Shown here one piece after another: positions 1 through 64,000 of a stretch of DNA of 64,000 nt. Position numbers and translations under genes: made by a program. This DNA comes from Prosthecobacter sp. (GTDB lineage: Bacteria > Verrucomicrobiota > Verrucomicrobiia > Verrucomicrobiales > Verrucomicrobiaceae). Position 1 is the first letter of the stretch; each line of letters begins with the position of its first letter. The DNA lies in the NCBI GenBank assembly GCA_030833205.1, contig JAURHS010000001.1, positions 18,623 to 82,622 of the forward strand, given 5' to 3'. The notes below the pieces were generated by a model, which did no database searches, had not been told where the DNA came from, and saw only the letters and a program-made list of their open reading frames with translations.

Positions 1-10
1 CCCGCTACCA
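1..10 (+). tRNA. possible 3' end of a tRNA truncated by the window edge (CCCGCTA-CCA)
   Basis: Window starts CCCGCTACCA, resembling an acceptor strand plus encoded CCA, followed 11 nt later by a + strand intrinsic terminator. Only 10 nt visible. Confidence 0.3.
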
Positions 11-21
11 ATTTCAACTCA

Positions 22-55
22 AACCCCGCAATGCTCAGCGCGTGCGGGGTTTTTT
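22..55 (+). terminator. rho-independent terminator
   Basis: AACCCCGCA (22-30) / TGCGGGGTT (43-51) perfect 9-bp stem followed by a T-tract. Confidence 0.75.
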
Positions 56-75
56 GATGGCCAAGCCTCAAGCCA

Positions 76-3000
76 TCAGGGCGAGGTCAACCAGTGCACC
101 TCTTCCGCAGCGGCTTCTTCCTTGGATTGGCCGAGGCGCTTGAGGTAGTTCTCGAGGCTCTCGCTTTCCATGGGGCTTAGGGCGCGACTGCGCGGATCGG
201 CCAACAGCCAATCCGCAAACCGGCGCAGGGATTGCGGCGCGGCTCCGTCCGTGTGGAGCTGGGCCAGCTCACTGCGGGCCTGCAACAAGGCGTCGATCTC
301 CAAATCCTCGGATCTGGAATCCGCACTGAGCCGACGACGGCAGAGTGCCTCGGCGAGCTGCAAAAACCAAGCCGGCAGGGCCTCGGCATCGAAGGCCGGC
401 AAGGGCAGGGAGTACCAGCCCTGCTTGTCGACCTTGAAGAACAGGCGCTGCGCCGCCTCATCGAGATGCATCGCCGCCACCTGCGCCCCCACGCGAATCG
501 GCGGCGAGAGACTGGCGCCACTCTGCGCATCCCAGAGGCGCAGCTCGCCCTCGTCGCTCACCGTGGCCAAACGCCGGCCCGCTCCATCAAAGGCCAAGGC
601 ACTGATGAACCGATCAAAGCGCAGGACCAGGCCGGTGGGTTGAGCTCCGCCCTCCTTGCCCAGGCGCCAGAAGCGCACTTCCTGATCGCGCCCCGCTGTT
701 GCCAGCAAGCCGGCTTTTGCAGACATGGCCAGTGCTCCCACGGCAGGCGGGTGCCTAAAGCCACGCCCCCATGGCAGGCCACTGCTCCAGTCCCACAGTT
801 GCACCTCACCCTCAACGCCGCTGGCCACCGCGGCGAGATTGGAGTCCGCATCAAAGGCCAGCAGGTTGCCCTTGATCCTCGGATTGACAGGCTTGGGGAC
901 GGGCTTGTCAAAAACCGCAAGGGAAGCTCCCTCGAACCGCCGCGTCGTCATGCGTGAGTGGACCCGCCAAGCCTGCACAAAACCCTGATAGCGCGGCGCC
1001 ATGACCAACATGCCCGCATCCGCCGTGAGGCCAAGCGCGGAGAGGCTGTGGCGCAAACGCTGCGAACGCACCTGGCCACTGCGCATGTCCCAGACCTGGA
1101 ACTCCCCGTGGCGCGAGACACTGACCATCAAACCGGCCTGTTGGCTCTGCCCAAGCTCGATGATGGCGCCATCGTGGGCGCGTGCCGGTATCCGCGGCTT
1201 GCCATTGCTCATGTCCCAGGCATGCACAAAACCGCCGCCGTCGCCGACCACCAACATGGAGCCGCCGGCCTCAAAACTCAGACGCGTCACCGCCGAGGGA
1301 TGCTTGAGTTCTCCAACCACCTCCTCCATCTGCGTGTAATGCACGACATGGGCACTGCCACCGTTGAGACCAAAGGCCAGCCACTGCCGCGGCGCCTGCA
1401 CGGCCAACGCGCTGATGGACTCTTCGGCTTGGATCAAATCGCCAATGATCTCACCGGTCTGCAAATCCCACACCGCGGCCACGCCGCGCACCCGCAGCTG
1501 ATCGCCGCCACTGGTGTTGCTGCCACTGGCCACCACGCTGCCGAGATAATCGAGCACGAGATGATTGATCGGCGTCTGCACGCCCTTGGGCGCGGGATGA
1601 TCCAGAACCTTCGCCGGCTCCTTCGGCTGGCCCAAATCCCAAATCTGAATGCGGCCATAATCACCACCGGCAGCCAGCGTGCGGCCATCCCCTGAGAGCG
1701 CAAGACTCAGGGCCGATTGAGGTCCTCCCTTGGGGGCGGGAGGCATCACGGGCTCAAGGCGGCTGAGCTTCTGCGGGCCCTTGAGCGACCAGCGCATCAC
1801 CGCGCCATCGTCACGCGCCAGATACACCTCCTGACCATCCGCACTCATCTGCATGGCCGTCACCAGAACCCCATCGGGCAAATGCTCATCCTGTCTTGTG
1901 CCGCCCTCCAGTGGCCAACTGCTGAGAACCTCATGCTGGCCAAGACGACTGACGGCAACCACGGTGGACTGCGAGGCGCTCATGGCCACCAACCGCGCCT
2001 CCTGCACACCCTGCGGCAATCGCAGTTGCGGGGAAATGGTATGCATCAGGCTGCCGTGGGAAAGCAGTGAGAGCAAATTGGCCGAGGCCTCCCTGTTGTC
2101 CGGGTCAGTGCGCAAGGCACGCGTCAGCAGCGCAACCGAGCTGGAAAGGTCGGCGGCCGCTCCCACCTGCAACTGCGCCGCCATGCGCGTGTCAGAAAGC
2201 GATGAGGCCTTGAGCGCCGCCACCCGATTGCGCTCGGCGCGGTAATACATCGCCGTGCTGGTGATGCCGCCGATCAAGACGGCGGCCAACACCGCCGCAG
2301 CGGCCGCCACGGCAAGGCGATGTCGCCGCACAAATTTGCGCAACACATAACCGCGGCTCGGAGGCGTCGCACTGACCGGCTCATCCTTGAGGAAATGCTC
2401 AAGATCTTCGATGAGGTCATCAGCGCTGCCATAGCGGCGATCCGGCTCACGCTCCAGGGCCTTGAGAATGATCCAATCCAAATCGCCCTTGAGGGTGGGC
2501 TCAATGGACGAGGGCTTGGGGGGATCGTTCTCGGCCTGATCGCGCAGGATATGATGCAGGGGCCTTGCGCTGAGCTCGGCCTGGGTAATCAGCGGCCTGC
2601 CGGTGAGCAATTCAAAGAGAATGGAGCCCAGCGCGTAAACATCGCTGCGGGTGTCCACCTTGGAGCTGCCATGCTCAATCTGCTCCGGGCTGATGTAGCC
2701 AGGAGTGCCCACGATCTGCTCGATGCCCGTGGCCAGAGTGACGCTGAGCTCCTTGTTCTCGAGCAGTTTGGCAATCCCGAAGTCAATGACCTTGGGCACA
2801 TCGCGACCGGACTCGTCACAAACCAGAATGTTCGAGGGCTTGAGGTCGCGGTGAATGATTCCCTTTTGGTGCGCGTGGTGCACCGCATGGCACACCTCCT
2901 TGAACAACTCGATGCGCGCCCTGCGATCCAGCGACTTGAGTTTGACATGGCTGGTCAGCGAGCGACCGCGCACCAACTCCATGACAAAGAAGGGCAGGCC

Positions 3001-3405
3001 CAGGTCGGTCTCGCCGGCATCCAGCACCTTGGCGATGTTGGGATGCTCCATCATCGCCAGCGACTGACGCTCCAAGTCAAAACGAGCAATGACCTCACCG
3101 CTGTCGGCCCCGGCCTTCAGAATCTTCACCGCCACCAGGCGGGCAATGGGCTGCACCTGTTCGGCCTTGTAGACCAGGCCAAAGCCGCCCTCGCCAAGCT
3201 TCTCGAGCAGACGGAACTTGGGATCAATCCAGCCGTCATTGTCCTTGAGCAGATCGCTGCTGCGCGGACGGTTGCTGGGCATGCTCGGCCGGGTCACCGG
3301 ATGCCGCGTCTGGCGCGCTTCCACGCTGGCACTGCGCAGGCTCTCCACCACGATGGTCACATCGCTGTTCTCAGGATCAGGGAGCTGGTTGGTGCTGTCG
3401 GACAA
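76..3405 (-). CDS. Ser/Thr protein kinase with TM segment and C-terminal WD40-like repeats
   Basis: Kinase motifs GEGGFGLVYKAE, VAVKIL, HRDLKPSNILV, DFGIAK, GTPGYISPEQ; hydrophobic AVAAAAAVLAAVLIGG; repeated WD-like units (IQIWDLG, VHAWDMS, FQVWDMRSG, LRLWDAQSG). Confidence 0.92.
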   Translation of the reverse strand: MSDSTNQLPDPENSDVTIVVESLRSASVEARQTRHPVTRPSMPSNRPRSSDLLKDNDGWIDPKFRLLEKLGEGGFGLVYKAEQVQPIARLVAVKILKAGADSGEVIARFDLERQSLAMMEHPNIAKVLDAGETDLGLPFFVMELVRGRSLTSHVKLKSLDRRARIELFKEVCHAVHHAHQKGIIHRDLKPSNILVCDESGRDVPKVIDFGIAKLLENKELSVTLATGIEQIVGTPGYISPEQIEHGSSKVDTRSDVYALGSILFELLTGRPLITQAELSARPLHHILRDQAENDPPKPSSIEPTLKGDLDWIILKALEREPDRRYGSADDLIEDLEHFLKDEPVSATPPSRGYVLRKFVRRHRLAVAAAAAVLAAVLIGGITSTAMYYRAERNRVAALKASSLSDTRMAAQLQVGAAADLSSSVALLTRALRTDPDNREASANLLSLLSHGSLMHTISPQLRLPQGVQEARLVAMSASQSTVVAVSRLGQHEVLSSWPLEGGTRQDEHLPDGVLVTAMQMSADGQEVYLARDDGAVMRWSLKGPQKLSRLEPVMPPAPKGGPQSALSLALSGDGRTLAAGGDYGRIQIWDLGQPKEPAKVLDHPAPKGVQTPINHLVLDYLGSVVASGSNTSGGDQLRVRGVAAVWDLQTGEIIGDLIQAEESISALAVQAPRQWLAFGLNGGSAHVVHYTQMEEVVGELKHPSAVTRLSFEAGGSMLVVGDGGGFVHAWDMSNGKPRIPARAHDGAIIELGQSQQAGLMVSVSRHGEFQVWDMRSGQVRSQRLRHSLSALGLTADAGMLVMAPRYQGFVQAWRVHSRMTTRRFEGASLAVFDKPVPKPVNPRIKGNLLAFDADSNLAAVASGVEGEVQLWDWSSGLPWGRGFRHPPAVGALAMSAKAGLLATAGRDQEVRFWRLGKEGGAQPTGLVLRFDRFISALAFDGAGRRLATVSDEGELRLWDAQSGASLSPPIRVGAQVAAMHLDEAAQRLFFKVDKQGWYSLPLPAFDAEALPAWFLQLAEALCRRRLSADSRSEDLEIDALLQARSELAQLHTDGAAPQSLRRFADWLLADPRSRALSPMESESLENYLKRLGQSKEEAAAEEVHWLTSP

Positions 3406-3518
3406 GGTCTAAGGACAGAGTGCATGATTTGCCCCGGCGCTGCAATGCTGGAAAATCCGCCGCCAACAGGGCCATGAGACCTTGCAATTGGACGCAGAAC
3501 GGATTCTGTTGTCGGACT

Positions 3519-4139
3519 ATGCGCCTTGCGTTGCTTGTTCTCCCAGCCCTGTTGCTGCTCAGCAGTTGCAGCCAGTTCAGAGACCGTCCTCCTGTTCAAG
3601 TGGCGGTGTTCTCCCAGGGTTCCGACATGGATCTGCCCAAATCCGTTTTCCAGCGTGAGATCGGCGGCAAGACCGTGACCCTCAAGGTGATCCCCGAATT
3701 CACACAGGACAGCATTGTGGCCTTCCATTCCTTCGCCGCCGACGATGGCACTCAGGGCATTTGTCTGCAGCTCGATGTCAAAGGACGCAACGCCTTGGAG
3801 GTCACCACCCGCCTGCGCCAGGGCGAAATTCTCGCCAGCATGGTCAACGGTAGCGTGGTGGATTTCGTCAAGATTGACAACACGGTCAGCAACGGATTGT
3901 TCACGATCTGGCGCGGCATCCCCGCGGAGCTGGTGACAAAAATGGATGAGTTCTATCCCCGCATTCAGACTCTCAAACAAAGTGGGGGCGACTCCTCTGC
4001 GAGTTCCATGGACATGACTCCCAGCACCAGCTCCGAGAAGAAGGAGGCCTTCCGCCGCAGCCGCGAGCGAGCCAAGCCCCAGGAAGCGGTCAAACCAGGA
4101 ACCGCCGTGCCGCTCTCCAAGGCGCTGCAACTGCAGTAA
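3519..4139 (+). CDS. hypothetical lipoprotein
   Basis: In-frame ATG at 3519 gives MRLALLVLPALLLLSSC (lipobox); divergent from kinase gene. Confidence 0.7.
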   Translation: MRLALLVLPALLLLSSCSQFRDRPPVQVAVFSQGSDMDLPKSVFQREIGGKTVTLKVIPEFTQDSIVAFHSFAADDGTQGICLQLDVKGRNALEVTTRLRQGEILASMVNGSVVDFVKIDNTVSNGLFTIWRGIPAELVTKMDEFYPRIQTLKQSGGDSSASSMDMTPSTSSEKKEAFRRSRERAKPQEAVKPGTAVPLSKALQLQ

Positions 4140-4159
4140 ATCCTCAATCTGCGCAGTGC

Positions 4160-4924
4160 ATGGATCCCACAGCCCTATGTCTAGGGATATTTCTAGGGTT
4201 TGTGGCAACCCTTGCGGCCTCACTGGCATGGCTTCGCCCCCAGGCCAATGAGGCCCCCTCAACGCCCCCCTCACCAAGTATTGCGCTGGACCCCGGCCAA
4301 GCCTGCGTAGTCCAATGCCCAGATGTCGCGGAAGAACTCGGCAAGCTGGATTCCTCGAGCTATCGCCTCTTCCATCAGTTCCAGCTGCCGCGCCTCAATG
4401 GAAACGGCAAGACGCTTATTCATCATGTGGCCGTAAGCCGCTTCGGGGTGTTCGTGATCCATGTGCAGGAGGAATCGGGCAAAATCCACGGCACCGACGA
4501 GCAATATCATTGGCGTCTCAGAGAAGCGGAATCCGACCAGCACCTGATCAATCCCCTGTTGCGCTGTGCCTATCATTGCCGCTGCTTGGCAAGGCAACTG
4601 GAACTGGACGAAGCGATGCTGTTGCCGCTGGTTTATTTTCCAAGGTCCTGCCAGTTCAGCAACCCGCATGCCAGCAATCTGATCACCGAATCTCTCGCCT
4701 TAAACATTGGCCTCCACCAGAGCGTGCTCATGAACGACGACGAGCTCGCGCGCATTTGTGCCCGCCTGCAGGAAACCGCCACCCCCGCGCCGCCACCCAT
4801 CATCCGTGAAGGCAATTGGCTCAGCAGCGCGCGGATTCTCGCCATGCATGATCCAATGAAGGTGCGCCGATTGCAGCGCGGGGCCCCTGTAGACAGCAGC
4901 GAGACATCAGCCAAGGTTTTCTAG
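4160..4924 (+). CDS. NERD-like domain protein with N-terminal TM helix
   Basis: TLIHHVAVSRFGVFVIHVQEESGKIHG resembles NERD core IDHvvVspfGvFVIEtKnysGkI; N-terminal hydrophobic segment. Confidence 0.65.
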   Translation: MDPTALCLGIFLGFVATLAASLAWLRPQANEAPSTPPSPSIALDPGQACVVQCPDVAEELGKLDSSSYRLFHQFQLPRLNGNGKTLIHHVAVSRFGVFVIHVQEESGKIHGTDEQYHWRLREAESDQHLINPLLRCAYHCRCLARQLELDEAMLLPLVYFPRSCQFSNPHASNLITESLALNIGLHQSVLMNDDELARICARLQETATPAPPPIIREGNWLSSARILAMHDPMKVRRLQRGAPVDSSETSAKVF

Positions 4925-6271
4925 GACGGCAGCCTCAATGTCGCGCACGAGGGCCTGCAAATCCACGGTTTCAGGGCCTTCGACAAGGATGCGCAGGATG
5001 GACTCGGTGCCCGAATAGCGCAGCAGCACACGGCCACAACCCTCGAGCTGTTTCTCCGCGCAGCGGACCCATGTCATCACACCCTCAACTCCATCCAAAG
5101 CCGGCTTGCGGCTCACACGCACATCGCGCTTCACTTGAGGGAAAAGCCGCAGACAGCGCCGCAGCTCACTCAATGGGCGACCCGTCAGGCGCATGATGCG
5201 CAGCACCTGCAAGGCGGCAATGAGCCCATCTCCAGTGGTGCACCAATCGCCAAAAACAATGTGACCGCTTTGTTCACCGCCAAGGTTGAGGCCCTGCTTC
5301 TGCATTGCCTCAAGCACATAGCGATCTCCCACGGCCGTGCGGATCACGCTGCCACCCAGCTCGCGAACCATCGCGTCCAGGCCAAAATTGCTCATGATGG
5401 TCACCGCAAGGGTGCGTTGCTGGAGACTGCCCTCGCGCAGCATGAAGTCAGCGGCGATGGCCATGAGCTCATCGCCGTCCAAGGCGACTCCACACTCATC
5501 GCAAAGCACAAGACGATCCGCATCGCCATCATGTGCCAAGCCGACATCGGCGCGGCCGGTCTTCATGAGGGACTCAATGATCTCGGGGTGCGTGCAACCA
5601 CACTCCTCATTGATGTTGTAACCATCGGGCGCATCGTGGAAGCACTGCACCTGCGCTCCCAGTTGACTCAGCGCACGCGCGCTGGCCACGCCGGCGGCTC
5701 CGTTGGCATTGTCGAGAATGATCCGCATGCCATCAAGCCTCACGCCGCGCATGCTTGCCACCGCATGATCCACAAAGGGCTTGGCTGCATCTTCAAGGCG
5801 CGTCACCCGACCAATGGCCTGCCCACGGGCGCGCTGCGCATCCCCCAACGGGCGCAAGGCCTCCTGCTCAATGGCCCACTCCGTGGCGTCATCGAGTTTG
5901 CGGCCATCACCGCGCAAAATCTTGATGCCATTGTCGGTGAAAGGATTGTGCGAGGCGCTGATCACCACCCCCATGCAGGCCCCCATGTGCGGACAAAGCA
6001 AGGCAACCGCCGGCGTTGGCACCACCCCCGCAAGAGCCACATCCACGCCGATCGCATTGAGGCCGGCAATCAAGGCAGCCTCAAACATTTCTCCCGAGGC
6101 CCGGGTATCGCGCCCAATCACACAAAGGGGACGCCGCCCATCGTTGCCAGCGCCTGCCAATACATTGGCTGCCGCCTGGCCAAGCCGCAGCACAAACTCT
6201 GGCGTCATTGGCGCCACATTGGCCTTCGCTCGCACTCCGTCGGTTCCAAAAAACTGCCGCTGGTTGGACAT
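4907..6271 (-). CDS. glmM: phosphoglucosamine mutase
   Basis: RQFFGTDGVRAKAN start, VVISASHNPFTDNGIKIL active-site loop, DGDADR, RYSGTESILRILVEG phosphate-binding loop. Confidence 0.95.
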   Translation of the reverse strand: MSNQRQFFGTDGVRAKANVAPMTPEFVLRLGQAAANVLAGAGNDGRRPLCVIGRDTRASGEMFEAALIAGLNAIGVDVALAGVVPTPAVALLCPHMGACMGVVISASHNPFTDNGIKILRGDGRKLDDATEWAIEQEALRPLGDAQRARGQAIGRVTRLEDAAKPFVDHAVASMRGVRLDGMRIILDNANGAAGVASARALSQLGAQVQCFHDAPDGYNINEECGCTHPEIIESLMKTGRADVGLAHDGDADRLVLCDECGVALDGDELMAIAADFMLREGSLQQRTLAVTIMSNFGLDAMVRELGGSVIRTAVGDRYVLEAMQKQGLNLGGEQSGHIVFGDWCTTGDGLIAALQVLRIMRLTGRPLSELRRCLRLFPQVKRDVRVSRKPALDGVEGVMTWVRCAEKQLEGCGRVLLRYSGTESILRILVEGPETVDLQALVRDIEAAVLENLG

Positions 6272-6304
6272 GATGATGGGCTTTAAACCAACGCCAGCGA
6301 AGCT

Positions 6305-7468
6305 TCAACCGCAGATGCCGGCAATCTCATCAATGACGCGCTGCATCTCCCCCAGTGTGTTGTAATAGTGCGGGCTGAAGCGCAGCAGCGCCGAGCCATC
6401 ATGACCGTGGCGCAGACTCGTTTCAATGCCGCGGGCTCGGAGATGCGCGCCGACTTCAGCCATCGAAGGCCCTTTGCCGGAGCCCTGCCGCATGGTCACA
6501 ATCCCCGAAGCGAGAGGATCCTCTGCTGGCAGCAAAAATTCAAAGCCCAACGGCTCCAACCCCTGCCGCAAGTGCGCCCCCAGTCTCAGCAATTGGGCGC
6601 TGATGGCCTCCAATCCTACAGCCTTCAACAGCTCCATGGACGCTTTCATGCCCACAACCCCCACCAAATTCAGGACCCCAGGTTCATAGCGCCTCGCCGT
6701 GGGCTCAAAGTCAATCTGTGGCTGGGCGATGAACTGGGGGCTGCGAACATTCCAAGCCCCCAACAACGAGGGGCGCAACTGGTCCTGCAACTCCTCGCGC
6801 ACATAAACCACTCCCGCGGCCATCGGGCCCAACAACCACTTGTGGGAGTCCGCACTGAGAAAGTCCACATGCTCCACAGAAGTGGGAAAAGCCCCGAGGG
6901 TCTGAATGGCATCCAGGCAAAACAACACGCCGCGTGCGCGCAACATGCGACCAATGTCATCAATGGGCAGGCGACGGCCAGTGAGGAAATGGCAGGAGGA
7001 GAGGGCGACCATTCGCGTGCGCGGGGTCAATGAGGCTTCCACCAAGTCCACCGTGATTTCGCCGGGCCTGCGCGTCGGCAGCGCCTTGAGCCCCACACCC
7101 TCGCGCTGCAGATTCAACCAAGGGTAGACATTGGCCGGGTAATCTTGGGCATGATAAATCAGCTCATCACCCGCGCGCCATTCCAGGCCATTGGCCACCA
7201 AACTCAGACCCAACGAGGTGGGGCCCAAGAGGGCAATCTCCGCGGGCTTGGCACCAATCCACTGCGCGCTGAGGGCCCGCGCCTCCTGCACCATGCGCCA
7301 CACCCCCTCGTGCTCCTGCTGCTGCAGGGCGCAACGATGCAAATACTCCTCCATGGCCTGCACGGCCACCGAAGGCAGCACACAGACTCCGGCATGCGCC
7401 AGAAACAGGCGATCTCGCAGCACGGGAAACTGCTGCAAACGCGCCTGCTCGGAGGGAAAAAAGTCCAT
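6305..7468 (-). CDS. aminotransferase class V-fold PLP enzyme (cysteine desulfurase/kynureninase-like)
   Basis: PLP lysine motif SADSHKWLLGPMAAGVVYV; class V fold order. Confidence 0.85.
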   Translation of the reverse strand: MDFFPSEQARLQQFPVLRDRLFLAHAGVCVLPSVAVQAMEEYLHRCALQQQEHEGVWRMVQEARALSAQWIGAKPAEIALLGPTSLGLSLVANGLEWRAGDELIYHAQDYPANVYPWLNLQREGVGLKALPTRRPGEITVDLVEASLTPRTRMVALSSCHFLTGRRLPIDDIGRMLRARGVLFCLDAIQTLGAFPTSVEHVDFLSADSHKWLLGPMAAGVVYVREELQDQLRPSLLGAWNVRSPQFIAQPQIDFEPTARRYEPGVLNLVGVVGMKASMELLKAVGLEAISAQLLRLGAHLRQGLEPLGFEFLLPAEDPLASGIVTMRQGSGKGPSMAEVGAHLRARGIETSLRHGHDGSALLRFSPHYYNTLGEMQRVIDEIAGICG

Positions 7469-7499
7469 CCCCGCATCCTTGGGGCACGCGGGCTTTTCG

Positions 7500-8600
7500 T
7501 CAACCCATCAACGGCACACGATGCCCATCCTGATGCGCAGACGCCAGACAGGCTTCCAATACCCTGGCGGTACGCAGGGTGATTTCACCCCAAGCCTCAT
7601 CAATCCGAGCGTCGAGCACGGCGCGGGAGAAATGGGCGAACATCGCCGACTCCTGCGAGCCTGGAGCGTTGTTGGAGGGCTCTGCAAAGACCAGTCTCTG
7701 GCGCCCGGCGTGCATGTTCGCGCGGCAGCCATCAACCTCAAACTCGCTCTGCCACAGAGTCGCCTGGGTTTCGCAACCGTGAAAGGGCAGCACAAAGTCA
7801 TCGAGCCGCAACAGGCCCCGCTGCCCGCTGAGTGTCGCCCACTGGGCGTGGGCCGCTTCAAAACAGCAGTGAAAGGAGGCCTGCACGCCACCCTCAAAAA
7901 GTAGCCCACCAGTGAAGGAAAGCGGCACTTCTGCCGCGCTACCCTGACGCACGCCTCGATGAATACGCCCCCACGCCTGCTGCGGCAAACGCTCCTGCAT
8001 GGCCCAAAGAGAGAATCGCAGACAGTACCAACCCAAATCCCCCAGACAACCCAACGGCTCCAAATCGCCGCTGGCTCGGATGTTGGTCTGTGCAAATTCA
8101 TCATCGGCGCGAAAACTGAACTGCGAAGCGATGTGACGCACCGGACCGACCTGCTCATCAACCACGGTGCGCAAGGCCGCAAGCCGCCGTCCATGCATGA
8201 ACATCACCCCGTCCATCCACTGCAACCCCGCACGCCGCGCCGCCTCGATTTGCTGCGCCGCTTCCGCGGCATTGCAGCCCACGGGCTTTTCCACCAGGAC
8301 ATGCTTGCCAGCCGCAATGGCGCGCAGCACCCAAGGCCCACGGGTGGCTGTTGGCAGCGGGATGTAAACGGCATCAATGTCCTGTCGAGCCAACAAGGCC
8401 TCGTAGCTCTCAAGGGGCTCCGGGCAGCGAGGTTGAGGGTGGCTCTGCTGGCACTGCTCAATGAAGGCTCTGGCCCGTTGCAGGTCGCGACTGGCCACCG
8501 CCACCAGGCAGGCATTGCCCGCATCAGCAATGGCCTGCCAATTCTTGCGTGCAATGAAGGCAGCTCCGAGAATTCCCCAACGGCAAAGGGCTTGTGTCAT
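7500..8600 (-). CDS. Gfo/Idh/MocA family oxidoreductase
   Basis: WGILGAAFIARKNW nucleotide-binding start (ATG at 8600 rather than ORF-track start), ...KHVLVEKPVGCNAAEA motif. Confidence 0.9.
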   Translation of the reverse strand: MTQALCRWGILGAAFIARKNWQAIADAGNACLVAVASRDLQRARAFIEQCQQSHPQPRCPEPLESYEALLARQDIDAVYIPLPTATRGPWVLRAIAAGKHVLVEKPVGCNAAEAAQQIEAARRAGLQWMDGVMFMHGRRLAALRTVVDEQVGPVRHIASQFSFRADDEFAQTNIRASGDLEPLGCLGDLGWYCLRFSLWAMQERLPQQAWGRIHRGVRQGSAAEVPLSFTGGLLFEGGVQASFHCCFEAAHAQWATLSGQRGLLRLDDFVLPFHGCETQATLWQSEFEVDGCRANMHAGRQRLVFAEPSNNAPGSQESAMFAHFSRAVLDARIDEAWGEITLRTARVLEACLASAHQDGHRVPLMG

Positions 8601-8641
8601 GGGCTCACATACGCGGCGTGCGCGGTTTTGTCTCCATGGCC

Positions 8642-8667
8642 TTGCCAAGCCCCTGAGTTTTTGGCAA
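8642..8667. promoter_or_regulatory. inverted repeat TTGCCAA-N12-TTGGCAA in a divergent promoter
   Basis: Perfect 7-bp arms at 8642-8648 and 8661-8667 between divergent starts at 8600(-) and 8686(+). Confidence 0.4.
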
Positions 8668-8685
8668 CCTTGATCTTTTCCCCCC

Positions 8686-9651
8686 ATGAAGCCCACCGCC
8701 TCTCGTCGCCGCCTCCTTCAGCTTGCCGCCAGTGCCCTTGGGGCCGGCGCCGTTGCCAAGACCTCCGCCCAGAACCGGGAGGCGCCGTTCAAGGTCTCAC
8801 TGGCCCAGTGGTCGCTCAATAAGCAGATGTTGGGTCGAGGCAAGGCGCCCAGCCTCGATCCGCTTGAATTTTGCAGGGTGGCCAAGAGCCTGGGCATTGG
8901 TGCGGTGGAGTATGTCAATCAGATGTTTTTTGAGAAGGCCGAGGACAAGGCCTATCTCGGAGAAATGCTCAAACGCCAGCAAGGCGAGGGCGTTGAGGGC
9001 CTGCTCATCATGTGCGACCGCGAGGGCAACCTTGGCGATCCCGACGATGCCAAGCGCAGCAAGGCGGTGGAGAACCATCTCAAATGGCTTGATGCTGCAG
9101 CCACGCTTGGCTGCCACAGCATCCGCGTCAATGCCGCCAGCGACCCGAAGCTCAGCGCCGAGGAGCAACGCAAACTTGCCGCCGACGGTCTGCATCAGCT
9201 TTGTTTGAAGGCCGAATCCAGAAAACTCTATGTGGTGGTCGAGAACCACGGTGGGCTATCCAGCAACGGCCTGTGGCTGACCTCCGTCATGCAGGCCGCT
9301 GACCACCCGCTGGTGGGCATTCTGCCGGATTTTGGCAACTTCTACACCGATCGCAACAAGGGCGAACTCTACAACCCTTACAAGGGTCTGCGGGAATTCA
9401 TGCCCTGGGTGAAAAAGGGCATGAGCGCCAAGGCTTATGATTGGGATACCGGAGCCGGCAGGTTTTACACCGAAGACCGCCGCGAGGGGCGTGAGATCTC
9501 CCTGGATTTCGAGAGGCTCATCGGCATCGTGGTCAAAAGCGGGTACCGAGGCCACATTGGCATCGAGTACGAGGGCGAGAAGCATGAGGAACTCGATGGC
9601 ATCCGCCGCACCAAGCAGGTGCTCGATACTCTTGCTGAACAGTACGCGTAG
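8686..9651 (+). CDS. sugar phosphate isomerase/epimerase (xylose isomerase-like TIM barrel), Tat-type signal
   Basis: SRRRLLQLAASALGAG Tat-like leader; TIM barrel motifs VVVENHGGLSS, ILPDFGNF, HIGIEYEG. Confidence 0.85.
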   Translation: MKPTASRRRLLQLAASALGAGAVAKTSAQNREAPFKVSLAQWSLNKQMLGRGKAPSLDPLEFCRVAKSLGIGAVEYVNQMFFEKAEDKAYLGEMLKRQQGEGVEGLLIMCDREGNLGDPDDAKRSKAVENHLKWLDAAATLGCHSIRVNAASDPKLSAEEQRKLAADGLHQLCLKAESRKLYVVVENHGGLSSNGLWLTSVMQAADHPLVGILPDFGNFYTDRNKGELYNPYKGLREFMPWVKKGMSAKAYDWDTGAGRFYTEDRREGREISLDFERLIGIVVKSGYRGHIGIEYEGEKHEELDGIRRTKQVLDTLAEQYA

Positions 9652-9751
9652 GCAGCAGGCATTGCCTCTTTCTCAACTCTGGTGGCTTCGCTCCCGAGGC
9701 TGAGCCTGTTTTGGGTTGCTGCGTTTGCGAGCTGCCCACAGGCTGCGGGGA

Positions 9752-10672
9752 ATGAGCGCCTTGCAGAGAAGCTGCCTGCTGATTTTCGTCGGTCTGCCGA
9801 TGGTCTTGGCTGGCTGCGCAAGCCGAGGCTTTCAACGCTTCGAACCCCTACAGGAGCCACTCTCACTCTGCGCACAGGGCAGTGAACTGGTTCAAGACTT
9901 TGCCAACCAATGGAGTCGGGAAGCCTATCAGGAAAACCATGCCCAAGACGCAACGCAGCACCCCATTGACAGCCTCCTGATCCAGCCCAGTGCCTCCAAG
10001 CCCCTGCATGGTTTGGCAGCTCCCGCGCACTGGCAGGGAGAGGCCACTCTCGAAGAGATCAGCGTCTTTCATGCCCTGATGCTTGAGCATTGGCAACGCT
10101 GCCGCGAGCTGGAAAACGGGAACCACGAGGACATTCGGCGTCTCGAACAAAGCGCAAAGGCTCTGGCCCAGACGGCAAACTCCATGGCGCGCCAGCGCGG
10201 ATCTTCCCTGCCGGAGGCCTCCGTCGCCGCAGCTCTTGGGGCAATGGCGCAGGAGCGCGTGACCAGCCTCCGCCGCAGACACAGCCTACACGCGGCGCGT
10301 CAGGTTCAACCCGTGCTTGCCCTTTGGATTGAAGTGCAGCGCGGGCTGTTGGGCGCCAATCGCGCCGCCATTCAGATCGCGTACTCGCAACGCAGCGAAA
10401 CGCTGGTGCAATCCTGGTTGGCGGCCAGCGCGGAAAAAAAGACCAAATTCTCCACCAGCCTGATGGAGCTCAACGACCGCTATGCCACGCAAATGCGGCT
10501 GATCGGGGCCACCGACGCCTGCCTGCAAACCCTCGCGGAGTGCAACTCCCACCTCGCTGATGTGGACGGGCAGCAGAGTGGTGGCGCCGCCCACCGCCAA
10601 CTTCACCTCGCCAGCATGCGACTCGCCCAATGCTGCCTCAACTGGCCGAAGCGCACCCGGCTCGCGCCATAA
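9752..10672 (+). CDS. hypothetical lipoprotein, predominantly helical
   Basis: In-frame ATG 9752: MSALQRSCLLIFVGLPMVLAGC lipobox; no recognised domain. Confidence 0.65.
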   Translation: MSALQRSCLLIFVGLPMVLAGCASRGFQRFEPLQEPLSLCAQGSELVQDFANQWSREAYQENHAQDATQHPIDSLLIQPSASKPLHGLAAPAHWQGEATLEEISVFHALMLEHWQRCRELENGNHEDIRRLEQSAKALAQTANSMARQRGSSLPEASVAAALGAMAQERVTSLRRRHSLHAARQVQPVLALWIEVQRGLLGANRAAIQIAYSQRSETLVQSWLAASAEKKTKFSTSLMELNDRYATQMRLIGATDACLQTLAECNSHLADVDGQQSGGAAHRQLHLASMRLAQCCLNWPKRTRLAP

Positions 10673-10682
10673 ACCCATCCCA

Positions 10683-11042
10683 ATGCTCCAAACCATGGCC
10701 GCAAGCGACAAGAATCTCCTGCTCGATAAAATCGCCATTGCCTGCAATCGCGCCACTCATCTGCATGCCTTGTGCTCAAGGCTGGGTCAGGTCGAGTCTG
10801 CAGCGGCGGCGGCACGCCGCCGTGAGCGGCTGCAGCTCGAGGCCAATCATCTTCTTGGCAATTATTATGCGCATTGGAACGGCGATCTGCGCGAGGCCAG
10901 ACAATTGCTCGATGCAGCCAACAAGACCCTGGATGGGTACCTGCAGGACATTGAAAACCGAATTGATCTTGCCGAGAGCATCGCCAAAGCCGGAGTGGTG
11001 CTTGATGGCGCCATCGGAATCGCCGCCAAGCTCGCAGGTTGA
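10683..11042 (+). CDS. hypothetical small helical protein
   Basis: In-frame ATG 10683 (MLQTMAASDKNLL), 10 nt after the previous stop; heptad-like helical composition. Confidence 0.55.
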   Translation: MLQTMAASDKNLLLDKIAIACNRATHLHALCSRLGQVESAAAAARRRERLQLEANHLLGNYYAHWNGDLREARQLLDAANKTLDGYLQDIENRIDLAESIAKAGVVLDGAIGIAAKLAG

Positions 11043-11103
11043 CCTGAGCTTGACGATTGCCTGCTCCCTGATTTCAGCCTCAACACCCCGCCCATGATTC
11101 CGC

Positions 11104-11751
11104 ATGAACTTGATCGCATTCCCAGACCTCGACATGCAGGCTTACGCCGGCTTCCGCAATGAGCTGCGCACTGGTGACCTCCTCTTTGCCAGTGGCCAAA
11201 GGGCCTTCTCCCGCATGGTGCAGCAGGCCAGCCAATGCTGTTGGGACCATGTTGCCCTGATCTGGCGGCTTGAACCCTTTGACAGGCTGATGGTGCTGGA
11301 AAGCCACGAACATCACGGCGTGCGCGTGCTGCCACTGAGCCGCTTTGTCCGTTCGTACGAAGGTGGCACGCGCGGCTTCGAGGGACGCCTGGCAGTGGCC
11401 AGACACCGGCGCTTCGCAGAGTGCGCCAGCAGCGATGCTCTGCGTCAAATGGCAGATTATGCCTGGTCTGCGTTGGGGCAACCAGCCAGCCGGGAACGCT
11501 CGGAGGTGCTCATCGCCCGGGTGTTCTCACCTGCACTTCACCTGCACTGTCGCCCAGAGGCTGGAGAGCTTTGCTGGCTGAGTGCAGAGTTTGTGGCAGG
11601 CTGCTATCAATGCTTGGGCCTGCACCTTCAGGTTGACCCTCAAGAGCAGCCGGTGACGCCAGCGGCCTTCGCGCAGGACCCCAATCTGCTCTGGCTATGC
11701 GAACTTGAAGTGGAGCAGGAATGGCGAGGCCGAGGCACAACAACGGACTGA
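11104..11751 (+). CDS. YiiX-like permuted papain-fold (NlpC/P60 superfamily) protein
   Basis: LRTGDLLFASG...SRMVQQASQCCWDHVALIWRL...VLESHEHHGVRVLPLSRF...LSAEFVAGCYQCLGL resembles GDlvF...SHvGlv...vlEa..gGVrv.pL...CSEFVA.....LGl. Confidence 0.65.
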   Translation: MNLIAFPDLDMQAYAGFRNELRTGDLLFASGQRAFSRMVQQASQCCWDHVALIWRLEPFDRLMVLESHEHHGVRVLPLSRFVRSYEGGTRGFEGRLAVARHRRFAECASSDALRQMADYAWSALGQPASRERSEVLIARVFSPALHLHCRPEAGELCWLSAEFVAGCYQCLGLHLQVDPQEQPVTPAAFAQDPNLLWLCELEVEQEWRGRGTTTD

Positions 11752-11769
11752 GCCCAAGCCCTGGGGCCC

Positions 11770-12894
11770 TTAGAGAGTAAAGGCAGGCAACTTCACAATC
11801 TTGCCACCTGCCATCGCCGACTCGTGCGCGCAGAGGCCCACGCAGGTCCAGTTGGCCGACTGCTTGGCATTGGGGAAGGGGTCGCGGCCCTGAGCTAATG
11901 CCATCGCAAACTCATTGGCCAAATGCGGGTGGCTGCCGCCATGGCCGCTGCCTTGGGTGAAGCTCAGGTGGGTCTTCTTCGCCAGATCATAGACACCCTT
12001 TGTCGTGAAGCGACGGATGGAAGCTGGAAGGCGCTTGGCGTAATCCGGAGCCTTGACCAGCTTCGGAATCTTGTGCTCTGGCAGTTTGGCGCGGTGCATG
12101 ACCAGTGGCTCATGCTCGATCAGCGGCCACTCGATGCTGGCCTTGTCGCCATAGACATCAATGCTCTCGCGGTATTGACGGGCGGTGTCAAAGAGGCTTC
12201 GAATTACCCGTGCGCTGACATCGCTGTTCTTGAACTTCACATGGGCGGTCTCCACCGCGAAGGGCGAGCCATAATGCTTGATGAGTTCCTTGCGCACCGT
12301 GCCTGATCCGAAACAGCTCACATACTCCGCAGGTGTTCCCGCCAGCGCTGCCACGGGCCCCACGCAATGCGTGGCGTACCACATTGGAGGCAGGCCTGGC
12401 CAGTAATTGGGCCATCCGTCCATGTCCTGCTGATGACTGGCCTGCAGGAACTGCAGCCTGCCCAGGGTGCCCTTGTCGAGCTGCTCCTTCATGAAGAGGA
12501 ACTCGCGAGCATAGACCACAGTCTCCATCATCATGTATTTGAGGCCGGTCTTTTTGACCAGCTCGCAGATCTTGCGGCAATCCTCAATGCTGGTGGCCAT
12601 CGGCACTGTGCAGGCCACATGCTTGCCTGCCTTCAGGGCCTCGATGGACATCCAACCGTGATCGGGGATCGGCGAGTTGATGTGCACGGCGTCTACCTTG
12701 GGGTCCTTGAGCAGCTTGCGAAAGTCATCATAGCGAACATCAATGCCAAAGGCGTCGCCGACCGCATTGAGCTTGCGGGGATCGCGTTGGCAGATGGCAT
12801 AGCAGGTGGTATGCGGATGGCGCTGCCAAATGGGGATGAATTCGGCACCGAAACCGAGACCAACAACGGCGATGTTGAAGCGTGGAGTGGACAT
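11770..12894 (-). CDS. Gfo/Idh/MocA family oxidoreductase
   Basis: FNIAVVGLGFGAEF; DAVHINSPIPDHG; GKHVACTVPMATSIEDC. Confidence 0.9.
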   Translation of the reverse strand: MSTPRFNIAVVGLGFGAEFIPIWQRHPHTTCYAICQRDPRKLNAVGDAFGIDVRYDDFRKLLKDPKVDAVHINSPIPDHGWMSIEALKAGKHVACTVPMATSIEDCRKICELVKKTGLKYMMMETVVYAREFLFMKEQLDKGTLGRLQFLQASHQQDMDGWPNYWPGLPPMWYATHCVGPVAALAGTPAEYVSCFGSGTVRKELIKHYGSPFAVETAHVKFKNSDVSARVIRSLFDTARQYRESIDVYGDKASIEWPLIEHEPLVMHRAKLPEHKIPKLVKAPDYAKRLPASIRRFTTKGVYDLAKKTHLSFTQGSGHGGSHPHLANEFAMALAQGRDPFPNAKQSANWTCVGLCAHESAMAGGKIVKLPAFTL

Positions 12895-13005
12895 GGGAGA
12901 GACTGGTGAGCGCAAAGCGGTTACAGCCCGTTAGTTAAGTCCCGAGCGGCCCGCCGTTGTTACGACAAAATTTGGGTGAAATCGGACAGGACACTGAACC
13001 AAGGC

Positions 13006-13401
13006 TCAACTGACCTTGAAGAGCTCGACATCAAAGATCAACGCCTCATTGGGGCCGATGTCGCGCCCTGCTCCACGCGGTCCATAGGCCAGGCGTGAAG
13101 GGATGAAGAAGCGGAATTTGGAGCCTTCCTTCATGAGCTGCACGCCTTCAGTCCAACCCGCAATCACCCGATTGAGGGGAAACTCAATGGTCTCACCACG
13201 GCGATAGCTGCTGTCAAATACCGTGCCGCTGATCAACCGGCCCTCGTAGTGGACCTCAACGGTATCGGTGGCACTGGGGCTGCGACCCTGCCCTTCCTGG
13301 AGCACAAGATACTGCAGACCGCTGGCAGTCACCTGCACTCCGGGCTTGGTGGCGTTTTCTTCGAGGAACTTCTCTCCTTTGGCCAGGGCGATGTCAGACA
13401 T
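13006..13401 (-). CDS. FKBP-type peptidyl-prolyl cis-trans isomerase
   Basis: VEVHYEGRLISGTVFDSSYRRGETIEFPLNRVIAGWTEGVQLMKEGSKFRFFIPSRLAYG. Confidence 0.95.
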   Translation of the reverse strand: MSDIALAKGEKFLEENATKPGVQVTASGLQYLVLQEGQGRSPSATDTVEVHYEGRLISGTVFDSSYRRGETIEFPLNRVIAGWTEGVQLMKEGSKFRFFIPSRLAYGPRGAGRDIGPNEALIFDVELFKVS

Positions 13402-13414
13402 GGGGGTAAATGGG

Positions 13415-13432
13415 GGTTGTTGCGGGTTCGAA
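13415..13432 (+). repeat. 18-nt exact match to tRNA-His variable/T-arm (24762-24779)
   Basis: ggttgttgcgggttcgaa present in both places in the same orientation. Confidence 0.6.
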
Positions 13433-13504
13433 GCCTAGCGCAGCGGGCGAGACATGCAAGGCAGCAGCTTGCAAAGCCCGGCCGTGTTCACCCGGGATCT
13501 TGGG

Positions 13505-14233
13505 CTAGCGAATGATCAGCTTAAAGGCCACCTGGCCCTGCCGGTCCTCATCATCACTGACCAGCAACTGCGCCAAATGGTGGCCGCTGCGCCACGGTGC
13601 ACCGGTGATTGGCTTGGTCTGCAGCAGATAGGCTCCCGTGCCTGCATTACGGAAGGAGCTGATGTTGTTGCTAAAGGGCGCCATTTGGCCTGGAACCTCA
13701 AAGTGCTCCATCAGGGTAAAGTGATCCTTGGTGAGGTCCACCACCGGGGCGCCCTGTGCACTCACCAACACCAGAATGTTGGCAGGCTGGGTGTTGCCGT
13801 TGGCGGCATTGCCCTGAGAGGTCTGCACACTCAGCGTCAATGCCCCGCCTGCCGCCGCCTTGCCAATGATGATCTTCTCAGCGTCTGGTGCCGCGGCTTC
13901 GCCCAACGGCGGGGCGACAGGCATGACTGGCGATGCGGACTTGATCGTCGGGGCAGCAGACAGCGCTTGAAGCGGCGTTGGCGACTTTACGATTCCCATG
14001 ACCTGTGGCAGTGCAATCGCCGCCTTCGTTGAAGCCTTTGCCGCCTTTACTGGCGCCTTTACTGGCGCCTTCTCCGCAGCCTTCACAGGGGCTGCAGTGG
14101 CCGCGGTCTTTTGCGCGGGCTTGGCAGCGATCTGCGCTTTGGGCAGCGGCTTGGCTTGGGCCTTGGGTGCGGCTTTCTCTGGCTTGGCCTTGACGGGGGC
14201 TGCCGGTTTTTTGGCGGATTGCTTGCTGGCCAT
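13505..14233 (-). CDS. hypothetical protein with Lys/Ala/Pro-rich N-terminal half
   Basis: ASKQSAKKPAAPVKAKPEKAAPKAQAKPLPK...APVKAPVKAAKAS; folded-looking C-terminal region. Confidence 0.7.
   Translation of the reverse strand: MASKQSAKKPAAPVKAKPEKAAPKAQAKPLPKAQIAAKPAQKTAATAAPVKAAEKAPVKAPVKAAKASTKAAIALPQVMGIVKSPTPLQALSAAPTIKSASPVMPVAPPLGEAAAPDAEKIIIGKAAAGGALTLSVQTSQGNAANGNTQPANILVLVSAQGAPVVDLTKDHFTLMEHFEVPGQMAPFSNNISSFRNAGTGAYLLQTKPITGAPWRSGHHLAQLLVSDDEDRQGQVAFKLIIR
14044..14067. repeat. perfect 12-bp tandem repeat (cctttactggcg x2) inside CDS
   Basis: 14044-14055 and 14056-14067 identical; encodes the KAPVKAPVKA repeat. Confidence 0.8.
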
Positions 14234-14320
14234 GGCTGGGTTGGCTTGGGATTGGAAACCAAGAGCCTAGCGGTTGAGCCGCAGCGCTGTCGAGGAAGCC
14301 GAACCCCAAAAGCCGTCCAC

Positions 14321-15628
14321 TTATGCCTTCACCGCATACTCAAGGAACTTCGACTCAAACCTTTTGGGCAAAACGCACTGAATGTCCGCCTCGCCGCTCT
14401 CATAGTCCTCTGAAAGTACCCTCCCCTGCTCATGCAAGAACGCCACGAGGTCCATGCGACTCAGGGGCAACTTCAAATGCATGCGCACCACGCGATCAAC
14501 AAGCAGGCGGTGCAGAGCCTCATGCAGGTCGCTCATGCCTTGGCCCGAGTGGACAGACAAGGCGACAGCGTCGGGAAACTGACCGCGCAACCAAGTCAGG
14601 CGCTCGGCGTCCACCAGATCCATCTTGTTGAGCACAATCAGCACGCGCTTGTCTGCCGCACCCAATTCCCGCAGCACCTGCGCCGTAGTTTGGTAAAACT
14701 CCAGAATCTGAGAAGAGCCGGCATCGAGAACATGAATGAGAAAGTCTGCCAACACCGCCTCCTCAAGGGTGGCGCGAAAACTCTGCACCAAGTCGTGCGG
14801 CAAATGACGGACAAAACCAACGGTGTCGGTGACCAACAGCGCTTGGCCGTCGGGCAACTCCATGCGCCGCGTGGTGGTGTCCAGCGTGGCAAACACCTGA
14901 TCTTCGACAAACACATTGGACTGGGTCAGCGCATTGAGCAGCGAGGACTTGCCCGCATTGGTGTAGCCAACAATGGCAGCATGCGGCAGAGGCACTCGCG
15001 AGCGCTCCTTGCGCATGGTGTCGCGCTGGCGCTTGACCTCTTCGAGCTCGGCGCGGACCCGGTCCAACCTGCGGTAGGCCAGACGGCGGTCCACTTCCAG
15101 CTGCGTCTCTCCCTCGCCACGGGCAGCACCAGCGCCACCCGCTCCACCGCCTGCGCCACCACCCTGACGGTCCAAGTGCGCCCACAGCCGAGTGAGTCTG
15201 GGCAGCGAGTATTCCAAGCGCGCCAGTTCCACCTGCAACCTTGCTTCGCGCGTTTGCGCGCGTTGATTGAAAATATCGAGAATGACTTCGTGACGATCAA
15301 TGACGCAAAGCTTGGATTCCGCCTCCCAGGCGCGCTGCTGTGCCGGTGAAAGCTCGTGATCGAAAATCACCGCCTCGGCCTGCAGGTCACGGGCGCGCTG
15401 CATCAGCTCTGCCGCCTTTCCCTTGCCGATGAGGTAGCGCGGGTTGAACTCGCGCAGCATGACCATCTCTGTGCCTACGATGGCAATGCCCAGGGTCTCG
15501 ACCAGTTGCACCAACTCCTTGAGCAACTCCGCAGCCTGCGAGGCCTGCCGGCGATCTGCACACACCCCCACCAGGAAGGCGCGTTCAACCTGCTGGGGCT
15601 TGTCGCGGATGTCAATCATGGCTGGCAT
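14321..15628 (-). CDS. hflX: GTPase HflX
   Basis: GEGETQLEVDRR, VGYTNAGKSSLLNAL, DTVGFVRHLPHDLVQSFRATLEE, LNKMDLVD; ATG at 15628. Confidence 0.93.
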   Translation of the reverse strand: MPAMIDIRDKPQQVERAFLVGVCADRRQASQAAELLKELVQLVETLGIAIVGTEMVMLREFNPRYLIGKGKAAELMQRARDLQAEAVIFDHELSPAQQRAWEAESKLCVIDRHEVILDIFNQRAQTREARLQVELARLEYSLPRLTRLWAHLDRQGGGAGGGAGGAGAARGEGETQLEVDRRLAYRRLDRVRAELEEVKRQRDTMRKERSRVPLPHAAIVGYTNAGKSSLLNALTQSNVFVEDQVFATLDTTTRRMELPDGQALLVTDTVGFVRHLPHDLVQSFRATLEEAVLADFLIHVLDAGSSQILEFYQTTAQVLRELGAADKRVLIVLNKMDLVDAERLTWLRGQFPDAVALSVHSGQGMSDLHEALHRLLVDRVVRMHLKLPLSRMDLVAFLHEQGRVLSEDYESGEADIQCVLPKRFESKFLEYAVKA

Positions 15629-15698
15629 CCTTAGCCCCCATTGGCCTTGGATGCAAAGCAAGGCTTGGAACAACCTCCAATCCCCAGCCGATCAGAAC

Positions 15699-17138
15699 TC
15701 AGAAGGATTCCGGCACTTCGAATCCCTTGCGGTCCTCGCGGCGCCACAGGCGCAAGGCCTCGGCTGTGGCGCTGGAGGCAGCGAGGCTTTCCGCGGCCAC
15801 ATCCAGCTCGAGCATGGCCCCGACCTTCCAGTCGCCCTTGGCCAAGGTGATTTCGTTGGCGGCAAGGTGCGCCGGCAGGTCTTCAAAGATCTCGGCCCAT
15901 GGCTTGAAGGAGGCCAAGGCTGCGCGCGAACGATCCAAATCCCCATCCTGGCCCAACTGCCATGAGAGGTTGCCAAGGTGACACCAGGCACTGGAGTAAT
16001 GGATTTGTTCCACCTCAGCCTTCAAGTCGGTGCGTTTGCGACTGCGCACCGCATCAATGAAGTTCGCCGCATGCGTGGCGCCACCATTGCCCTTGAACTT
16101 GGCCAGCACCTTGCCCTGGGCATCGTAGGCCGTGCCGCCGCCTCGGCCTCCGGCATAGTAGCCATTTTCACACTCAATGATCAGGAAGGCGTTGCTGCGG
16201 CGACGCCAGTAGACATCACCGGCCTTCATGCCCTTTTTGCGCGGCAGATTGTGGACATCCATCACGACGGGTACATCCCCTGTGTCGAAGTAAATGCTGT
16301 GGGTATTTGGAGTTTGCCCCGCATCGTTCCAACCCAGTCGGCCTCCACAGGCCAACACGCGTTTGGGCAGAGTGATGCGATCACGCCAGACGATGTTGCG
16401 CAGGTCGTCGAGAATGTGGGGGCCCCAATTGCCCAGCTCTCCATTGCCGGTGTTCCAATCCCAGTGCCAGTCGTAGTGCAGCTTCTCACGGTAAATCGGC
16501 TGGTCCTGCGCAGGTCCAAGCCAGAATTGATAATCCAACCCTGCCGGCGGCGTCAGAGGTGTGCTGCGTTTGCCGATGGTGGCGCGCATGCTGTAATGGT
16601 TGCAGCGCACATGGCGCATGGCTCCCAGATCGCCACGATCCAAAAAGGCCTTGAGCTCGTCATGGAAGGGATCGCTGCGCTGCTGGGTGCCTCCCTGAAC
16701 AATGCGGTTGAAATGTCTCGCGGCGCGCACCAGCTGCCGACCTTCCCAGATGTTCTGCGAGACGGGTTTTTCCACATAGACATCCTTGCCTGCCTGCATG
16801 GCCCAGATGCTGGCCAGCACATGCCAGTGATTGCCAGTGGAGACCACCACCACATTGACGCTATCGTCTTCCAGCGCCCGGCGAAAATCCTGTGTCACTT
16901 GTGCCTGCGGATAACGGGCCTTGGCCTTATCCAAGGCCGCCTGATCGGGATCACACAACCATGCAATTTCCACTCCAGGCACCTTGGCCATGCGCGAGGC
17001 GTTGCCACTGCCCTGACCGCCAAGGCCAATGCTGGCAACACGAATGCGGTCGTTGGCTCCGAGCACACGGCTGGCACTCAGGGCACTGATTCCAAGGGCG
17101 GCTTGTCCAAGCCATTGACGACGAGTCTTGTGGTTCAT
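15699..17138 (-). CDS. Gfo/Idh/MocA family oxidoreductase, Tat-type signal
   Basis: MNHKTRRQWLGQAALGISALSASRVLGANDRIRVASIGLGGQGSGN; KDVYVEKPVSQNIWEG; ATG at 17138. Confidence 0.9.
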   Translation of the reverse strand: MNHKTRRQWLGQAALGISALSASRVLGANDRIRVASIGLGGQGSGNASRMAKVPGVEIAWLCDPDQAALDKAKARYPQAQVTQDFRRALEDDSVNVVVVSTGNHWHVLASIWAMQAGKDVYVEKPVSQNIWEGRQLVRAARHFNRIVQGGTQQRSDPFHDELKAFLDRGDLGAMRHVRCNHYSMRATIGKRSTPLTPPAGLDYQFWLGPAQDQPIYREKLHYDWHWDWNTGNGELGNWGPHILDDLRNIVWRDRITLPKRVLACGGRLGWNDAGQTPNTHSIYFDTGDVPVVMDVHNLPRKKGMKAGDVYWRRRSNAFLIIECENGYYAGGRGGGTAYDAQGKVLAKFKGNGGATHAANFIDAVRSRKRTDLKAEVEQIHYSSAWCHLGNLSWQLGQDGDLDRSRAALASFKPWAEIFEDLPAHLAANEITLAKGDWKVGAMLELDVAAESLAASSATAEALRLWRREDRKGFEVPESF

Positions 17139-17184
17139 GAGGTGGGCGGGAATCTTCAACGGGAAGGGGGCGGGGCTTGTTGCA

Positions 17185-18876
17185 CTAAGCTTGGCTGGCC
17201 TTTTGGTCCAGGACCCAGGCGGAGACGCAACCCTGATGGGCTTGCGTGACCGTGGCGGCAAAATCCGCCAAGTAACCACGACCTGGATTGGATGCTGGGC
17301 GCTGGGTTGGTCTCGCCGCCAAATTGGCGCACACCTCCACGGTGCCCGCCAGCAGGTCAAAGACGATTTCATCCCCGTCCTGCACCGCGGCGATGGGCCC
17401 GCCAACCGCAGCCTCCGGCGAGGCGTGAATGCCCATCACTCCATGCGAGACCCCCGACACGCGGCCATCGGAGAGAAATGCAACCTTGCCATCGAGGTGC
17501 GGCACCGCCAGCGCGGCGCTGGCGACCAGCAATTCCGGCATTCCTGCCGCCACAGGACCCACTCCACGCAGAACCACGACATGACCGGGCTCAATACGCC
17601 CGGCCGCAGCCGCATCGGAGACCTCGCGCACCGAGGTGAAACAAATGGCACGGCCCCTGAAGCTGGGCTCGGCACGCGAGGACACTTTGAAGACCATGCC
17701 CTCCGGGGCGAGATTTCCAAAACAGACCTGAAGATCCGCGTATTCCTTGAAGGGCTTGCCCAAGGGGGCAATCAGCTCTTGAGCCGCCGGCACCGGTCCC
17801 ACCTGCGCCAGGTTTTCAGCGAGACTTTGACCGGTGACGGTCAGGCAGCTTCCATCGAGTAGTCCGGCATCGAGGAGATGTTTCAGCAACACGGAAGTGC
17901 CGCCAATGCGATGCAGATCCGCCATGGTGCCGCTGCCTCTTGGCGCGAAATTGCAGTACACGGGGGTGCGCCGACAAATCTTCTGGATGTCGCGCAGGGT
18001 GAACTCCACCCCAGCCTCATGGGCAAGCGCGAGCATGTGGAGCACGCCGTTGGTGCTGCCGCCCATGGCAGCAATCGCCACCATTGCATTGGACAGGGCG
18101 GCCTTAGTCAGGATGTCGCGCGGACGGATGTTACGCTCCAACAACCGGCGTATGGCAGCTCCGACACGCGCGGCGTCATCGCGCTTGGCGCCGTCCACCG
18201 CAGGGATGCTGCTGCTGTCGGGAAGGCTTAAACCCATCGCCTCCAAGGCGACGCCCCAAGTATTGAAGGAGGCGGCAATGCCGCAGCCGCCTGCCCCCGG
18301 GCAGGCATGGCGGATGATCTCTTCTGCCTGCTCTACTGGCAACTGTCCGCTGTTGGCCTTGGCTTGGGAATCATAGGCATCAAGGATGGTGATTGGCTTG
18401 CCCGCATGACAACCCGGCAGAATGCTGCCTCCATTGACGATCAGCCCCGGGTAATTGAGGCGCGCCAGAGCCATGGCGAAGGCCGGGCCGTTTTTGTCGC
18501 AGTGATGCAGACCGATCATCGCATCGTAGCGGTGCGCACTGCAGATCATTTCCGCGCCATTGGCCATCAGATTGCGTGAGACCAGTGAGGCCGCTCCGCC
18601 CTCGTGGCCCTGCGTGATGTTGTCGCTGACCGGGCTGACGCCAAAGGCGAAGGCTTTCATGCCCTGCTGCTCGCAACTGGCACGCAACTGCGTTGCCAGA
18701 TCATGGGCCTGCAGGTTGCAGAGGTTGCCCTCAAGCAACGGCGTGGCGATGCCAATCTGAGCTTTGTGAAAGTCCTCCGGAGTAAAGCCAAGGCCCCAAT
18801 AGAACGCCTTGACGCCGCGCTGCCAGCCTTGGGTCAGGGCGGAAGAATTCCAATTCAGAACAGATGCCGTTGCCAT
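17185..18876 (-). CDS. ilvD: dihydroxy-acid dehydratase
   Basis: GMKAFAFGVSPVSDNITQGHEG, MVAIAAMGGSTNGVLHMLALAHEAG, LSDGRVSGVSHG. Confidence 0.95.
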   Translation of the reverse strand: MATASVLNWNSSALTQGWQRGVKAFYWGLGFTPEDFHKAQIGIATPLLEGNLCNLQAHDLATQLRASCEQQGMKAFAFGVSPVSDNITQGHEGGAASLVSRNLMANGAEMICSAHRYDAMIGLHHCDKNGPAFAMALARLNYPGLIVNGGSILPGCHAGKPITILDAYDSQAKANSGQLPVEQAEEIIRHACPGAGGCGIAASFNTWGVALEAMGLSLPDSSSIPAVDGAKRDDAARVGAAIRRLLERNIRPRDILTKAALSNAMVAIAAMGGSTNGVLHMLALAHEAGVEFTLRDIQKICRRTPVYCNFAPRGSGTMADLHRIGGTSVLLKHLLDAGLLDGSCLTVTGQSLAENLAQVGPVPAAQELIAPLGKPFKEYADLQVCFGNLAPEGMVFKVSSRAEPSFRGRAICFTSVREVSDAAAAGRIEPGHVVVLRGVGPVAAGMPELLVASAALAVPHLDGKVAFLSDGRVSGVSHGVMGIHASPEAAVGGPIAAVQDGDEIVFDLLAGTVEVCANLAARPTQRPASNPGRGYLADFAATVTQAHQGCVSAWVLDQKASQA

Positions 18877-18958
18877 GCCTGCCTTTCAACGCTGACCGGT
18901 AGTGATGGCAAGCAGAATTGCGCCTGCTTGGTGCGGCACTCTGCGGGCCTTTCAGCCC

Positions 18959-19000
18959 AAAAAAAACCACCGGCTGCCCGCATCACGGGAGCTGGTGGTT
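18959..19000 (-). terminator. rho-independent terminator of rplU-rpmA
   Basis: On minus strand AACCACC-AGCTCCCG...CGGGCAGCC-GGTGGTT then 8-T tract (A8 at 18959-18966 on + strand). Confidence 0.85.
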
Positions 19001-19031
19001 CATTGAAGCGGGACTAGTCCCGGGGAGGAAA

Positions 19032-19289
19032 TCACGCCTGCAATGCAGCCTCGTCAACATTGACGCGACGGCCGTCCTGATCAAAGCGAACTCGGCCGTC
19101 AACCAAGGAGAAGAGAGTATGGTCCTTGCCGATGCCAACATTGCGACCCGGGACCCACTTGGTGCCACGCTGACGAATGATGATGTTGCCGGCGATGACG
19201 ACTTCGCCACCGTATTTCTTCACGCCGAGACGCTTGCTGTTGCTGTCGCGTCCGTTCTTGACGGAACCTTGTCCTTTCTTATGAGCCAT
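19032..19289 (-). CDS. rpmA: 50S ribosomal protein L27
   Basis: [28 protein letters not shown]...[32 protein letters not shown]. Confidence 0.98.
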
Positions 19290-19327
19290 GGCGGTGTCGG
19301 GAGGGAGGTTGAGAAAATGCGGGGTGA

Positions 19328-19642
19328 TCAGGCCTGGATGGCAGTGACCTGCACACGGGTCAGGGGCTGGCGATGGCCCTTGGTCTTGTGATAGCCCTTG
19401 CGCTTGCGGAATTTGAAGGCGGTGACCTTCTCGGCCTTGAATTGGCGAATCACCTTGGCCTGCACGCTGGCTCCGGCGAGGGTGGGAGCTCCGACCTTGA
19501 GGCTGGAGCCTTCTCCAGCAGCCAACACCTGATCGAAGGTGGCGACTTCACCTTCGGCCACTTCGAGCTTTTCGACATTGATCTTGTCGCCAACAGACAC
19601 CTTGTACTGTTTGCCACCGGTCTTGATGATTGCGTAAGCCAT
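19328..19642 (-). CDS. rplU: 50S ribosomal protein L21
   Basis: [26 protein letters not shown]...[27 protein letters not shown] 19642. Confidence 0.98.
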
Positions 19643-19815
19643 AAAACTCTGAAATGCAGGGATTTGGGTGCCCTCGAGCCGCAGGCACGGCGTGCCAAAA
19701 CGGGAGTAAGGGGTAGGTAACATGACATGAATGTCAGTGGAATCAACCGGTTTTTCGATCCGTTGGCTGCAGTCTGGCCTTGCCAGCCCCGATCAGGCAG
19801 TCCAAAGCAGGGCCA

Positions 19816-20934
19816 ATGCTGCGCGGTGCCAAACAGTGGCTTGTTCCCTATCTCCGATCCTCGGCGCGCCGCCTCGAGGTTCATCCAGATCGGCCTTTGC
19901 AGGTTTTCATCGCTCTCTGCGATCACTTTGAACCCCTGCACCACACCGATCTTCAGGGGGCAAAACGGAGGGTGCAGACCTGGTGCGAGCAATGGCCAGC
20001 TCAGGTGAATGGCTTTCACGATCACAGCGGTCGAGGGCCGAGGCACAGTTTTTTTTATCCCATCGAGAAGTATCACGCCGAGCTGCTCGCCCCGCTGGCG
20101 GATCTCTGCGCACGCACTGGCAGCGAAGTTGAGGTTCATCTTCACCACGACAACGACAATGCCCAGAGCCTGCGCGCCAAACTGCAGCAAGGCATCGACG
20201 AGCTGCGCAGCCACGGGCTTTTGGGACAAGACGCGCAGGGCAAGACGCGCTTCGCCTTCATTCATGGCAACTGGGCCTTGGACAACTCCCACCCCTCTGG
20301 CCGCCGCTGTGGCGTCAATGACGAACTGGCAGTGCTGCGACAAGCTGGCTGCTACGCAGACATGACCATGCCCGCGGCACCTGATCCCTGCCAAAGCCAC
20401 CAGGTCAATCGGCTCTATTACGCCAGGGAGGATGGGCGCGCGCGCTCGCAGGATGAAGGCTTTCCCTGCCTCCGCGGTGCTCAGCAGAACCTGCGCCACC
20501 ACCCCGAGCATCTGCTCATGGTTCAAGGGCCGCTGGCCCTGAACTGGCGCTGGCGAAAATGGGGGCTGTTGCCCCGGCTTGAAAACGCGGAAATCTGCGC
20601 CAGCAATCCGCCATCACTGCAACGCTTCCAACTCTGGCTCAAGCACGCGCCGGGCATCCTCAATGGGCCGCCTTGGATTTTCATCAAGCTGCACAGTCAC
20701 GGCGGCATTGAGCCCAATTTTCAAGTGCTTTTGGGAGAGGCAATGCGCCGGTTTTACCGCGAGCTTGAGCAATTCAGCACCGAGCATCCCGGCCTTGGCA
20801 TTCATTTCGTGACTGCGCGTGAGATGGTGAACCTCATTCATGCGGCAGAAGACGGCCACGACGGACCACCTTCGGCAGCGCTCAATCATCACATTGCCGC
20901 ACCCCCTGTGCTGGCGGGTTCCAGCAGCCGCTGA
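19816..20934 (+). CDS. hypothetical protein, possibly polysaccharide deacetylase-like (beta/alpha barrel)
   Basis: FIALCDHFEPLH, VEVHLHHDNDN, FAFIHGNWALDN, FIKLHSHGGIEP; family assignment tentative. Confidence 0.6.
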   Translation: MLRGAKQWLVPYLRSSARRLEVHPDRPLQVFIALCDHFEPLHHTDLQGAKRRVQTWCEQWPAQVNGFHDHSGRGPRHSFFYPIEKYHAELLAPLADLCARTGSEVEVHLHHDNDNAQSLRAKLQQGIDELRSHGLLGQDAQGKTRFAFIHGNWALDNSHPSGRRCGVNDELAVLRQAGCYADMTMPAAPDPCQSHQVNRLYYAREDGRARSQDEGFPCLRGAQQNLRHHPEHLLMVQGPLALNWRWRKWGLLPRLENAEICASNPPSLQRFQLWLKHAPGILNGPPWIFIKLHSHGGIEPNFQVLLGEAMRRFYRELEQFSTEHPGLGIHFVTAREMVNLIHAAEDGHDGPPSAALNHHIAAPPVLAGSSSR

Positions 20935-21443
20935 ACCAACTGCAGATCAAGCCAACGATCAAACTTGCGCCCGGCCTCACGAATGCTGCCGCAGGGGGAA
21001 AAGCCCAGGCGATGATGCAAACGCAGGCTGGCTTCATTGCTGGCATCAATCACGCCGATCATGTTGTGGAAACCCCGTTGCCTCGCGTCTTCAATCAATG
21101 CGCTCAACAGCCTTCTGCCCAGGCCCGCGCCCCGCTGACTGACTTCAATGTACAGCGAGTGCTCCACCGTGAATTGATAGGCGGCATGAGGACGAAAAGG
21201 ACCATAGGTCGCAAAGCCCAGCAATTCGCCCTGCTCATTCTCGAGCCCCAACACCGGCCAGTTGCCCTCTCGTTTGGCTTGCCACCACTGGCGCATGAAG
21301 GCCTCGTCACGAGGGTGCAGATCATAGAGTGCCGTGCTGTTGACAATGGCCTCGTTGAAGATTGCCCGCACGGCCTCATGGTGGCGCTCGACACAGGGGA
21401 TGCAGCGCAGATCGCGCCCGGGGCTGGTTGAGGGTGAGTTCAT
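20889..21443 (-). CDS. GNAT family N-acetyltransferase (phosphinothricin acetyltransferase-like)
   Basis: VRAIFNEAIVNSTALYDLHPR...VEHSLYIEVSQRGAGLGRRLLSALIEDARQRGFHNMIGVIDASNEASLRLHHRLGFSPCG. Confidence 0.9.
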   Translation of the reverse strand: MNSPSTSPGRDLRCIPCVERHHEAVRAIFNEAIVNSTALYDLHPRDEAFMRQWWQAKREGNWPVLGLENEQGELLGFATYGPFRPHAAYQFTVEHSLYIEVSQRGAGLGRRLLSALIEDARQRGFHNMIGVIDASNEASLRLHHRLGFSPCGSIREAGRKFDRWLDLQLVQRLLEPASTGGAAM

Positions 21444-21636
21444 AAATCCAGGGCCCGTTGCAAGGGCCGCGAGGCAGGGGAGAGGTCCAGAGAGGCGACC
21501 CCAGAGGGCGCCCTGGGGCCATCATGCACGGGGCTGGCAGCAAAGGCAACTGCACTGAGAAAGGCAGCCCAGGAGCCAGTCAAAGGCCGCAGGTTCCGTC
21601 TTGCCCCCGGGCGGCGCCACTGCCAAGCTCAACACC

Positions 21637-22623
21637 ATGACTCTGCGCCCCTGTGATCTTGCCGCGTTGCTTTGCGCCTGCCTGCTCTGTTCATGCGGCC
21701 CTTCGAAACCGCCGGCAACCTCTTTGGAGCAACCCCCTCAACCGCCAGCCCCAAAGGCCTCCGAAGTTGGGACCGCCGCCAAACCTGCAGAGGTCATGCC
21801 CAGCGCGCCTGTGGATATCGGTGACTTCGGAAGCGATCAACCCGTGGAGCGGGATGATTTGCCGTCTCGTGGCGTGATTCGTTTCGGTCCAAAGGAGCAT
21901 GTTCACAGCAATCAGGCGCACTGGGAGTCCTATGTCTGGGACAAATTCAATGCCAAGCGAACCGGGGATTATCAAGTGCGCCTGACCTACACGCTGCGCC
22001 GAGCCAGTCTGGGGATGCAATTTCGCATGGGCGACTTGGTGGCTAAAAAGCCGCTGAAGAACACTGGCATTCCCAAGAAAATTTACCTTGGTGATGTGCA
22101 GATCAAGCAGACCGGACCCATGCCCTTTTCGATGATCACTGCGCCTTCTGAGGATGGTGGCTTCCAACTGTTGGAAGTGGCTCTCATTCCCAAGCCCGCA
22201 GCGCCTCCTCCGGCAGCCGCCAAGGATGGCAGCCTGGTACTTGAAGCCAGACACGCCACCACTTGGTCGGAGCTCATGCGCTATGAGCCTCAGGCACAGA
22301 AAAACTGCCTTGGATACTGGACCCAGGTGGAGGACTTTGCGGATTGGTCTCTCCCCGCGCTACCGGCAGGAAAGTATGAGGTCACTGTCCATTACGGCTG
22401 CGGCAAGGGTCAGGGCGGAAGCGAATTGCAACTCCGCCTTGGTCAACAGGCTTTGGCGTGGAAGACTGAGGACACCGGTGGATTCCAAAATTGGAAGGCG
22501 CTAAACCTCGGCGAAATTCATCTGCAGACTCAGGCCTCAGCCCGTCTTTCCCTGCAGCCCCGCAGCAAGGCGGGCAATGCCATCGTGGACATTCAAAAGA
22601 TTGTGCTGACTCCCAAAAGCTGA
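21637..22623 (+). CDS. hypothetical lipoprotein with C-terminal beta-rich (CBM-like) region
   Basis: MTLRPCDLAALLCACLLCSC lipobox; C-terminal LPAGKYEVTVHYGCG...LRLGQQALAWKTEDTGGFQNWKALNLGEIHLQ resembles sugar-binding modules. Confidence 0.6.
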   Translation: MTLRPCDLAALLCACLLCSCGPSKPPATSLEQPPQPPAPKASEVGTAAKPAEVMPSAPVDIGDFGSDQPVERDDLPSRGVIRFGPKEHVHSNQAHWESYVWDKFNAKRTGDYQVRLTYTLRRASLGMQFRMGDLVAKKPLKNTGIPKKIYLGDVQIKQTGPMPFSMITAPSEDGGFQLLEVALIPKPAAPPPAAAKDGSLVLEARHATTWSELMRYEPQAQKNCLGYWTQVEDFADWSLPALPAGKYEVTVHYGCGKGQGGSELQLRLGQQALAWKTEDTGGFQNWKALNLGEIHLQTQASARLSLQPRSKAGNAIVDIQKIVLTPKS

Positions 22624-22631
22624 GGCCGGCG

Positions 22632-23546
22632 ATGACTCGGCTTCTGCCTTGGATTCGCCGCTTCGGCTGGCTGGTGCTTGCAACAGGGCTGCTGCTGCGC
22701 TGGTGGCTGCGCGATCTCCACCCGTCGTGGGCTCCTCTCTTTTATGCACTCGCTCCCGGGGTGTTGGTCATTGGCTGGGGAATGCTCGCCCTGTTGGAGA
22801 AGGGCCTTCGTCGGCGCCTCGTTGCGCTACTCATGGCGCAGGCAGTATGGTTTTGGCCGACGGCTTCCCCGCGGGAGTCGCCGCCGCAGAAACCCTTTCA
22901 CGAAGCATCCAAGCGCTGGTCAATCTTGTTCTGGAACCTTGCTCGGCCTCAGGGATTGCATCAGGGGGCCTTGGACCTGATTCGCCAGCGCAAACCGGAT
23001 CTTGCCGCCTTTGTGGAACCCGGGGTATTTTCGCCAGCGCTTCTGGAAGCCTACCGCAAAGAGCTGCCCGATCACTTCGTGGAATGGATGCCTCGCGGGA
23101 TTTTGTGGGTCAGCCGCGCCCTGTCCCGACGCGGACAACGCGACCGGCTCGCTGCCCAGGGCGCTTGGGCATCATTTCGGGTAGAGGATGAGCAGGGAGG
23201 CTTTCCGGTTTTGGTTTGCGATCTGCGCATTGTTGATGGCTGGAATGGGCATCGGGCAGAGCAGTTCTCACAATTGCAACAGCTGCTGCCCAGACACCCC
23301 GCCTTCATCGTCATGGGGGATTTCAACACGCCCGTGGATTCCTGTTTTTTTGATTCCTGGATGCCGCACGGTTTCCACGCCTTGAGTCCGGAGCGATTGC
23401 CGATGGCGACTTGGCCGGCACTTTTACCGCTCTGGAACCTCGATCAAGTTTGGCTGGGCAGGGCATGGCAGGTGCACAGCGCGAATCGTCTGTGGGCACC
23501 GCAGTGCAGCGATCACGCTGCATTGTGGCTGGAGATTCAGCGCTGA
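22632..23546 (+). CDS. endonuclease/exonuclease/phosphatase (EEP) family protein with N-terminal TM helices
   Basis: SILFWNLAR, FIVMGDFNTPVDS, CSDHAALWLE motifs; ATG 22632. Confidence 0.82.
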   Translation: MTRLLPWIRRFGWLVLATGLLLRWWLRDLHPSWAPLFYALAPGVLVIGWGMLALLEKGLRRRLVALLMAQAVWFWPTASPRESPPQKPFHEASKRWSILFWNLARPQGLHQGALDLIRQRKPDLAAFVEPGVFSPALLEAYRKELPDHFVEWMPRGILWVSRALSRRGQRDRLAAQGAWASFRVEDEQGGFPVLVCDLRIVDGWNGHRAEQFSQLQQLLPRHPAFIVMGDFNTPVDSCFFDSWMPHGFHALSPERLPMATWPALLPLWNLDQVWLGRAWQVHSANRLWAPQCSDHAALWLEIQR

Positions 23547-23563
23547 ATTCAAGCCGCTGAATC
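23534..23563. repeat. inverted repeat GATTCAGC-N14-GCTGAATC at 3' end of EEP gene
   Basis: Perfect 8-bp arms 23534-23541 and 23556-23563, between convergent genes; no T-tract. Confidence 0.5.
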
Positions 23564-23581
23564 ACGACAGTGCCTCGAAGA

Positions 23582-24130
23582 TCAGGCAATGCGCCAGTCA
23601 ACTTCCAGAGTTTGCACTGTCCCGCGTCGGTCGTGGTACTTGATCTGCCCGTGCTCGACTCCGTATTCGTGGAGACACTTCGTCGCCCGAACATCGTGGG
23701 CACAGTACTCTGCGATCTCCAACAACCGACCCTGCTGCCACCAGCTCAATGCCTTGAGCCCATCTGCGGTTTTGCCAACGCCAAGCGTGGCCGCGGCGGC
23801 ATCCTCCAGTTTGATGCGGTGGCCGAGGCGTTTTTCGATGTCTTCGAGCAGGTCAAAGCTGCGCACTTGATCGCGAAAATCCAGCACGGTCTGGCCCATG
23901 AGCACTTCGTAGTCAAAGCTGATGTGATTGAAGCCAATCACACAGTCGGCTCGCTTGAGTTGTTCAATGAGCTCTTGGCTGTCATCTTGTTCGTAAATGC
24001 GATATTCCGACAGCCGTGTGCTGTAGGTGACGGCAATGGAAATGCCCATCTGGTGCTTATTGCCCCAACCGCCCACATCATTGGCGGTACGACGCGTTTC
24101 CAGATCAAAATAGACCAGGTCTTTGGACAT
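23582..24130 (-). CDS. DEDD-type 3'-5' exonuclease-like (YprB-type RNase H-like) protein
   Basis: LVYFDLETRRT, VIGFNHISFDYEVL, EYCAHDVRATKCL. Confidence 0.8.
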   Translation of the reverse strand: MSKDLVYFDLETRRTANDVGGWGNKHQMGISIAVTYSTRLSEYRIYEQDDSQELIEQLKRADCVIGFNHISFDYEVLMGQTVLDFRDQVRSFDLLEDIEKRLGHRIKLEDAAAATLGVGKTADGLKALSWWQQGRLLEIAEYCAHDVRATKCLHEYGVEHGQIKYHDRRGTVQTLEVDWRIA

Positions 24131-24145
24131 GCCGCGAACGGAGCC

Positions 24146-24628
24146 TCAGAGGCGGTACACAATGCGGGCCTTGTCCATGTCGTAGGGAGACATTTCCAAT
24201 TTGACCTGATCTCCAATGACCAGACGAATCCACTTTTTGCGCATCTTGCCAGAAATGTGCGCCAAGACCTCGTGACCGTTGCGCAGCTTGACCTTGAACA
24301 TCGTGCCTGCAAGGACGGCAGTAATGGTACCCTCGAGCTCAATGGCCTCCTCCTTCTGGTGTGCATCAGGCTCAGGCGGCTTAGGCGCGGGACGGCTGAC
24401 TGGGCGGGACGGTGGGCGTTTGCCACCCATGGGACCGCCATTGGGGCGCCCTCCTGGTCCCCTGCGATTTTGATTTGGAGCACCCGCGGGCTGGCCGGGA
24501 CGAGTGGCGCCAGGAGCAGAACCGGGTGCACTGGCAGGGGGTCGGGCCGGCGCAGGTTGCGAACTCACTGGGCGAACGAATCCAGCAGGTCTGGAGGAAA
24601 ATTGGCTGCGCTGGGGAGGGGAACTCAT
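24146..24628 (-). CDS. infA: translation initiation factor IF-1-like with about 85-90 aa Pro/Gly/Arg-rich N-terminal extension
   Basis: C-terminus [69 protein letters not shown] is IF-1; in-frame ATG at 24628. Confidence 0.88.
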
Positions 24629-24720
24629 GAACACGCAGATTGTGGCCAAGGCACCCCCTTGACAACCAAAAAAAGCGCTGGCGTCGAGGAAGGATCTGAC
24701 TAGATTCGCCAACCCAAGAT

Positions 24721-24796
24721 GGTGGTCGTAGCTCAAAGGTAGAGCCCCAGATTGTGATTCTGGTTGTTGCGGGTTCGAATCCCGTCGATCACCCCA
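24721..24796 (+). tRNA. tRNA-His (anticodon GTG), CCA encoded
   Basis: G-1 at 24721 pairs C73; acceptor GTGGTCG/CGATCAC; anticodon stem-loop CCAGA-TTGTGAT-TCTGG; T-arm GCGGG-TTCGAAT-CCCGT; CCA 24794-24796. Confidence 0.95.
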
Positions 24797-24808
24797 CCTC
24801 GCAGCGAC

Positions 24809-25525
24809 ATGGAGGCACTCGAATCCCGGCTCGGCCATCCTTTCCGCCAACCGGAGCTACTCTTGGAGGCGCTGACGCACCCCAGTTGGTCGCATGAGGC
24901 CGGGCGGCACCATCGCCACAATCAGCGCTTGGAATTCCTGGGCGACGCCGTGCTTCAACTGGTGTGTTCCCAGTGGGCTTTGGAATTGTTTCCCGCAGCA
25001 CCGGAAGGCGTTCTGACTCAATGGAGGGCACAATTTGTGTCCACTGACTTTCTTTGCGAGGTTGCCCATGCCCTGGAGTTGCCACGCCACCTACGAATGG
25101 GTCGCGGAGAAATCGCTCAAGGCGGGTTGCAAAAGGCCAACGCGTTGGCTGACGCCTTTGAGGCTGTGGTGGGTGCCTTGTTCATGGATGCGGGCTATGG
25201 TGCAGTCGAAGCCTGTCTCCGCTGCTTGATGTTGCCATTGATGCAGTCCCGGCAAGTACCCGCAGAAACCCAAAACCCGAAGGGTCAATTGCAGGAGCAA
25301 CTGCAGCGCCTGGCACCGGAATCGCCCGTTTACCAGGTGACCATGCTTCAAAATGCTCCCTTGCCACCACGCTTCAGAGCCTCGGTTTACTGGCAATCCC
25401 ATTTGCTAGGAGAGGGAGAGGGGCCATCCAAAAAGCGGGCAGAGATGGCGGCGGCAAGCTCTGCCTTACGCGATCTGAACAACCATGTGAATGACTTGGA
25501 AAAGGGCCGCTCGAGCTGTGCATAA
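24809..25525 (+). CDS. rnc: ribonuclease III
   Basis: [30 protein letters not shown] catalytic motifs, C-terminal dsRBD; ATG 24809 (ORF-track start lies inside the tRNA). Confidence 0.95.
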
Positions 25526-25568
25526 TCCCCTTTGCTCAAGGATTGCTCCCTGTTATTCGCGATTCATT

Positions 25569-25600
25569 CACAATCTCTGCTCAACACAATCCCTGCCCAA
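25569..25600 (+). repeat. tandem direct repeat CACAATCTCTGCTCAA / CACAATCCCTGCCCAA
   Basis: Two abutting 16-bp units (25569-25584, 25585-25600), 14/16 identical; a third partial copy ACAATCCCTG at 25625-25634. Confidence 0.7.
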
Positions 25601-25767
25601 TGACATGGTTTCCAGTGGCTTGGAACAATCCCTGAGTTGTGCACCGCCCCTATGACTGAGAAGATGGTGTGTGTTTTATAAACCCATACCCTTAGCGCTG
25701 TGAATTGCTTTGGTGTTTTGCAAGACGGTTTGCTTTTTGAAGATCTGTCCCTAAGCTTGCACAACTC

Positions 25768-26862
25768 ATGGGAAGTTCTTTGGGAACCTTGTTTAGCATT
25801 CACACCTGGGGTGAATCCCATGGCCCTGGAATTGGGGTGGTCATCAACGGAGTGCCTCCACGGCTTTCCTTGACGGTCGAGGACATTCAACAGGAACTGG
25901 ATCGTCGCCGTCCCGGGCAAAGCAAGATTGTTACTCCTCGTGCAGAGTTGGATCAGGTCGAAATTCTTTCTGGGGTGGAACAAGGCCAGACGACAGGAGC
26001 AGCGCTAGGTTTATGGGTGCGCAATACGGATCAGCGGCCATCGGCATATCAGGAGATGCAAGAGGCATACCGGCCAAGTCATGCCGATTACACCTATGAT
26101 GCGAAGTTTGGCATTCGCAGTGTTTCTGGAGGAGGAAGATCCTCAGCACGCGAAACCATCGGAAGGGTGGCAGCAGGAGCAGTCGCACAAAAGGCGCTGA
26201 CGCAGTTGAGCCCTGGCTACCGTTGCGTGGCCTATGTGAAATCCGTGCAACATTTGCAGGCTGAGGTTCCAGCATTGGTGACCAGAGAGTTGGTGGATGG
26301 CAACATGGTGCGCACCTGCGATCCAGCAAAGGCCGTGGAGATGATCGCGGCCATCGAGGCGATCAGAACTCAGGGCAACAGCCTGGGCGGGGTCATTGAA
26401 TGCCAGATTCATGGAGTGCCTGCCGGTTTGGGAGAGCCAGTGTTTGACAAGCTGGAGGCAGATCTGGCCAAGGCCATGATGAGTCTGCCTGCGTCCAAAG
26501 GTTTTGAGATCGGCAGCGGCTTTGCAGGAACCCTCATGACAGGCCTTGAGCATAACGATGCCTTTTACATGGATCAGGGCAAGGTACGGACCCGCAGCAA
26601 TCATAGCGGTGGCATTCAAGGCGGTATCAGCAATGGAGAGACCATTGTATTTCGAGTTGCCTTCAAGCCTGTGGCAACGGTGTTGCGTGAGCAACAGACA
26701 GTAAATCGCGAAGGCGAAGACTGCACTCTCAAAGCTCGTGGCAGACATGACCCCTGTGTGTTGCCCCGCGCCGTGCCCATGGTTGAGGCCATGGCGCATT
26801 TGGTGGTGGTGGATCATTTGCTGCGTCAGCGTGGCCAATGCGGGTCCTGGTCGCAGAAATAG
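25768..26862 (+). CDS. aroC: chorismate synthase
   Basis: [72 protein letters not shown]. Confidence 0.96.
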
Positions 26863-26868
26863 GTGATC

Positions 26869-28347
26869 ATGGACCTCTGTCGTCAGCCGCTATGGCAGGA
26901 ACAATCTCTGGGCACACCCTTGCCGTGCAGCGCTGAGGGAATCAGTGTCAGTCTGCCGCTATGGCGGCATGTGATTGGCTATGAGGAAAAAGATCCGGAG
27001 GTGATTGGTAAATTTCGCTCCGGCTATCCAAGGTTCTGTGTGCCCCCGGTGATTTCAGCCGTTTTCCGGCTGGCCATTGGCGAGTGTGCCTCGCAGGGTG
27101 AGTCTGCCTTGGTCTTTCCCTCAATGGGGGCAGCGTTGCGTTGTGTGGACTTCATGCAGAAGCGAGGACACATCGCGCAGGCACGGTCCTGGAAACAAAA
27201 CCTTGGCGTTTGTGTCTTTCCTGAGTCTGGACAGGACTGTGCGCGCAGGTTTTGGCGTTTTACCGGAGAGATTCTCAGCGCCAGACAAGCGCAGCAGTTG
27301 CTTTGTCCTGAGAGCAAACAGGCCGTTGAGCAAATATCGGCGACAGAGGCGATTGCTCGAATCCAAGGGCGTCTGGCGCAGTGGTCAGGTCAGGCAGCAG
27401 AGGATGTTTTCCTGTTTCCCTCTGGCATGGCGGCTCACTACGCGTTGCATCGAGCCTTGGTGCAGATGAATCCCGGGCGCAAAACCTTGCAGGTGGAGTT
27501 TCCCTATGTTGATAGCCTGAAACAACAGCAGGAGTTTGGCAGCGGCGCACACTTCATTCATGGGCCAGAGACCGGTGCAGAGTTTGAGGCGCTGCTCAGG
27601 CAGGAAAGCTTGGCGGCGGTCTTTAGTGAGGTCCCCAGCAATCCCTTGTTGAGGACGGCAGACTGGCAACAGCTCAAGACAATTCGGGATCGTTTGGCTC
27701 CTGAGTTGCCCTTGGTGATTGATGATACGGTGGGCACCTTGTTGCATGTGGATGCCATGCGCGTCGCCGATGCGGTGACCACCAGTTTGAGCAAGGCCTT
27801 CTCAGGCCGAGGCGATGTGCTGGCCGGCAGCGTCATCCTCAATCGTCAGTCGCCTCATCATGCGAGGCTGCAGCAGTTGTTGCGCCAGGATCCGGTGGCC
27901 GAACTCTGGGGCGGTGACGCAATCGCCTTGGAGAACAACAGCCGGGACTTTGAGGCCAGAGTCCAGCGCATGAGCCGCAGCGCGGTGGAGATTGCCGCCT
28001 TCCTTGCCGAACATCCCAAGGTTGAACAGGTGTGGCACCCGAGTTTGCAGGTCAGTGCAGGCTATGAGTACCTGCGAAGGAACCCAGGAGGGTACGGGGG
28101 CTTGATCTCTTTTGAGCTAAAGGACTCAAGTCGTTCATCGCCATTGTTTTATGACGCTGTTCGGCTTTGCAAGGGGCCAAGCCTGGGTACCGAGTTCAGT
28201 TTGCTTTGCCCCTATGTTCTGCTTGCCCATTACGATGAGCTGGCTTGGGCAGAGAGCTGCGGAGTGCCGCGGAATTTGCTGCGCCTTTCGGTTGGGCTGG
28301 AGGGCAGTGACGACTTGATTGGCCGACTTGCTGAGGCGCTTGGCTGA
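26869..28347 (+). CDS. cystathionine gamma-synthase-like Cys/Met metabolism PLP enzyme
   Basis: SLSKAFSGRGDVLAGSVILN (PLP Lys), SEVPSNPLLRTAD; N-terminal half VSLPLWRHVIGYEEKDPEVIGKFRSGYPRF. Alternative GTG start at 26863 directly after the aroC stop. Confidence 0.85.
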   Translation: MDLCRQPLWQEQSLGTPLPCSAEGISVSLPLWRHVIGYEEKDPEVIGKFRSGYPRFCVPPVISAVFRLAIGECASQGESALVFPSMGAALRCVDFMQKRGHIAQARSWKQNLGVCVFPESGQDCARRFWRFTGEILSARQAQQLLCPESKQAVEQISATEAIARIQGRLAQWSGQAAEDVFLFPSGMAAHYALHRALVQMNPGRKTLQVEFPYVDSLKQQQEFGSGAHFIHGPETGAEFEALLRQESLAAVFSEVPSNPLLRTADWQQLKTIRDRLAPELPLVIDDTVGTLLHVDAMRVADAVTTSLSKAFSGRGDVLAGSVILNRQSPHHARLQQLLRQDPVAELWGGDAIALENNSRDFEARVQRMSRSAVEIAAFLAEHPKVEQVWHPSLQVSAGYEYLRRNPGGYGGLISFELKDSSRSSPLFYDAVRLCKGPSLGTEFSLLCPYVLLAHYDELAWAESCGVPRNLLRLSVGLEGSDDLIGRLAEALG

Positions 28348-28359
28348 GGGACTCGCTTT

Positions 28360-30249
28360 TTAAGGTTGGCGCTTGCGCAGGGCGACGGCAATCAGGGAAA
28401 GGTCTGCCGGCGTGATGCCTTGGATGCGGTTGGCTTGCCCGAGGGTTCTGGGTTGGATTTCTCTGAGCTTGAGCTGGGCTTCGCGTTTGAGGCCGCCAAG
28501 GCCCTCGTAGTCAAAGTCCGGGGGGATTTCCCAGGCATCCATTTTGGCGGTCTTTTCGATCATGGCTTCCTGCCTTGCCACATAGCCCTCGTACTTGAGG
28601 TCGTTTTCAAGCAGGCCCCAGATGCAGGGGCTAAAGCGAGCCCGGATTTCCTCGGGCAATCCATTCCAAAAATTCTCCGTTCTCTTGAACCATTGGACCA
28701 AGCGGGAGCCTTCGTAGGCCTGCTCTTTGGCGTATTGATGGGCTTGGGCAAGCTCGGCCTCTTTCTGGCGGGTAAGGACAAGACGCTTGCCATGGATAAG
28801 CCCTGCCTGTTCAGCCATCGCCATGAGCCGAAGATCGCAGTTATCCTGACGCAAGAGGAGACGGTATTCTGCCCTGGAGGTAAAGAGCCGGTAGGGCTCG
28901 GTCACTCCCTTGGTGATAAGGTCGTCCACCATCACTCCAAGATAGGCTAGGTTACGGGGAAGGATGAAGGCTGGCTTGCCCATAACCTTCAGTGCCGCAT
29001 TCGCACCGGCGAGGAGACCCTGGCCTGCAGCTTCCTCGTAGCCTGAGGTGCCGTTGATTTGGCCGGCGAAGTAGAGGCCGCTGATTCTCTTGGTCTCCAG
29101 CGTCGCAGAGAGCTGGGTTGGGGGGCAGTAGTCGTATTCAACAGCATAGCCTGGACGGATGATCTCTGCTTGTTCAAGGCCCTCGATGGACCTGATCATG
29201 GCAAGCTGCACCTCGAAGGGAAGAGAGGTGGAGAGCCCGTTGACATAGAATTCTTGGGTCTGGTGGCCTTCTGGCTCGAGGAAGATTTGGTGTCGATCCT
29301 TGTCGGCAAAGCGCACCACTTTGTCCTCCACGCTCGGGCAGTACCTCGGGCCAACGCCCTCGATCTTGCCGCAGTACATGGGCGAGAGGTGTAGGTTCTG
29401 CCTGATGCAGTCGTGAGTCTGCGGATTGGTGTAGGTGATCCAGCAGGGTATTTGTTCCACATGGAACTTTTCGGAATCCCAACAGTTGAGGGAAAAGGGA
29501 GATCTGGCTTGCCCAAATCCCTCCACTTCCTCAATGCCGCGTCCACTGAAATAGCTAAAGGCCGGAGCAGGTTCATCGCCTGGCTGTGCCTCGCACTTGG
29601 AGAAATCAATGCTGCGGCCGTTGATGCGGCAAGGCGTGCCAGTCTTGAAGCGTCGAACCTCGAAACCAAGCTCTCGCAAGCTGTCCGAAAGTGTGCTTGA
29701 GCTATCTCCCATCCGGCCGCCGCTCTGGTTTTGAAGACCGACATGCAGCAATCCCCGCATGAAGGTGCCGGAAGAAATGACCAGGGAACTGCAGCTGTAC
29801 GCAATGCCGAGACTGGTACGAACTCCGCAGACTTGGTCGTCTTCGACCAAAATCTCAGCGGCATTGCCCTGATGCAGGTCGAGATTTGGCTGGTTCTCCA
29901 GCAGCCACTTCATGCGGAATTGATAGGCCTTCTTGTCAGCCTGGGCGCGGGGGGCTTGAACGCTGGGCCCCTTGCGGGCATTGAGCATTCGGAATTGAAT
30001 GCCGGTAGCGTCTGTATTGAGAGCCATGGCCCCGCCGAGGGCATCAATCTCTCGAACTACATGTCCCTTGGCCAGCCCACCAATGGCAGGATTGCAGGAC
30101 ATCTGCGCAATGCTATCGAGGTTCTGGGTGAGGATGGCCGTCTTGCAGCCTAGGCGGGCCGCGGCCAGAGCGGCCTCGACACCAGCGTGCCCAGCTCCAC
30201 AGACAATGACATCGTAATGCTTGGGGAAGCGGTAGGTGGACATGGACAC
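28360..30249 (-). CDS. mnmG: tRNA uridine-5-carboxymethylaminomethyl modification enzyme MnmG
   Basis: [64 protein letters not shown]. Confidence 0.97.
29453..29468. other. parS-like palindrome TGTTCCACATGGAACT
   Basis: Core GTTCCACATGGAAC is one substitution from GTTCCACGTGGAAC; inside mnmG. Confidence 0.45.
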
Positions 30250-30270
30250 TGAGGGGGCAGTGGGTCAAAA

Positions 30271-30286
30271 TGTTCCCCGTGGAACG
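30271..30286. other. parS-like palindrome TGTTCCCCGTGGAACG
   Basis: Core GTTCCCCGTGGAAC is one substitution from GTTCCACGTGGAAC; intergenic, about 20 bp upstream of the mnmG start. Confidence 0.5.
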
Positions 30287-30319
30287 ATTGTAATCCCCGA
30301 GCAACGGGGTTGCTGCAGG

Positions 30320-31477
30320 TCAGCGGAAGCTCTTGGCAAAGTCATCAGAGCTGGCCTTGGCAACCACCTTGGTTTTTTGGAAGGTGCTTTTCTCGCCTTT
30401 CTCGATGAGGAGGCGCTCGTACTCCTTGCTGTCCATGGGGAGCTCAATGCTGCGGTCGAGCCAAGTGCTCAGCAGAATGGCATTCGCCAATTCAACGCTG
30501 TGGATTCCTTCCTGAGCGGGGGAGAGAAGCTTTTCTCCCTTCAGGATGGCATTGGTGAAGTTCTGGAGGATTTCAATGTGCTGACCTCCGCTATCGGCGA
30601 CTGGGATATCCATGTGCCAGCTTTCAGGCATGGCGAACGCGGCTTCTGCCTCCATGCAGAACTTGCTCATCGGAACGCGATTGCGCTGGAAGTGGATCTT
30701 GCTGCCATCCGTGACGCTAAGGCGACCCTGTTCGCCAGAAATCTCCAAGCGATTGATCCCAGGGGCTTCGCCAGTTGAGGTCACAAAGGTGGCTGTGGTT
30801 CCGCTGTCGTATTGAAGAACGGCGGTCACATCGTCCTCGACCTCGATCTCGTGGAAGCGGCCAAACTGGCAGAAACCGCGCACCCGCTGCGGCATGCCAA
30901 ACATCCATTGGAACAGGTCGAGGTTATGAGGGCACTGGTTCATGAGAACACCACCTCCTTCACCCTTCCAAGTGCCGCGCCAACCTCCGGTCGCATAGTA
31001 GTAATTCGTTCTAAACCAATTGGTTACCTCCCAATGAATGCGCCGGATGGCGCCCAGTTCTCCGGAGACAATGAGGTCCTTGACCTTCTTGAAGCAGGCG
31101 TTGGTGCGCATGTTGAACATGGCGGCGAAGATCAGGTTTTTGTCGCTGTGGGCAGCGATCAGGCGCTCGCAATCGGCCTTGTGCACGGAGATGGGTTTCT
31201 CCACCAGCACATGCAGGCCGCGCTGCAGAGCCTCAATGCCGATGGTGGTGTGGCTGAAGTGGGGCGTGCAGATGAGAATGGCGTCAATCAGCCCGGATTG
31301 AATCATGGCGCTGACATCCGTGAAGGCCTGTTCCTTACCCTGCAGTTCTGGAATGGGCCCGTGGCTTTCGCAAAGCGCGCCCATCACCAGGCCGGGGACC
31401 TTGCCGTTGCGAATGTTGGCGAGGTGGGCTTTGCCCATGTTGCCGAGGCCGACGATGCCGAGTCTGACGCTTTCCAT
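30320..31477 (-). CDS. Gfo/Idh/MocA family oxidoreductase
   Basis: MESVRLGIVGLGNMGKAHLANI, HVLVEKPISVHKADCERLI; ATG 31477. Confidence 0.92.
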   Translation of the reverse strand: MESVRLGIVGLGNMGKAHLANIRNGKVPGLVMGALCESHGPIPELQGKEQAFTDVSAMIQSGLIDAILICTPHFSHTTIGIEALQRGLHVLVEKPISVHKADCERLIAAHSDKNLIFAAMFNMRTNACFKKVKDLIVSGELGAIRRIHWEVTNWFRTNYYYATGGWRGTWKGEGGGVLMNQCPHNLDLFQWMFGMPQRVRGFCQFGRFHEIEVEDDVTAVLQYDSGTTATFVTSTGEAPGINRLEISGEQGRLSVTDGSKIHFQRNRVPMSKFCMEAEAAFAMPESWHMDIPVADSGGQHIEILQNFTNAILKGEKLLSPAQEGIHSVELANAILLSTWLDRSIELPMDSKEYERLLIEKGEKSTFQKTKVVAKASSDDFAKSFR

Positions 31478-31656
31478 AAGTCTTGTGAGTTTTGGGGTGG
31501 AAGGGACGGTCCATGCTAAGCGCAAACGGCTGAAGGGCAAGAACAGGCTACGCGCTGCCGGGGTGGCCCAGGCTGGTGGGCTTGATTGACGAGGCGCGGA
31601 GATTGTGGCAACTCAAGGCAACTCGCACCCTGTTGGTGCCGTTGAGTTTGGACCGC

Positions 31657-32439
31657 ATGTGGGATTTTCTGACCAGTCATTGGCGCGACGGCGTGGAGAT
31701 TCTCATCCTCGCCGCGCTGCTGTATCAGGGTTATCTTTTTTTCCGGGCCACGCGCGGGGCGCGCATTCTCACCGGGTTGATGGTCTTGCTGCTGAGTCTG
31801 GCGCTGATCTCCCAGTTGCTCGAGCTCGAGGTGATCAGTTGGCTTCTGGAGCGAATCTCCGTCTTTTTGGCCATCGCCTTGGTGGTGCTCTTCCAACCGG
31901 AATTACGCCGCGTCCTTGCGGAGCTCGGGAGTCATCGAGCCTTCTCCTTCAATCGCACGGATCCGGAGTCTCTGGATGTCATCATTGAGGCGATGCAGAA
32001 GCTCTCGGCCAGGCGCTGCGGCGCCCTGCTGGCGCTGAAGCGCGGCATCGACCTCAAGCCATTTCTGGAAACCGGAGTGGAGCTCGATGCGGCCATGAGT
32101 GTGGAATTGATCAGTACGATTTTTCACCCCAAGACTGCGCTGCATGACGGCGGTCTGATCATTGATCAAGGGCGCATTCGCGCTGCGGGTTGTGTGTTTC
32201 CGGTGAGTCAGCGTGAAGTGCGCGATCGCGCCATTGGCCTGCGGCACCGCGCGGGCATGGGCATCACCGAGGAGACCGATGCCATCGCCCTGATTGTCAG
32301 TGAGGAGAGCGGCGCCCTGTCTCTGGCTTATCGCGGTCGCCTCGAACACGATTTGGAGCCTGAGGCCCTGCGCAATCGAATCAATGAGATCCTGGTCTTT
32401 GGTGCCGGTGAAAACGCTTTGGCAGAACAAGTCCCATGA
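31657..32439 (+). CDS. cdaA: diadenylate cyclase CdaA (DisA_N domain, N-terminal TM helices)
   Basis: VLFQPELRRVLAELG, TALHDGGLIID, AIGLRHRAGMGITEETDAIALIVSEESG. Confidence 0.92.
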   Translation: MWDFLTSHWRDGVEILILAALLYQGYLFFRATRGARILTGLMVLLLSLALISQLLELEVISWLLERISVFLAIALVVLFQPELRRVLAELGSHRAFSFNRTDPESLDVIIEAMQKLSARRCGALLALKRGIDLKPFLETGVELDAAMSVELISTIFHPKTALHDGGLIIDQGRIRAAGCVFPVSQREVRDRAIGLRHRAGMGITEETDAIALIVSEESGALSLAYRGRLEHDLEPEALRNRINEILVFGAGENALAEQVP

Positions 32440-32618
32440 ACTGGAATCGCCTGAGTCAATTCCTGAGCCGCAACTGGCGTGAGAAGTGCCTGGCCCTGCT
32501 CATTGCCTTTCTGTGTTGGGTGATGATCAAGGGCCAATCAGGCCGAAGCCCCTGGCAACAATCCCCTCGCGGGGCACTGCGTGAGGCCTTTTCATTGCCC
32601 TCTTCCAGTGCGAAGTGA
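32436..32618 (+). CDS. 60-aa single-TM protein resembling the N-terminus of YbbR/CdaR
   Basis: LSRNWREKCLALLIAFLCWVMIKGQ; ATGA overlap with cdaA stop. Confidence 0.55.
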   Translation: MNWNRLSQFLSRNWREKCLALLIAFLCWVMIKGQSGRSPWQQSPRGALREAFSLPSSSAK

Positions 32619-32625
32619 CGGATCT

Positions 32626-33618
32626 TCAGCGCGGTTGTCGGCGACCGCGCAACACCAGCCGCTCGTGCAGCCACCCAGTCATCGCAATGGTCAAAAGAGG
32701 CAGCAACCCCACCTTGAGCTGAGCGCCGATCCATGGCAATTGGGGCTGACTCATCAAGGTCAAAGCACTGAACCACTTCAAGCCAAACACCCATCCGGCG
32801 TGCAGACCGATGCAGGGCCAAAGGGAGCCGCTGGTGACTCGTGCCCGCGCTAACACAAGGCCGACCATGGTCAGCGTCGTGAACTCGGCAAACAAGACTT
32901 GAGGCTGCATGAGATTGCTGCCGATCTGCGCCAGCACCTCAAAGCCGATGCCCCAAGCCTGTGGATCTGCGGGCTTCCAGTCTGCAGGTGGCTTGAGGAA
33001 ATGAAGCAGCGAGAAAAACAGGCTCGACACCCAAAGGGCAGCCCGCACTCCAATCTTGCGGCGCAGGGAGTCGAGTAAAATTCCGCGCAGCAACCACTCC
33101 TCAAGCAGGGCCACACAGAGACCGGCAAGCAGGGCATTGGGCCAGACCTGCCATCCAGGCCGGGGCCGCATCTGATACACGCCAAGGGCGGTGAGTGAGG
33201 CGCCCAGCGCCAAGAGAAGGCCGGCGGCCAGCAGCCAGCCGACCAGCAGTTGCTTGCCCCCAGGGCCAATGCGGCCCCAGGTGGGCAGGGACTCAATGCG
33301 CAGGCGTCTCCAGAGCAGGGGCAAAGTCAAGGCACAGGCGATGAGCACTGCGCGATTGAAGTAGCGACTGGGGCTGGCGCGGCGGATCTCACCACTCAGC
33401 CATGATCCCCAGCCGCTCTGATCCCACTGCTGGATTTGCAGCCACTGGGCGCAGGCGCTGGCAGCATGCTGCAGCAGCGGCGTCAGCAGGGCGGCAAGAA
33501 GCAGAACGGCGGGCAGGAAAACGAGCACGGCAGGCAACACGGACCCCTTGGATTGGGTCAAGACGGAGCAGGGGTGGCGTGGCGCGAGGGCGCGAGGATT
33601 TGGCTTGATGCCTTGCAT
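32626..33618 (-). CDS. CPBP family intramembrane glutamic endopeptidase
   Basis: EEWLLRGILLDSLRRKIG, SSLFFSLLHFL, LHAGWVFG motifs in a polytopic protein. Confidence 0.82.
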   Translation of the reverse strand: MQGIKPNPRALAPRHPCSVLTQSKGSVLPAVLVFLPAVLLLAALLTPLLQHAASACAQWLQIQQWDQSGWGSWLSGEIRRASPSRYFNRAVLIACALTLPLLWRRLRIESLPTWGRIGPGGKQLLVGWLLAAGLLLALGASLTALGVYQMRPRPGWQVWPNALLAGLCVALLEEWLLRGILLDSLRRKIGVRAALWVSSLFFSLLHFLKPPADWKPADPQAWGIGFEVLAQIGSNLMQPQVLFAEFTTLTMVGLVLARARVTSGSLWPCIGLHAGWVFGLKWFSALTLMSQPQLPWIGAQLKVGLLPLLTIAMTGWLHERLVLRGRRQPR

Positions 33619-33653
33619 CGCGGAGAACCTAGCGCATCCTGCAGGTCAAGGAA

Positions 33654-33941
33654 ATGACCAAAAACCAGGTTCACGAATGGCATGAAAACCGGCCCGAGGA
33701 CGGCCGGAAACGGTATTTCCGCGCCTACTGGAACAGCAAGGTCTGGATTTTTCGCAAGACCGATCCCGAGGACGAGGATTGGGTGCTTGTGGATCCGCCC
33801 ACGCCCAAGCTTTGGCAGGATCTCCATGGGGTGCTCTTCCGCAAGTATCAGCGCCGCCGTCTGCCATACCGCCTGCTGCAGATGGTCGAGGCCCAGCTTG
33901 ATTCCATGGGCTTGACTCCGCCCAAGGTCGGAACCCCTTAA
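33654..33941 (+). CDS. conserved-looking hypothetical protein (95 aa)
   Basis: Intact ORF, hydrophilic, W/R/D-rich MTKNQVHEWHENRPEDGRKRYFRAYWNSKVWIFRK. Confidence 0.6.
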   Translation: MTKNQVHEWHENRPEDGRKRYFRAYWNSKVWIFRKTDPEDEDWVLVDPPTPKLWQDLHGVLFRKYQRRRLPYRLLQMVEAQLDSMGLTPPKVGTP

Positions 33942-34022
33942 GCCGGGCCCCGATCACAGGGGTATCGCATTCAAGGCTTGAAATGCCAGAGGCTCTCTGC
34001 GTTGCTGAGCGCTCACATCGCC

Positions 34023-35057
34023 ATGAAAAAATACAATGTTGGGATCATCGGTTATGGTTGGGCCGCCACGGCCCACATGGACGCCATCGAGGCCACCAAG
34101 CAGGGTCAGGTGACTGCCATCTACTCCTCGCGGCCCCTGGACGCCAAGAAGATCAGCGAGAAATACGGGCACCCAGTCAAGACCTACCAACAGCTCGATG
34201 AGATGCTGGCGGACCCGGATCTGCATGTCGTTGACATCACCAGCTACCCCAGCCAGCATCGCAATCAGGCGGTTGCCGCTGCCAATGCCAAGAAGCACAT
34301 CATTCTGGAAAAGCCCATGGCCAACTCGCTGCAGGAAGTGCGCGAGATTGTCGCCGCCGCCAAGAGCAACGGCGTGATGGGCTGCGTCTGCTTTGAATGC
34401 CGCTTCTCTGGTCAGTTCACCTCGACCAAGGCCGTGATTGATCAGGGCCTGCTCGGCGACCTGCACTACGGTGAAGTCGACTACTACCACGGCATCGGGC
34501 CTTGGTACGGCCAGTTTCGCTGGAATGTGGGCAAGAAGGATGGCGGCAGCGCGCTGTTGACGGCCGGTTGCCACGCCCTGGATGCCTTGCTTATGGTCAT
34601 GGGCTCGGAGGTGGAGAGCGTGACCAGCCTGAGCACCAAGTCCAAGAGCGACATCTTTGCCCCTTACGAGTACGACACCTCAAGCTGCACTCTGGTGAAG
34701 TTCAAAAATGGTGCTGTGGGCAAGTGCGCCGCGATTGTTGACTGCCTGCAGCCCTATTACTTCCACACCCACCTGGTGGGCAGCCAAGGCAGCCTTTTGG
34801 ATGACCGCTTTCATTCCAACAAGCTGCACACCGACAAAAAGCATTGGAGCAAGCTCTCCATGCACATGCTCGACAGCGGCGATGTGGCCGACCACCCCTA
34901 TCAAAGTCAGTTCCAGGCCTTCTTTGATGCCTTGGACGAGGGCCGCGAGATGCCCCTGACCAGCTTCTCCCAGAGCCTGCGCACCTTTGAGGCGGTATTT
35001 GCCGCCGATCGCAGCGCTGAGTTGGGCGGCGTGCCGGTCCGCGTGGCGGATCTCTAG
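34023..35057 (+). CDS. Gfo/Idh/MocA family oxidoreductase
   Basis: MKKYNVGIIGYGWAATAHMDAI, KHIILEKPMANSLQEV; ATG 34023. Confidence 0.92.
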   Translation: MKKYNVGIIGYGWAATAHMDAIEATKQGQVTAIYSSRPLDAKKISEKYGHPVKTYQQLDEMLADPDLHVVDITSYPSQHRNQAVAAANAKKHIILEKPMANSLQEVREIVAAAKSNGVMGCVCFECRFSGQFTSTKAVIDQGLLGDLHYGEVDYYHGIGPWYGQFRWNVGKKDGGSALLTAGCHALDALLMVMGSEVESVTSLSTKSKSDIFAPYEYDTSSCTLVKFKNGAVGKCAAIVDCLQPYYFHTHLVGSQGSLLDDRFHSNKLHTDKKHWSKLSMHMLDSGDVADHPYQSQFQAFFDALDEGREMPLTSFSQSLRTFEAVFAADRSAELGGVPVRVADL

Positions 35058-35076
35058 GCGCGTTGAAACAACGCGC
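35058..35076 (+). repeat. perfect hairpin GCGCGTTG-AAA-CAACGCGC
   Basis: 8-bp stem, 3-nt loop, starting immediately after the stop codon at 35055-35057. Confidence 0.75.
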
Positions 35077-35078
35077 AC

Positions 35079-35122
35079 GGCGGGCCGGGCCCAGGGAAAA
35101 GAATGCCCAAGGCCCGCCTTTT
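35079..35122 (+). terminator. rho-independent terminator
   Basis: GGCGGGCC (35079-35086) / GGCCCGCC (35111-35118) followed by TTTT. Confidence 0.65.
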
Positions 35123-35177
35123 CCGTGGCAAGGCCCGGCGCAGAGGCTAGGATGGACCAGCTCAAATCCCCGCGGTC

Positions 35178-36155
35178 ATGGTTCGTCTGCTGACTCAACA
35201 AGGACAACTCATCGGTTGGAACGATGAGAAGGTGCGTCCATTTCCGGACAACCTCGTCTTTCTGGATCTGCTCAATCCCTCGCGCAACGAAGAGTTGGAA
35301 GCCGAGAGCTGGCTGGAATACAACCTGCCCACCCGCGAGGAGATGCAGGAGATCGAGGAGTCGAGCCGACTCTACACCGAGAAGGGCGCGCTTTACATGA
35401 CCGCATGGATTCCCGTCGGACTGGACACGCCAGATCCCGACAACACGGCCATTTCCTTCGTGTTGGCACCGGATTGCCTGACCACGCTGCGCTATGCCGA
35501 CCCCATGGCCTTTCGGCTGTTGGTGGATCAGGCGCGCCGGCAGTGTCCGCTGCCGATGACCAGCGATGCGATGTTTTTGGTGCTCTGCGAGTTGGTGGTG
35601 GCGCGCATTGCCGATGCCCTGCAGATGGTTGAGGCGGATCTGAAGAAAATGGCGCGCGAGATTTTTCGCCTCGATCCGCATCGCGCCAGCGCCTCAGTGG
35701 AAAAGGATTTGGCGGATGTGGTCAAAACCCTGGGCCGGCGCAGCGCGCTGGTCGCCAATCTGCGCGAAAGCCTGCTGAGTGTCAGTCGCATGTTGCAGTT
35801 CTTCCTCAACAACGCCGCCACCTGGATGCGCGGTGACCTGGCGGCGCAGTTCCGCTCCGTGATGCGCGATGTCAAATCGCTGGATGATTACACCAACCAG
35901 CAGACTCAGGAGATGACCTTCCTGCTGGAGTCCACGCTTGGCCTGATCAACATCCAGCAGAATCAGATCATCAAGATTTTCACCATTGCCAGCGTGTTGT
36001 TCATGCCGCCGACGCTGATTGCCAGCATCTATGGAATGAACTTTCAGCACATGCCCGAGCTCTCTGCGCGTTTCGGCTATCCAGCCGTGCTGGCCGTGCT
36101 GGTGGTTTCCGGATTGATTCCCATCTGGTGGTTCAAACGCAAAAAACTGCTTTGA
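35178..36155 (+). CDS. corA: CorA-family divalent cation transporter
   Basis: C-terminal two TM helices with GMN motif IASIYGMNFQHMPEL. Confidence 0.88.
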   Translation: MVRLLTQQGQLIGWNDEKVRPFPDNLVFLDLLNPSRNEELEAESWLEYNLPTREEMQEIEESSRLYTEKGALYMTAWIPVGLDTPDPDNTAISFVLAPDCLTTLRYADPMAFRLLVDQARRQCPLPMTSDAMFLVLCELVVARIADALQMVEADLKKMAREIFRLDPHRASASVEKDLADVVKTLGRRSALVANLRESLLSVSRMLQFFLNNAATWMRGDLAAQFRSVMRDVKSLDDYTNQQTQEMTFLLESTLGLINIQQNQIIKIFTIASVLFMPPTLIASIYGMNFQHMPELSARFGYPAVLAVLVVSGLIPIWWFKRKKLL

Positions 36156-36241
36156 TTTTAGGCAGCGCAATGCACAGGCTTGACGGGCCATGAGCGCCTG
36201 ATGCGGCAGGCCGGCACTCGCGGATTTTGGTTCACTTCTTC

Positions 36242-38101
36242 ATGCAGCAACGGCGTCCTCATTCCTCATCGGCTCCGCGTCATCATCGGGGCAAGGCAGC
36301 GCCTGCGCCCAGGGTCTCGCGCGAGCCGCTGCTGGAGATTTTACAGCGCCACGAGCAGTGGCTCCTCGACAAGGGCAGTGCCCCAACACCACAGGCCCTG
36401 CGCGAGTATTGGTTGGCCGAAGACCAGCGCATTGGGCCGCGTCCGGATTATCTCCTGTGGCGGATTTGGAATGTGGACGGGGTAAGGCTCAAGGGTCCTG
36501 CGATGCAGGAAACCTTGCTCTGGAGGCAGGGATTGGCGCAGGGATATTCAGGGCCTTTGCTGGCCATGGCAGCGGCCAGGGCTTTGGAGGCGCGCGACGC
36601 CGCCCCTCGCGAGGCCATGCAAAAGCTATTGCTGGCCGCTCCGCTGCAGCCGGGTGCCGTGGGCTGGTTGATGGAAGTGGCCTTGGGTCGCGGCAGTCTG
36701 CAGTCCCTGCGCGAAGCCGTGTTGCGCGAGCATCCCTCCTGGCGGGTGGGCGAGGCGTTGCCGATGTCGGTCCATGCGCCCGTGGTGCCTCGCTGGTGGC
36801 GGCGCTGGATGATTGCTGCCTTGCGAGCCTTGGTGGGTCAGGATCCCGAGTGGCTCTGCACGCTTTGGCAGACGCAGTTGCAGTCACTTTGGCCCGGGCA
36901 GACGATGCGCTGGACGCACTGGGAAACCCTGTTGGATTGGGGCAGCGCCCTGCGCCTGGCCGGGCGCAATGATGAGGCGGGGCGGGTGTTTTGGTTGGCC
37001 CTGCAGGTGTTGCCGCCGCGTGCCCCGCAGGCCTTGTTGCAGCGTGCGCGGGCACAATCCTGGTTTGTGGCGGAGTCGGCGATGAGCTTGCCCGAGGGCC
37101 TCTGCTGCGAGGAGGCCTCGCTGATTTTTCCCGGCGAGCCGCCCAACACGGCGCTGGGAGAGCAGGCGCAGCAACTTTACCGCGATGAGCGCGATGCCTT
37201 TCAGAATTGGCTGCAGGCCGTTGCGGCCATGGACGAGGCCTGGCGTCCCCTGCGTGATGCGGCCTTGGTTCTGCATCATCCCCAGGCGGCCCTGGCTTGG
37301 CTGAGCCGACGCGCGCAGGCTCAGGCCACCAAGGGTCAGCATGCCCTTTTGCAAGCCGCGGCGCAGCTTTGTCTCAAGCATGGTTTGTTGGCCAGCATGG
37401 CGCGCATTGGTCAGTGGAGCTGCAGCAACAAGGCCCTGCTTTTGCAATGGGCGCAGGCCTGTCGCCGAGCTCAGCAGTGGATGCCCTTTGGCCGCGACTG
37501 GAAGGCTTGGGAGCAGCAGGCCGCGGCACTGCGGCGGGCTTGGTGCAGGCTGCTGGACGAGCCAACCTCCTGGGAAGAGGAGGAGCTCTTTGTCTTGCAG
37601 GAGCTGTTGCTCAACCGCGCGGCCACCCTTGGCGAAGCTCTGCCTGAAGGCGCGCGCCCGTGGATGGAAGCGCAGGATCCAAGGTCGTTGGCACAACACC
37701 TCAAGGAGCATTGGCGTCTGACCTCAGCCCTGGAGAAGCAGCGGCAGTTGGAATGGTGGTCCCTGCATTCGCAGTGGCGCAGGCGCCCGCAGGCCGAGCA
37801 TCAGGCTTGGCTCAGCGTGGTGAGCATTGGCGAGGAAAAAAGCGGTCGTCGGCACTGGTTGCTGCAGACGCCCAAACGCCGTCTGCACGGGCGCTTCCGT
37901 GCCGTGGATGCCGCCTCTTGGCAGATGCAGCTGGCGCAGTGGTGGGAATTGTTGACGCAGGATGTGCCTGAGTTGCAATGCCTGTGGCTGGCCACGGACA
38001 GCAAGCTCGACTCCTGGCCGCAGGCCGATGGTCTGATTCAGCAGGTGGCCTCTTGGGAGGCCTTGTTTCGTCAGCAGCGCATGGGCTCAGGCCCCTCCTG
38101 A
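36242..38101 (+). CDS. hypothetical protein, Trp/Leu/Gln-rich, helical-repeat-like
   Basis: Intact ORF of about 619 aa, no recognised motif. Confidence 0.65.
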   Translation: MQQRRPHSSSAPRHHRGKAAPAPRVSREPLLEILQRHEQWLLDKGSAPTPQALREYWLAEDQRIGPRPDYLLWRIWNVDGVRLKGPAMQETLLWRQGLAQGYSGPLLAMAAARALEARDAAPREAMQKLLLAAPLQPGAVGWLMEVALGRGSLQSLREAVLREHPSWRVGEALPMSVHAPVVPRWWRRWMIAALRALVGQDPEWLCTLWQTQLQSLWPGQTMRWTHWETLLDWGSALRLAGRNDEAGRVFWLALQVLPPRAPQALLQRARAQSWFVAESAMSLPEGLCCEEASLIFPGEPPNTALGEQAQQLYRDERDAFQNWLQAVAAMDEAWRPLRDAALVLHHPQAALAWLSRRAQAQATKGQHALLQAAAQLCLKHGLLASMARIGQWSCSNKALLLQWAQACRRAQQWMPFGRDWKAWEQQAAALRRAWCRLLDEPTSWEEEELFVLQELLLNRAATLGEALPEGARPWMEAQDPRSLAQHLKEHWRLTSALEKQRQLEWWSLHSQWRRRPQAEHQAWLSVVSIGEEKSGRRHWLLQTPKRRLHGRFRAVDAASWQMQLAQWWELLTQDVPELQCLWLATDSKLDSWPQADGLIQQVASWEALFRQQRMGSGPS

Positions 38102-38132
38102 TCTCTCAGCGGGGCCTTGAACCGAGGGCTGT

Positions 38133-38978
38133 TTACTTCGCCGGCTTCCAGTTGCGCACGAAGTCCAGGCACTGGGTGATTTCAGGCACGCTGGTCTCCC
38201 AGTGATGCTCATACTCGCAATGCAGCGGACCGGGATAGCCTTGCGCGTGGTACTCGGCGAGCACCTCAGCGATCTTGCTCTTGCCCTGACCAAAGGGCAC
38301 ATCGTGGGCCTTGACCACACCGAATTCCGTCAGGTCCTTCATGTGGCTGTCAAAGATGCGGCCCTTGAGAATCTTGATGCAGTCCACGGGGTCCAGCCCG
38401 CTGCGCACCCAGTGGCCGATGTCGGCGCAGGCGCCCATGCGCGCGTCACGGTTCTTCACCAGGTCCAGGACATAATTGGGATCCCAGAACAAATAGCCGC
38501 GATCCAAGGGGCGCTTGGGGTGATTGTGGATGGCCATCTTGATGTCGAACTCCTTGACCAGGGCTTCGATGCCATCGAGGCCGGCCACATCGGGCTCAGT
38601 GACCACGACGCCGATCTCCATGGCCTTGCAGAACTCAAACACCTTGCGGTCGGCCTGCGCGTCCTTGCCCAGCTTGACCACGCCGTAGCCCACAGGGGTG
38701 AGGCCTTTTTGCGCCAAGGCTTCCTTCACCTTGGCCATCATTTCAGGACTGGCCTGATGATCCCATTTGCGGCTCTCATCAAACTTTTGTCCCGGGTAAA
38801 ACTCAATGGTCTTGCCACCGGCCTGCGCGGTTTTGTCAATCGCTTCAAAGACGCTGTACAGGCGGAAGCTGTAGGCTTGGCAGCCGGCGTAAAATTGGCC
38901 GACCTTGGCGGAGGGCGGAAGGGCAAGGGCTGCCAGTGAAGCGGCCAGAACGAGGCAGAGGCTCAGAGTCTTGATCAT
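38133..38978 (-). CDS. secreted sugar phosphate isomerase/epimerase-like TIM barrel
   Basis: Signal MIKTLSLCLVLAASLAALALPPSA; MAIHNHPKRP, ARMGACADIGHWVRSGLDP, LHCEYEHHWE. Confidence 0.85.
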   Translation of the reverse strand: MIKTLSLCLVLAASLAALALPPSAKVGQFYAGCQAYSFRLYSVFEAIDKTAQAGGKTIEFYPGQKFDESRKWDHQASPEMMAKVKEALAQKGLTPVGYGVVKLGKDAQADRKVFEFCKAMEIGVVVTEPDVAGLDGIEALVKEFDIKMAIHNHPKRPLDRGYLFWDPNYVLDLVKNRDARMGACADIGHWVRSGLDPVDCIKILKGRIFDSHMKDLTEFGVVKAHDVPFGQGKSKIAEVLAEYHAQGYPGPLHCEYEHHWETSVPEITQCLDFVRNWKPAK

Positions 38979-39040
38979 GGTTGAGCCTAGGCCAACGCGC
39001 TCAGGGGCAACATCCTTGCAGCAACTTCGGCCGCGCTGGC

Positions 39041-39727
39041 TCAGGCCTGTGGTTCTTGAGGCTCAATCCACTTGGCCGCCCATTCCAAGTCCTGGGGGAA
39101 GGTGATCTTGGGGTTGGGCTGCGGGTTGCTGACCACCTCCACGGGTAGGCCAAGCAGTTGCAGAGCAGAGACTTCATCGGTGACCAGCTGGCCGCTGGCG
39201 ATGACCTCGGCATAGGCCTGCCGCAACAAGGCGAGATCAAAAACCTGCGGGGTCTCCATGATCCAGGCGCCTTCGCGCTCAATCGAGCCGCAGATGCGCC
39301 CCTGATCATCGACCCGCTTGAGGGTCTCGGTCATGGGACGGGCGCAGGCCGCGGCACCGCAGCTTGCTGCGGCCCGCAGGCAGGCGCTGATTTGCTCGGG
39401 GCTGATGAGCGGCCTTGCCCCATCGTGCACGGCCACCCGTTGACAGTCGGCGGGGCAGCGTTGAAGGCCGGCGAGTACGGAGAGATGGCGCTGGGCTCCG
39501 CCCTGCACCACGGCGCTGACCTTGCTCAAATCCACCTGATGGCGCCACAGGGCGATGCTGCCTTCCACCTCGTCGCCTCCGACCACAATGACTTCATCGA
39601 TCTCCTGACAACGGCAGAAGGCCAGCAGGCTGCGCAGCAGCACAGGCCTCCCTGCCAGCGGAGCCAGCAGTTTGTTGAAGCCCATGCGGCGGCTGGAGCC
39701 GGCGGCCACGACAATGGCGCAGTTCAT
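39041..39727 (-). CDS. ispD: 2-C-methyl-D-erythritol 4-phosphate cytidylyltransferase
   Basis: CAIVVAAGSSRRMGFNKLLAPLAGRPVLLRSL; VAVHDGARPLISPE; LVTDEVSALQLLG. Confidence 0.93.
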   Translation of the reverse strand: MNCAIVVAAGSSRRMGFNKLLAPLAGRPVLLRSLLAFCRCQEIDEVIVVGGDEVEGSIALWRHQVDLSKVSAVVQGGAQRHLSVLAGLQRCPADCQRVAVHDGARPLISPEQISACLRAAASCGAAACARPMTETLKRVDDQGRICGSIEREGAWIMETPQVFDLALLRQAYAEVIASGQLVTDEVSALQLLGLPVEVVSNPQPNPKITFPQDLEWAAKWIEPQEPQA

Positions 39728-39734
39728 GGTGCGG

Positions 39735-40187
39735 TTAGCTCAGGCGTTTGCCCACGGCGGCGCTGAGTTCGCCACCTGCGGCTCGGCCGGCGACGCGTTG
39801 CTGCAGCAGCTTCATCACTGCGCCCATGTCCTTTTTGCTGGTGGCACCCACCTCGGCAATCACGCTGTCAACCAAGGCATCGAGTTCAGCGGCAGAAAGC
39901 GCGGCGGGAAGGTACTTTTCGAGAACGGCAATTTCGGCGCTTTCGGTGTCGGCCAGGTCCTGTCTTCCGGCGCTTTGGTAGCTGCTGACGCTGTCCTGGC
40001 GTTTTTTGATTTCGCGGCGCACCACCACGATCACATCGGCGTCTTCCAGGTTGCCCTCGGCTCCGAGCTTCTCGATGGCAGCGTACTTGATGGCGCTTTT
40101 GAGGCCACGCACCACATTGAGCGCCACGCTGTCGCGGGCTTTCATGGCGGTCTTGAGGTCTTCGAGGATGCGTTCGTTGAGGTTCAT
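39735..40187 (-). CDS. GatB/YqeY domain-containing protein
   Basis: MNLNERILEDLKTAMKARDSVALNVVRGLKSAIKYAAIEK...KYLPAALSAAELDALV; ATG 40187. Confidence 0.92.
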   Translation of the reverse strand: MNLNERILEDLKTAMKARDSVALNVVRGLKSAIKYAAIEKLGAEGNLEDADVIVVVRREIKKRQDSVSSYQSAGRQDLADTESAEIAVLEKYLPAALSAAELDALVDSVIAEVGATSKKDMGAVMKLLQQRVAGRAAGGELSAAVGKRLS

Positions 40188-40339
40188 GGTCCGGGCCGGG
40201 GTTCGGGAGCCCATAATGTGCCTCAAAATCCCCAACTTGTCCAACACCCAAGGCGGCAAGGCGCTCAAGCCACGCCTTGCGCGCTGCCCCGGCATGGTTC
40301 ATGGTGAGGGTTTGCTCCCTTCACCGTCACTTCGTCCCC

Positions 40340-41755
40340 ATGGGTAAAACGCTCTTCGCCAAAGTCTGGGAATCACATGCCGTCGCCAAGTTGGCCAACG
40401 GGCAGACCCAATTGCTGATCGACACGCACCTCGTCCACGAGGTCACCAGCCCGCAGGCCTTCGGCATGTTGCGCCAGTTGGGTCTCAAGGTGGCCTACCC
40501 GCACCGCACCTTCGCCACGGTGGACCACATCGTGCCCACCGACTCGCAGGTCTCGCCCTTTGCCGATCCACTGGCTGAGGCCATGATCCAGGAGCTGAAC
40601 AAAAACGCCCGCGATTTCGGCATCACCTACTTCAGTCTCAGCAGTGGCAAGCAGGGCATCGTCCATGTGGTGGGCCCGGAGCAAGGCATCACGCAGCCCG
40701 GATCCACCATTGCCTGTGGTGATTCGCACACCGCCACGCACGGCGCCTTCGGCGCGATTGCCTTTGGGATTGGCACCACGCAGGTGCGCGACATTCTCGC
40801 CACGCAGACCATGGCCCTGAGCCCGATGAAGGTGCGCCGCATCAATGTGGACGGCAGTCTGCGTCCGGGCGTTTACGCCAAGGATGTGATCCTGCACATC
40901 ATTCGTCTGCTCGGCGCGCAGGGCGGCATTGGTTACGCCTACGAATACGGCGGCAGCACCTTTGACGGCTTCTCCATGGAGGAGCGCATGACGGTCTGCA
41001 ACATGAGCATCGAGGGCGGTGCGCGTTGCGGTTATGTCAACCCCGACGAAAAGACCTTTGAATACCTCAAGGGCAGGCCTTATTGCCCCAGTGGCGCGGC
41101 ATGGGATGAGGCGGTGGCCAAATGGCGTGGCGTGGCTTCCGATGCCGATGCGGTGTATGACGATGTCATCAACATCCGCGCCGAGGATGTGCCGCCCACG
41201 GTGACCTGGGGCATCAGCCCGGATCAGGCCGTGGCCGTTGATCAAAATGTGCCCAAGCCCCAAGACGCAGGCAGCGAAGCCGGACGCGTGGCCATTGAGG
41301 AGGCTCTGGAATACATGAAGCTCAGCGCAGGCCAGCCGATTGCCGGCACCAAGGTTGATGTGGCCTTCATTGGTTCCTGCACCAATGGACGACTCAGCGA
41401 TTTCCGCGAAGTGGCCGCATTGATCAAGGGACGGCGCGTGTCGCCTTCGGTCAAGGCCATCGCCGTGCCTGGCAGCCAGATTGTGGATGTGATGGCCCGT
41501 CAGGAAGGCTTGGACAAAATCTTCAGTGAAGCCGGCTTTGAATGGCGCGGTGCGGGCTGCTCGATGTGTCTGGCCATGAACCCTGACAAGCTGGTTGGCG
41601 ATCAACTTTGCGCCAGCTCAAGCAACCGCAACTTCAAGGGCCGCCAAGGCAGCCCCACGGGGCGCACGGTGCTCATGAGTCCGGTGATGGTCGCTGCCGC
41701 GGCCTTGACCGGCAGCATCTGCGACGCGCGTGAGGTCTTCGCCATGCCCTCCTGA
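40340..41755 (+). CDS. leuC: 3-isopropylmalate dehydratase large subunit
   Basis: [71 protein letters not shown] 40340. Confidence 0.95.
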
Positions 41756-41761
41756 GTTGGC

Positions 41762-42106
41762 ATGCAGCACCACATGCTGATCCTGGCTCAGTCGGCGGCG
41801 CAAGTCGCCGCTCCACTCTCCTTTTACGGCGCACTGCTGGGCTTTGGCCTCTCAGGTCTGTTGGCTCTTGTGGTGTCCGGGGTGAAACTCTTTGTGCAGC
41901 GGCCAGCGGCCTGGTGCCGATGGCTTGCCGGATTGGGCGCTGGCGCGGGTCTGGCCAGTGGGCTTTGGGCCTGGATGGCGCCGCATGAGGCCTTGGCTGC
42001 GCCGCTGGAGGGCGTGCCCAAAATGCTCTGGATGTTGCGCGCCCACCTCATTCCGTTTCTGCCTGCCGCGCTCAATGCCGGCCTGTGGTGGTCGCTGCGG
42101 CGTTGA
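41762..42106 (+). CDS. small integral membrane protein (114 aa)
   Basis: Three hydrophobic segments; intact ORF. Confidence 0.6.
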   Translation: MQHHMLILAQSAAQVAAPLSFYGALLGFGLSGLLALVVSGVKLFVQRPAAWCRWLAGLGAGAGLASGLWAWMAPHEALAAPLEGVPKMLWMLRAHLIPFLPAALNAGLWWSLRR

Positions 42107-42910
42107 GAGACCGGCAATCGCCAAAGAGCCGCCGATGATTGTCGGCGAGTTGGCGGCTGAGGCTCTCCGAGTCCATGCGACATACTCCCGCCAGCAACTG
42201 CAGGCTCAGCCCAAGATTGGCAGGGTGATTGAGTTGCGCCTGGTCACCCGGCAGCAGTTGCGCGCCCTCGATGGCCGGCGGACTCATGTCGGGAGAGTCG
42301 GTTTCAATGAGCAACCGCTGCAGGGGCAACTGCCCGAAGATCTGCAGGTTTCTGGCTTTGTGGGGATGGGCAAAGTAGGGGCTGATGGAGAAATAGGCTC
42401 CCAACTCCACCAAGGGTTCAATGAGCCGCTCTGGCCCACCGAAGGAGTGCAGCAAAAACCCGCGCGGCGCCTTGGGCATGGCTCGCAACAAGGGCATCAG
42501 ATCCTCCCAGGCGCGCAGACAGTGCAAGGTGATCACTCGTCCACGCTGGCATCCCTCCTGCCATTGCAACTCGAAGGCCGGCCGTTGAATGGCGATGCTG
42601 GGTTCATGCACCCAGCGATCCAGACCGATTTCACCCAGCCCGGCTTGGGGAAACTCATCGAGACAGGCGCGCAGGGTCTCAAGCCAGTCTGCGGGCGCTT
42701 GATGCACGCGCCAAGGGTGAAGACCAAAGCTGGGAAGGATCTGCGAGGGAAAGCGCCGCGCCAGAGCTGCCACCTGCGGCCAGTCTGCAGGCGAGGTGCC
42801 GTTGACCACCATGCCGCTGATTTGGCCGGAAGAAAAACACTGGCTCAATAAATCCTCGCGCCAGGGATCCAGGCGCAAATCCTGCAGGTGATTGTGGCGT
42901 CGAAGATCAT
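42072..42910 (-). CDS. TatD family hydrolase with apparent 1-nt frameshift near the 5' end
   Basis: FGLHPWRV, GEIGLDRW, LHCLRAWEDL, ETDSPDMSPP; natural start M-I-F-D-A at 42910 is out of frame with HNHLQD unless 1 nt is restored. Confidence 0.8.
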
Positions 42911-42942
42911 GGCTGGGGCGCACAGCGCCAATGAGATTGAAA

Positions 42943-44379
42943 TCAAACAATCTCGCGAATCACTTCGCCGAAGTCGATCTCAAGGCGTTTGCGCCCTGGA
43001 TACTCCAGACGGTGGGAGTCCAGTCCAAGCTGGCGCAGCAGCGTGGCGTGGATGTCGGTGACATAGTGCGGATGTTCAACGGCGTGAAATCCCAGTTCAT
43101 CGGTGGCGCCATGCACCACGCCACCCCTGATGCCGCCGCCGGCCATCCACACGCTGAAGCCATAGGGATGATGATCGCGGCCGTCGCTGCCCTGTGAGCC
43201 TGGCGTGCGTCCAAACTCGGTGGCAAAGACCACGATGGTTTCCTGCAGCAGCCCGCGCTGCTTGAGATCGGCGAGCAGACCCGCAATGGGCTTGTCCACC
43301 TGAGCGGCAAGATTGGCGTGATTGCGCTTCAGTCCGCTGTGGCTGTCCCAGGCACCGGCGGCGCCATCGCCGTGCATGATCTGAATGAAGCGCACGCCGC
43401 GCTCCACCAGGCGTCTGGCCACCATGAGCTGTTGGCCAAAGGGCTTGGTGATGGCATGATCCAAGCCGTAGAGGCGCTGCGTCTGAGCGCTTTCTCCCCG
43501 CAGCGACATGATCTCAGGGATTTGCCGCTGCATGTGAAAGGCCAGTTCATAGGACTTGATGCGGGCCTGCAGGGCCGCGTCCTCCGGGTAGCGCAGGGCG
43601 CTCAGGGCATTGAGTCGGTGGGCCAGCGAGAAGCGCTTGCGCTGTTCCTCATCCGCCATCGCCAACTCAGGTTTGGCAAAGGCCAGCGGATTGGCTGGAT
43701 CGACCGTGAGCTTCACCGCATCACAGGTTGGCCCCAGGTAATGGCCGTCCTTGAGGTCAAAGAAGCGCGGGCCGAAGTTGATGAACTGCGGCAGATTGTC
43801 GTTGAGTGATCCCAGCCCGTAGGTCACCCAGGCACCAATGCTGGGGTGGCGTCCGTCGAGCATGTGCCGCCCACTGTGGAATTGCACCTGTGCACCGTGG
43901 TTGTCGTCCGTGGTCCACATGCTGCGCACGATGGCGAGATCATCCACGCTGCGGCGCAGGTGCGGAAACCAATCGCTGATTTCGATCCCGCTTTGCCCGC
44001 CCTTGGCGTAACCGACCTGCAGCGGGTAGATGCGGTTGCGCTGTTGGCCATTGGCATCGTTGACCACCACCACGCGCACCTTCTTGCGCCGCTCCGGATC
44101 CAGCACCGCCTTGTAGGGCGTCTGGCCGATGTCCATGCCGGCGTAGCGATTGAGCTCGGGCTTGGGGTCAAAGCTCTCCATGTGGCTGACGCCCCCGCGC
44201 ATGAAGAGCCAGATCACGCTCTTGGCGCGGGGCTGAAAGTGCGGCTTGCCATCGGGCAGCGCAGGCAGGTGCTCGGCCCCCAGAGCCGAGCGCTGCAGCA
44301 GGCTTTGCAGGGCCAGGCTGGCCAAGCCCATGCTGCCATGGCCAAGCCATTGGCGGCGCTGCATTGGGGCTGAATTCAT
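42943..44379 (-). CDS. DUF1501 domain-containing protein, Tat-type signal
   Basis: [84 protein letters not shown]. Confidence 0.93.
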
Positions 44380-44497
44380 GCAATAAGGGGAACCCTGCCT
44401 TCATACGCCGCCAAAGCCACCGACTTTGCGGCCTGAGCCTCAGACAGCACTTGTGCTTGGCCCGCCGCTGGGTTCTATCCCCTGCTCCGCTCCCTGC

Positions 44498-47400
44498 ATG
44501 AAAATCCTCTCCCGCTTCCTGTTGCCGGCTTTGTTTGTGGCCTGTGCCCCAGCCTCCCTGTCTGCGGCTGCTCCAGCCAACGCGCCGCACGCCAACCTGC
44601 CCACTCCAGCGGCGGCCACCAAGATTCGTCCGCAGAGCGTGGCGGCGCCACAAAACGGTGAGCGCATCGTGCTGCTGGGCAATGGCTTGGCCGAGCGCGA
44701 TGTGTATTACCAGCGCATTGAGCTGGAGCTCCACCTGCGCTACCCGGGCCAGCAGTTGCTGCTGCGCAACATGGGCCATGTGGGAGACACTCCCGGCTTT
44801 CGGCCCCATCCCTCGCGCGTCAGCCAATGGGCCTTTCCCGGAGCGGAGAGTTTCCATCCGGATAAAAACATCCATCACGGCAAGGGCTTCTTCCCGATGC
44901 CCGATGAATGGCTCACCCACCTCAAGGCGGATACCATTGTCGCCTTCTTTGGCTACAATGAGTCCTTTGATGGAGCTGCCAAGGTGGGCAACTTCCAGGC
45001 CGAGCTCGATGCCTGGGTGCGCCACAGCCTGCGCCAAGCCTACAACGGCGTTGCCGCGCCGCGCATCGTGCTGGTCTCTCCCCTCGCCTTTGAGGACCAA
45101 TCCGCCAGCCGCGATCTTCCCAATGGCAAAGCCGAGAACGCCAACCTCAAGCTCTACGCGCAAGCGGTGCAGACCGTGGCCAAGACGCATGGCCTGACTT
45201 TTGTGGATCTCTTCGAGGCCAGCCGGCAATGGTACGCCACCAGCAAGGAGCCGCTGACCACCCAGGGCTACATCCCCAATGAGAAGGGCTATGAACTGCT
45301 GGCGCAGGCCCTGCTCACCGACATCTACGGCCATCAAAGCCGCAGCAGCAGCGCCTCGCCCAAGCTGTTGCGCGAGGCCATCGCGCAGAAGGATTGGTTC
45401 TGGTGCAACGACTACCATCTGCTCAACGGCGTGCATACCCACGGCCAGCGCTATGAGCCCTTCGGCCCGCAGAACTACCCCGCTGAAGTGCAGAAGACCC
45501 GCGAACTGGCTGCCATTCGCGACCAGCTCATCCACGACATTGCCGCCGGCAAAAAGAAGGACCTCAGCGTGGATGACAGCAAGACCACGGCCTTGCCTGC
45601 GGTGCCCACCAACTACCAGCCCAGCGTCAAAAACGGCAGCAAGGAGTATCTCTACGGTGAGAATGCCCTCAAGTCCTTGAGCGTCCCCGAAGGCTACAAG
45701 GTCGAGCTCTTCGCCAGCGAGAAGGAGTTCCCCAGCCTTGCCAATCCGATGCAGATGTCCTTCGACAACAAGGGCAGGCTGTGGGTGGCCGTGATGCCCA
45801 CCTATCCGCATTATCGCCCCGGCGACGCGATGCCCAATGACAAGCTCATCATCTATGAGGACACCAACGCCGATGGACGCGCCGACAAGGAGACTGTGTT
45901 TGCCGATCACCTGCACTTGCCCATTGGCTTTGAGTTTGCCCCCGAGGGCGTTTATGTCAGCCAAGAGCCCAACCTCGTGCTGTTGCGCGACCGCGACGGC
46001 GACGACCGCGCCGACTCCCAGGAAATCATTCTCGGCGGCTTTGACACCCACGACACCCATCACGCCATCAGCGCCTTCACGGCCGACCCCAGCGGCGCGA
46101 TCATGATGTGCGAGGGCGTGTTCCTGCACAGCAATGTGGAGACCGCCTACGGCCCGGTGCGTTGTGTGGACGGCGGCTTCTTCCGCTTCAGCCCGCAGCG
46201 CTCACAACTGGAGCGCACCATTCAGATGTCCATCCCCAACCCCTGGGGTTTTGTGTTTGATCGCTGGGGTCAGGACTTCCTGCTGCACACCTCAGGCACG
46301 ACGATGAATTGGGGCCTGCCCCTTTCCGTCAAACCCACCTTCGGCACCAAGGCCCCCTCCAGCATTGATTTGGTGCCCAAGGGCCACAATGTGCGCCCCA
46401 CCAGCGGCCTTGAAGTGGTCAGCTCCTCGCACTTCCCCGATGAGGTGCAGGGCGATTTGATCTATTGCAATGCGATTGGATTCCTGGGCATCAAGCAGGT
46501 GAAGATCGAGGATGAGGAATCCGGCTGGAAGACGGCGCATCGCCACGATCTGCTCAAGAGCAGCGATGGCAACTTCAGGCCCGTGGATTTGGAATTCGCG
46601 CCTGATGGCAGCCTGTATGTGATCGACTGGCACAACGTGCTCATTGGCCACATGCAGCACAATGCCCGCGATCCGCTGCGCGATCATGTCCATGGCCGCA
46701 TTTATCGCATCACCTACCCTTCCCGTCCGCTGATCAAGCCCGCACCTGTGGCCGGCGCGCCAGTGGCCGCGCTGCTGGAAAACCTCAAGTCCCCAGAGAT
46801 GCGCCTGCGCTACCGCAGCCGCCGCGAATTGCGCGCTCATTCTGCCGATGAAGTCAAGGCGGCCCTCAAGACCTGGGTGACGGCCTTGGACGAGAAGGAC
46901 CAAGCATTCCAACATCATCTGCTCGAAGCGCTTTGGGTGTCCTGGGGCATCAATCAACTCGATGAAGCCCTGTTGCGCCGTCTGCTGCAAAGTCCGGATT
47001 TCCATGCCCGCGCCGCCGCGGTGCGCGTGCTGCGTTATCATCTGGACCGAGTGCCCGATGCAGCAGCCTTGTTGGCCAAGGCAGCCTTGGACGCCGAGGG
47101 CCGCGTGCGCCTCGAGGCCTCGATGGCCGCCTCATGGATGAGCGACAAGGCCGGCGCGCAGAAGGTGCTGGAGGCCGCAGCCACCAAGCCGTTGGATCGC
47201 TGGAGCAAGGCGGCGCATGGGGCCGCGCTGAATCGTCTCTTGGGCAAGGCCGAGAGCGCACAGGCGGAGTATGTGCAGGTCAAGGCTCCCGCGCACTTGG
47301 ATGCAGCCGCGCAAAAGGCCTTCCTCAAGGGACAGGAGGTCTACCACCGCGAAGGCAGTTGCATGACCTGTCATCGCGGCGATGGCAATGGGTTGGCGCC

Positions 47401-47716
47401 GGCCTTTCCGCCGATTGCCCGCAGCGAATGGCTCAAGGACCCGCAGCGCGCGATCAAGATCGTGCTCTACGGCATGATGGGTCCCATTGAAGTCAATGGT
47501 CTGAAGTTTGATGGGCAGGTTCCCATGACCCCCTTCGGCGGAATGCTCAAGGATGATGAGGTTGCCGCTGTCCTGACCTTTGTGCGCAATCACTTTGGCA
47601 ACCGCTTCGGCGCCGTTGCGCCGACCGAAGTGGCCAAGGTGCGGGCGTCCCAGCCAGGCCGCCTGAGCTTTTACCAGAGTCAGGAATTGCTGCGCGAGCA
47701 TCCTCTCAAGCCCTGA
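44498..47716 (+). CDS. PVC-type dehydrogenase: SGNH-like domain + beta-propeller + HEAT-like repeats + cytochrome c
   Basis: ERIVLLGNGLAERDVYYQRIELELHLRYP; propeller SLPNPMQMSFDNKGRLWVAVMPTYPHY...LIIYEDTNADGRADKETVFADHLHLPIGFEF; heme motif CMTCHRGDGNG; ATG 44498. Confidence 0.93.
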   Translation: MKILSRFLLPALFVACAPASLSAAAPANAPHANLPTPAAATKIRPQSVAAPQNGERIVLLGNGLAERDVYYQRIELELHLRYPGQQLLLRNMGHVGDTPGFRPHPSRVSQWAFPGAESFHPDKNIHHGKGFFPMPDEWLTHLKADTIVAFFGYNESFDGAAKVGNFQAELDAWVRHSLRQAYNGVAAPRIVLVSPLAFEDQSASRDLPNGKAENANLKLYAQAVQTVAKTHGLTFVDLFEASRQWYATSKEPLTTQGYIPNEKGYELLAQALLTDIYGHQSRSSSASPKLLREAIAQKDWFWCNDYHLLNGVHTHGQRYEPFGPQNYPAEVQKTRELAAIRDQLIHDIAAGKKKDLSVDDSKTTALPAVPTNYQPSVKNGSKEYLYGENALKSLSVPEGYKVELFASEKEFPSLANPMQMSFDNKGRLWVAVMPTYPHYRPGDAMPNDKLIIYEDTNADGRADKETVFADHLHLPIGFEFAPEGVYVSQEPNLVLLRDRDGDDRADSQEIILGGFDTHDTHHAISAFTADPSGAIMMCEGVFLHSNVETAYGPVRCVDGGFFRFSPQRSQLERTIQMSIPNPWGFVFDRWGQDFLLHTSGTTMNWGLPLSVKPTFGTKAPSSIDLVPKGHNVRPTSGLEVVSSSHFPDEVQGDLIYCNAIGFLGIKQVKIEDEESGWKTAHRHDLLKSSDGNFRPVDLEFAPDGSLYVIDWHNVLIGHMQHNARDPLRDHVHGRIYRITYPSRPLIKPAPVAGAPVAALLENLKSPEMRLRYRSRRELRAHSADEVKAALKTWVTALDEKDQAFQHHLLEALWVSWGINQLDEALLRRLLQSPDFHARAAAVRVLRYHLDRVPDAAALLAKAALDAEGRVRLEASMAASWMSDKAGAQKVLEAAATKPLDRWSKAAHGAALNRLLGKAESAQAEYVQVKAPAHLDAAAQKAFLKGQEVYHREGSCMTCHRGDGNGLAPAFPPIARSEWLKDPQRAIKIVLYGMMGPIEVNGLKFDGQVPMTPFGGMLKDDEVAAVLTFVRNHFGNRFGAVAPTEVAKVRASQPGRLSFYQSQELLREHPLKP

Positions 47717-47821
47717 GTGGCGGACGGGGCGCGCAAGCCTCTCAGCTTTGCATCCAGCTTGAACAGTACACTTATAAAATGCCTTGCGGGAAGCGGCATC
47801 AAACCGCTATTTTGAACGCCT

Positions 47822-48361
47822 ATGGCCTCCGTCAACAAAGTCATCCTCATCGGCAACCTCACTCGCGATCCCGAGGTGCGCTTCACGCCCAAGGGCACGG
47901 CGGTTTGTGACATGGCCATTGCGGTGAACCGTCGCTATGTCAACGAAGCCACCGGAGAGCGCGTCGAGGAAGTCACCTACCTGGACATCGTGCTCTGGGG
48001 CAAGCAGGCAGAGCTTGCTGGTCAGTATCTCGCCAAGGGCCGTTCGGTTTATGTCGATGGCCGTCTGCAGATGGACACTTGGGAAGACAAGGCCACGGGC
48101 CAAAAGCGCAGCAAGATCCGCATCGTCTGCGAGAACATGCAGTTCCTTGGCGGCCCTGGCGGTGGTGGTGGCCAGTCTCAGGGTGGCGATGACGAGGGCG
48201 GTGCGCCCATGCGCCGTCCGGTTCAAGGGGGTGCACGCGGTGCGGGGCCAGTGTCACGCGGCGGCCCTCCTCCGCGGCAAAACAAGCCGGCAGCACCGGC
48301 GGACGAATACGGCGAGGGCCCCATCACCGATGGGCTCGACGGCGACGACATTCCCTTTTGA
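47822..48361 (+). CDS. ssb: single-stranded DNA-binding protein
   Basis: MASVNKVILIGNLTRDPEVRFTPKGTAVCDMAIAVNR; acidic tip DDIPF. Confidence 0.97.
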   Translation: MASVNKVILIGNLTRDPEVRFTPKGTAVCDMAIAVNRRYVNEATGERVEEVTYLDIVLWGKQAELAGQYLAKGRSVYVDGRLQMDTWEDKATGQKRSKIRIVCENMQFLGGPGGGGGQSQGGDDEGGAPMRRPVQGGARGAGPVSRGGPPPRQNKPAAPADEYGEGPITDGLDGDDIPF

Positions 48362-48531
48362 GTCAGGCCTTCGACCACAGGCTTCTCGGACGAGGTGGAC
48401 TTGAGGCTTGCCGATGGGGGGCCTGATCCAAGTCAGTCCTTGAGAATTCAGCGGCCATTGAGCCTGGCTTGCGATGTCGTGGGCGGCTCTTGCGATCAAC
48501 CAAGGAAGCACCACGGCCCCGCGTTGAAGAG

Positions 48532-48550
48532 GCAGGGCACAACGCCCTGC
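48532..48550. repeat. perfect hairpin GCAGGGC-ACAAC-GCCCTGC just upstream of the next start codon
   Basis: 7-bp stem, 5-nt loop, 7 nt before ATG at 48558; no T-tract. Confidence 0.65.
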
Positions 48551-48557
48551 TCAACCC

Positions 48558-48791
48558 ATGAAAGCTCTTCTTCCCGCGTTGTTTTTGGCGGCACTGAGTG
48601 TCGGCAGTCTTTTGGCCAAGGGCGGACCGGCCATCAACGACAAGTGCCCGGTGGACGGCAAGGCCGTGCGCATCATCTACCGAGTGTTCACCGACAAGGG
48701 CACCGTGGCCTTTTGCTGTGTGGATTGCATGGACGCCTACCAGAAAAGCCCGGGGCGCTACACGGTCACCCCCAAGGGCCCCGGTCAGTGA
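48558..48791 (+). CDS. small secreted YHS-like metal-binding protein
   Basis: Signal MKALLPALFLAALSVGSLLA; CPVDGKAVRI...VAFCCVDCMDAYQKSPGRY. Confidence 0.65.
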   Translation: MKALLPALFLAALSVGSLLAKGGPAINDKCPVDGKAVRIIYRVFTDKGTVAFCCVDCMDAYQKSPGRYTVTPKGPGQ

Positions 48792-48827
48792 GGCCAACAT
48801 CAAGGCCGTCCTCAGGCTTGGGCCGAC

Positions 48828-49091
48828 TCAGGCTTGGCTGTTGTTGAGCGGAGGCAGATCGCGCTCCAGCTCAAGGATGCGCTGCAGTGCATCGAGAAAT
48901 TCATCCGCAGCCTCAAGCGGAAGCATGATCGTGTCGCGGCGTCCACGCACATCCTCGGTGATTTTGATGACACGGCCGCGTTCATTTTCCTTGAGATCGA
49001 GGAAAAAGATTTTGCGCTCCGTCACAATTTTCTCGGAGTGCAACGCGGGTGAACCCCGGCGCGGTTGATCGTCAAATTCTTCAGTCCTCAT
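48828..49091 (-). CDS. DUF3276/PUR family DNA/RNA-binding protein
   Basis: SEKIVTERKIFFLDLKENERGRVIKITEDVRGRRDTIMLPLEAADEFLDAL. Confidence 0.75.
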   Translation of the reverse strand: MRTEEFDDQPRRGSPALHSEKIVTERKIFFLDLKENERGRVIKITEDVRGRRDTIMLPLEAADEFLDALQRILELERDLPPLNNSQA

Positions 49092-49161
49092 GCGTGAAAT
49101 CTCCTCGTATAGCTGACTACCACTGCCATTGTAAAAATCTGGGGCGTTCTGTCAATGCTGC

Positions 49162-51741
49162 TCATTTGCGGTCCCATAGGAAATGCTCAAGGCGAATTTT
49201 GGTCGCCCGTTCGCGCGCCTCAGGGGCGCGGTTGCCGTTGCTTTGTGCCAGCTTTTCAGCCAGCCTTGCCGCGGCCTCCCATTGTTTGGATTGCTCCAGC
49301 AGATCAATTCCCAAGAAGCCGGCGCGGTAGTACCAGAGGAAGTCTGTGGGCGTGACATTGCGAATGAAGTCATTGGAGGCGATGACCTCGTGGCAGGCTT
49401 CGATGGCGGCAGGGAGGTCTCCGGCTTGTCGGTGGGCCATGGCTAGCGTGAAGCCTGCGCGCGCGCGCCATTGGCGCTCAAGTGTCTTTTCGCTCAGCAG
49501 TTCCGTCAGGGTGCCGATGGCCTCAGCGATTGGCAGCCCCTGCTTCTGAGCCAGCAACATCTGCAACTCCGCCTTCTCGCAGGAGAGGGTCCAGCGCGTC
49601 TGGCGCGGTGTTGCTGCGTCAGCAAGCAGAGACTCAACGACCTTCAGTGCGGCTGGCTCCTGGGAAAATTGGCGCAAGGCACCGATCTGCTGCTGTCTGG
49701 CCTGCAGTGCCAGTGGCCCACCCTGATCTGCGAGTTGCTGCCAGAGCGCCAGCGCTGCGCTTCTGCCCTCCTCGTTGAGCATTGCCATGGCACATTGGCC
49801 GGCAAAAAACAGCGCGGTGTCGGCGTGAGGGCTGTTGGGATGATTTCGCGCCACCGACTCGAAGGCGCGGCGGGCGGCGGCGTAATCCTCCAGCTGATGG
49901 TGGGTCTGCGCCACCTTCATGCCGATGAGTGCAGCCAGTTCGGGATTGGGGTTGGCCGAGAGCATGGCTTCCCCCTGCAGGCAGAGCTCGCGCAGCTCAC
50001 CCATTGCTTCAAGGCGGCGCAGGCGGGCGAGTTGCAATCGTTCCGTCAACGCGCTGTCCAATGTGCCTTGCCGTTGTTCCAATGACGCGAGCAGGCGCTG
50101 CGCCTCTTCAATCCTCGGTGGCTCGCTGGCCAGCAACAACTCAGCAAGCGTGATGCGAAGCAGGGACTCGCCCGCGGGGTCTTGAGGGTTCTTTAGCAGT
50201 GCTTCCAGGGCGCGAATGGCTTCATCGGCGGATGCTGGTTGGCTGGCGAGCCAAAGCGCGCGCTCAATCTCAAGGGCATTTTGCGCGGCTGGCCCTCCTT
50301 GTTTACGGAGTTGAACCAGCTGAGTTGCGTAAAGCTCGCGGCGTCCCGCCTGCAGGGCGGCAATTCCGCCATTGTGCAGGGCGGCGAGTTGCGCAGCTGC
50401 GGGTTTGAGGGTTTTGGCGCTATGGACAAAGGCTTGAGCTGCGGCAAGGAAGTCGCGTTGCCGAAGGGCAACGGCGGCGAGTTGAAACTCCAGCTCCGCG
50501 GGCAAGGCCTCCTGCAGCTGCCCGCCCTCGCCGCTGAGGCTTCGCCACTGTTTGAGCAGCTGTTGGCTGCGCGCAGCATGCTGCAGATGATCGTGCCACT
50601 GAGCGGCTAGGGCTGTGCCCTCGGCTCGGAGTGCCGGGTCTGGCGCGAGAAGCAGCAGGGTCTCCAGCAGGCCGATTGCCTCGAGGTGCCGCTGTTGCCC
50701 TGCTAACCAAGCGCCCATGAGCAGCAGGCCGTAATGCCTTCGGAGATCGCGTTCGGGCTGAGGTGCTTGTCCGTCCTCCATAGAGGCTGGTTGCAGCCAT
50801 TGCAGCCAAGCGCTCGGGGGTTGCAGTAGGCTGTCCTGCGTTCGAAGCGCGCGTTGCATCAGGCGCAGAGCCTGGGGCCACAACGAGCTGGCGGGCCCCT
50901 TGTCCAACAGTCCGCAGCAGCGGGCGAGAGCCTCCGTAATTTCGCCGCGCCGCATTTCCAACTCTGCCAACAGAAGCAGGGCGGCCTGCTGCACTCCAGG
51001 CCCGCCCAGCGTGCTGGCAACCAGTTCACGCAGCGGAGCCAGAGCCTGATCCTGCTGGCCACGCTCCACCATGGCTCGGGCCTTGATGTAGCGCGCCCTG
51101 GGGCTGGTTTCAGGTCCAATCTCTGAACTGATCGCATTGACCTGCCCCTCAAGCAAAAGCGCTTCCTGGTGCAGTTCCCTTGCTGCGGCGCTGAACTCGG
51201 AGTCAGGCTGGGCAAGCAATTCCGCTAGGCATTCGCGCGCTGCCTGAGGCTGCGACTGATCCACCAGAATTTGAGCCAGCAGCAGGCGCTCCTGGTGCGT
51301 GGCCCTGCCTTCGCGAAGCCGCGTCTCGAGCCCTTGTCTTGCCTTGGCCGTTTGGCCGGACAAAGCGAGAGCTTGGGCCCGCCAGAATTCCGCATTGGGC
51401 ACCGGATATTGTTCGATGATCTTCAAGGCCTCATCTCCCCTGCGTGCGCGGGTCCAGGCTTCCACGGCGATGAGGGCTGCGGTTTGCCGTTGGGTGTCGG
51501 TCAATGATTGCAGCAATCGTGTGGCTTTGGTGGCCGCAATTTCGGGCAACCCGTCATTCATCGCCTGCAGGGCTTGCTCCAAGTCAGTGGGCTCCTCAAC
51601 GGCTTCTTCGAGCGCGGGTCGAGTGGTGGCGGCGATGCCCTTGGGCTCGGGCGAACCCAGTAGCCATGGCAGGCTCGCGCCAAGCCAAGCCAGAAGAACC
51701 GCGCAACGCGAGGAGCAGAGGCGGCAGGCAGAGGGAATCAT
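49162..51741 (-). CDS. secreted/membrane tetratricopeptide-repeat protein
   Basis: N-terminal signal-like MIPSACRLCSSRCAVLLAWLGASLPWLLG; many TPR-like helical pairs. Confidence 0.8.
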   Translation of the reverse strand: MIPSACRLCSSRCAVLLAWLGASLPWLLGSPEPKGIAATTRPALEEAVEEPTDLEQALQAMNDGLPEIAATKATRLLQSLTDTQRQTAALIAVEAWTRARRGDEALKIIEQYPVPNAEFWRAQALALSGQTAKARQGLETRLREGRATHQERLLLAQILVDQSQPQAARECLAELLAQPDSEFSAAARELHQEALLLEGQVNAISSEIGPETSPRARYIKARAMVERGQQDQALAPLRELVASTLGGPGVQQAALLLLAELEMRRGEITEALARCCGLLDKGPASSLWPQALRLMQRALRTQDSLLQPPSAWLQWLQPASMEDGQAPQPERDLRRHYGLLLMGAWLAGQQRHLEAIGLLETLLLLAPDPALRAEGTALAAQWHDHLQHAARSQQLLKQWRSLSGEGGQLQEALPAELEFQLAAVALRQRDFLAAAQAFVHSAKTLKPAAAQLAALHNGGIAALQAGRRELYATQLVQLRKQGGPAAQNALEIERALWLASQPASADEAIRALEALLKNPQDPAGESLLRITLAELLLASEPPRIEEAQRLLASLEQRQGTLDSALTERLQLARLRRLEAMGELRELCLQGEAMLSANPNPELAALIGMKVAQTHHQLEDYAAARRAFESVARNHPNSPHADTALFFAGQCAMAMLNEEGRSAALALWQQLADQGGPLALQARQQQIGALRQFSQEPAALKVVESLLADAATPRQTRWTLSCEKAELQMLLAQKQGLPIAEAIGTLTELLSEKTLERQWRARAGFTLAMAHRQAGDLPAAIEACHEVIASNDFIRNVTPTDFLWYYRAGFLGIDLLEQSKQWEAAARLAEKLAQSNGNRAPEARERATKIRLEHFLWDRK

Positions 51742-51798
51742 GGCTGACTATGGAACCAGATCCTGGCGTTGATCAAGCCTCTCCCGCGGAACCGCCGC

Positions 51799-52416
51799 TC
51801 AGGCCTGCAGTCCCCGCCACTGGGCCTCGTCGTTGAGGTTCTCAAAGGCGGCGAGTTGGTCACCCGAAGGCTCGATTGCCATGGCCAAGCCGAGTTCGAG
51901 CAAATGCTCGGCGGCGTGTTGCAGTTTGAAATCGCCCTTGCCGATGGCCTCGCGTAGCACGCCGGCGGCAGCGGGGGTGTAAAGCGCCGCAAGAGGTTCG
52001 AAATGTCCTGCAATCTTGGGAATGCGGCCAATTGCGGGAGGTTGGTGACCGCCGCAAATCCAGCGCAGCACAGCGATGTTCATCAGGGGCATGTCTACGG
52101 CCAGCACCAGCGTTGGCATTTCAAAATGCTCAAGGCAGCGCAGGATGATGCCCAAGGGACCGCCCTCATGGGTCTCAGGGTCAAACAGCCACTCAATGAA
52201 TTCTGGCGCTTCCGGGTCTCGATGCAGTTGCTGCCCTTCGCGGCAGGCGACGCCAAGTCGCAGGGGATGCATGGCCTGCAGAATCTGCGCCTGCCGCAGC
52301 CACAGCGCCTGACCCTTGAGACGCAAAGTGGCCTTGTCTTGGCCCATGCGTCGGCTTTGGCCTCCACAGAGCAGCACCGCACCCAGGACAGGCGGAAGTT
52401 GCAGGTGAATGTTCAT
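51799..52416 (-). CDS. mobA: molybdenum cofactor guanylyltransferase
   Basis: LGAVLLCGGQSRRMGQDKATLRLKGQALW; TLVLAVDMPLM; ATG 52416. Confidence 0.9.
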   Translation of the reverse strand: MNIHLQLPPVLGAVLLCGGQSRRMGQDKATLRLKGQALWLRQAQILQAMHPLRLGVACREGQQLHRDPEAPEFIEWLFDPETHEGGPLGIILRCLEHFEMPTLVLAVDMPLMNIAVLRWICGGHQPPAIGRIPKIAGHFEPLAALYTPAAAGVLREAIGKGDFKLQHAAEHLLELGLAMAIEPSGDQLAAFENLNDEAQWRGLQA

Positions 52417-52534
52417 GGAACCCAGAGACCAAGGGCAGCTTTGCGCCTTTGCGAGTTGCGGGCAAGTGGCAGCTTGACTCAAATGAAGATGCACAACGCT
52501 TGCGTTTGACACCTCGGTGGGTCATACCGCAGGG

Positions 52535-53923
52535 ATGAGTTCTGCTCCACAACCGCGTCTGGCAGATGCCGCCGAGTCAGGCTTGAAACGCTGCGTTGGG
52601 CGCTGGGAGGTGCTTTGGTATGGTTTGGGCTCCATGCTTGGCGCGGGCGTCTATGCCCTGATGGGGCGGGTGGCGCAAACTCAGGGCAATGCGGTGTGGT
52701 TGGCCTTTGTGGTGGCGATGCTGGTGGCCATGCTTACCGGCCTGGTTTATGCCAGCGTGGGCAGTCGTCTGGCCCGGGCCGGGGGCGCGGCCTCGGTGGT
52801 GCATGCTGCCTTCGAGCGTCCTGCGCTGACCTACACCGTGGGGCTGGCCGTGATGATGAGCGGCCTGACCAGCATGGCCACGGGCATGCAGGCCTTGGCC
52901 GAGAACCTGGGCCGCCTGATGCAGTGGTCCATGCCCAGCAAGGCCGTGGCCCTCATGCTGGCCAGTCTGGTCTGCTGGGTGGTGGCGCGCGGCATTCGTG
53001 AAAGCATGCGCCTCAATGTGCTGTGCACCTTCGTTGAAGTGGGAGGTCTCGTGGTCATTGTGTTGGCCGGCCTACGCTTCTGGGGCGGCGTCAATTACCT
53101 GGAAACGCCGCTGAGTCCCGTGCAGGGCACGGCCCTGGCCGGGTTGGATTCGGGCTTGGTGCTGCAGGGTGCGGTGCTGGCCTTCTTCTCCTTCATCGGC
53201 TTTGAGGATATTCTGAATTTGGGCGAGGAGGTCCGCGATCCCAAGCGCAGCATCCCCTTTGGATTGATCGGGGCCATGATCTTGGCGGCCCTCATCTATG
53301 TGTCGGTGGCCATCACAGCCGTCTCCGTGGTGCCGTGGCGGGAGCTGGCCCAGAGCAAGACTGCGCTGGTGGAGGTGGCGCAGCGGGCCATGCCCGGCGT
53401 GCCGCATCTTGATGTGGCCTTTTTGTTGGTGAGCTTTTTTGCCATCGGCAACACGGCCTTGCTCAATGCGCTGATGGGCTCGCGCCTGCTCTACGGCATG
53501 AGCACTCAGGGGCTGTTGCCTGCGGGCTTGGGGCGTTTGCACCCGCAGCGCCGCACCCCGCAATTGGCGGTTGGGGTGATGTGGTGTCTGGTCTTGTTGC
53601 TCATCGCGCTGGCCGATGTGCGTCAATTGGCCGAGGCCACGGTGCTGTTGTTGCTGGCGGTCTTTACCGTGGTGCATGTTGCCGCCTGGCGTCTGGACCG
53701 CCGGCCTCAGGTCGGGGCCGAGGGCGGGTTTCGCGTGCCGCGCTGGCTGCCAGTGCTCGGCGCCTTGGCCTGCCTGATTCTCATTGTCGCCAGAGCGCGC
53801 AGCGCCTGGCTGAGTCCCCTGCCCTCAGAGCAGCGCGCCCCCCTGCTGGCCTTGGGCATTGTGGTGGTGGGCATGCTTCTGCACCGGGTCTTCAAACCCC
53901 GTCGGGTCCTGCTGGAGGGGTAG
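52535..53923 (+). CDS. APC family amino acid permease
   Basis: YGLGSMLGAGVYALMGRVA; ARAGGAASVVH; FFSFIGFEDILNLGEEVRDPKRSIPFGL. Confidence 0.92.
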   Translation: MSSAPQPRLADAAESGLKRCVGRWEVLWYGLGSMLGAGVYALMGRVAQTQGNAVWLAFVVAMLVAMLTGLVYASVGSRLARAGGAASVVHAAFERPALTYTVGLAVMMSGLTSMATGMQALAENLGRLMQWSMPSKAVALMLASLVCWVVARGIRESMRLNVLCTFVEVGGLVVIVLAGLRFWGGVNYLETPLSPVQGTALAGLDSGLVLQGAVLAFFSFIGFEDILNLGEEVRDPKRSIPFGLIGAMILAALIYVSVAITAVSVVPWRELAQSKTALVEVAQRAMPGVPHLDVAFLLVSFFAIGNTALLNALMGSRLLYGMSTQGLLPAGLGRLHPQRRTPQLAVGVMWCLVLLLIALADVRQLAEATVLLLLAVFTVVHVAAWRLDRRPQVGAEGGFRVPRWLPVLGALACLILIVARARSAWLSPLPSEQRAPLLALGIVVVGMLLHRVFKPRRVLLEG

Positions 53924-53937
53924 GCCCTCTTCGGAGT

Positions 53938-53963
53938 CCAGGCTCCGGGCCTCGGGGGCCTGG
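53938..53963 (+). repeat. strong hairpin downstream of the permease gene (possible terminator, no T-tract)
   Basis: CCAGGCTCC / GGGGCCTGG type stem (9 bp including one wobble). Confidence 0.45.
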
Positions 53964-54038
53964 TCTGCAATCCGGGTTGAACTCGCCTCCAGCCTGCGCA
54001 TGATGGGTGGCTCAAGCCAGACCCCCCATTATTTTTCC

Positions 54039-55415
54039 ATGAATTACGATCTGATTGTCATTGGCGGTGGACCCGCCGGCTATGTCGGAGCCATTCGCGC
54101 TGCGCAATTGGGCAAGAAAGTGGCCTGTGTGGAAAATGATCGCGCCGGGGGCACCTGCCTGAATTGGGGTTGTATCCCCACCAAGGCCCTGCTGAAAAAC
54201 GCTGAGCTCTATCATACCCTCAAGCATCGCGCCGATGAGTTCGGTCTGAAGGTCGGGTCTCTGGATTATGACTGGAGCAAGGTCATCGGCCGCAGTCGCG
54301 GCGTGTCTGACAAGCTCAACAAGGGCATCGAGTTTCTCTTCAAGAAAAACAAGGTGGATTACCTGCGCGGCACCGCCAGCTTTGCTGCCGCCGGCAAGGT
54401 CAAGGTCACCGCAGCGGACGGAAGCAGCGAGGTTCACGACGCCGCTCAGGTGCTGGTGGCCACGGGAGCCCGCAGCCGCCCCATGCCCGGTCTGCCCTTC
54501 AATGGAAAGACCGTGATCGGCAGCCGCGAGGCCATGACCCTGGCCCAGCAGCCCAAGAGCATGGTCATCATTGGCGCCGGCGCCATTGGCATTGAGTTTG
54601 CCTACTTTTACAACGCCTACGGCACCAAGGTTACCGTGGTGGAAATGCAGCCCAACATCCTGCCTGTGGAGGACACGGAAGTCAGCCAGACCCTGGAGAA
54701 AAGCCTCAGCAAGGCCGGCATTCGCCTGCTGACTCAGACCAAGATTCTTTCGGCTCAGGATCAAGGCACTTCGGTGCGCCTGGAAGTGGAGGGCGCGGCC
54801 AAGGAAATCATTGAGGCTGAGGTGGCCCTGGTGGCCATTGGCGTGTCTCCGGTGTTGCCAGAGGGCCTGAACTTTAAGTTGAGCGACCGCGGCTGGCTGG
54901 ACACCGACGCGCGTTATCAGACCAGCGTGCCTGGAGTCTACGCCGCCGGCGACATCATTGGTCCGCCTTGGTTGGCGCATGTGGCCAGCTACGAAGCGGT
55001 GCAGGCCGTGGAGGGCATGTTTACCAAGACCACGCCCAAGAAAGTCACGGTGTTCCCTGGCTGCACCTACTGCCATCCGCAGGTGGCCAGCATTGGACTC
55101 ACCGAGCGCGCGGCCAAGGAAAAGGGCCTGAAGTTCAAGGTGGGCAAGTTCCCCTACCAGGCCAGTGGCAAGGCTCTGGCCGCCGCCGAGCCTGAGGGCT
55201 TTGTGAAGATCCTCTACGGCGAGAAGCACGGCGAGATCCTCGGCGCGCACATCATCGGCAGCGAGAGCACAGAGCTGATTGCCGAGATTGCCCTGGCCAT
55301 GAACCTCGAAGCCACCTGGGACGAGATTGAGGCCACCATCCATGCCCATCCCACGCTCAGTGAGATGATCAAGGAGGCCACGGAAGTGGCCAAGGGCCAC
55401 CCCATTCATGTCTGA
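54039..55415 (+). CDS. lpd: dihydrolipoyl dehydrogenase
   Basis: YDLIVIGGGPAGYVGAIRAAQLGKKVACVE; GGTCLNWGCIPTKALL; AIGVSPVLP; IHAHPTLSE; ATG 54039. Confidence 0.96.
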   Translation: MNYDLIVIGGGPAGYVGAIRAAQLGKKVACVENDRAGGTCLNWGCIPTKALLKNAELYHTLKHRADEFGLKVGSLDYDWSKVIGRSRGVSDKLNKGIEFLFKKNKVDYLRGTASFAAAGKVKVTAADGSSEVHDAAQVLVATGARSRPMPGLPFNGKTVIGSREAMTLAQQPKSMVIIGAGAIGIEFAYFYNAYGTKVTVVEMQPNILPVEDTEVSQTLEKSLSKAGIRLLTQTKILSAQDQGTSVRLEVEGAAKEIIEAEVALVAIGVSPVLPEGLNFKLSDRGWLDTDARYQTSVPGVYAAGDIIGPPWLAHVASYEAVQAVEGMFTKTTPKKVTVFPGCTYCHPQVASIGLTERAAKEKGLKFKVGKFPYQASGKALAAAEPEGFVKILYGEKHGEILGAHIIGSESTELIAEIALAMNLEATWDEIEATIHAHPTLSEMIKEATEVAKGHPIHV

Positions 55416-55973
55416 TCAGTTCAGCTCAAATGCATCGGGCAGTCGCGCCATGACGCGGTAGATCGGCCCCATCTGCATCAGCGTCTCGCTCCACAAGTTG
55501 GCAGGCTCAGGGCAGTCGATCTGAAGCCTGCTGGGGGCCGTCGAGATCCAACAGCGTTGTTGCAGTTCGGATTCCAGTTGGCCCTTGCCCCAGCCGCAGT
55601 AGCCGATAAAGCCCAGCACCTTGTGTCCGCGCTTGAGGGCCTTGGCCGCATCCTCGACCGAGAGATGGGTGCGGCACTTGAACTGACGGCCGCGGGCCTG
55701 CCAATGCATGGCGGCGAAGGCCATTTTGTCCGCGGCCACGGGCCCGCCGATGAAGACGGGAGCCTCGGCCAATGGGCCAAATTCCTCATCGGGCAGAAGG
55801 TCCGCAACTCGTTGATAGAGGGGGCGATTGAGAATGTAACCAAAGGCGCCCTCGGACACGCAGTGCGCGGCCATGTACACCACGCTGCGGCAGAAGTTTT
55901 CGTCGCGCAGCGAGGGCGTGGCCAAAAAAAGTTGTCCGGCAAGAGCGCCCTGGGGCTTGGAGTCAGAGGACAT
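55416..55973 (-). CDS. YqgE/AlgH family protein
   Basis: GQLFLATPSLRDENFCRSVVYMAAH..GAFGYILNRPLYQRVADLLPDEEF...FIGGPV; ATG 55973. Confidence 0.92.
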   Translation of the reverse strand: MSSDSKPQGALAGQLFLATPSLRDENFCRSVVYMAAHCVSEGAFGYILNRPLYQRVADLLPDEEFGPLAEAPVFIGGPVAADKMAFAAMHWQARGRQFKCRTHLSVEDAAKALKRGHKVLGFIGYCGWGKGQLESELQQRCWISTAPSRLQIDCPEPANLWSETLMQMGPIYRVMARLPDAFELN

Positions 55974-56103
55974 AAGCGCGAATCCCAAGCCTCGCACATT
56001 CCCTGCCAATTGCACGGGGAATCGGCGGCCTGAAGAGCAGCCTTGGGATCAAATCTCTGGCGCCCCGGCCCAGCTCTGGCTAGCATCACGGCCCTTACCC
56101 TCC

Positions 56104-57420
56104 ATGTCGCAGGCCCTTTCCCCTGAATTCCAAAGCGCAAGGCGCAAGGCCTTCTGGCGCCTGCTGCCGGTTCTCTTCATCAGCTACATGGTGGCCTACA
56201 TTGACCGCGTCAATGTGGCGGTGGCCAAACTGGGCATGGCCAAGGACCTGCCCGCCTTTGGCGAGGAGGTCTTTGGTTTTGGGCAGACCATGTTCTTCCT
56301 GGGTTATTTTCTGCTGGAGGTGCCTGGCTCGCTGATGGTGGAGCGCTGGAGCGCGCGCAAGTGGATCAGCCGCATCATGATCAGTTGGGGGCTGATGGCC
56401 GCGCTCACCGCCTTTGTCAGCACGCCCAAGGAATTCTGGACCGTGCGCTTTTTGTTGGGGCTGGCCGAGGCCGGCTTCTTCCCCGGCGTCATTGTCTATC
56501 TCACCCATTGGTTCACCTCGCGCGACCGCGCCAAGGCCCTGTCCATTTTCCTGGTCGCCACGCCCTTTGCGCAGATGCTTGCGCCGATCTCCGTGCAACT
56601 GCTCGACATTGGCCGCAGTCCCGAGAACCCTGCCCTTCTTGGCATGGTGGGATGGCAGTGGGTGTATGTTCTGTGGGCCCTGCCGGCCTTGGTGCTTGGC
56701 GTCGCGGTGCTGTGGCTGCTCACCGACAAACCGCATCAGGCCAGCTGGTTGACCCAAGGCGAGGCGCAGGCCCTGGAAGCCGAGTTGGAGCGCGAACGCG
56801 TCGAGCAGGCCCGTGGGCGCCGCATGACACTGGGGCAGGCCTTCTCGCATCCCAAGGTGCTGCTGCTTTGCCTGGCTTATTTTTGCATCACCACCTGCAG
56901 CCACAGCATGGAGTTGTTCATGCCCAGTGTGCTCAAGGATTGGTACGCTGTCACCAAGGACAACTTCAAGTGGCTCATCGTGCTGCCGCCCCTTCTGGCG
57001 CTGGTTGGTCAACTGCTCGGGGGCTGGAGTTCGGATCGCTTCGGCGAACGCCGCCTGCACGCCAGCGTGCCGTTGATGTGGGGAGCTGCGGCCATGCTCA
57101 TGGCGCCCTTCACCCAAGGCTCGTTGATGGCCACCATGACCTGTCTCATGCTGGCCTTTGCCGGCTTTAAAACCTACATGCCTGCGTTCTGGTCCCTGCC
57201 GAGTCTGTTCCTGATCAAATCCGCTGCGGCAGGCAGCATTGGCCTGATCAATTCCGTGGGCAATCTCGGCGGCGCCTTTGGTCCCTGGATGGTGGGCCGC
57301 ATCCGCGACACCACGCAGTCCTATGCCGGCGGCTTTTATTTCATGGGCGTCGCGATGGCGCTGGCTGCCGTCATCGTGCTTTCCCTGGGTTTGGGCAAGC
57401 GCAGCAGCACCGGATCATGA
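56104..57420 (+). CDS. MFS transporter (anion:cation symporter/tartrate-like)
   Basis: SYMVAYIDRVNVAVAKLGM; LGLAEAGFFPGVIVYLTHWF; 12-TM pattern; ATG 56104. Confidence 0.92.
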   Translation: MSQALSPEFQSARRKAFWRLLPVLFISYMVAYIDRVNVAVAKLGMAKDLPAFGEEVFGFGQTMFFLGYFLLEVPGSLMVERWSARKWISRIMISWGLMAALTAFVSTPKEFWTVRFLLGLAEAGFFPGVIVYLTHWFTSRDRAKALSIFLVATPFAQMLAPISVQLLDIGRSPENPALLGMVGWQWVYVLWALPALVLGVAVLWLLTDKPHQASWLTQGEAQALEAELERERVEQARGRRMTLGQAFSHPKVLLLCLAYFCITTCSHSMELFMPSVLKDWYAVTKDNFKWLIVLPPLLALVGQLLGGWSSDRFGERRLHASVPLMWGAAAMLMAPFTQGSLMATMTCLMLAFAGFKTYMPAFWSLPSLFLIKSAAAGSIGLINSVGNLGGAFGPWMVGRIRDTTQSYAGGFYFMGVAMALAAVIVLSLGLGKRSSTGS

Positions 57421-58106
57421 ACCTCTCGGCGCCGCACAACGCTGCGCCGCCGCTGGCCTTGATCAGCGGCGGCACGGGCGCGCTGGGCCGTGAAATTGCC
57501 GCGCAACTGCGACAGCAGGGCTGGCAGGTGCACGCGCCTGGTCGCCTCGACATGGACCTGCGCGATGAAGCGGCGGTGGCCTCACAGGTTGAGGCCTTGC
57601 CGAGGTTGGATTTGCTGGTGCACTGCGCCGGGGTGCTGCGCGACGCGCCGCTGCAGCGCATGAGTGACGCGCAATTCGATGAGGTGCTGGCTGTGCATCT
57701 CGATGGAGCCGCGCGCCTGATGCGCGCCGCCTTGAAGAAGATGCTGCCGCAGCGCAGCGGCCACCTGCTGGCCGTGGCCTCCTGGGCGGCAAGACATGGC
57801 CGCGCAGGGCAGGCGAATTACGCAGCGGCCAAGGCCGGCCTCATTGGCCTGATGCAATCCCTGGCGCTGGAATACGGCAAACGCGGCATTCGCTCCAACA
57901 GCGTGCTGCCCGGGTTTTTGGAAACGCCGATGACGCAGAACCTGCTGCAGGACAAGGCCACTCGGGCTGCCCTGCTCGATCAGCACGCGTTGGGCCGTTT
58001 CAACACGGTGCAGGACGCCGCGCGCTTTGTGGTGTTTTTGCAGAGCATGGCCCATGTCAGCGGCCAGGTTTTTTCCCTCGACAGCCGCGTGGCGCGCTGG
58101 GTTTGA
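57417..58106 (+). CDS. SDR family oxidoreductase (FabG-like)
   Basis: ALISGGTGALGREIA; YAAAKAGLIGLMQSLALEYGKRGIRSNSVLPG; ATGA overlap with MFS gene. Confidence 0.92.
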   Translation: MNLSAPHNAAPPLALISGGTGALGREIAAQLRQQGWQVHAPGRLDMDLRDEAAVASQVEALPRLDLLVHCAGVLRDAPLQRMSDAQFDEVLAVHLDGAARLMRAALKKMLPQRSGHLLAVASWAARHGRAGQANYAAAKAGLIGLMQSLALEYGKRGIRSNSVLPGFLETPMTQNLLQDKATRAALLDQHALGRFNTVQDAARFVVFLQSMAHVSGQVFSLDSRVARWV

Positions 58107-58125
58107 GGGTGGTCCTGCCCCGGCT

Positions 58126-59067
58126 TCAAAACGGGCAGTGGCGCAGCGCCCAACCAATGAAGAGCGGCGTGGTCAGGGTGCTGACCAGGGTGGTGGAAAG
58201 CACGCATTGCACCGCCACGGGTGGATGGCCTCCGTAGTGACTGGCGATCATGATGTTGAAGACCGCGCTGGGCATGGCCCCTTGAACGATGAGAATGCGC
58301 TTGAGTTCCGTGCTGATGGGCAGCCACCAGGCACAGGCCAGAAACAGCATCGGGATGAGCGCCAGGCGCAACACCGGGGCCAGCAAGGTCACCGGCCAGG
58401 AGATCGGATCGCGGCCCCAGATGCCGGCAATCGAAGCGCCGATGATCAACACCGCCAGAGGCACGGCGCAACTGCCCAGCATGCGGAAGGTGCCCATCAA
58501 GGCCTCGGGCATTAGGGCGTGGGCACCGGAAAAATTCATCAACAGGGCAATGAGAATGCTGATTACCGGCGGGTTGAAGGCCAGCCTCCATGGCGCCTTG
58601 GCCAGGCCCTGCAGCAGGCCCACTCCCGTGATCCAGCAGGCCAACTCCACGCCAAGGGTGAAGGTGAAAAGCACGCCCAGAGTGCCCTTGTCGGGGAACA
58701 GCGCAGTGATGATGGGAATGGCGACAAAGCCATAGTTTTGCAGGCCGCAGGACACCGCAAAACAGCGCAGCCCGCGCTGCACCTCCAGCCCAATCAAACG
58801 CCCGGCAAGATAGGACAGACCCATGCCCACACTCACCAGCGTGAAGGCCAGGCCCGAGGCCACCAGCACCGCGCTGGGCTGCATCACCGAGGGATTGCCA
58901 AGCACCCGGTCAAAGATGAGACAGGGGGTGAGCACCATGACGCAAAGCTTCATGAAGCCGGCCTCCAGAGTCTCATTGAGCCATTGCCGCCGGCGCAGAA
59001 AAAATCCAAGCGCCATGGTCAGATAGACGGGCAACACCACATTGAGGATGTTCGAGTAGGAGGGCAT
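58126..59067 (-). CDS. AEC family transporter (auxin efflux carrier-like)
   Basis: NVVLPVYLTMALGFFLRRR; CGLQNYGFVAIPII; about 10 TM helices. Confidence 0.88.
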   Translation of the reverse strand: MPSYSNILNVVLPVYLTMALGFFLRRRQWLNETLEAGFMKLCVMVLTPCLIFDRVLGNPSVMQPSAVLVASGLAFTLVSVGMGLSYLAGRLIGLEVQRGLRCFAVSCGLQNYGFVAIPIITALFPDKGTLGVLFTFTLGVELACWITGVGLLQGLAKAPWRLAFNPPVISILIALLMNFSGAHALMPEALMGTFRMLGSCAVPLAVLIIGASIAGIWGRDPISWPVTLLAPVLRLALIPMLFLACAWWLPISTELKRILIVQGAMPSAVFNIMIASHYGGHPPVAVQCVLSTTLVSTLTTPLFIGWALRHCPF

Positions 59068-59176
59068 GCGGGCGGCTGCAGGTTGGCCCTCAGTGACGCG
59101 GGGTGCAAGCCCTCAAGCCATGGAGAAAAAACGGCCCATTGTTTGCGCTTCCCAAAGCCCTGTGTAACCTCAGTGC

Positions 59177-60067
59177 TTGCCCTCGCAGAGTGCCATTGTT
59201 TTTCAGCCGCTGATTGCGGCCCTGCTCTATGCCCTTGGGGCCCTGGTGCTCAAGCGTTCCAGCGATTTGGGCGTGGGGCTGTGGCGCACCACCTTTGTGG
59301 TCAACATGGTGGCGGCCCTCGTCTTTGCCTTGCTCTGGCCGCTGCTTGGCGGTCCGCCGGTGGACCGCGCCCTGCTCTGGCAACCCGCCCTGATTGGCAC
59401 GCTGCTCTTCATCGGGCAGATCGCCCAGTTCCTGGCGCTTGAGCGCGGCGATGTCTCCGTGGCCGTGCCAGTGTTTGGCTTGAAGGTCATTTTGGTGGCC
59501 ATGTTTTTGCCCTTCCTTGTGGGTGAAAGCGTGAGTGCCAAGACCTGGTTGGCCTCATTGCTCAGCGTGCTGGGCATTGCGTTGCTGGGGGGCCGCAAGC
59601 CCGGCGCTGGTGGCGGCAATCTGGCCATCACGCTGTTGTCTGGAGGCGTGGGCGCGGTGAGCTTTGCGATCTTTGATGTGCTGGTCCAGAAATGGGGACC
59701 GTCCTGGGGCGCCGGGCGCCTGCTGCCGCTGATCTTTGCCTTCAACGCGCTGTTTTCGTTGAGCCTGATGTTTGGCTTCAGCGCGCCCCTGGCGCAGATC
59801 CCCAGACGGGCCTGGTCCTGGTTGGGCGGCGGCGCCATGCTGCTGAGTGTGCAGAGCGTGGTCTTTGTGGGCACCGTCGCCAAGCATGGTGCAGCGGCCA
59901 GCGCCAACATCATGTACGCCTCGCGTGGATTGCTCAGCGTGTTGCTGGTTTGGGTGATTGGCCATTGGTTCTCCAACTCGGAGCAAAGCCTTGGCGCTCA
60001 AGTGTTGCGCTGGCGTCTGGCCGGCGCCGCTCTCATGTTGTCGGCAATGATGCTGGTGTTGTGGTGA
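59177..60067 (+). CDS. EamA/DMT family transporter (TTG start)
   Basis: 10-TM pattern with two EamA-like halves. Confidence 0.82.
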   Translation: MPSQSAIVFQPLIAALLYALGALVLKRSSDLGVGLWRTTFVVNMVAALVFALLWPLLGGPPVDRALLWQPALIGTLLFIGQIAQFLALERGDVSVAVPVFGLKVILVAMFLPFLVGESVSAKTWLASLLSVLGIALLGGRKPGAGGGNLAITLLSGGVGAVSFAIFDVLVQKWGPSWGAGRLLPLIFAFNALFSLSLMFGFSAPLAQIPRRAWSWLGGGAMLLSVQSVVFVGTVAKHGAAASANIMYASRGLLSVLLVWVIGHWFSNSEQSLGAQVLRWRLAGAALMLSAMMLVLW

Positions 60068-60186
60068 GATCTGCGCCACCCTGCGTCACTCAGCGCGCTG
60101 GAGAAAAAAACGACCGCCCTCCCCGCCTGGGCGTATCAGCCAAACCACGCGTTGCCAGTTCGGGCAACACCATCTCCATCCGTCCC

Positions 60187-61401
60187 ATGCCCCACACCAT
60201 CCAAACTCAGGCCCAGCGCCGTCGCTTCGACCGTTTTGATCTCAGCCGCCTGCTGCGCACGGTCTTCACCCCCACCGAGGGCTGCCGCATCGGCATTCTC
60301 ATCGACCTGCCTGACTTGGCTGAAGCCAATGGCATGGCCTTTCTCAACAACCCGCAGCGCGCCATTCAGCGTCGCGCCCATGAGCACTTCCAGCTCGCCT
60401 TGCAAAACGGCGTGATGGCCGAGCTTGGCATGCACGGCGGCGAGATGTTTGCCTATGTGCAGACCGGTGGCAGCAACCTCGATCTGCCGGACCTCTGCGT
60501 GGACATGGAAGGTCGGCAGTTGAGCCTCGAGCGCGACATTTACAGCAACTACGACATCCTTCTGGCCATCACCAGTTTCTCGGCCACGGCGCCCCTGACC
60601 GCCTTTGCCAAGCAGTACGGTTTCCGTGCGGCCACCATGCACGGCGTCAATGAAGTCATCCTCAACAGTGGACTTGCCGTCGATTACGAGGTGGTCAGCC
60701 GCGATGCCGAGCGTCTGCGTCAGGCAATGACTCAGGCGGATTGGGTGGAGATTGATTTTGCTCTGGAAAGCGGCGAGGTGCTCACTGCCAAGCTCGAGCT
60801 CAGCGCCCAGGAGGCGCAAAAGTCCCATGGCCTTTGTCGCGGCAGCAAGCCCGATGTGGCCAACCTTCCGGCGGGCGAGGTCTACTTCGTGCCCACTGGC
60901 GCCGAGGGACACTTTCCCATGAAATACGAAGACGGCACGCTGGGCAAACTCACCGTGGAAGGCGGCCGCATCCTGCGCAGCGAACTCATCGAAGGCAATC
61001 CACAGACCATTGCCGCACACAACGCGCGCCTGGCCGATGACCCGATGACCGGCGTGCTGGGTGAGTTGGGCTTTGGCACTCAGGTGCTGCCGGTTTCAGG
61101 CTCCGACATTCAAGATGAGAAGGTGCTTGGCACCTGTCATTTGGCCACGGGCCGCGATGACCATCTCGGAGGCCACATCACGCCGGATCAATTCAAGCGC
61201 CGCCAAAACGCGACGCATGACGACATCCTCTTTGCGCCGCACAAGACGCCCAACTTCGACATCCGCCAAGTGCGCATGGTGCGCGGTGCGCAACGCGAAG
61301 TCCTCATCGAGCACTTCCAGCCCAGCGCCTATCTGCTCAAGGCCCTGGACACTCCCGTGCCTGGCGAAGAGCCCGTGGCCTGTGAAGCGGCCGCTGCCTG
61401 A
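60187..61401 (+). CDS. M29-like (thermophilic aminopeptidase) family metalloprotein
   Basis: LGELGFGTQVLPVSGSDIQDEKVLGTCHLATGRDDHLGGH...NATHDDILF matches M29 metal-ligand pattern; ATG 60187. Confidence 0.7.
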   Translation: MPHTIQTQAQRRRFDRFDLSRLLRTVFTPTEGCRIGILIDLPDLAEANGMAFLNNPQRAIQRRAHEHFQLALQNGVMAELGMHGGEMFAYVQTGGSNLDLPDLCVDMEGRQLSLERDIYSNYDILLAITSFSATAPLTAFAKQYGFRAATMHGVNEVILNSGLAVDYEVVSRDAERLRQAMTQADWVEIDFALESGEVLTAKLELSAQEAQKSHGLCRGSKPDVANLPAGEVYFVPTGAEGHFPMKYEDGTLGKLTVEGGRILRSELIEGNPQTIAAHNARLADDPMTGVLGELGFGTQVLPVSGSDIQDEKVLGTCHLATGRDDHLGGHITPDQFKRRQNATHDDILFAPHKTPNFDIRQVRMVRGAQREVLIEHFQPSAYLLKALDTPVPGEEPVACEAAAA

Positions 61402-61409
61402 ACATGAGA

Positions 61410-61445
61410 GGCGGCGCGTCCTCATCACTGAGGAGCCGCGCCGCC
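61410..61445. repeat. strong stem-loop between convergent genes (possible bidirectional terminator)
   Basis: GGCGGCGCG-TCCTC-ATCACT-GAGGA-GC-CGCGCCGCC: 9+5 bp stem. Confidence 0.6.
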
Positions 61446-61468
61446 GATGAAGGGAACGGGGTGATGGT

Positions 61469-62422
61469 TTAGCGCACGTTGCCGACGCTGCCGTCGCCTT
61501 CCACCAGACGCAGGGCCCAGCGAATGCCGCCGAGGATGTGGGCCTGATAGGTGCGGGCGATCTCAGGGCTGTTTTTGCGTTGTGCGGTGCCAGCCTGCCA
61601 CTGCGGATCCCAGACATCTTCGCGGTGGCCAAGCGAGCTGTAAAACACGCGACCCTGACCAAACTCCTTGCACCAGGACACGGGGAAGTAACCAGGCGTG
61701 GCATCATTGGGGTGGGCGTTGAGGCCGAGCAGGCCATGCACCTTGTCCTTGGAGAAACTCTTGATGATGTAGATCTCGTCAAAGACCTTGAAGCCCGCAG
61801 GGAAGGGCTTGCCAGCGGGGTGCTGGGCATCGTGGATCACGGGTTGGATTTCCACCTGAGCCTTGTGGGTTTCAAACTCGCCGCCGAGCATGTCCACATA
61901 ACCGCGGAAGGGATGATAGGTGTCTGAGCCACTGTGCATGGCCACCATGGCCTTGCCGCTGCGGATCAATTCCACAAAACCCTCGCGATCGGGGAATTGC
62001 AGGTCGCCGGTGGTGTTGGCAAAGACAAAGCCGTCGTAGTGGCGGATTTTGTCCAAGGCCATCTTCTCGGCCATGTAGGCTTTGATCTTCTGGTTCCACT
62101 CGCCATTGGCCTTGTTGAACTCGGCCAGGGCTGCGCTGTACTGCGCTTGGCGCGCACTGAATTGCGCTTCAGATTCCTTGTCTTTTTTCTGCGGCGGGCG
62201 GCCTGGGTTCTTGGGCTGGCCCTCGGGTTGGTGCACATAGTCCACGCTCCAGGAGCCCGACTCTTCGCCGAGTTGTTTGATGACCTTCTCCGCCGTTTCA
62301 ATGGAGGAGTGGCGGAAGCCCGTGGTGACGGTGACCACGAGGAGTTTTTTTGGTGCCTGAGCCTGGAGCAGGAAAGCGCCAGAGGACAGGATGGCGAGAG
62401 CAGCGAGGAGGGTGGTTTTCAT
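61469..62422 (-). CDS. ThuA domain-containing protein (secreted)
   Basis: Signal MKTTLLAALAILSSGAFLLQAQA; KKLLVVTVTTGFRHSSIETAEKVI; AMHSGSDTYHPFRGYVDMLGGEFETH. Confidence 0.92.
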   Translation of the reverse strand: MKTTLLAALAILSSGAFLLQAQAPKKLLVVTVTTGFRHSSIETAEKVIKQLGEESGSWSVDYVHQPEGQPKNPGRPPQKKDKESEAQFSARQAQYSAALAEFNKANGEWNQKIKAYMAEKMALDKIRHYDGFVFANTTGDLQFPDREGFVELIRSGKAMVAMHSGSDTYHPFRGYVDMLGGEFETHKAQVEIQPVIHDAQHPAGKPFPAGFKVFDEIYIIKSFSKDKVHGLLGLNAHPNDATPGYFPVSWCKEFGQGRVFYSSLGHREDVWDPQWQAGTAQRKNSPEIARTYQAHILGGIRWALRLVEGDGSVGNVR

Positions 62423-62527
62423 GGACAGAATGGCCAGACTAACGCAACCCGCCGCGCAATTCCAGCAGGGATCTGCGGTCAAAGGCCACAAGGCGAGCGC
62501 TCTGGGCGCCTCATTCTTCTCCAGGGC

Positions 62528-63790
62528 TCAGCGCGCCCTGCTCAGCGCCTTGCGGTAGTTCATGATGCCGTCGGCAATGGCGTTGGCAATCATGCGCTGG
62601 TAACTGGGAGAAGCAATCCGCAGGCCGTCTTCGCGATTGGTCACAAAGCCGCCTTCAAAAAGAATGCCTGGGCGGGTGCAGCCGCTGAGCACGCTCCACT
62701 GAGCGCGCTTGATGCCGCGATCCACCAGGCGGAAGCGGCTGACGACCTGGGCATGCACGGCAGTGGCCAGAGCAATGTTGGCGGAGTCATGGGAGTTGCC
62801 CACCAGGCCGCTCCAGTTGACTCCGCCGCCGCGCTCCAAGCTGGCGGCTCCGCCCTGTGGTGTCAGGGCAAAGGTCTCAATGCCCGTGGCGCTGCTGCCT
62901 CCGGAGTTGAAGTGCAGGCTGATGAAGATGCAACGCGGCGTCTGATTGGCGATGGCCACGCGACGGGTCAGAGTGACAAACTCATCGCCCGGGCGCGAGA
63001 GCAACACTTTCAGTCCCCGGGTTTGCAGGGCCTCGCGCAGGGCCTCGGAGAGCTGCAGGGCATAGTTTTTCTCGTAACCGTAAACGCCCCGAGCGCCCAC
63101 ATCATGGCCTCCGTGCCCAGCGTCCACCACTACGGTATCGAAGGCACTGCCATCAGTGATGTGCGTGGGGCGCAGCACCGGATCAATCAGTTTGCTCAAG
63201 TCCAAGCGCGAGAAGAGCGCCTGATCGCCTTCGCCCAGCACGGGGAAGCTCAAAATAAACTTCACATTATTGAGCAGCAGTTCACTGCTTCCCACGCTGG
63301 CCTTGAGGATGATGGAAGGCGATCTCAGCCAGAGGTGTTTGCCATCAAATTGGTGGCTGGGGAACTGATAGAAGCGCTGCATGTCCACGCTGCCGACATA
63401 GTGTCTGCTGCCGCGCACCCTGACTTGCCAAGGCCCGCTTTGATTGCCAGGCAGGGGCACTTCGGCACCGCTGCTGCCGGCGACCTTGCCGGGGTCTTGG
63501 TCCTGAGAAAACTCGCCCGAGCCAGAGGAGGATCGCATGGCCCCCGAACCTGGCGACAGGGTGATTTTCTGTCGCGTCTTGCTGCCGGCGGATTTGTCTG
63601 TGCCGCTGTCGTTGGCCTTGGGGCTGGGGCTGCCGCCACTGTTTTGCGCAGGCGGAGAATCTCCTCCGTTGCCAAGCAGCCGTTGCACCAAACCGCGGGT
63701 ACCCGGCAACTTCACATCCGCGCCCAACGGCGAGGGCGCCTGGATCATGCAGAGCAGGGCACAAATCGCAGCGGCCGACGAGCGGGACAT
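62528..63790 (-). CDS. N-acetylmuramoyl-L-alanine amidase (Amidase_3)
   Basis: VVVDAGHGGHDVGARGVYGYEKNYALQLSEALREAL; FISLHFNSGG; ILFEGGFVTNREDG. Confidence 0.92.
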   Translation of the reverse strand: MSRSSAAAICALLCMIQAPSPLGADVKLPGTRGLVQRLLGNGGDSPPAQNSGGSPSPKANDSGTDKSAGSKTRQKITLSPGSGAMRSSSGSGEFSQDQDPGKVAGSSGAEVPLPGNQSGPWQVRVRGSRHYVGSVDMQRFYQFPSHQFDGKHLWLRSPSIILKASVGSSELLLNNVKFILSFPVLGEGDQALFSRLDLSKLIDPVLRPTHITDGSAFDTVVVDAGHGGHDVGARGVYGYEKNYALQLSEALREALQTRGLKVLLSRPGDEFVTLTRRVAIANQTPRCIFISLHFNSGGSSATGIETFALTPQGGAASLERGGGVNWSGLVGNSHDSANIALATAVHAQVVSRFRLVDRGIKRAQWSVLSGCTRPGILFEGGFVTNREDGLRIASPSYQRMIANAIADGIMNYRKALSRAR

Positions 63791-63841
63791 GGGCGCGGGC
63801 TTGTCAGTGACCAACAGAAAGGCGGGCACTCGGCCCGCAGC

Positions 63842-64000
63842 TTAGGCTTCAGGAGTGCCTGCGGCCTGACCGGCGAGGCGAGCGGCGCGCTCGGCCAGCT
63901 CCACATGGAACTGCTCGGGCACGGGCTCCTCTCCGCGGGTGCGGGTGCGGGCAAACCAATCGGCAAAGATCTCTCCGGCCTGGCGCTCGTCCTTGTAGGC
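63842..64000 (-). CDS. C-terminal fragment of a CDS, possibly nitrite/sulfite reductase-like
   Basis: Reading frame AYKDERQAGEIFADWFARTRTRGEEPVPEQFHVELAERAARLAGQAAGTPEA* open to the window edge; family guess from GExFaDW-type tail only. Confidence 0.4.
   Translation of the reverse strand, partial: AYKDERQAGEIFADWFARTRTRGEEPVPEQFHVELAERAARLAGQAAGTPEA

Follow-up and report, generated by a model that had tools for sequence, protein, structure and literature searches.

Gene organization at the locus

We examined a 64 kb stretch of DNA, referred to as the window, from a Verrucomicrobia-type draft genome. On its minus strand lies a TatD-family gene, whose body (42072..42893, from NHLQD, beginning at the second residue of HNH, to the stop) was delimited by a match to PF01026 and by identity to homologues of the genus. 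In this frame, hereafter the good frame, the downstream sequence reads HNHLQDLRLDPW... and ends with the stop at 42072. The match to the Pfam family TatD_DNase (PF01026) scored 158 bits, where the curated cut-off is 27, and covered profile positions 4-253 of 253. The score for NCBIfam TIGR00010, 119 bits, was under the cut-off of that model (206). The motifs HNH, GEIGLDRW, LHCLRAW, LLHSFGG and IETDSPDM were all found with their invariant positions kept, which retains HxH and the downstream Glu, His, His and Asp. Three-frame translation revealed no further stops in the gene body, and GC contents by codon position (0.67/0.47/0.72) were similar to those of the neighbouring genes. On these grounds, the absence of further stops, the kept invariant residues and the GC pattern, we rejected the possibility of an old pseudogene.

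The upstream neighbour on the same strand (42943..44379) encodes a DUF1501 protein (PF07394, 411 bits), which is intact, with 79-80% identity to its counterparts in two genomes (G005 and G022) and no stops. Both this protein and LeuC, the other flanking product, aligned with their relatives over the full length. A large open reading frame (ORF) on the plus strand (44426-47716) diverges from the DUF1501 gene and has a haem-binding motif, CMTCH, towards its C-terminus. At the other side, a small convergent ORF (41762-42106, plus strand, 114 amino acids) overlaps the 3' end of the TatD-family gene (42072-42106) by about 35 bases, and at this overlap the C-terminus of the window TatD protein extends some 13-16 residues beyond most homologues of the genus. 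The same genome also contains a second TatD-family gene with an open frame of 306 amino acids (G000:C219:38044-38910; L002, L003) and a third, partial match to the family (G000:C113:11022-11408; L004).

Reading frames at the start of the TatD-family gene

An ATG of the ancestral type is situated at 42910-42908 on the minus strand, 32 bases downstream of the DUF1501 stop (which ends at 42943). Read directly from 42910, the codons following this ATG are ATC, TTC, GAC (42901-42899), GCC (42898-42896), ACA (42895-42893), ATC and ACC. This frame translates to MIFDATITCRICAWIPGARIY and then meets a TGA, so that the ORF is shortened to 21 codons (42845..42910). The good frame, which carries HNHLQD with CAC at 42896-42894 and AAT at 42893-42891, is -1 relative to the frame of the ATG. 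Accordingly, with the ATG reading out of frame, the window gene lacks the arrangement in which an N-terminal hydrophobic strand 1 and D-[AST]-H-x-H are encoded in one frame. The window's GACGCCAC (GACGCC-AC) corresponds to GACGCCCAC in many homologues, which places the missing base at 42896..42897, as CC in the window against CCC in the homologues. The first-pass annotation had proposed a single-nucleotide frameshift with one C absent after GACGCC, and the starts of the homologues agree with it. It had located the loss in a C run; a C is indeed missing, but the run is merely CCC in the homologues and CC in the window, which is shorter than the homopolymers at which slippage or base-call errors usually occur.

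Comparison with homologues

A set of 48 genomes of the genus, including that of the window, was used, together with further homologues from the order and beyond. A close homologue was present in 45 of the 47 other genomes, with 45-54% identity to the window gene, and starts were read for 35 homologues in congeneric species. All 35 have a start codon (ATG, GTG or TTG) at the position of the window's ATG or one codon earlier, after which one and the same frame encodes a short hydrophobic stretch and D-[AS]-H-N-H. The expected start M-I-F-D-A-H-N-H was thus borne out as the kind of start that homologues encode in one frame, and homologues without an FDAHNH start, which had been named as evidence against the frameshift, numbered 0 of 35.

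In the homologues L006 and L009, ATGCTCTTCGACGCC aligns in register with ATGATCTTCGACGCC of the window, with 14 of 15 bases identical, and this match stands directly 5' of the homologous AC/CAC AAY CAC. Such agreement is well beyond chance. L006 and L009 read ATGCTCTTCGACGCCCAC whereas the window reads ATGATCTTCGACGCC-AC, and therefore one C of CCC is missing in the window; a base is missing here relative to all homologues. As 14 of 15 bases in the broken frame are still shared with relatives, little time would have passed since the deletion. No damage was seen in the remainder of the gene, which indicates that the deletion is either recent or an artefact.

Alternative starts and the altered N-terminus

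The good frame had been described as having no ATG, and the only starts we found upstream were a GTG (42921..42923, minus strand) and a TTG (42948..42950, minus strand), up to both of which the frame is open. The GTG would give MRPSHDLRRHNHLQD, and the coding HMM also starts the gene at this position; the TTG overlaps the final codons of the DUF1501 gene upstream. A Shine-Dalgarno sequence was not found at GTG 42923, and only weak pairing was seen at TTG 42950. With either start, M-I-F-D-A is replaced by unrelated residues. In the GTG form, MRPSHDLRRHNHLQD, HxH is present and the strand that usually precedes it is absent. Among 35 columns that are invariant in an alignment with 24 homologues, the GTG reading departs at one, D8 (D8R); the lost Asp immediately precedes the deletion, and its codon belongs to the ATG frame. 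Of 63 columns with 90% conservation, 6 differ in the GTG reading, including two within the shifted stretch; members of the genus differ at 0-2.

In an AlphaFold model of the closest homologue, L057, strand 1 spans residues 2-7 with pLDDT values of about 98. The model of the GTG form has no strand 1 and a pLDDT of about 52 over the first 10 residues, and the remaining barrel is confident. Judging from the model, the GTG form probably folds as a barrel minus its first strand. The class II HxH enzymes of PF01026, E. coli YcfH and YjjV and human TATDN3, have HxH, GEIGLD, LHC, LHS and ETDSPDM in common with the window gene, but differ in that strand 1 and the Asp are out of frame with HxH in the latter. 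Class II TatD enzymes hold two metals with HxH (PMC10085689), and a misplacement of HxH should therefore harm activity.

Divergence of the window paralogue

The window TatD is the most diverged of the genus set: its median identity is 49%, compared to 86% for the LeuC encoded in that genome, and it sits on a long end branch of 2.1 changes per column. It is thus more diverged than LeuC predicts. It diverges basally within the genus, and its mean identity to outgroups was 0.427, against about 0.45 for the other members. We rejected strongly accelerated decay, as the identity to outgroups was just slightly lower and the branch is basal. The deep branch explains most of the divergence, and at most mild relaxation may contribute.

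Frame shifts elsewhere in the window

A three-periodic HMM was used to scan for frame shifts. It recovered 65 of 66 planted one-base deletions (98% sensitivity), with the limit that a shift very near a gene end, as is the case here, escapes detection and can pass for a boundary. In the 64 kb window, the scan revealed no frame shift inside any other gene, and the jumps coincided only with gene boundaries. A further 232 kb of the same genome was also scanned; jumps there were inseparable from gene boundaries without homology, and the result for the window alone was used. With no other in-gene shift, the assembly is not riddled with indel errors, and any rate of such errors is low.

Discussion

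The explanation to which we give the most weight, at even confidence, is a recent and real loss of one C in this lineage, with the gene most likely being a fresh null or weak allele. One C would have been lost from the codon pair GCC-CAC, five to six codons into the gene of a metal-dependent nuclease of the TatD family (HxH class). Translation begun at ATG 42910, the start of ancestral type, would then yield a peptide of 21 residues; from GTG 42923 or TTG 42950 it could yield a protein with all metal ligands in which strand 1 of the barrel (M-I-F-D-A) is replaced. We infer that the deletion is present in the cell, rather than being a product of the assembly, and that function suffers from it. 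The serious competitor, which we hold at well short of even confidence, is a base-call or assembly error, in which case the cell has kept the third C and produces an ordinary protein of the TatD family. The conserved residues, the 5' codons and the 3' end all fit an intact gene save for one base; the genome is a draft in 225 contigs with 88% completeness; and a lone error in an otherwise intact gene, of a paralogue kept by nearly all other genomes of the genus, would look alike. On the other hand, the site is CCC versus CC with no long homopolymer, and a scan of high sensitivity found no second in-gene shift in the window. On balance, we slightly favour a real recent deletion over an assembly error, and rate functional re-initiation or slippage far below either.

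A real deletion in a gene that still works seems improbable to us. In this case translation from GTG 42923 or TTG 42950, perhaps through coupling to the DUF1501 stop, would give a functional enzyme whose N-terminus is rewritten. The open frame and the kept HxH would allow it, and TatD proteins with (G/A)xN replacing HxH exist, E. coli TatD among them (PMC10085689). However, such an enzyme would lose an Asp invariant in 24 homologues and, in the model, strand 1 of the barrel, and would depend on a GTG without a Shine-Dalgarno sequence or a TTG with weak pairing. The fuller form of this proposal, that the lineage moved the start of its TatD paralogue to GTG/TTG and has an active enzyme in which a non-native N-terminus holds the HxH, is more doubtful again. 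We consider it very unlikely that MIFDAHNHLQD is restored through slippage of the transcript or a programmed -1 frameshift. Shifting by -1 after GCC would yield exactly the ancestral-type sequence, but C GCC ACA does not fit the slippery heptamer pattern X XXY YYZ, no run is long enough for slippage of RNA polymerase, and no relative examined uses a shift. If recoding did occur, DNA with CC in place of CCC would give rise to a peptide reading MIFDAHNHLQDLR or spanning IFDAHNHLQDLR. Of the three causes suggested in the first-pass annotation, recent mutation and base-call error thus stay as candidates, and slippage-dependent initiation is left unsupported, given the absence of a slippery heptamer or long run and the single frame read by all 35 homologues of the genus.

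A recent real deletion would place the gene alongside known recent frameshift pseudogenes and alleles of bacteria, which likewise have a one-base deletion near the 5' end and an undamaged remainder; compared with these, the window case has nothing distinctive, and it may be an assembly error. The finding is an ordinary one of a kind already known and indicates no new mechanism. Its main importance concerns annotation, as an automatic gene caller would assign a false N-terminus to a TatD protein of 283 or 292 residues. A real deletion would be another case of gene loss through a single-base event, and because the genome has the second TatD-family gene (C219) and the partial match (C113), losing the window paralogue need not abolish all TatD activity.
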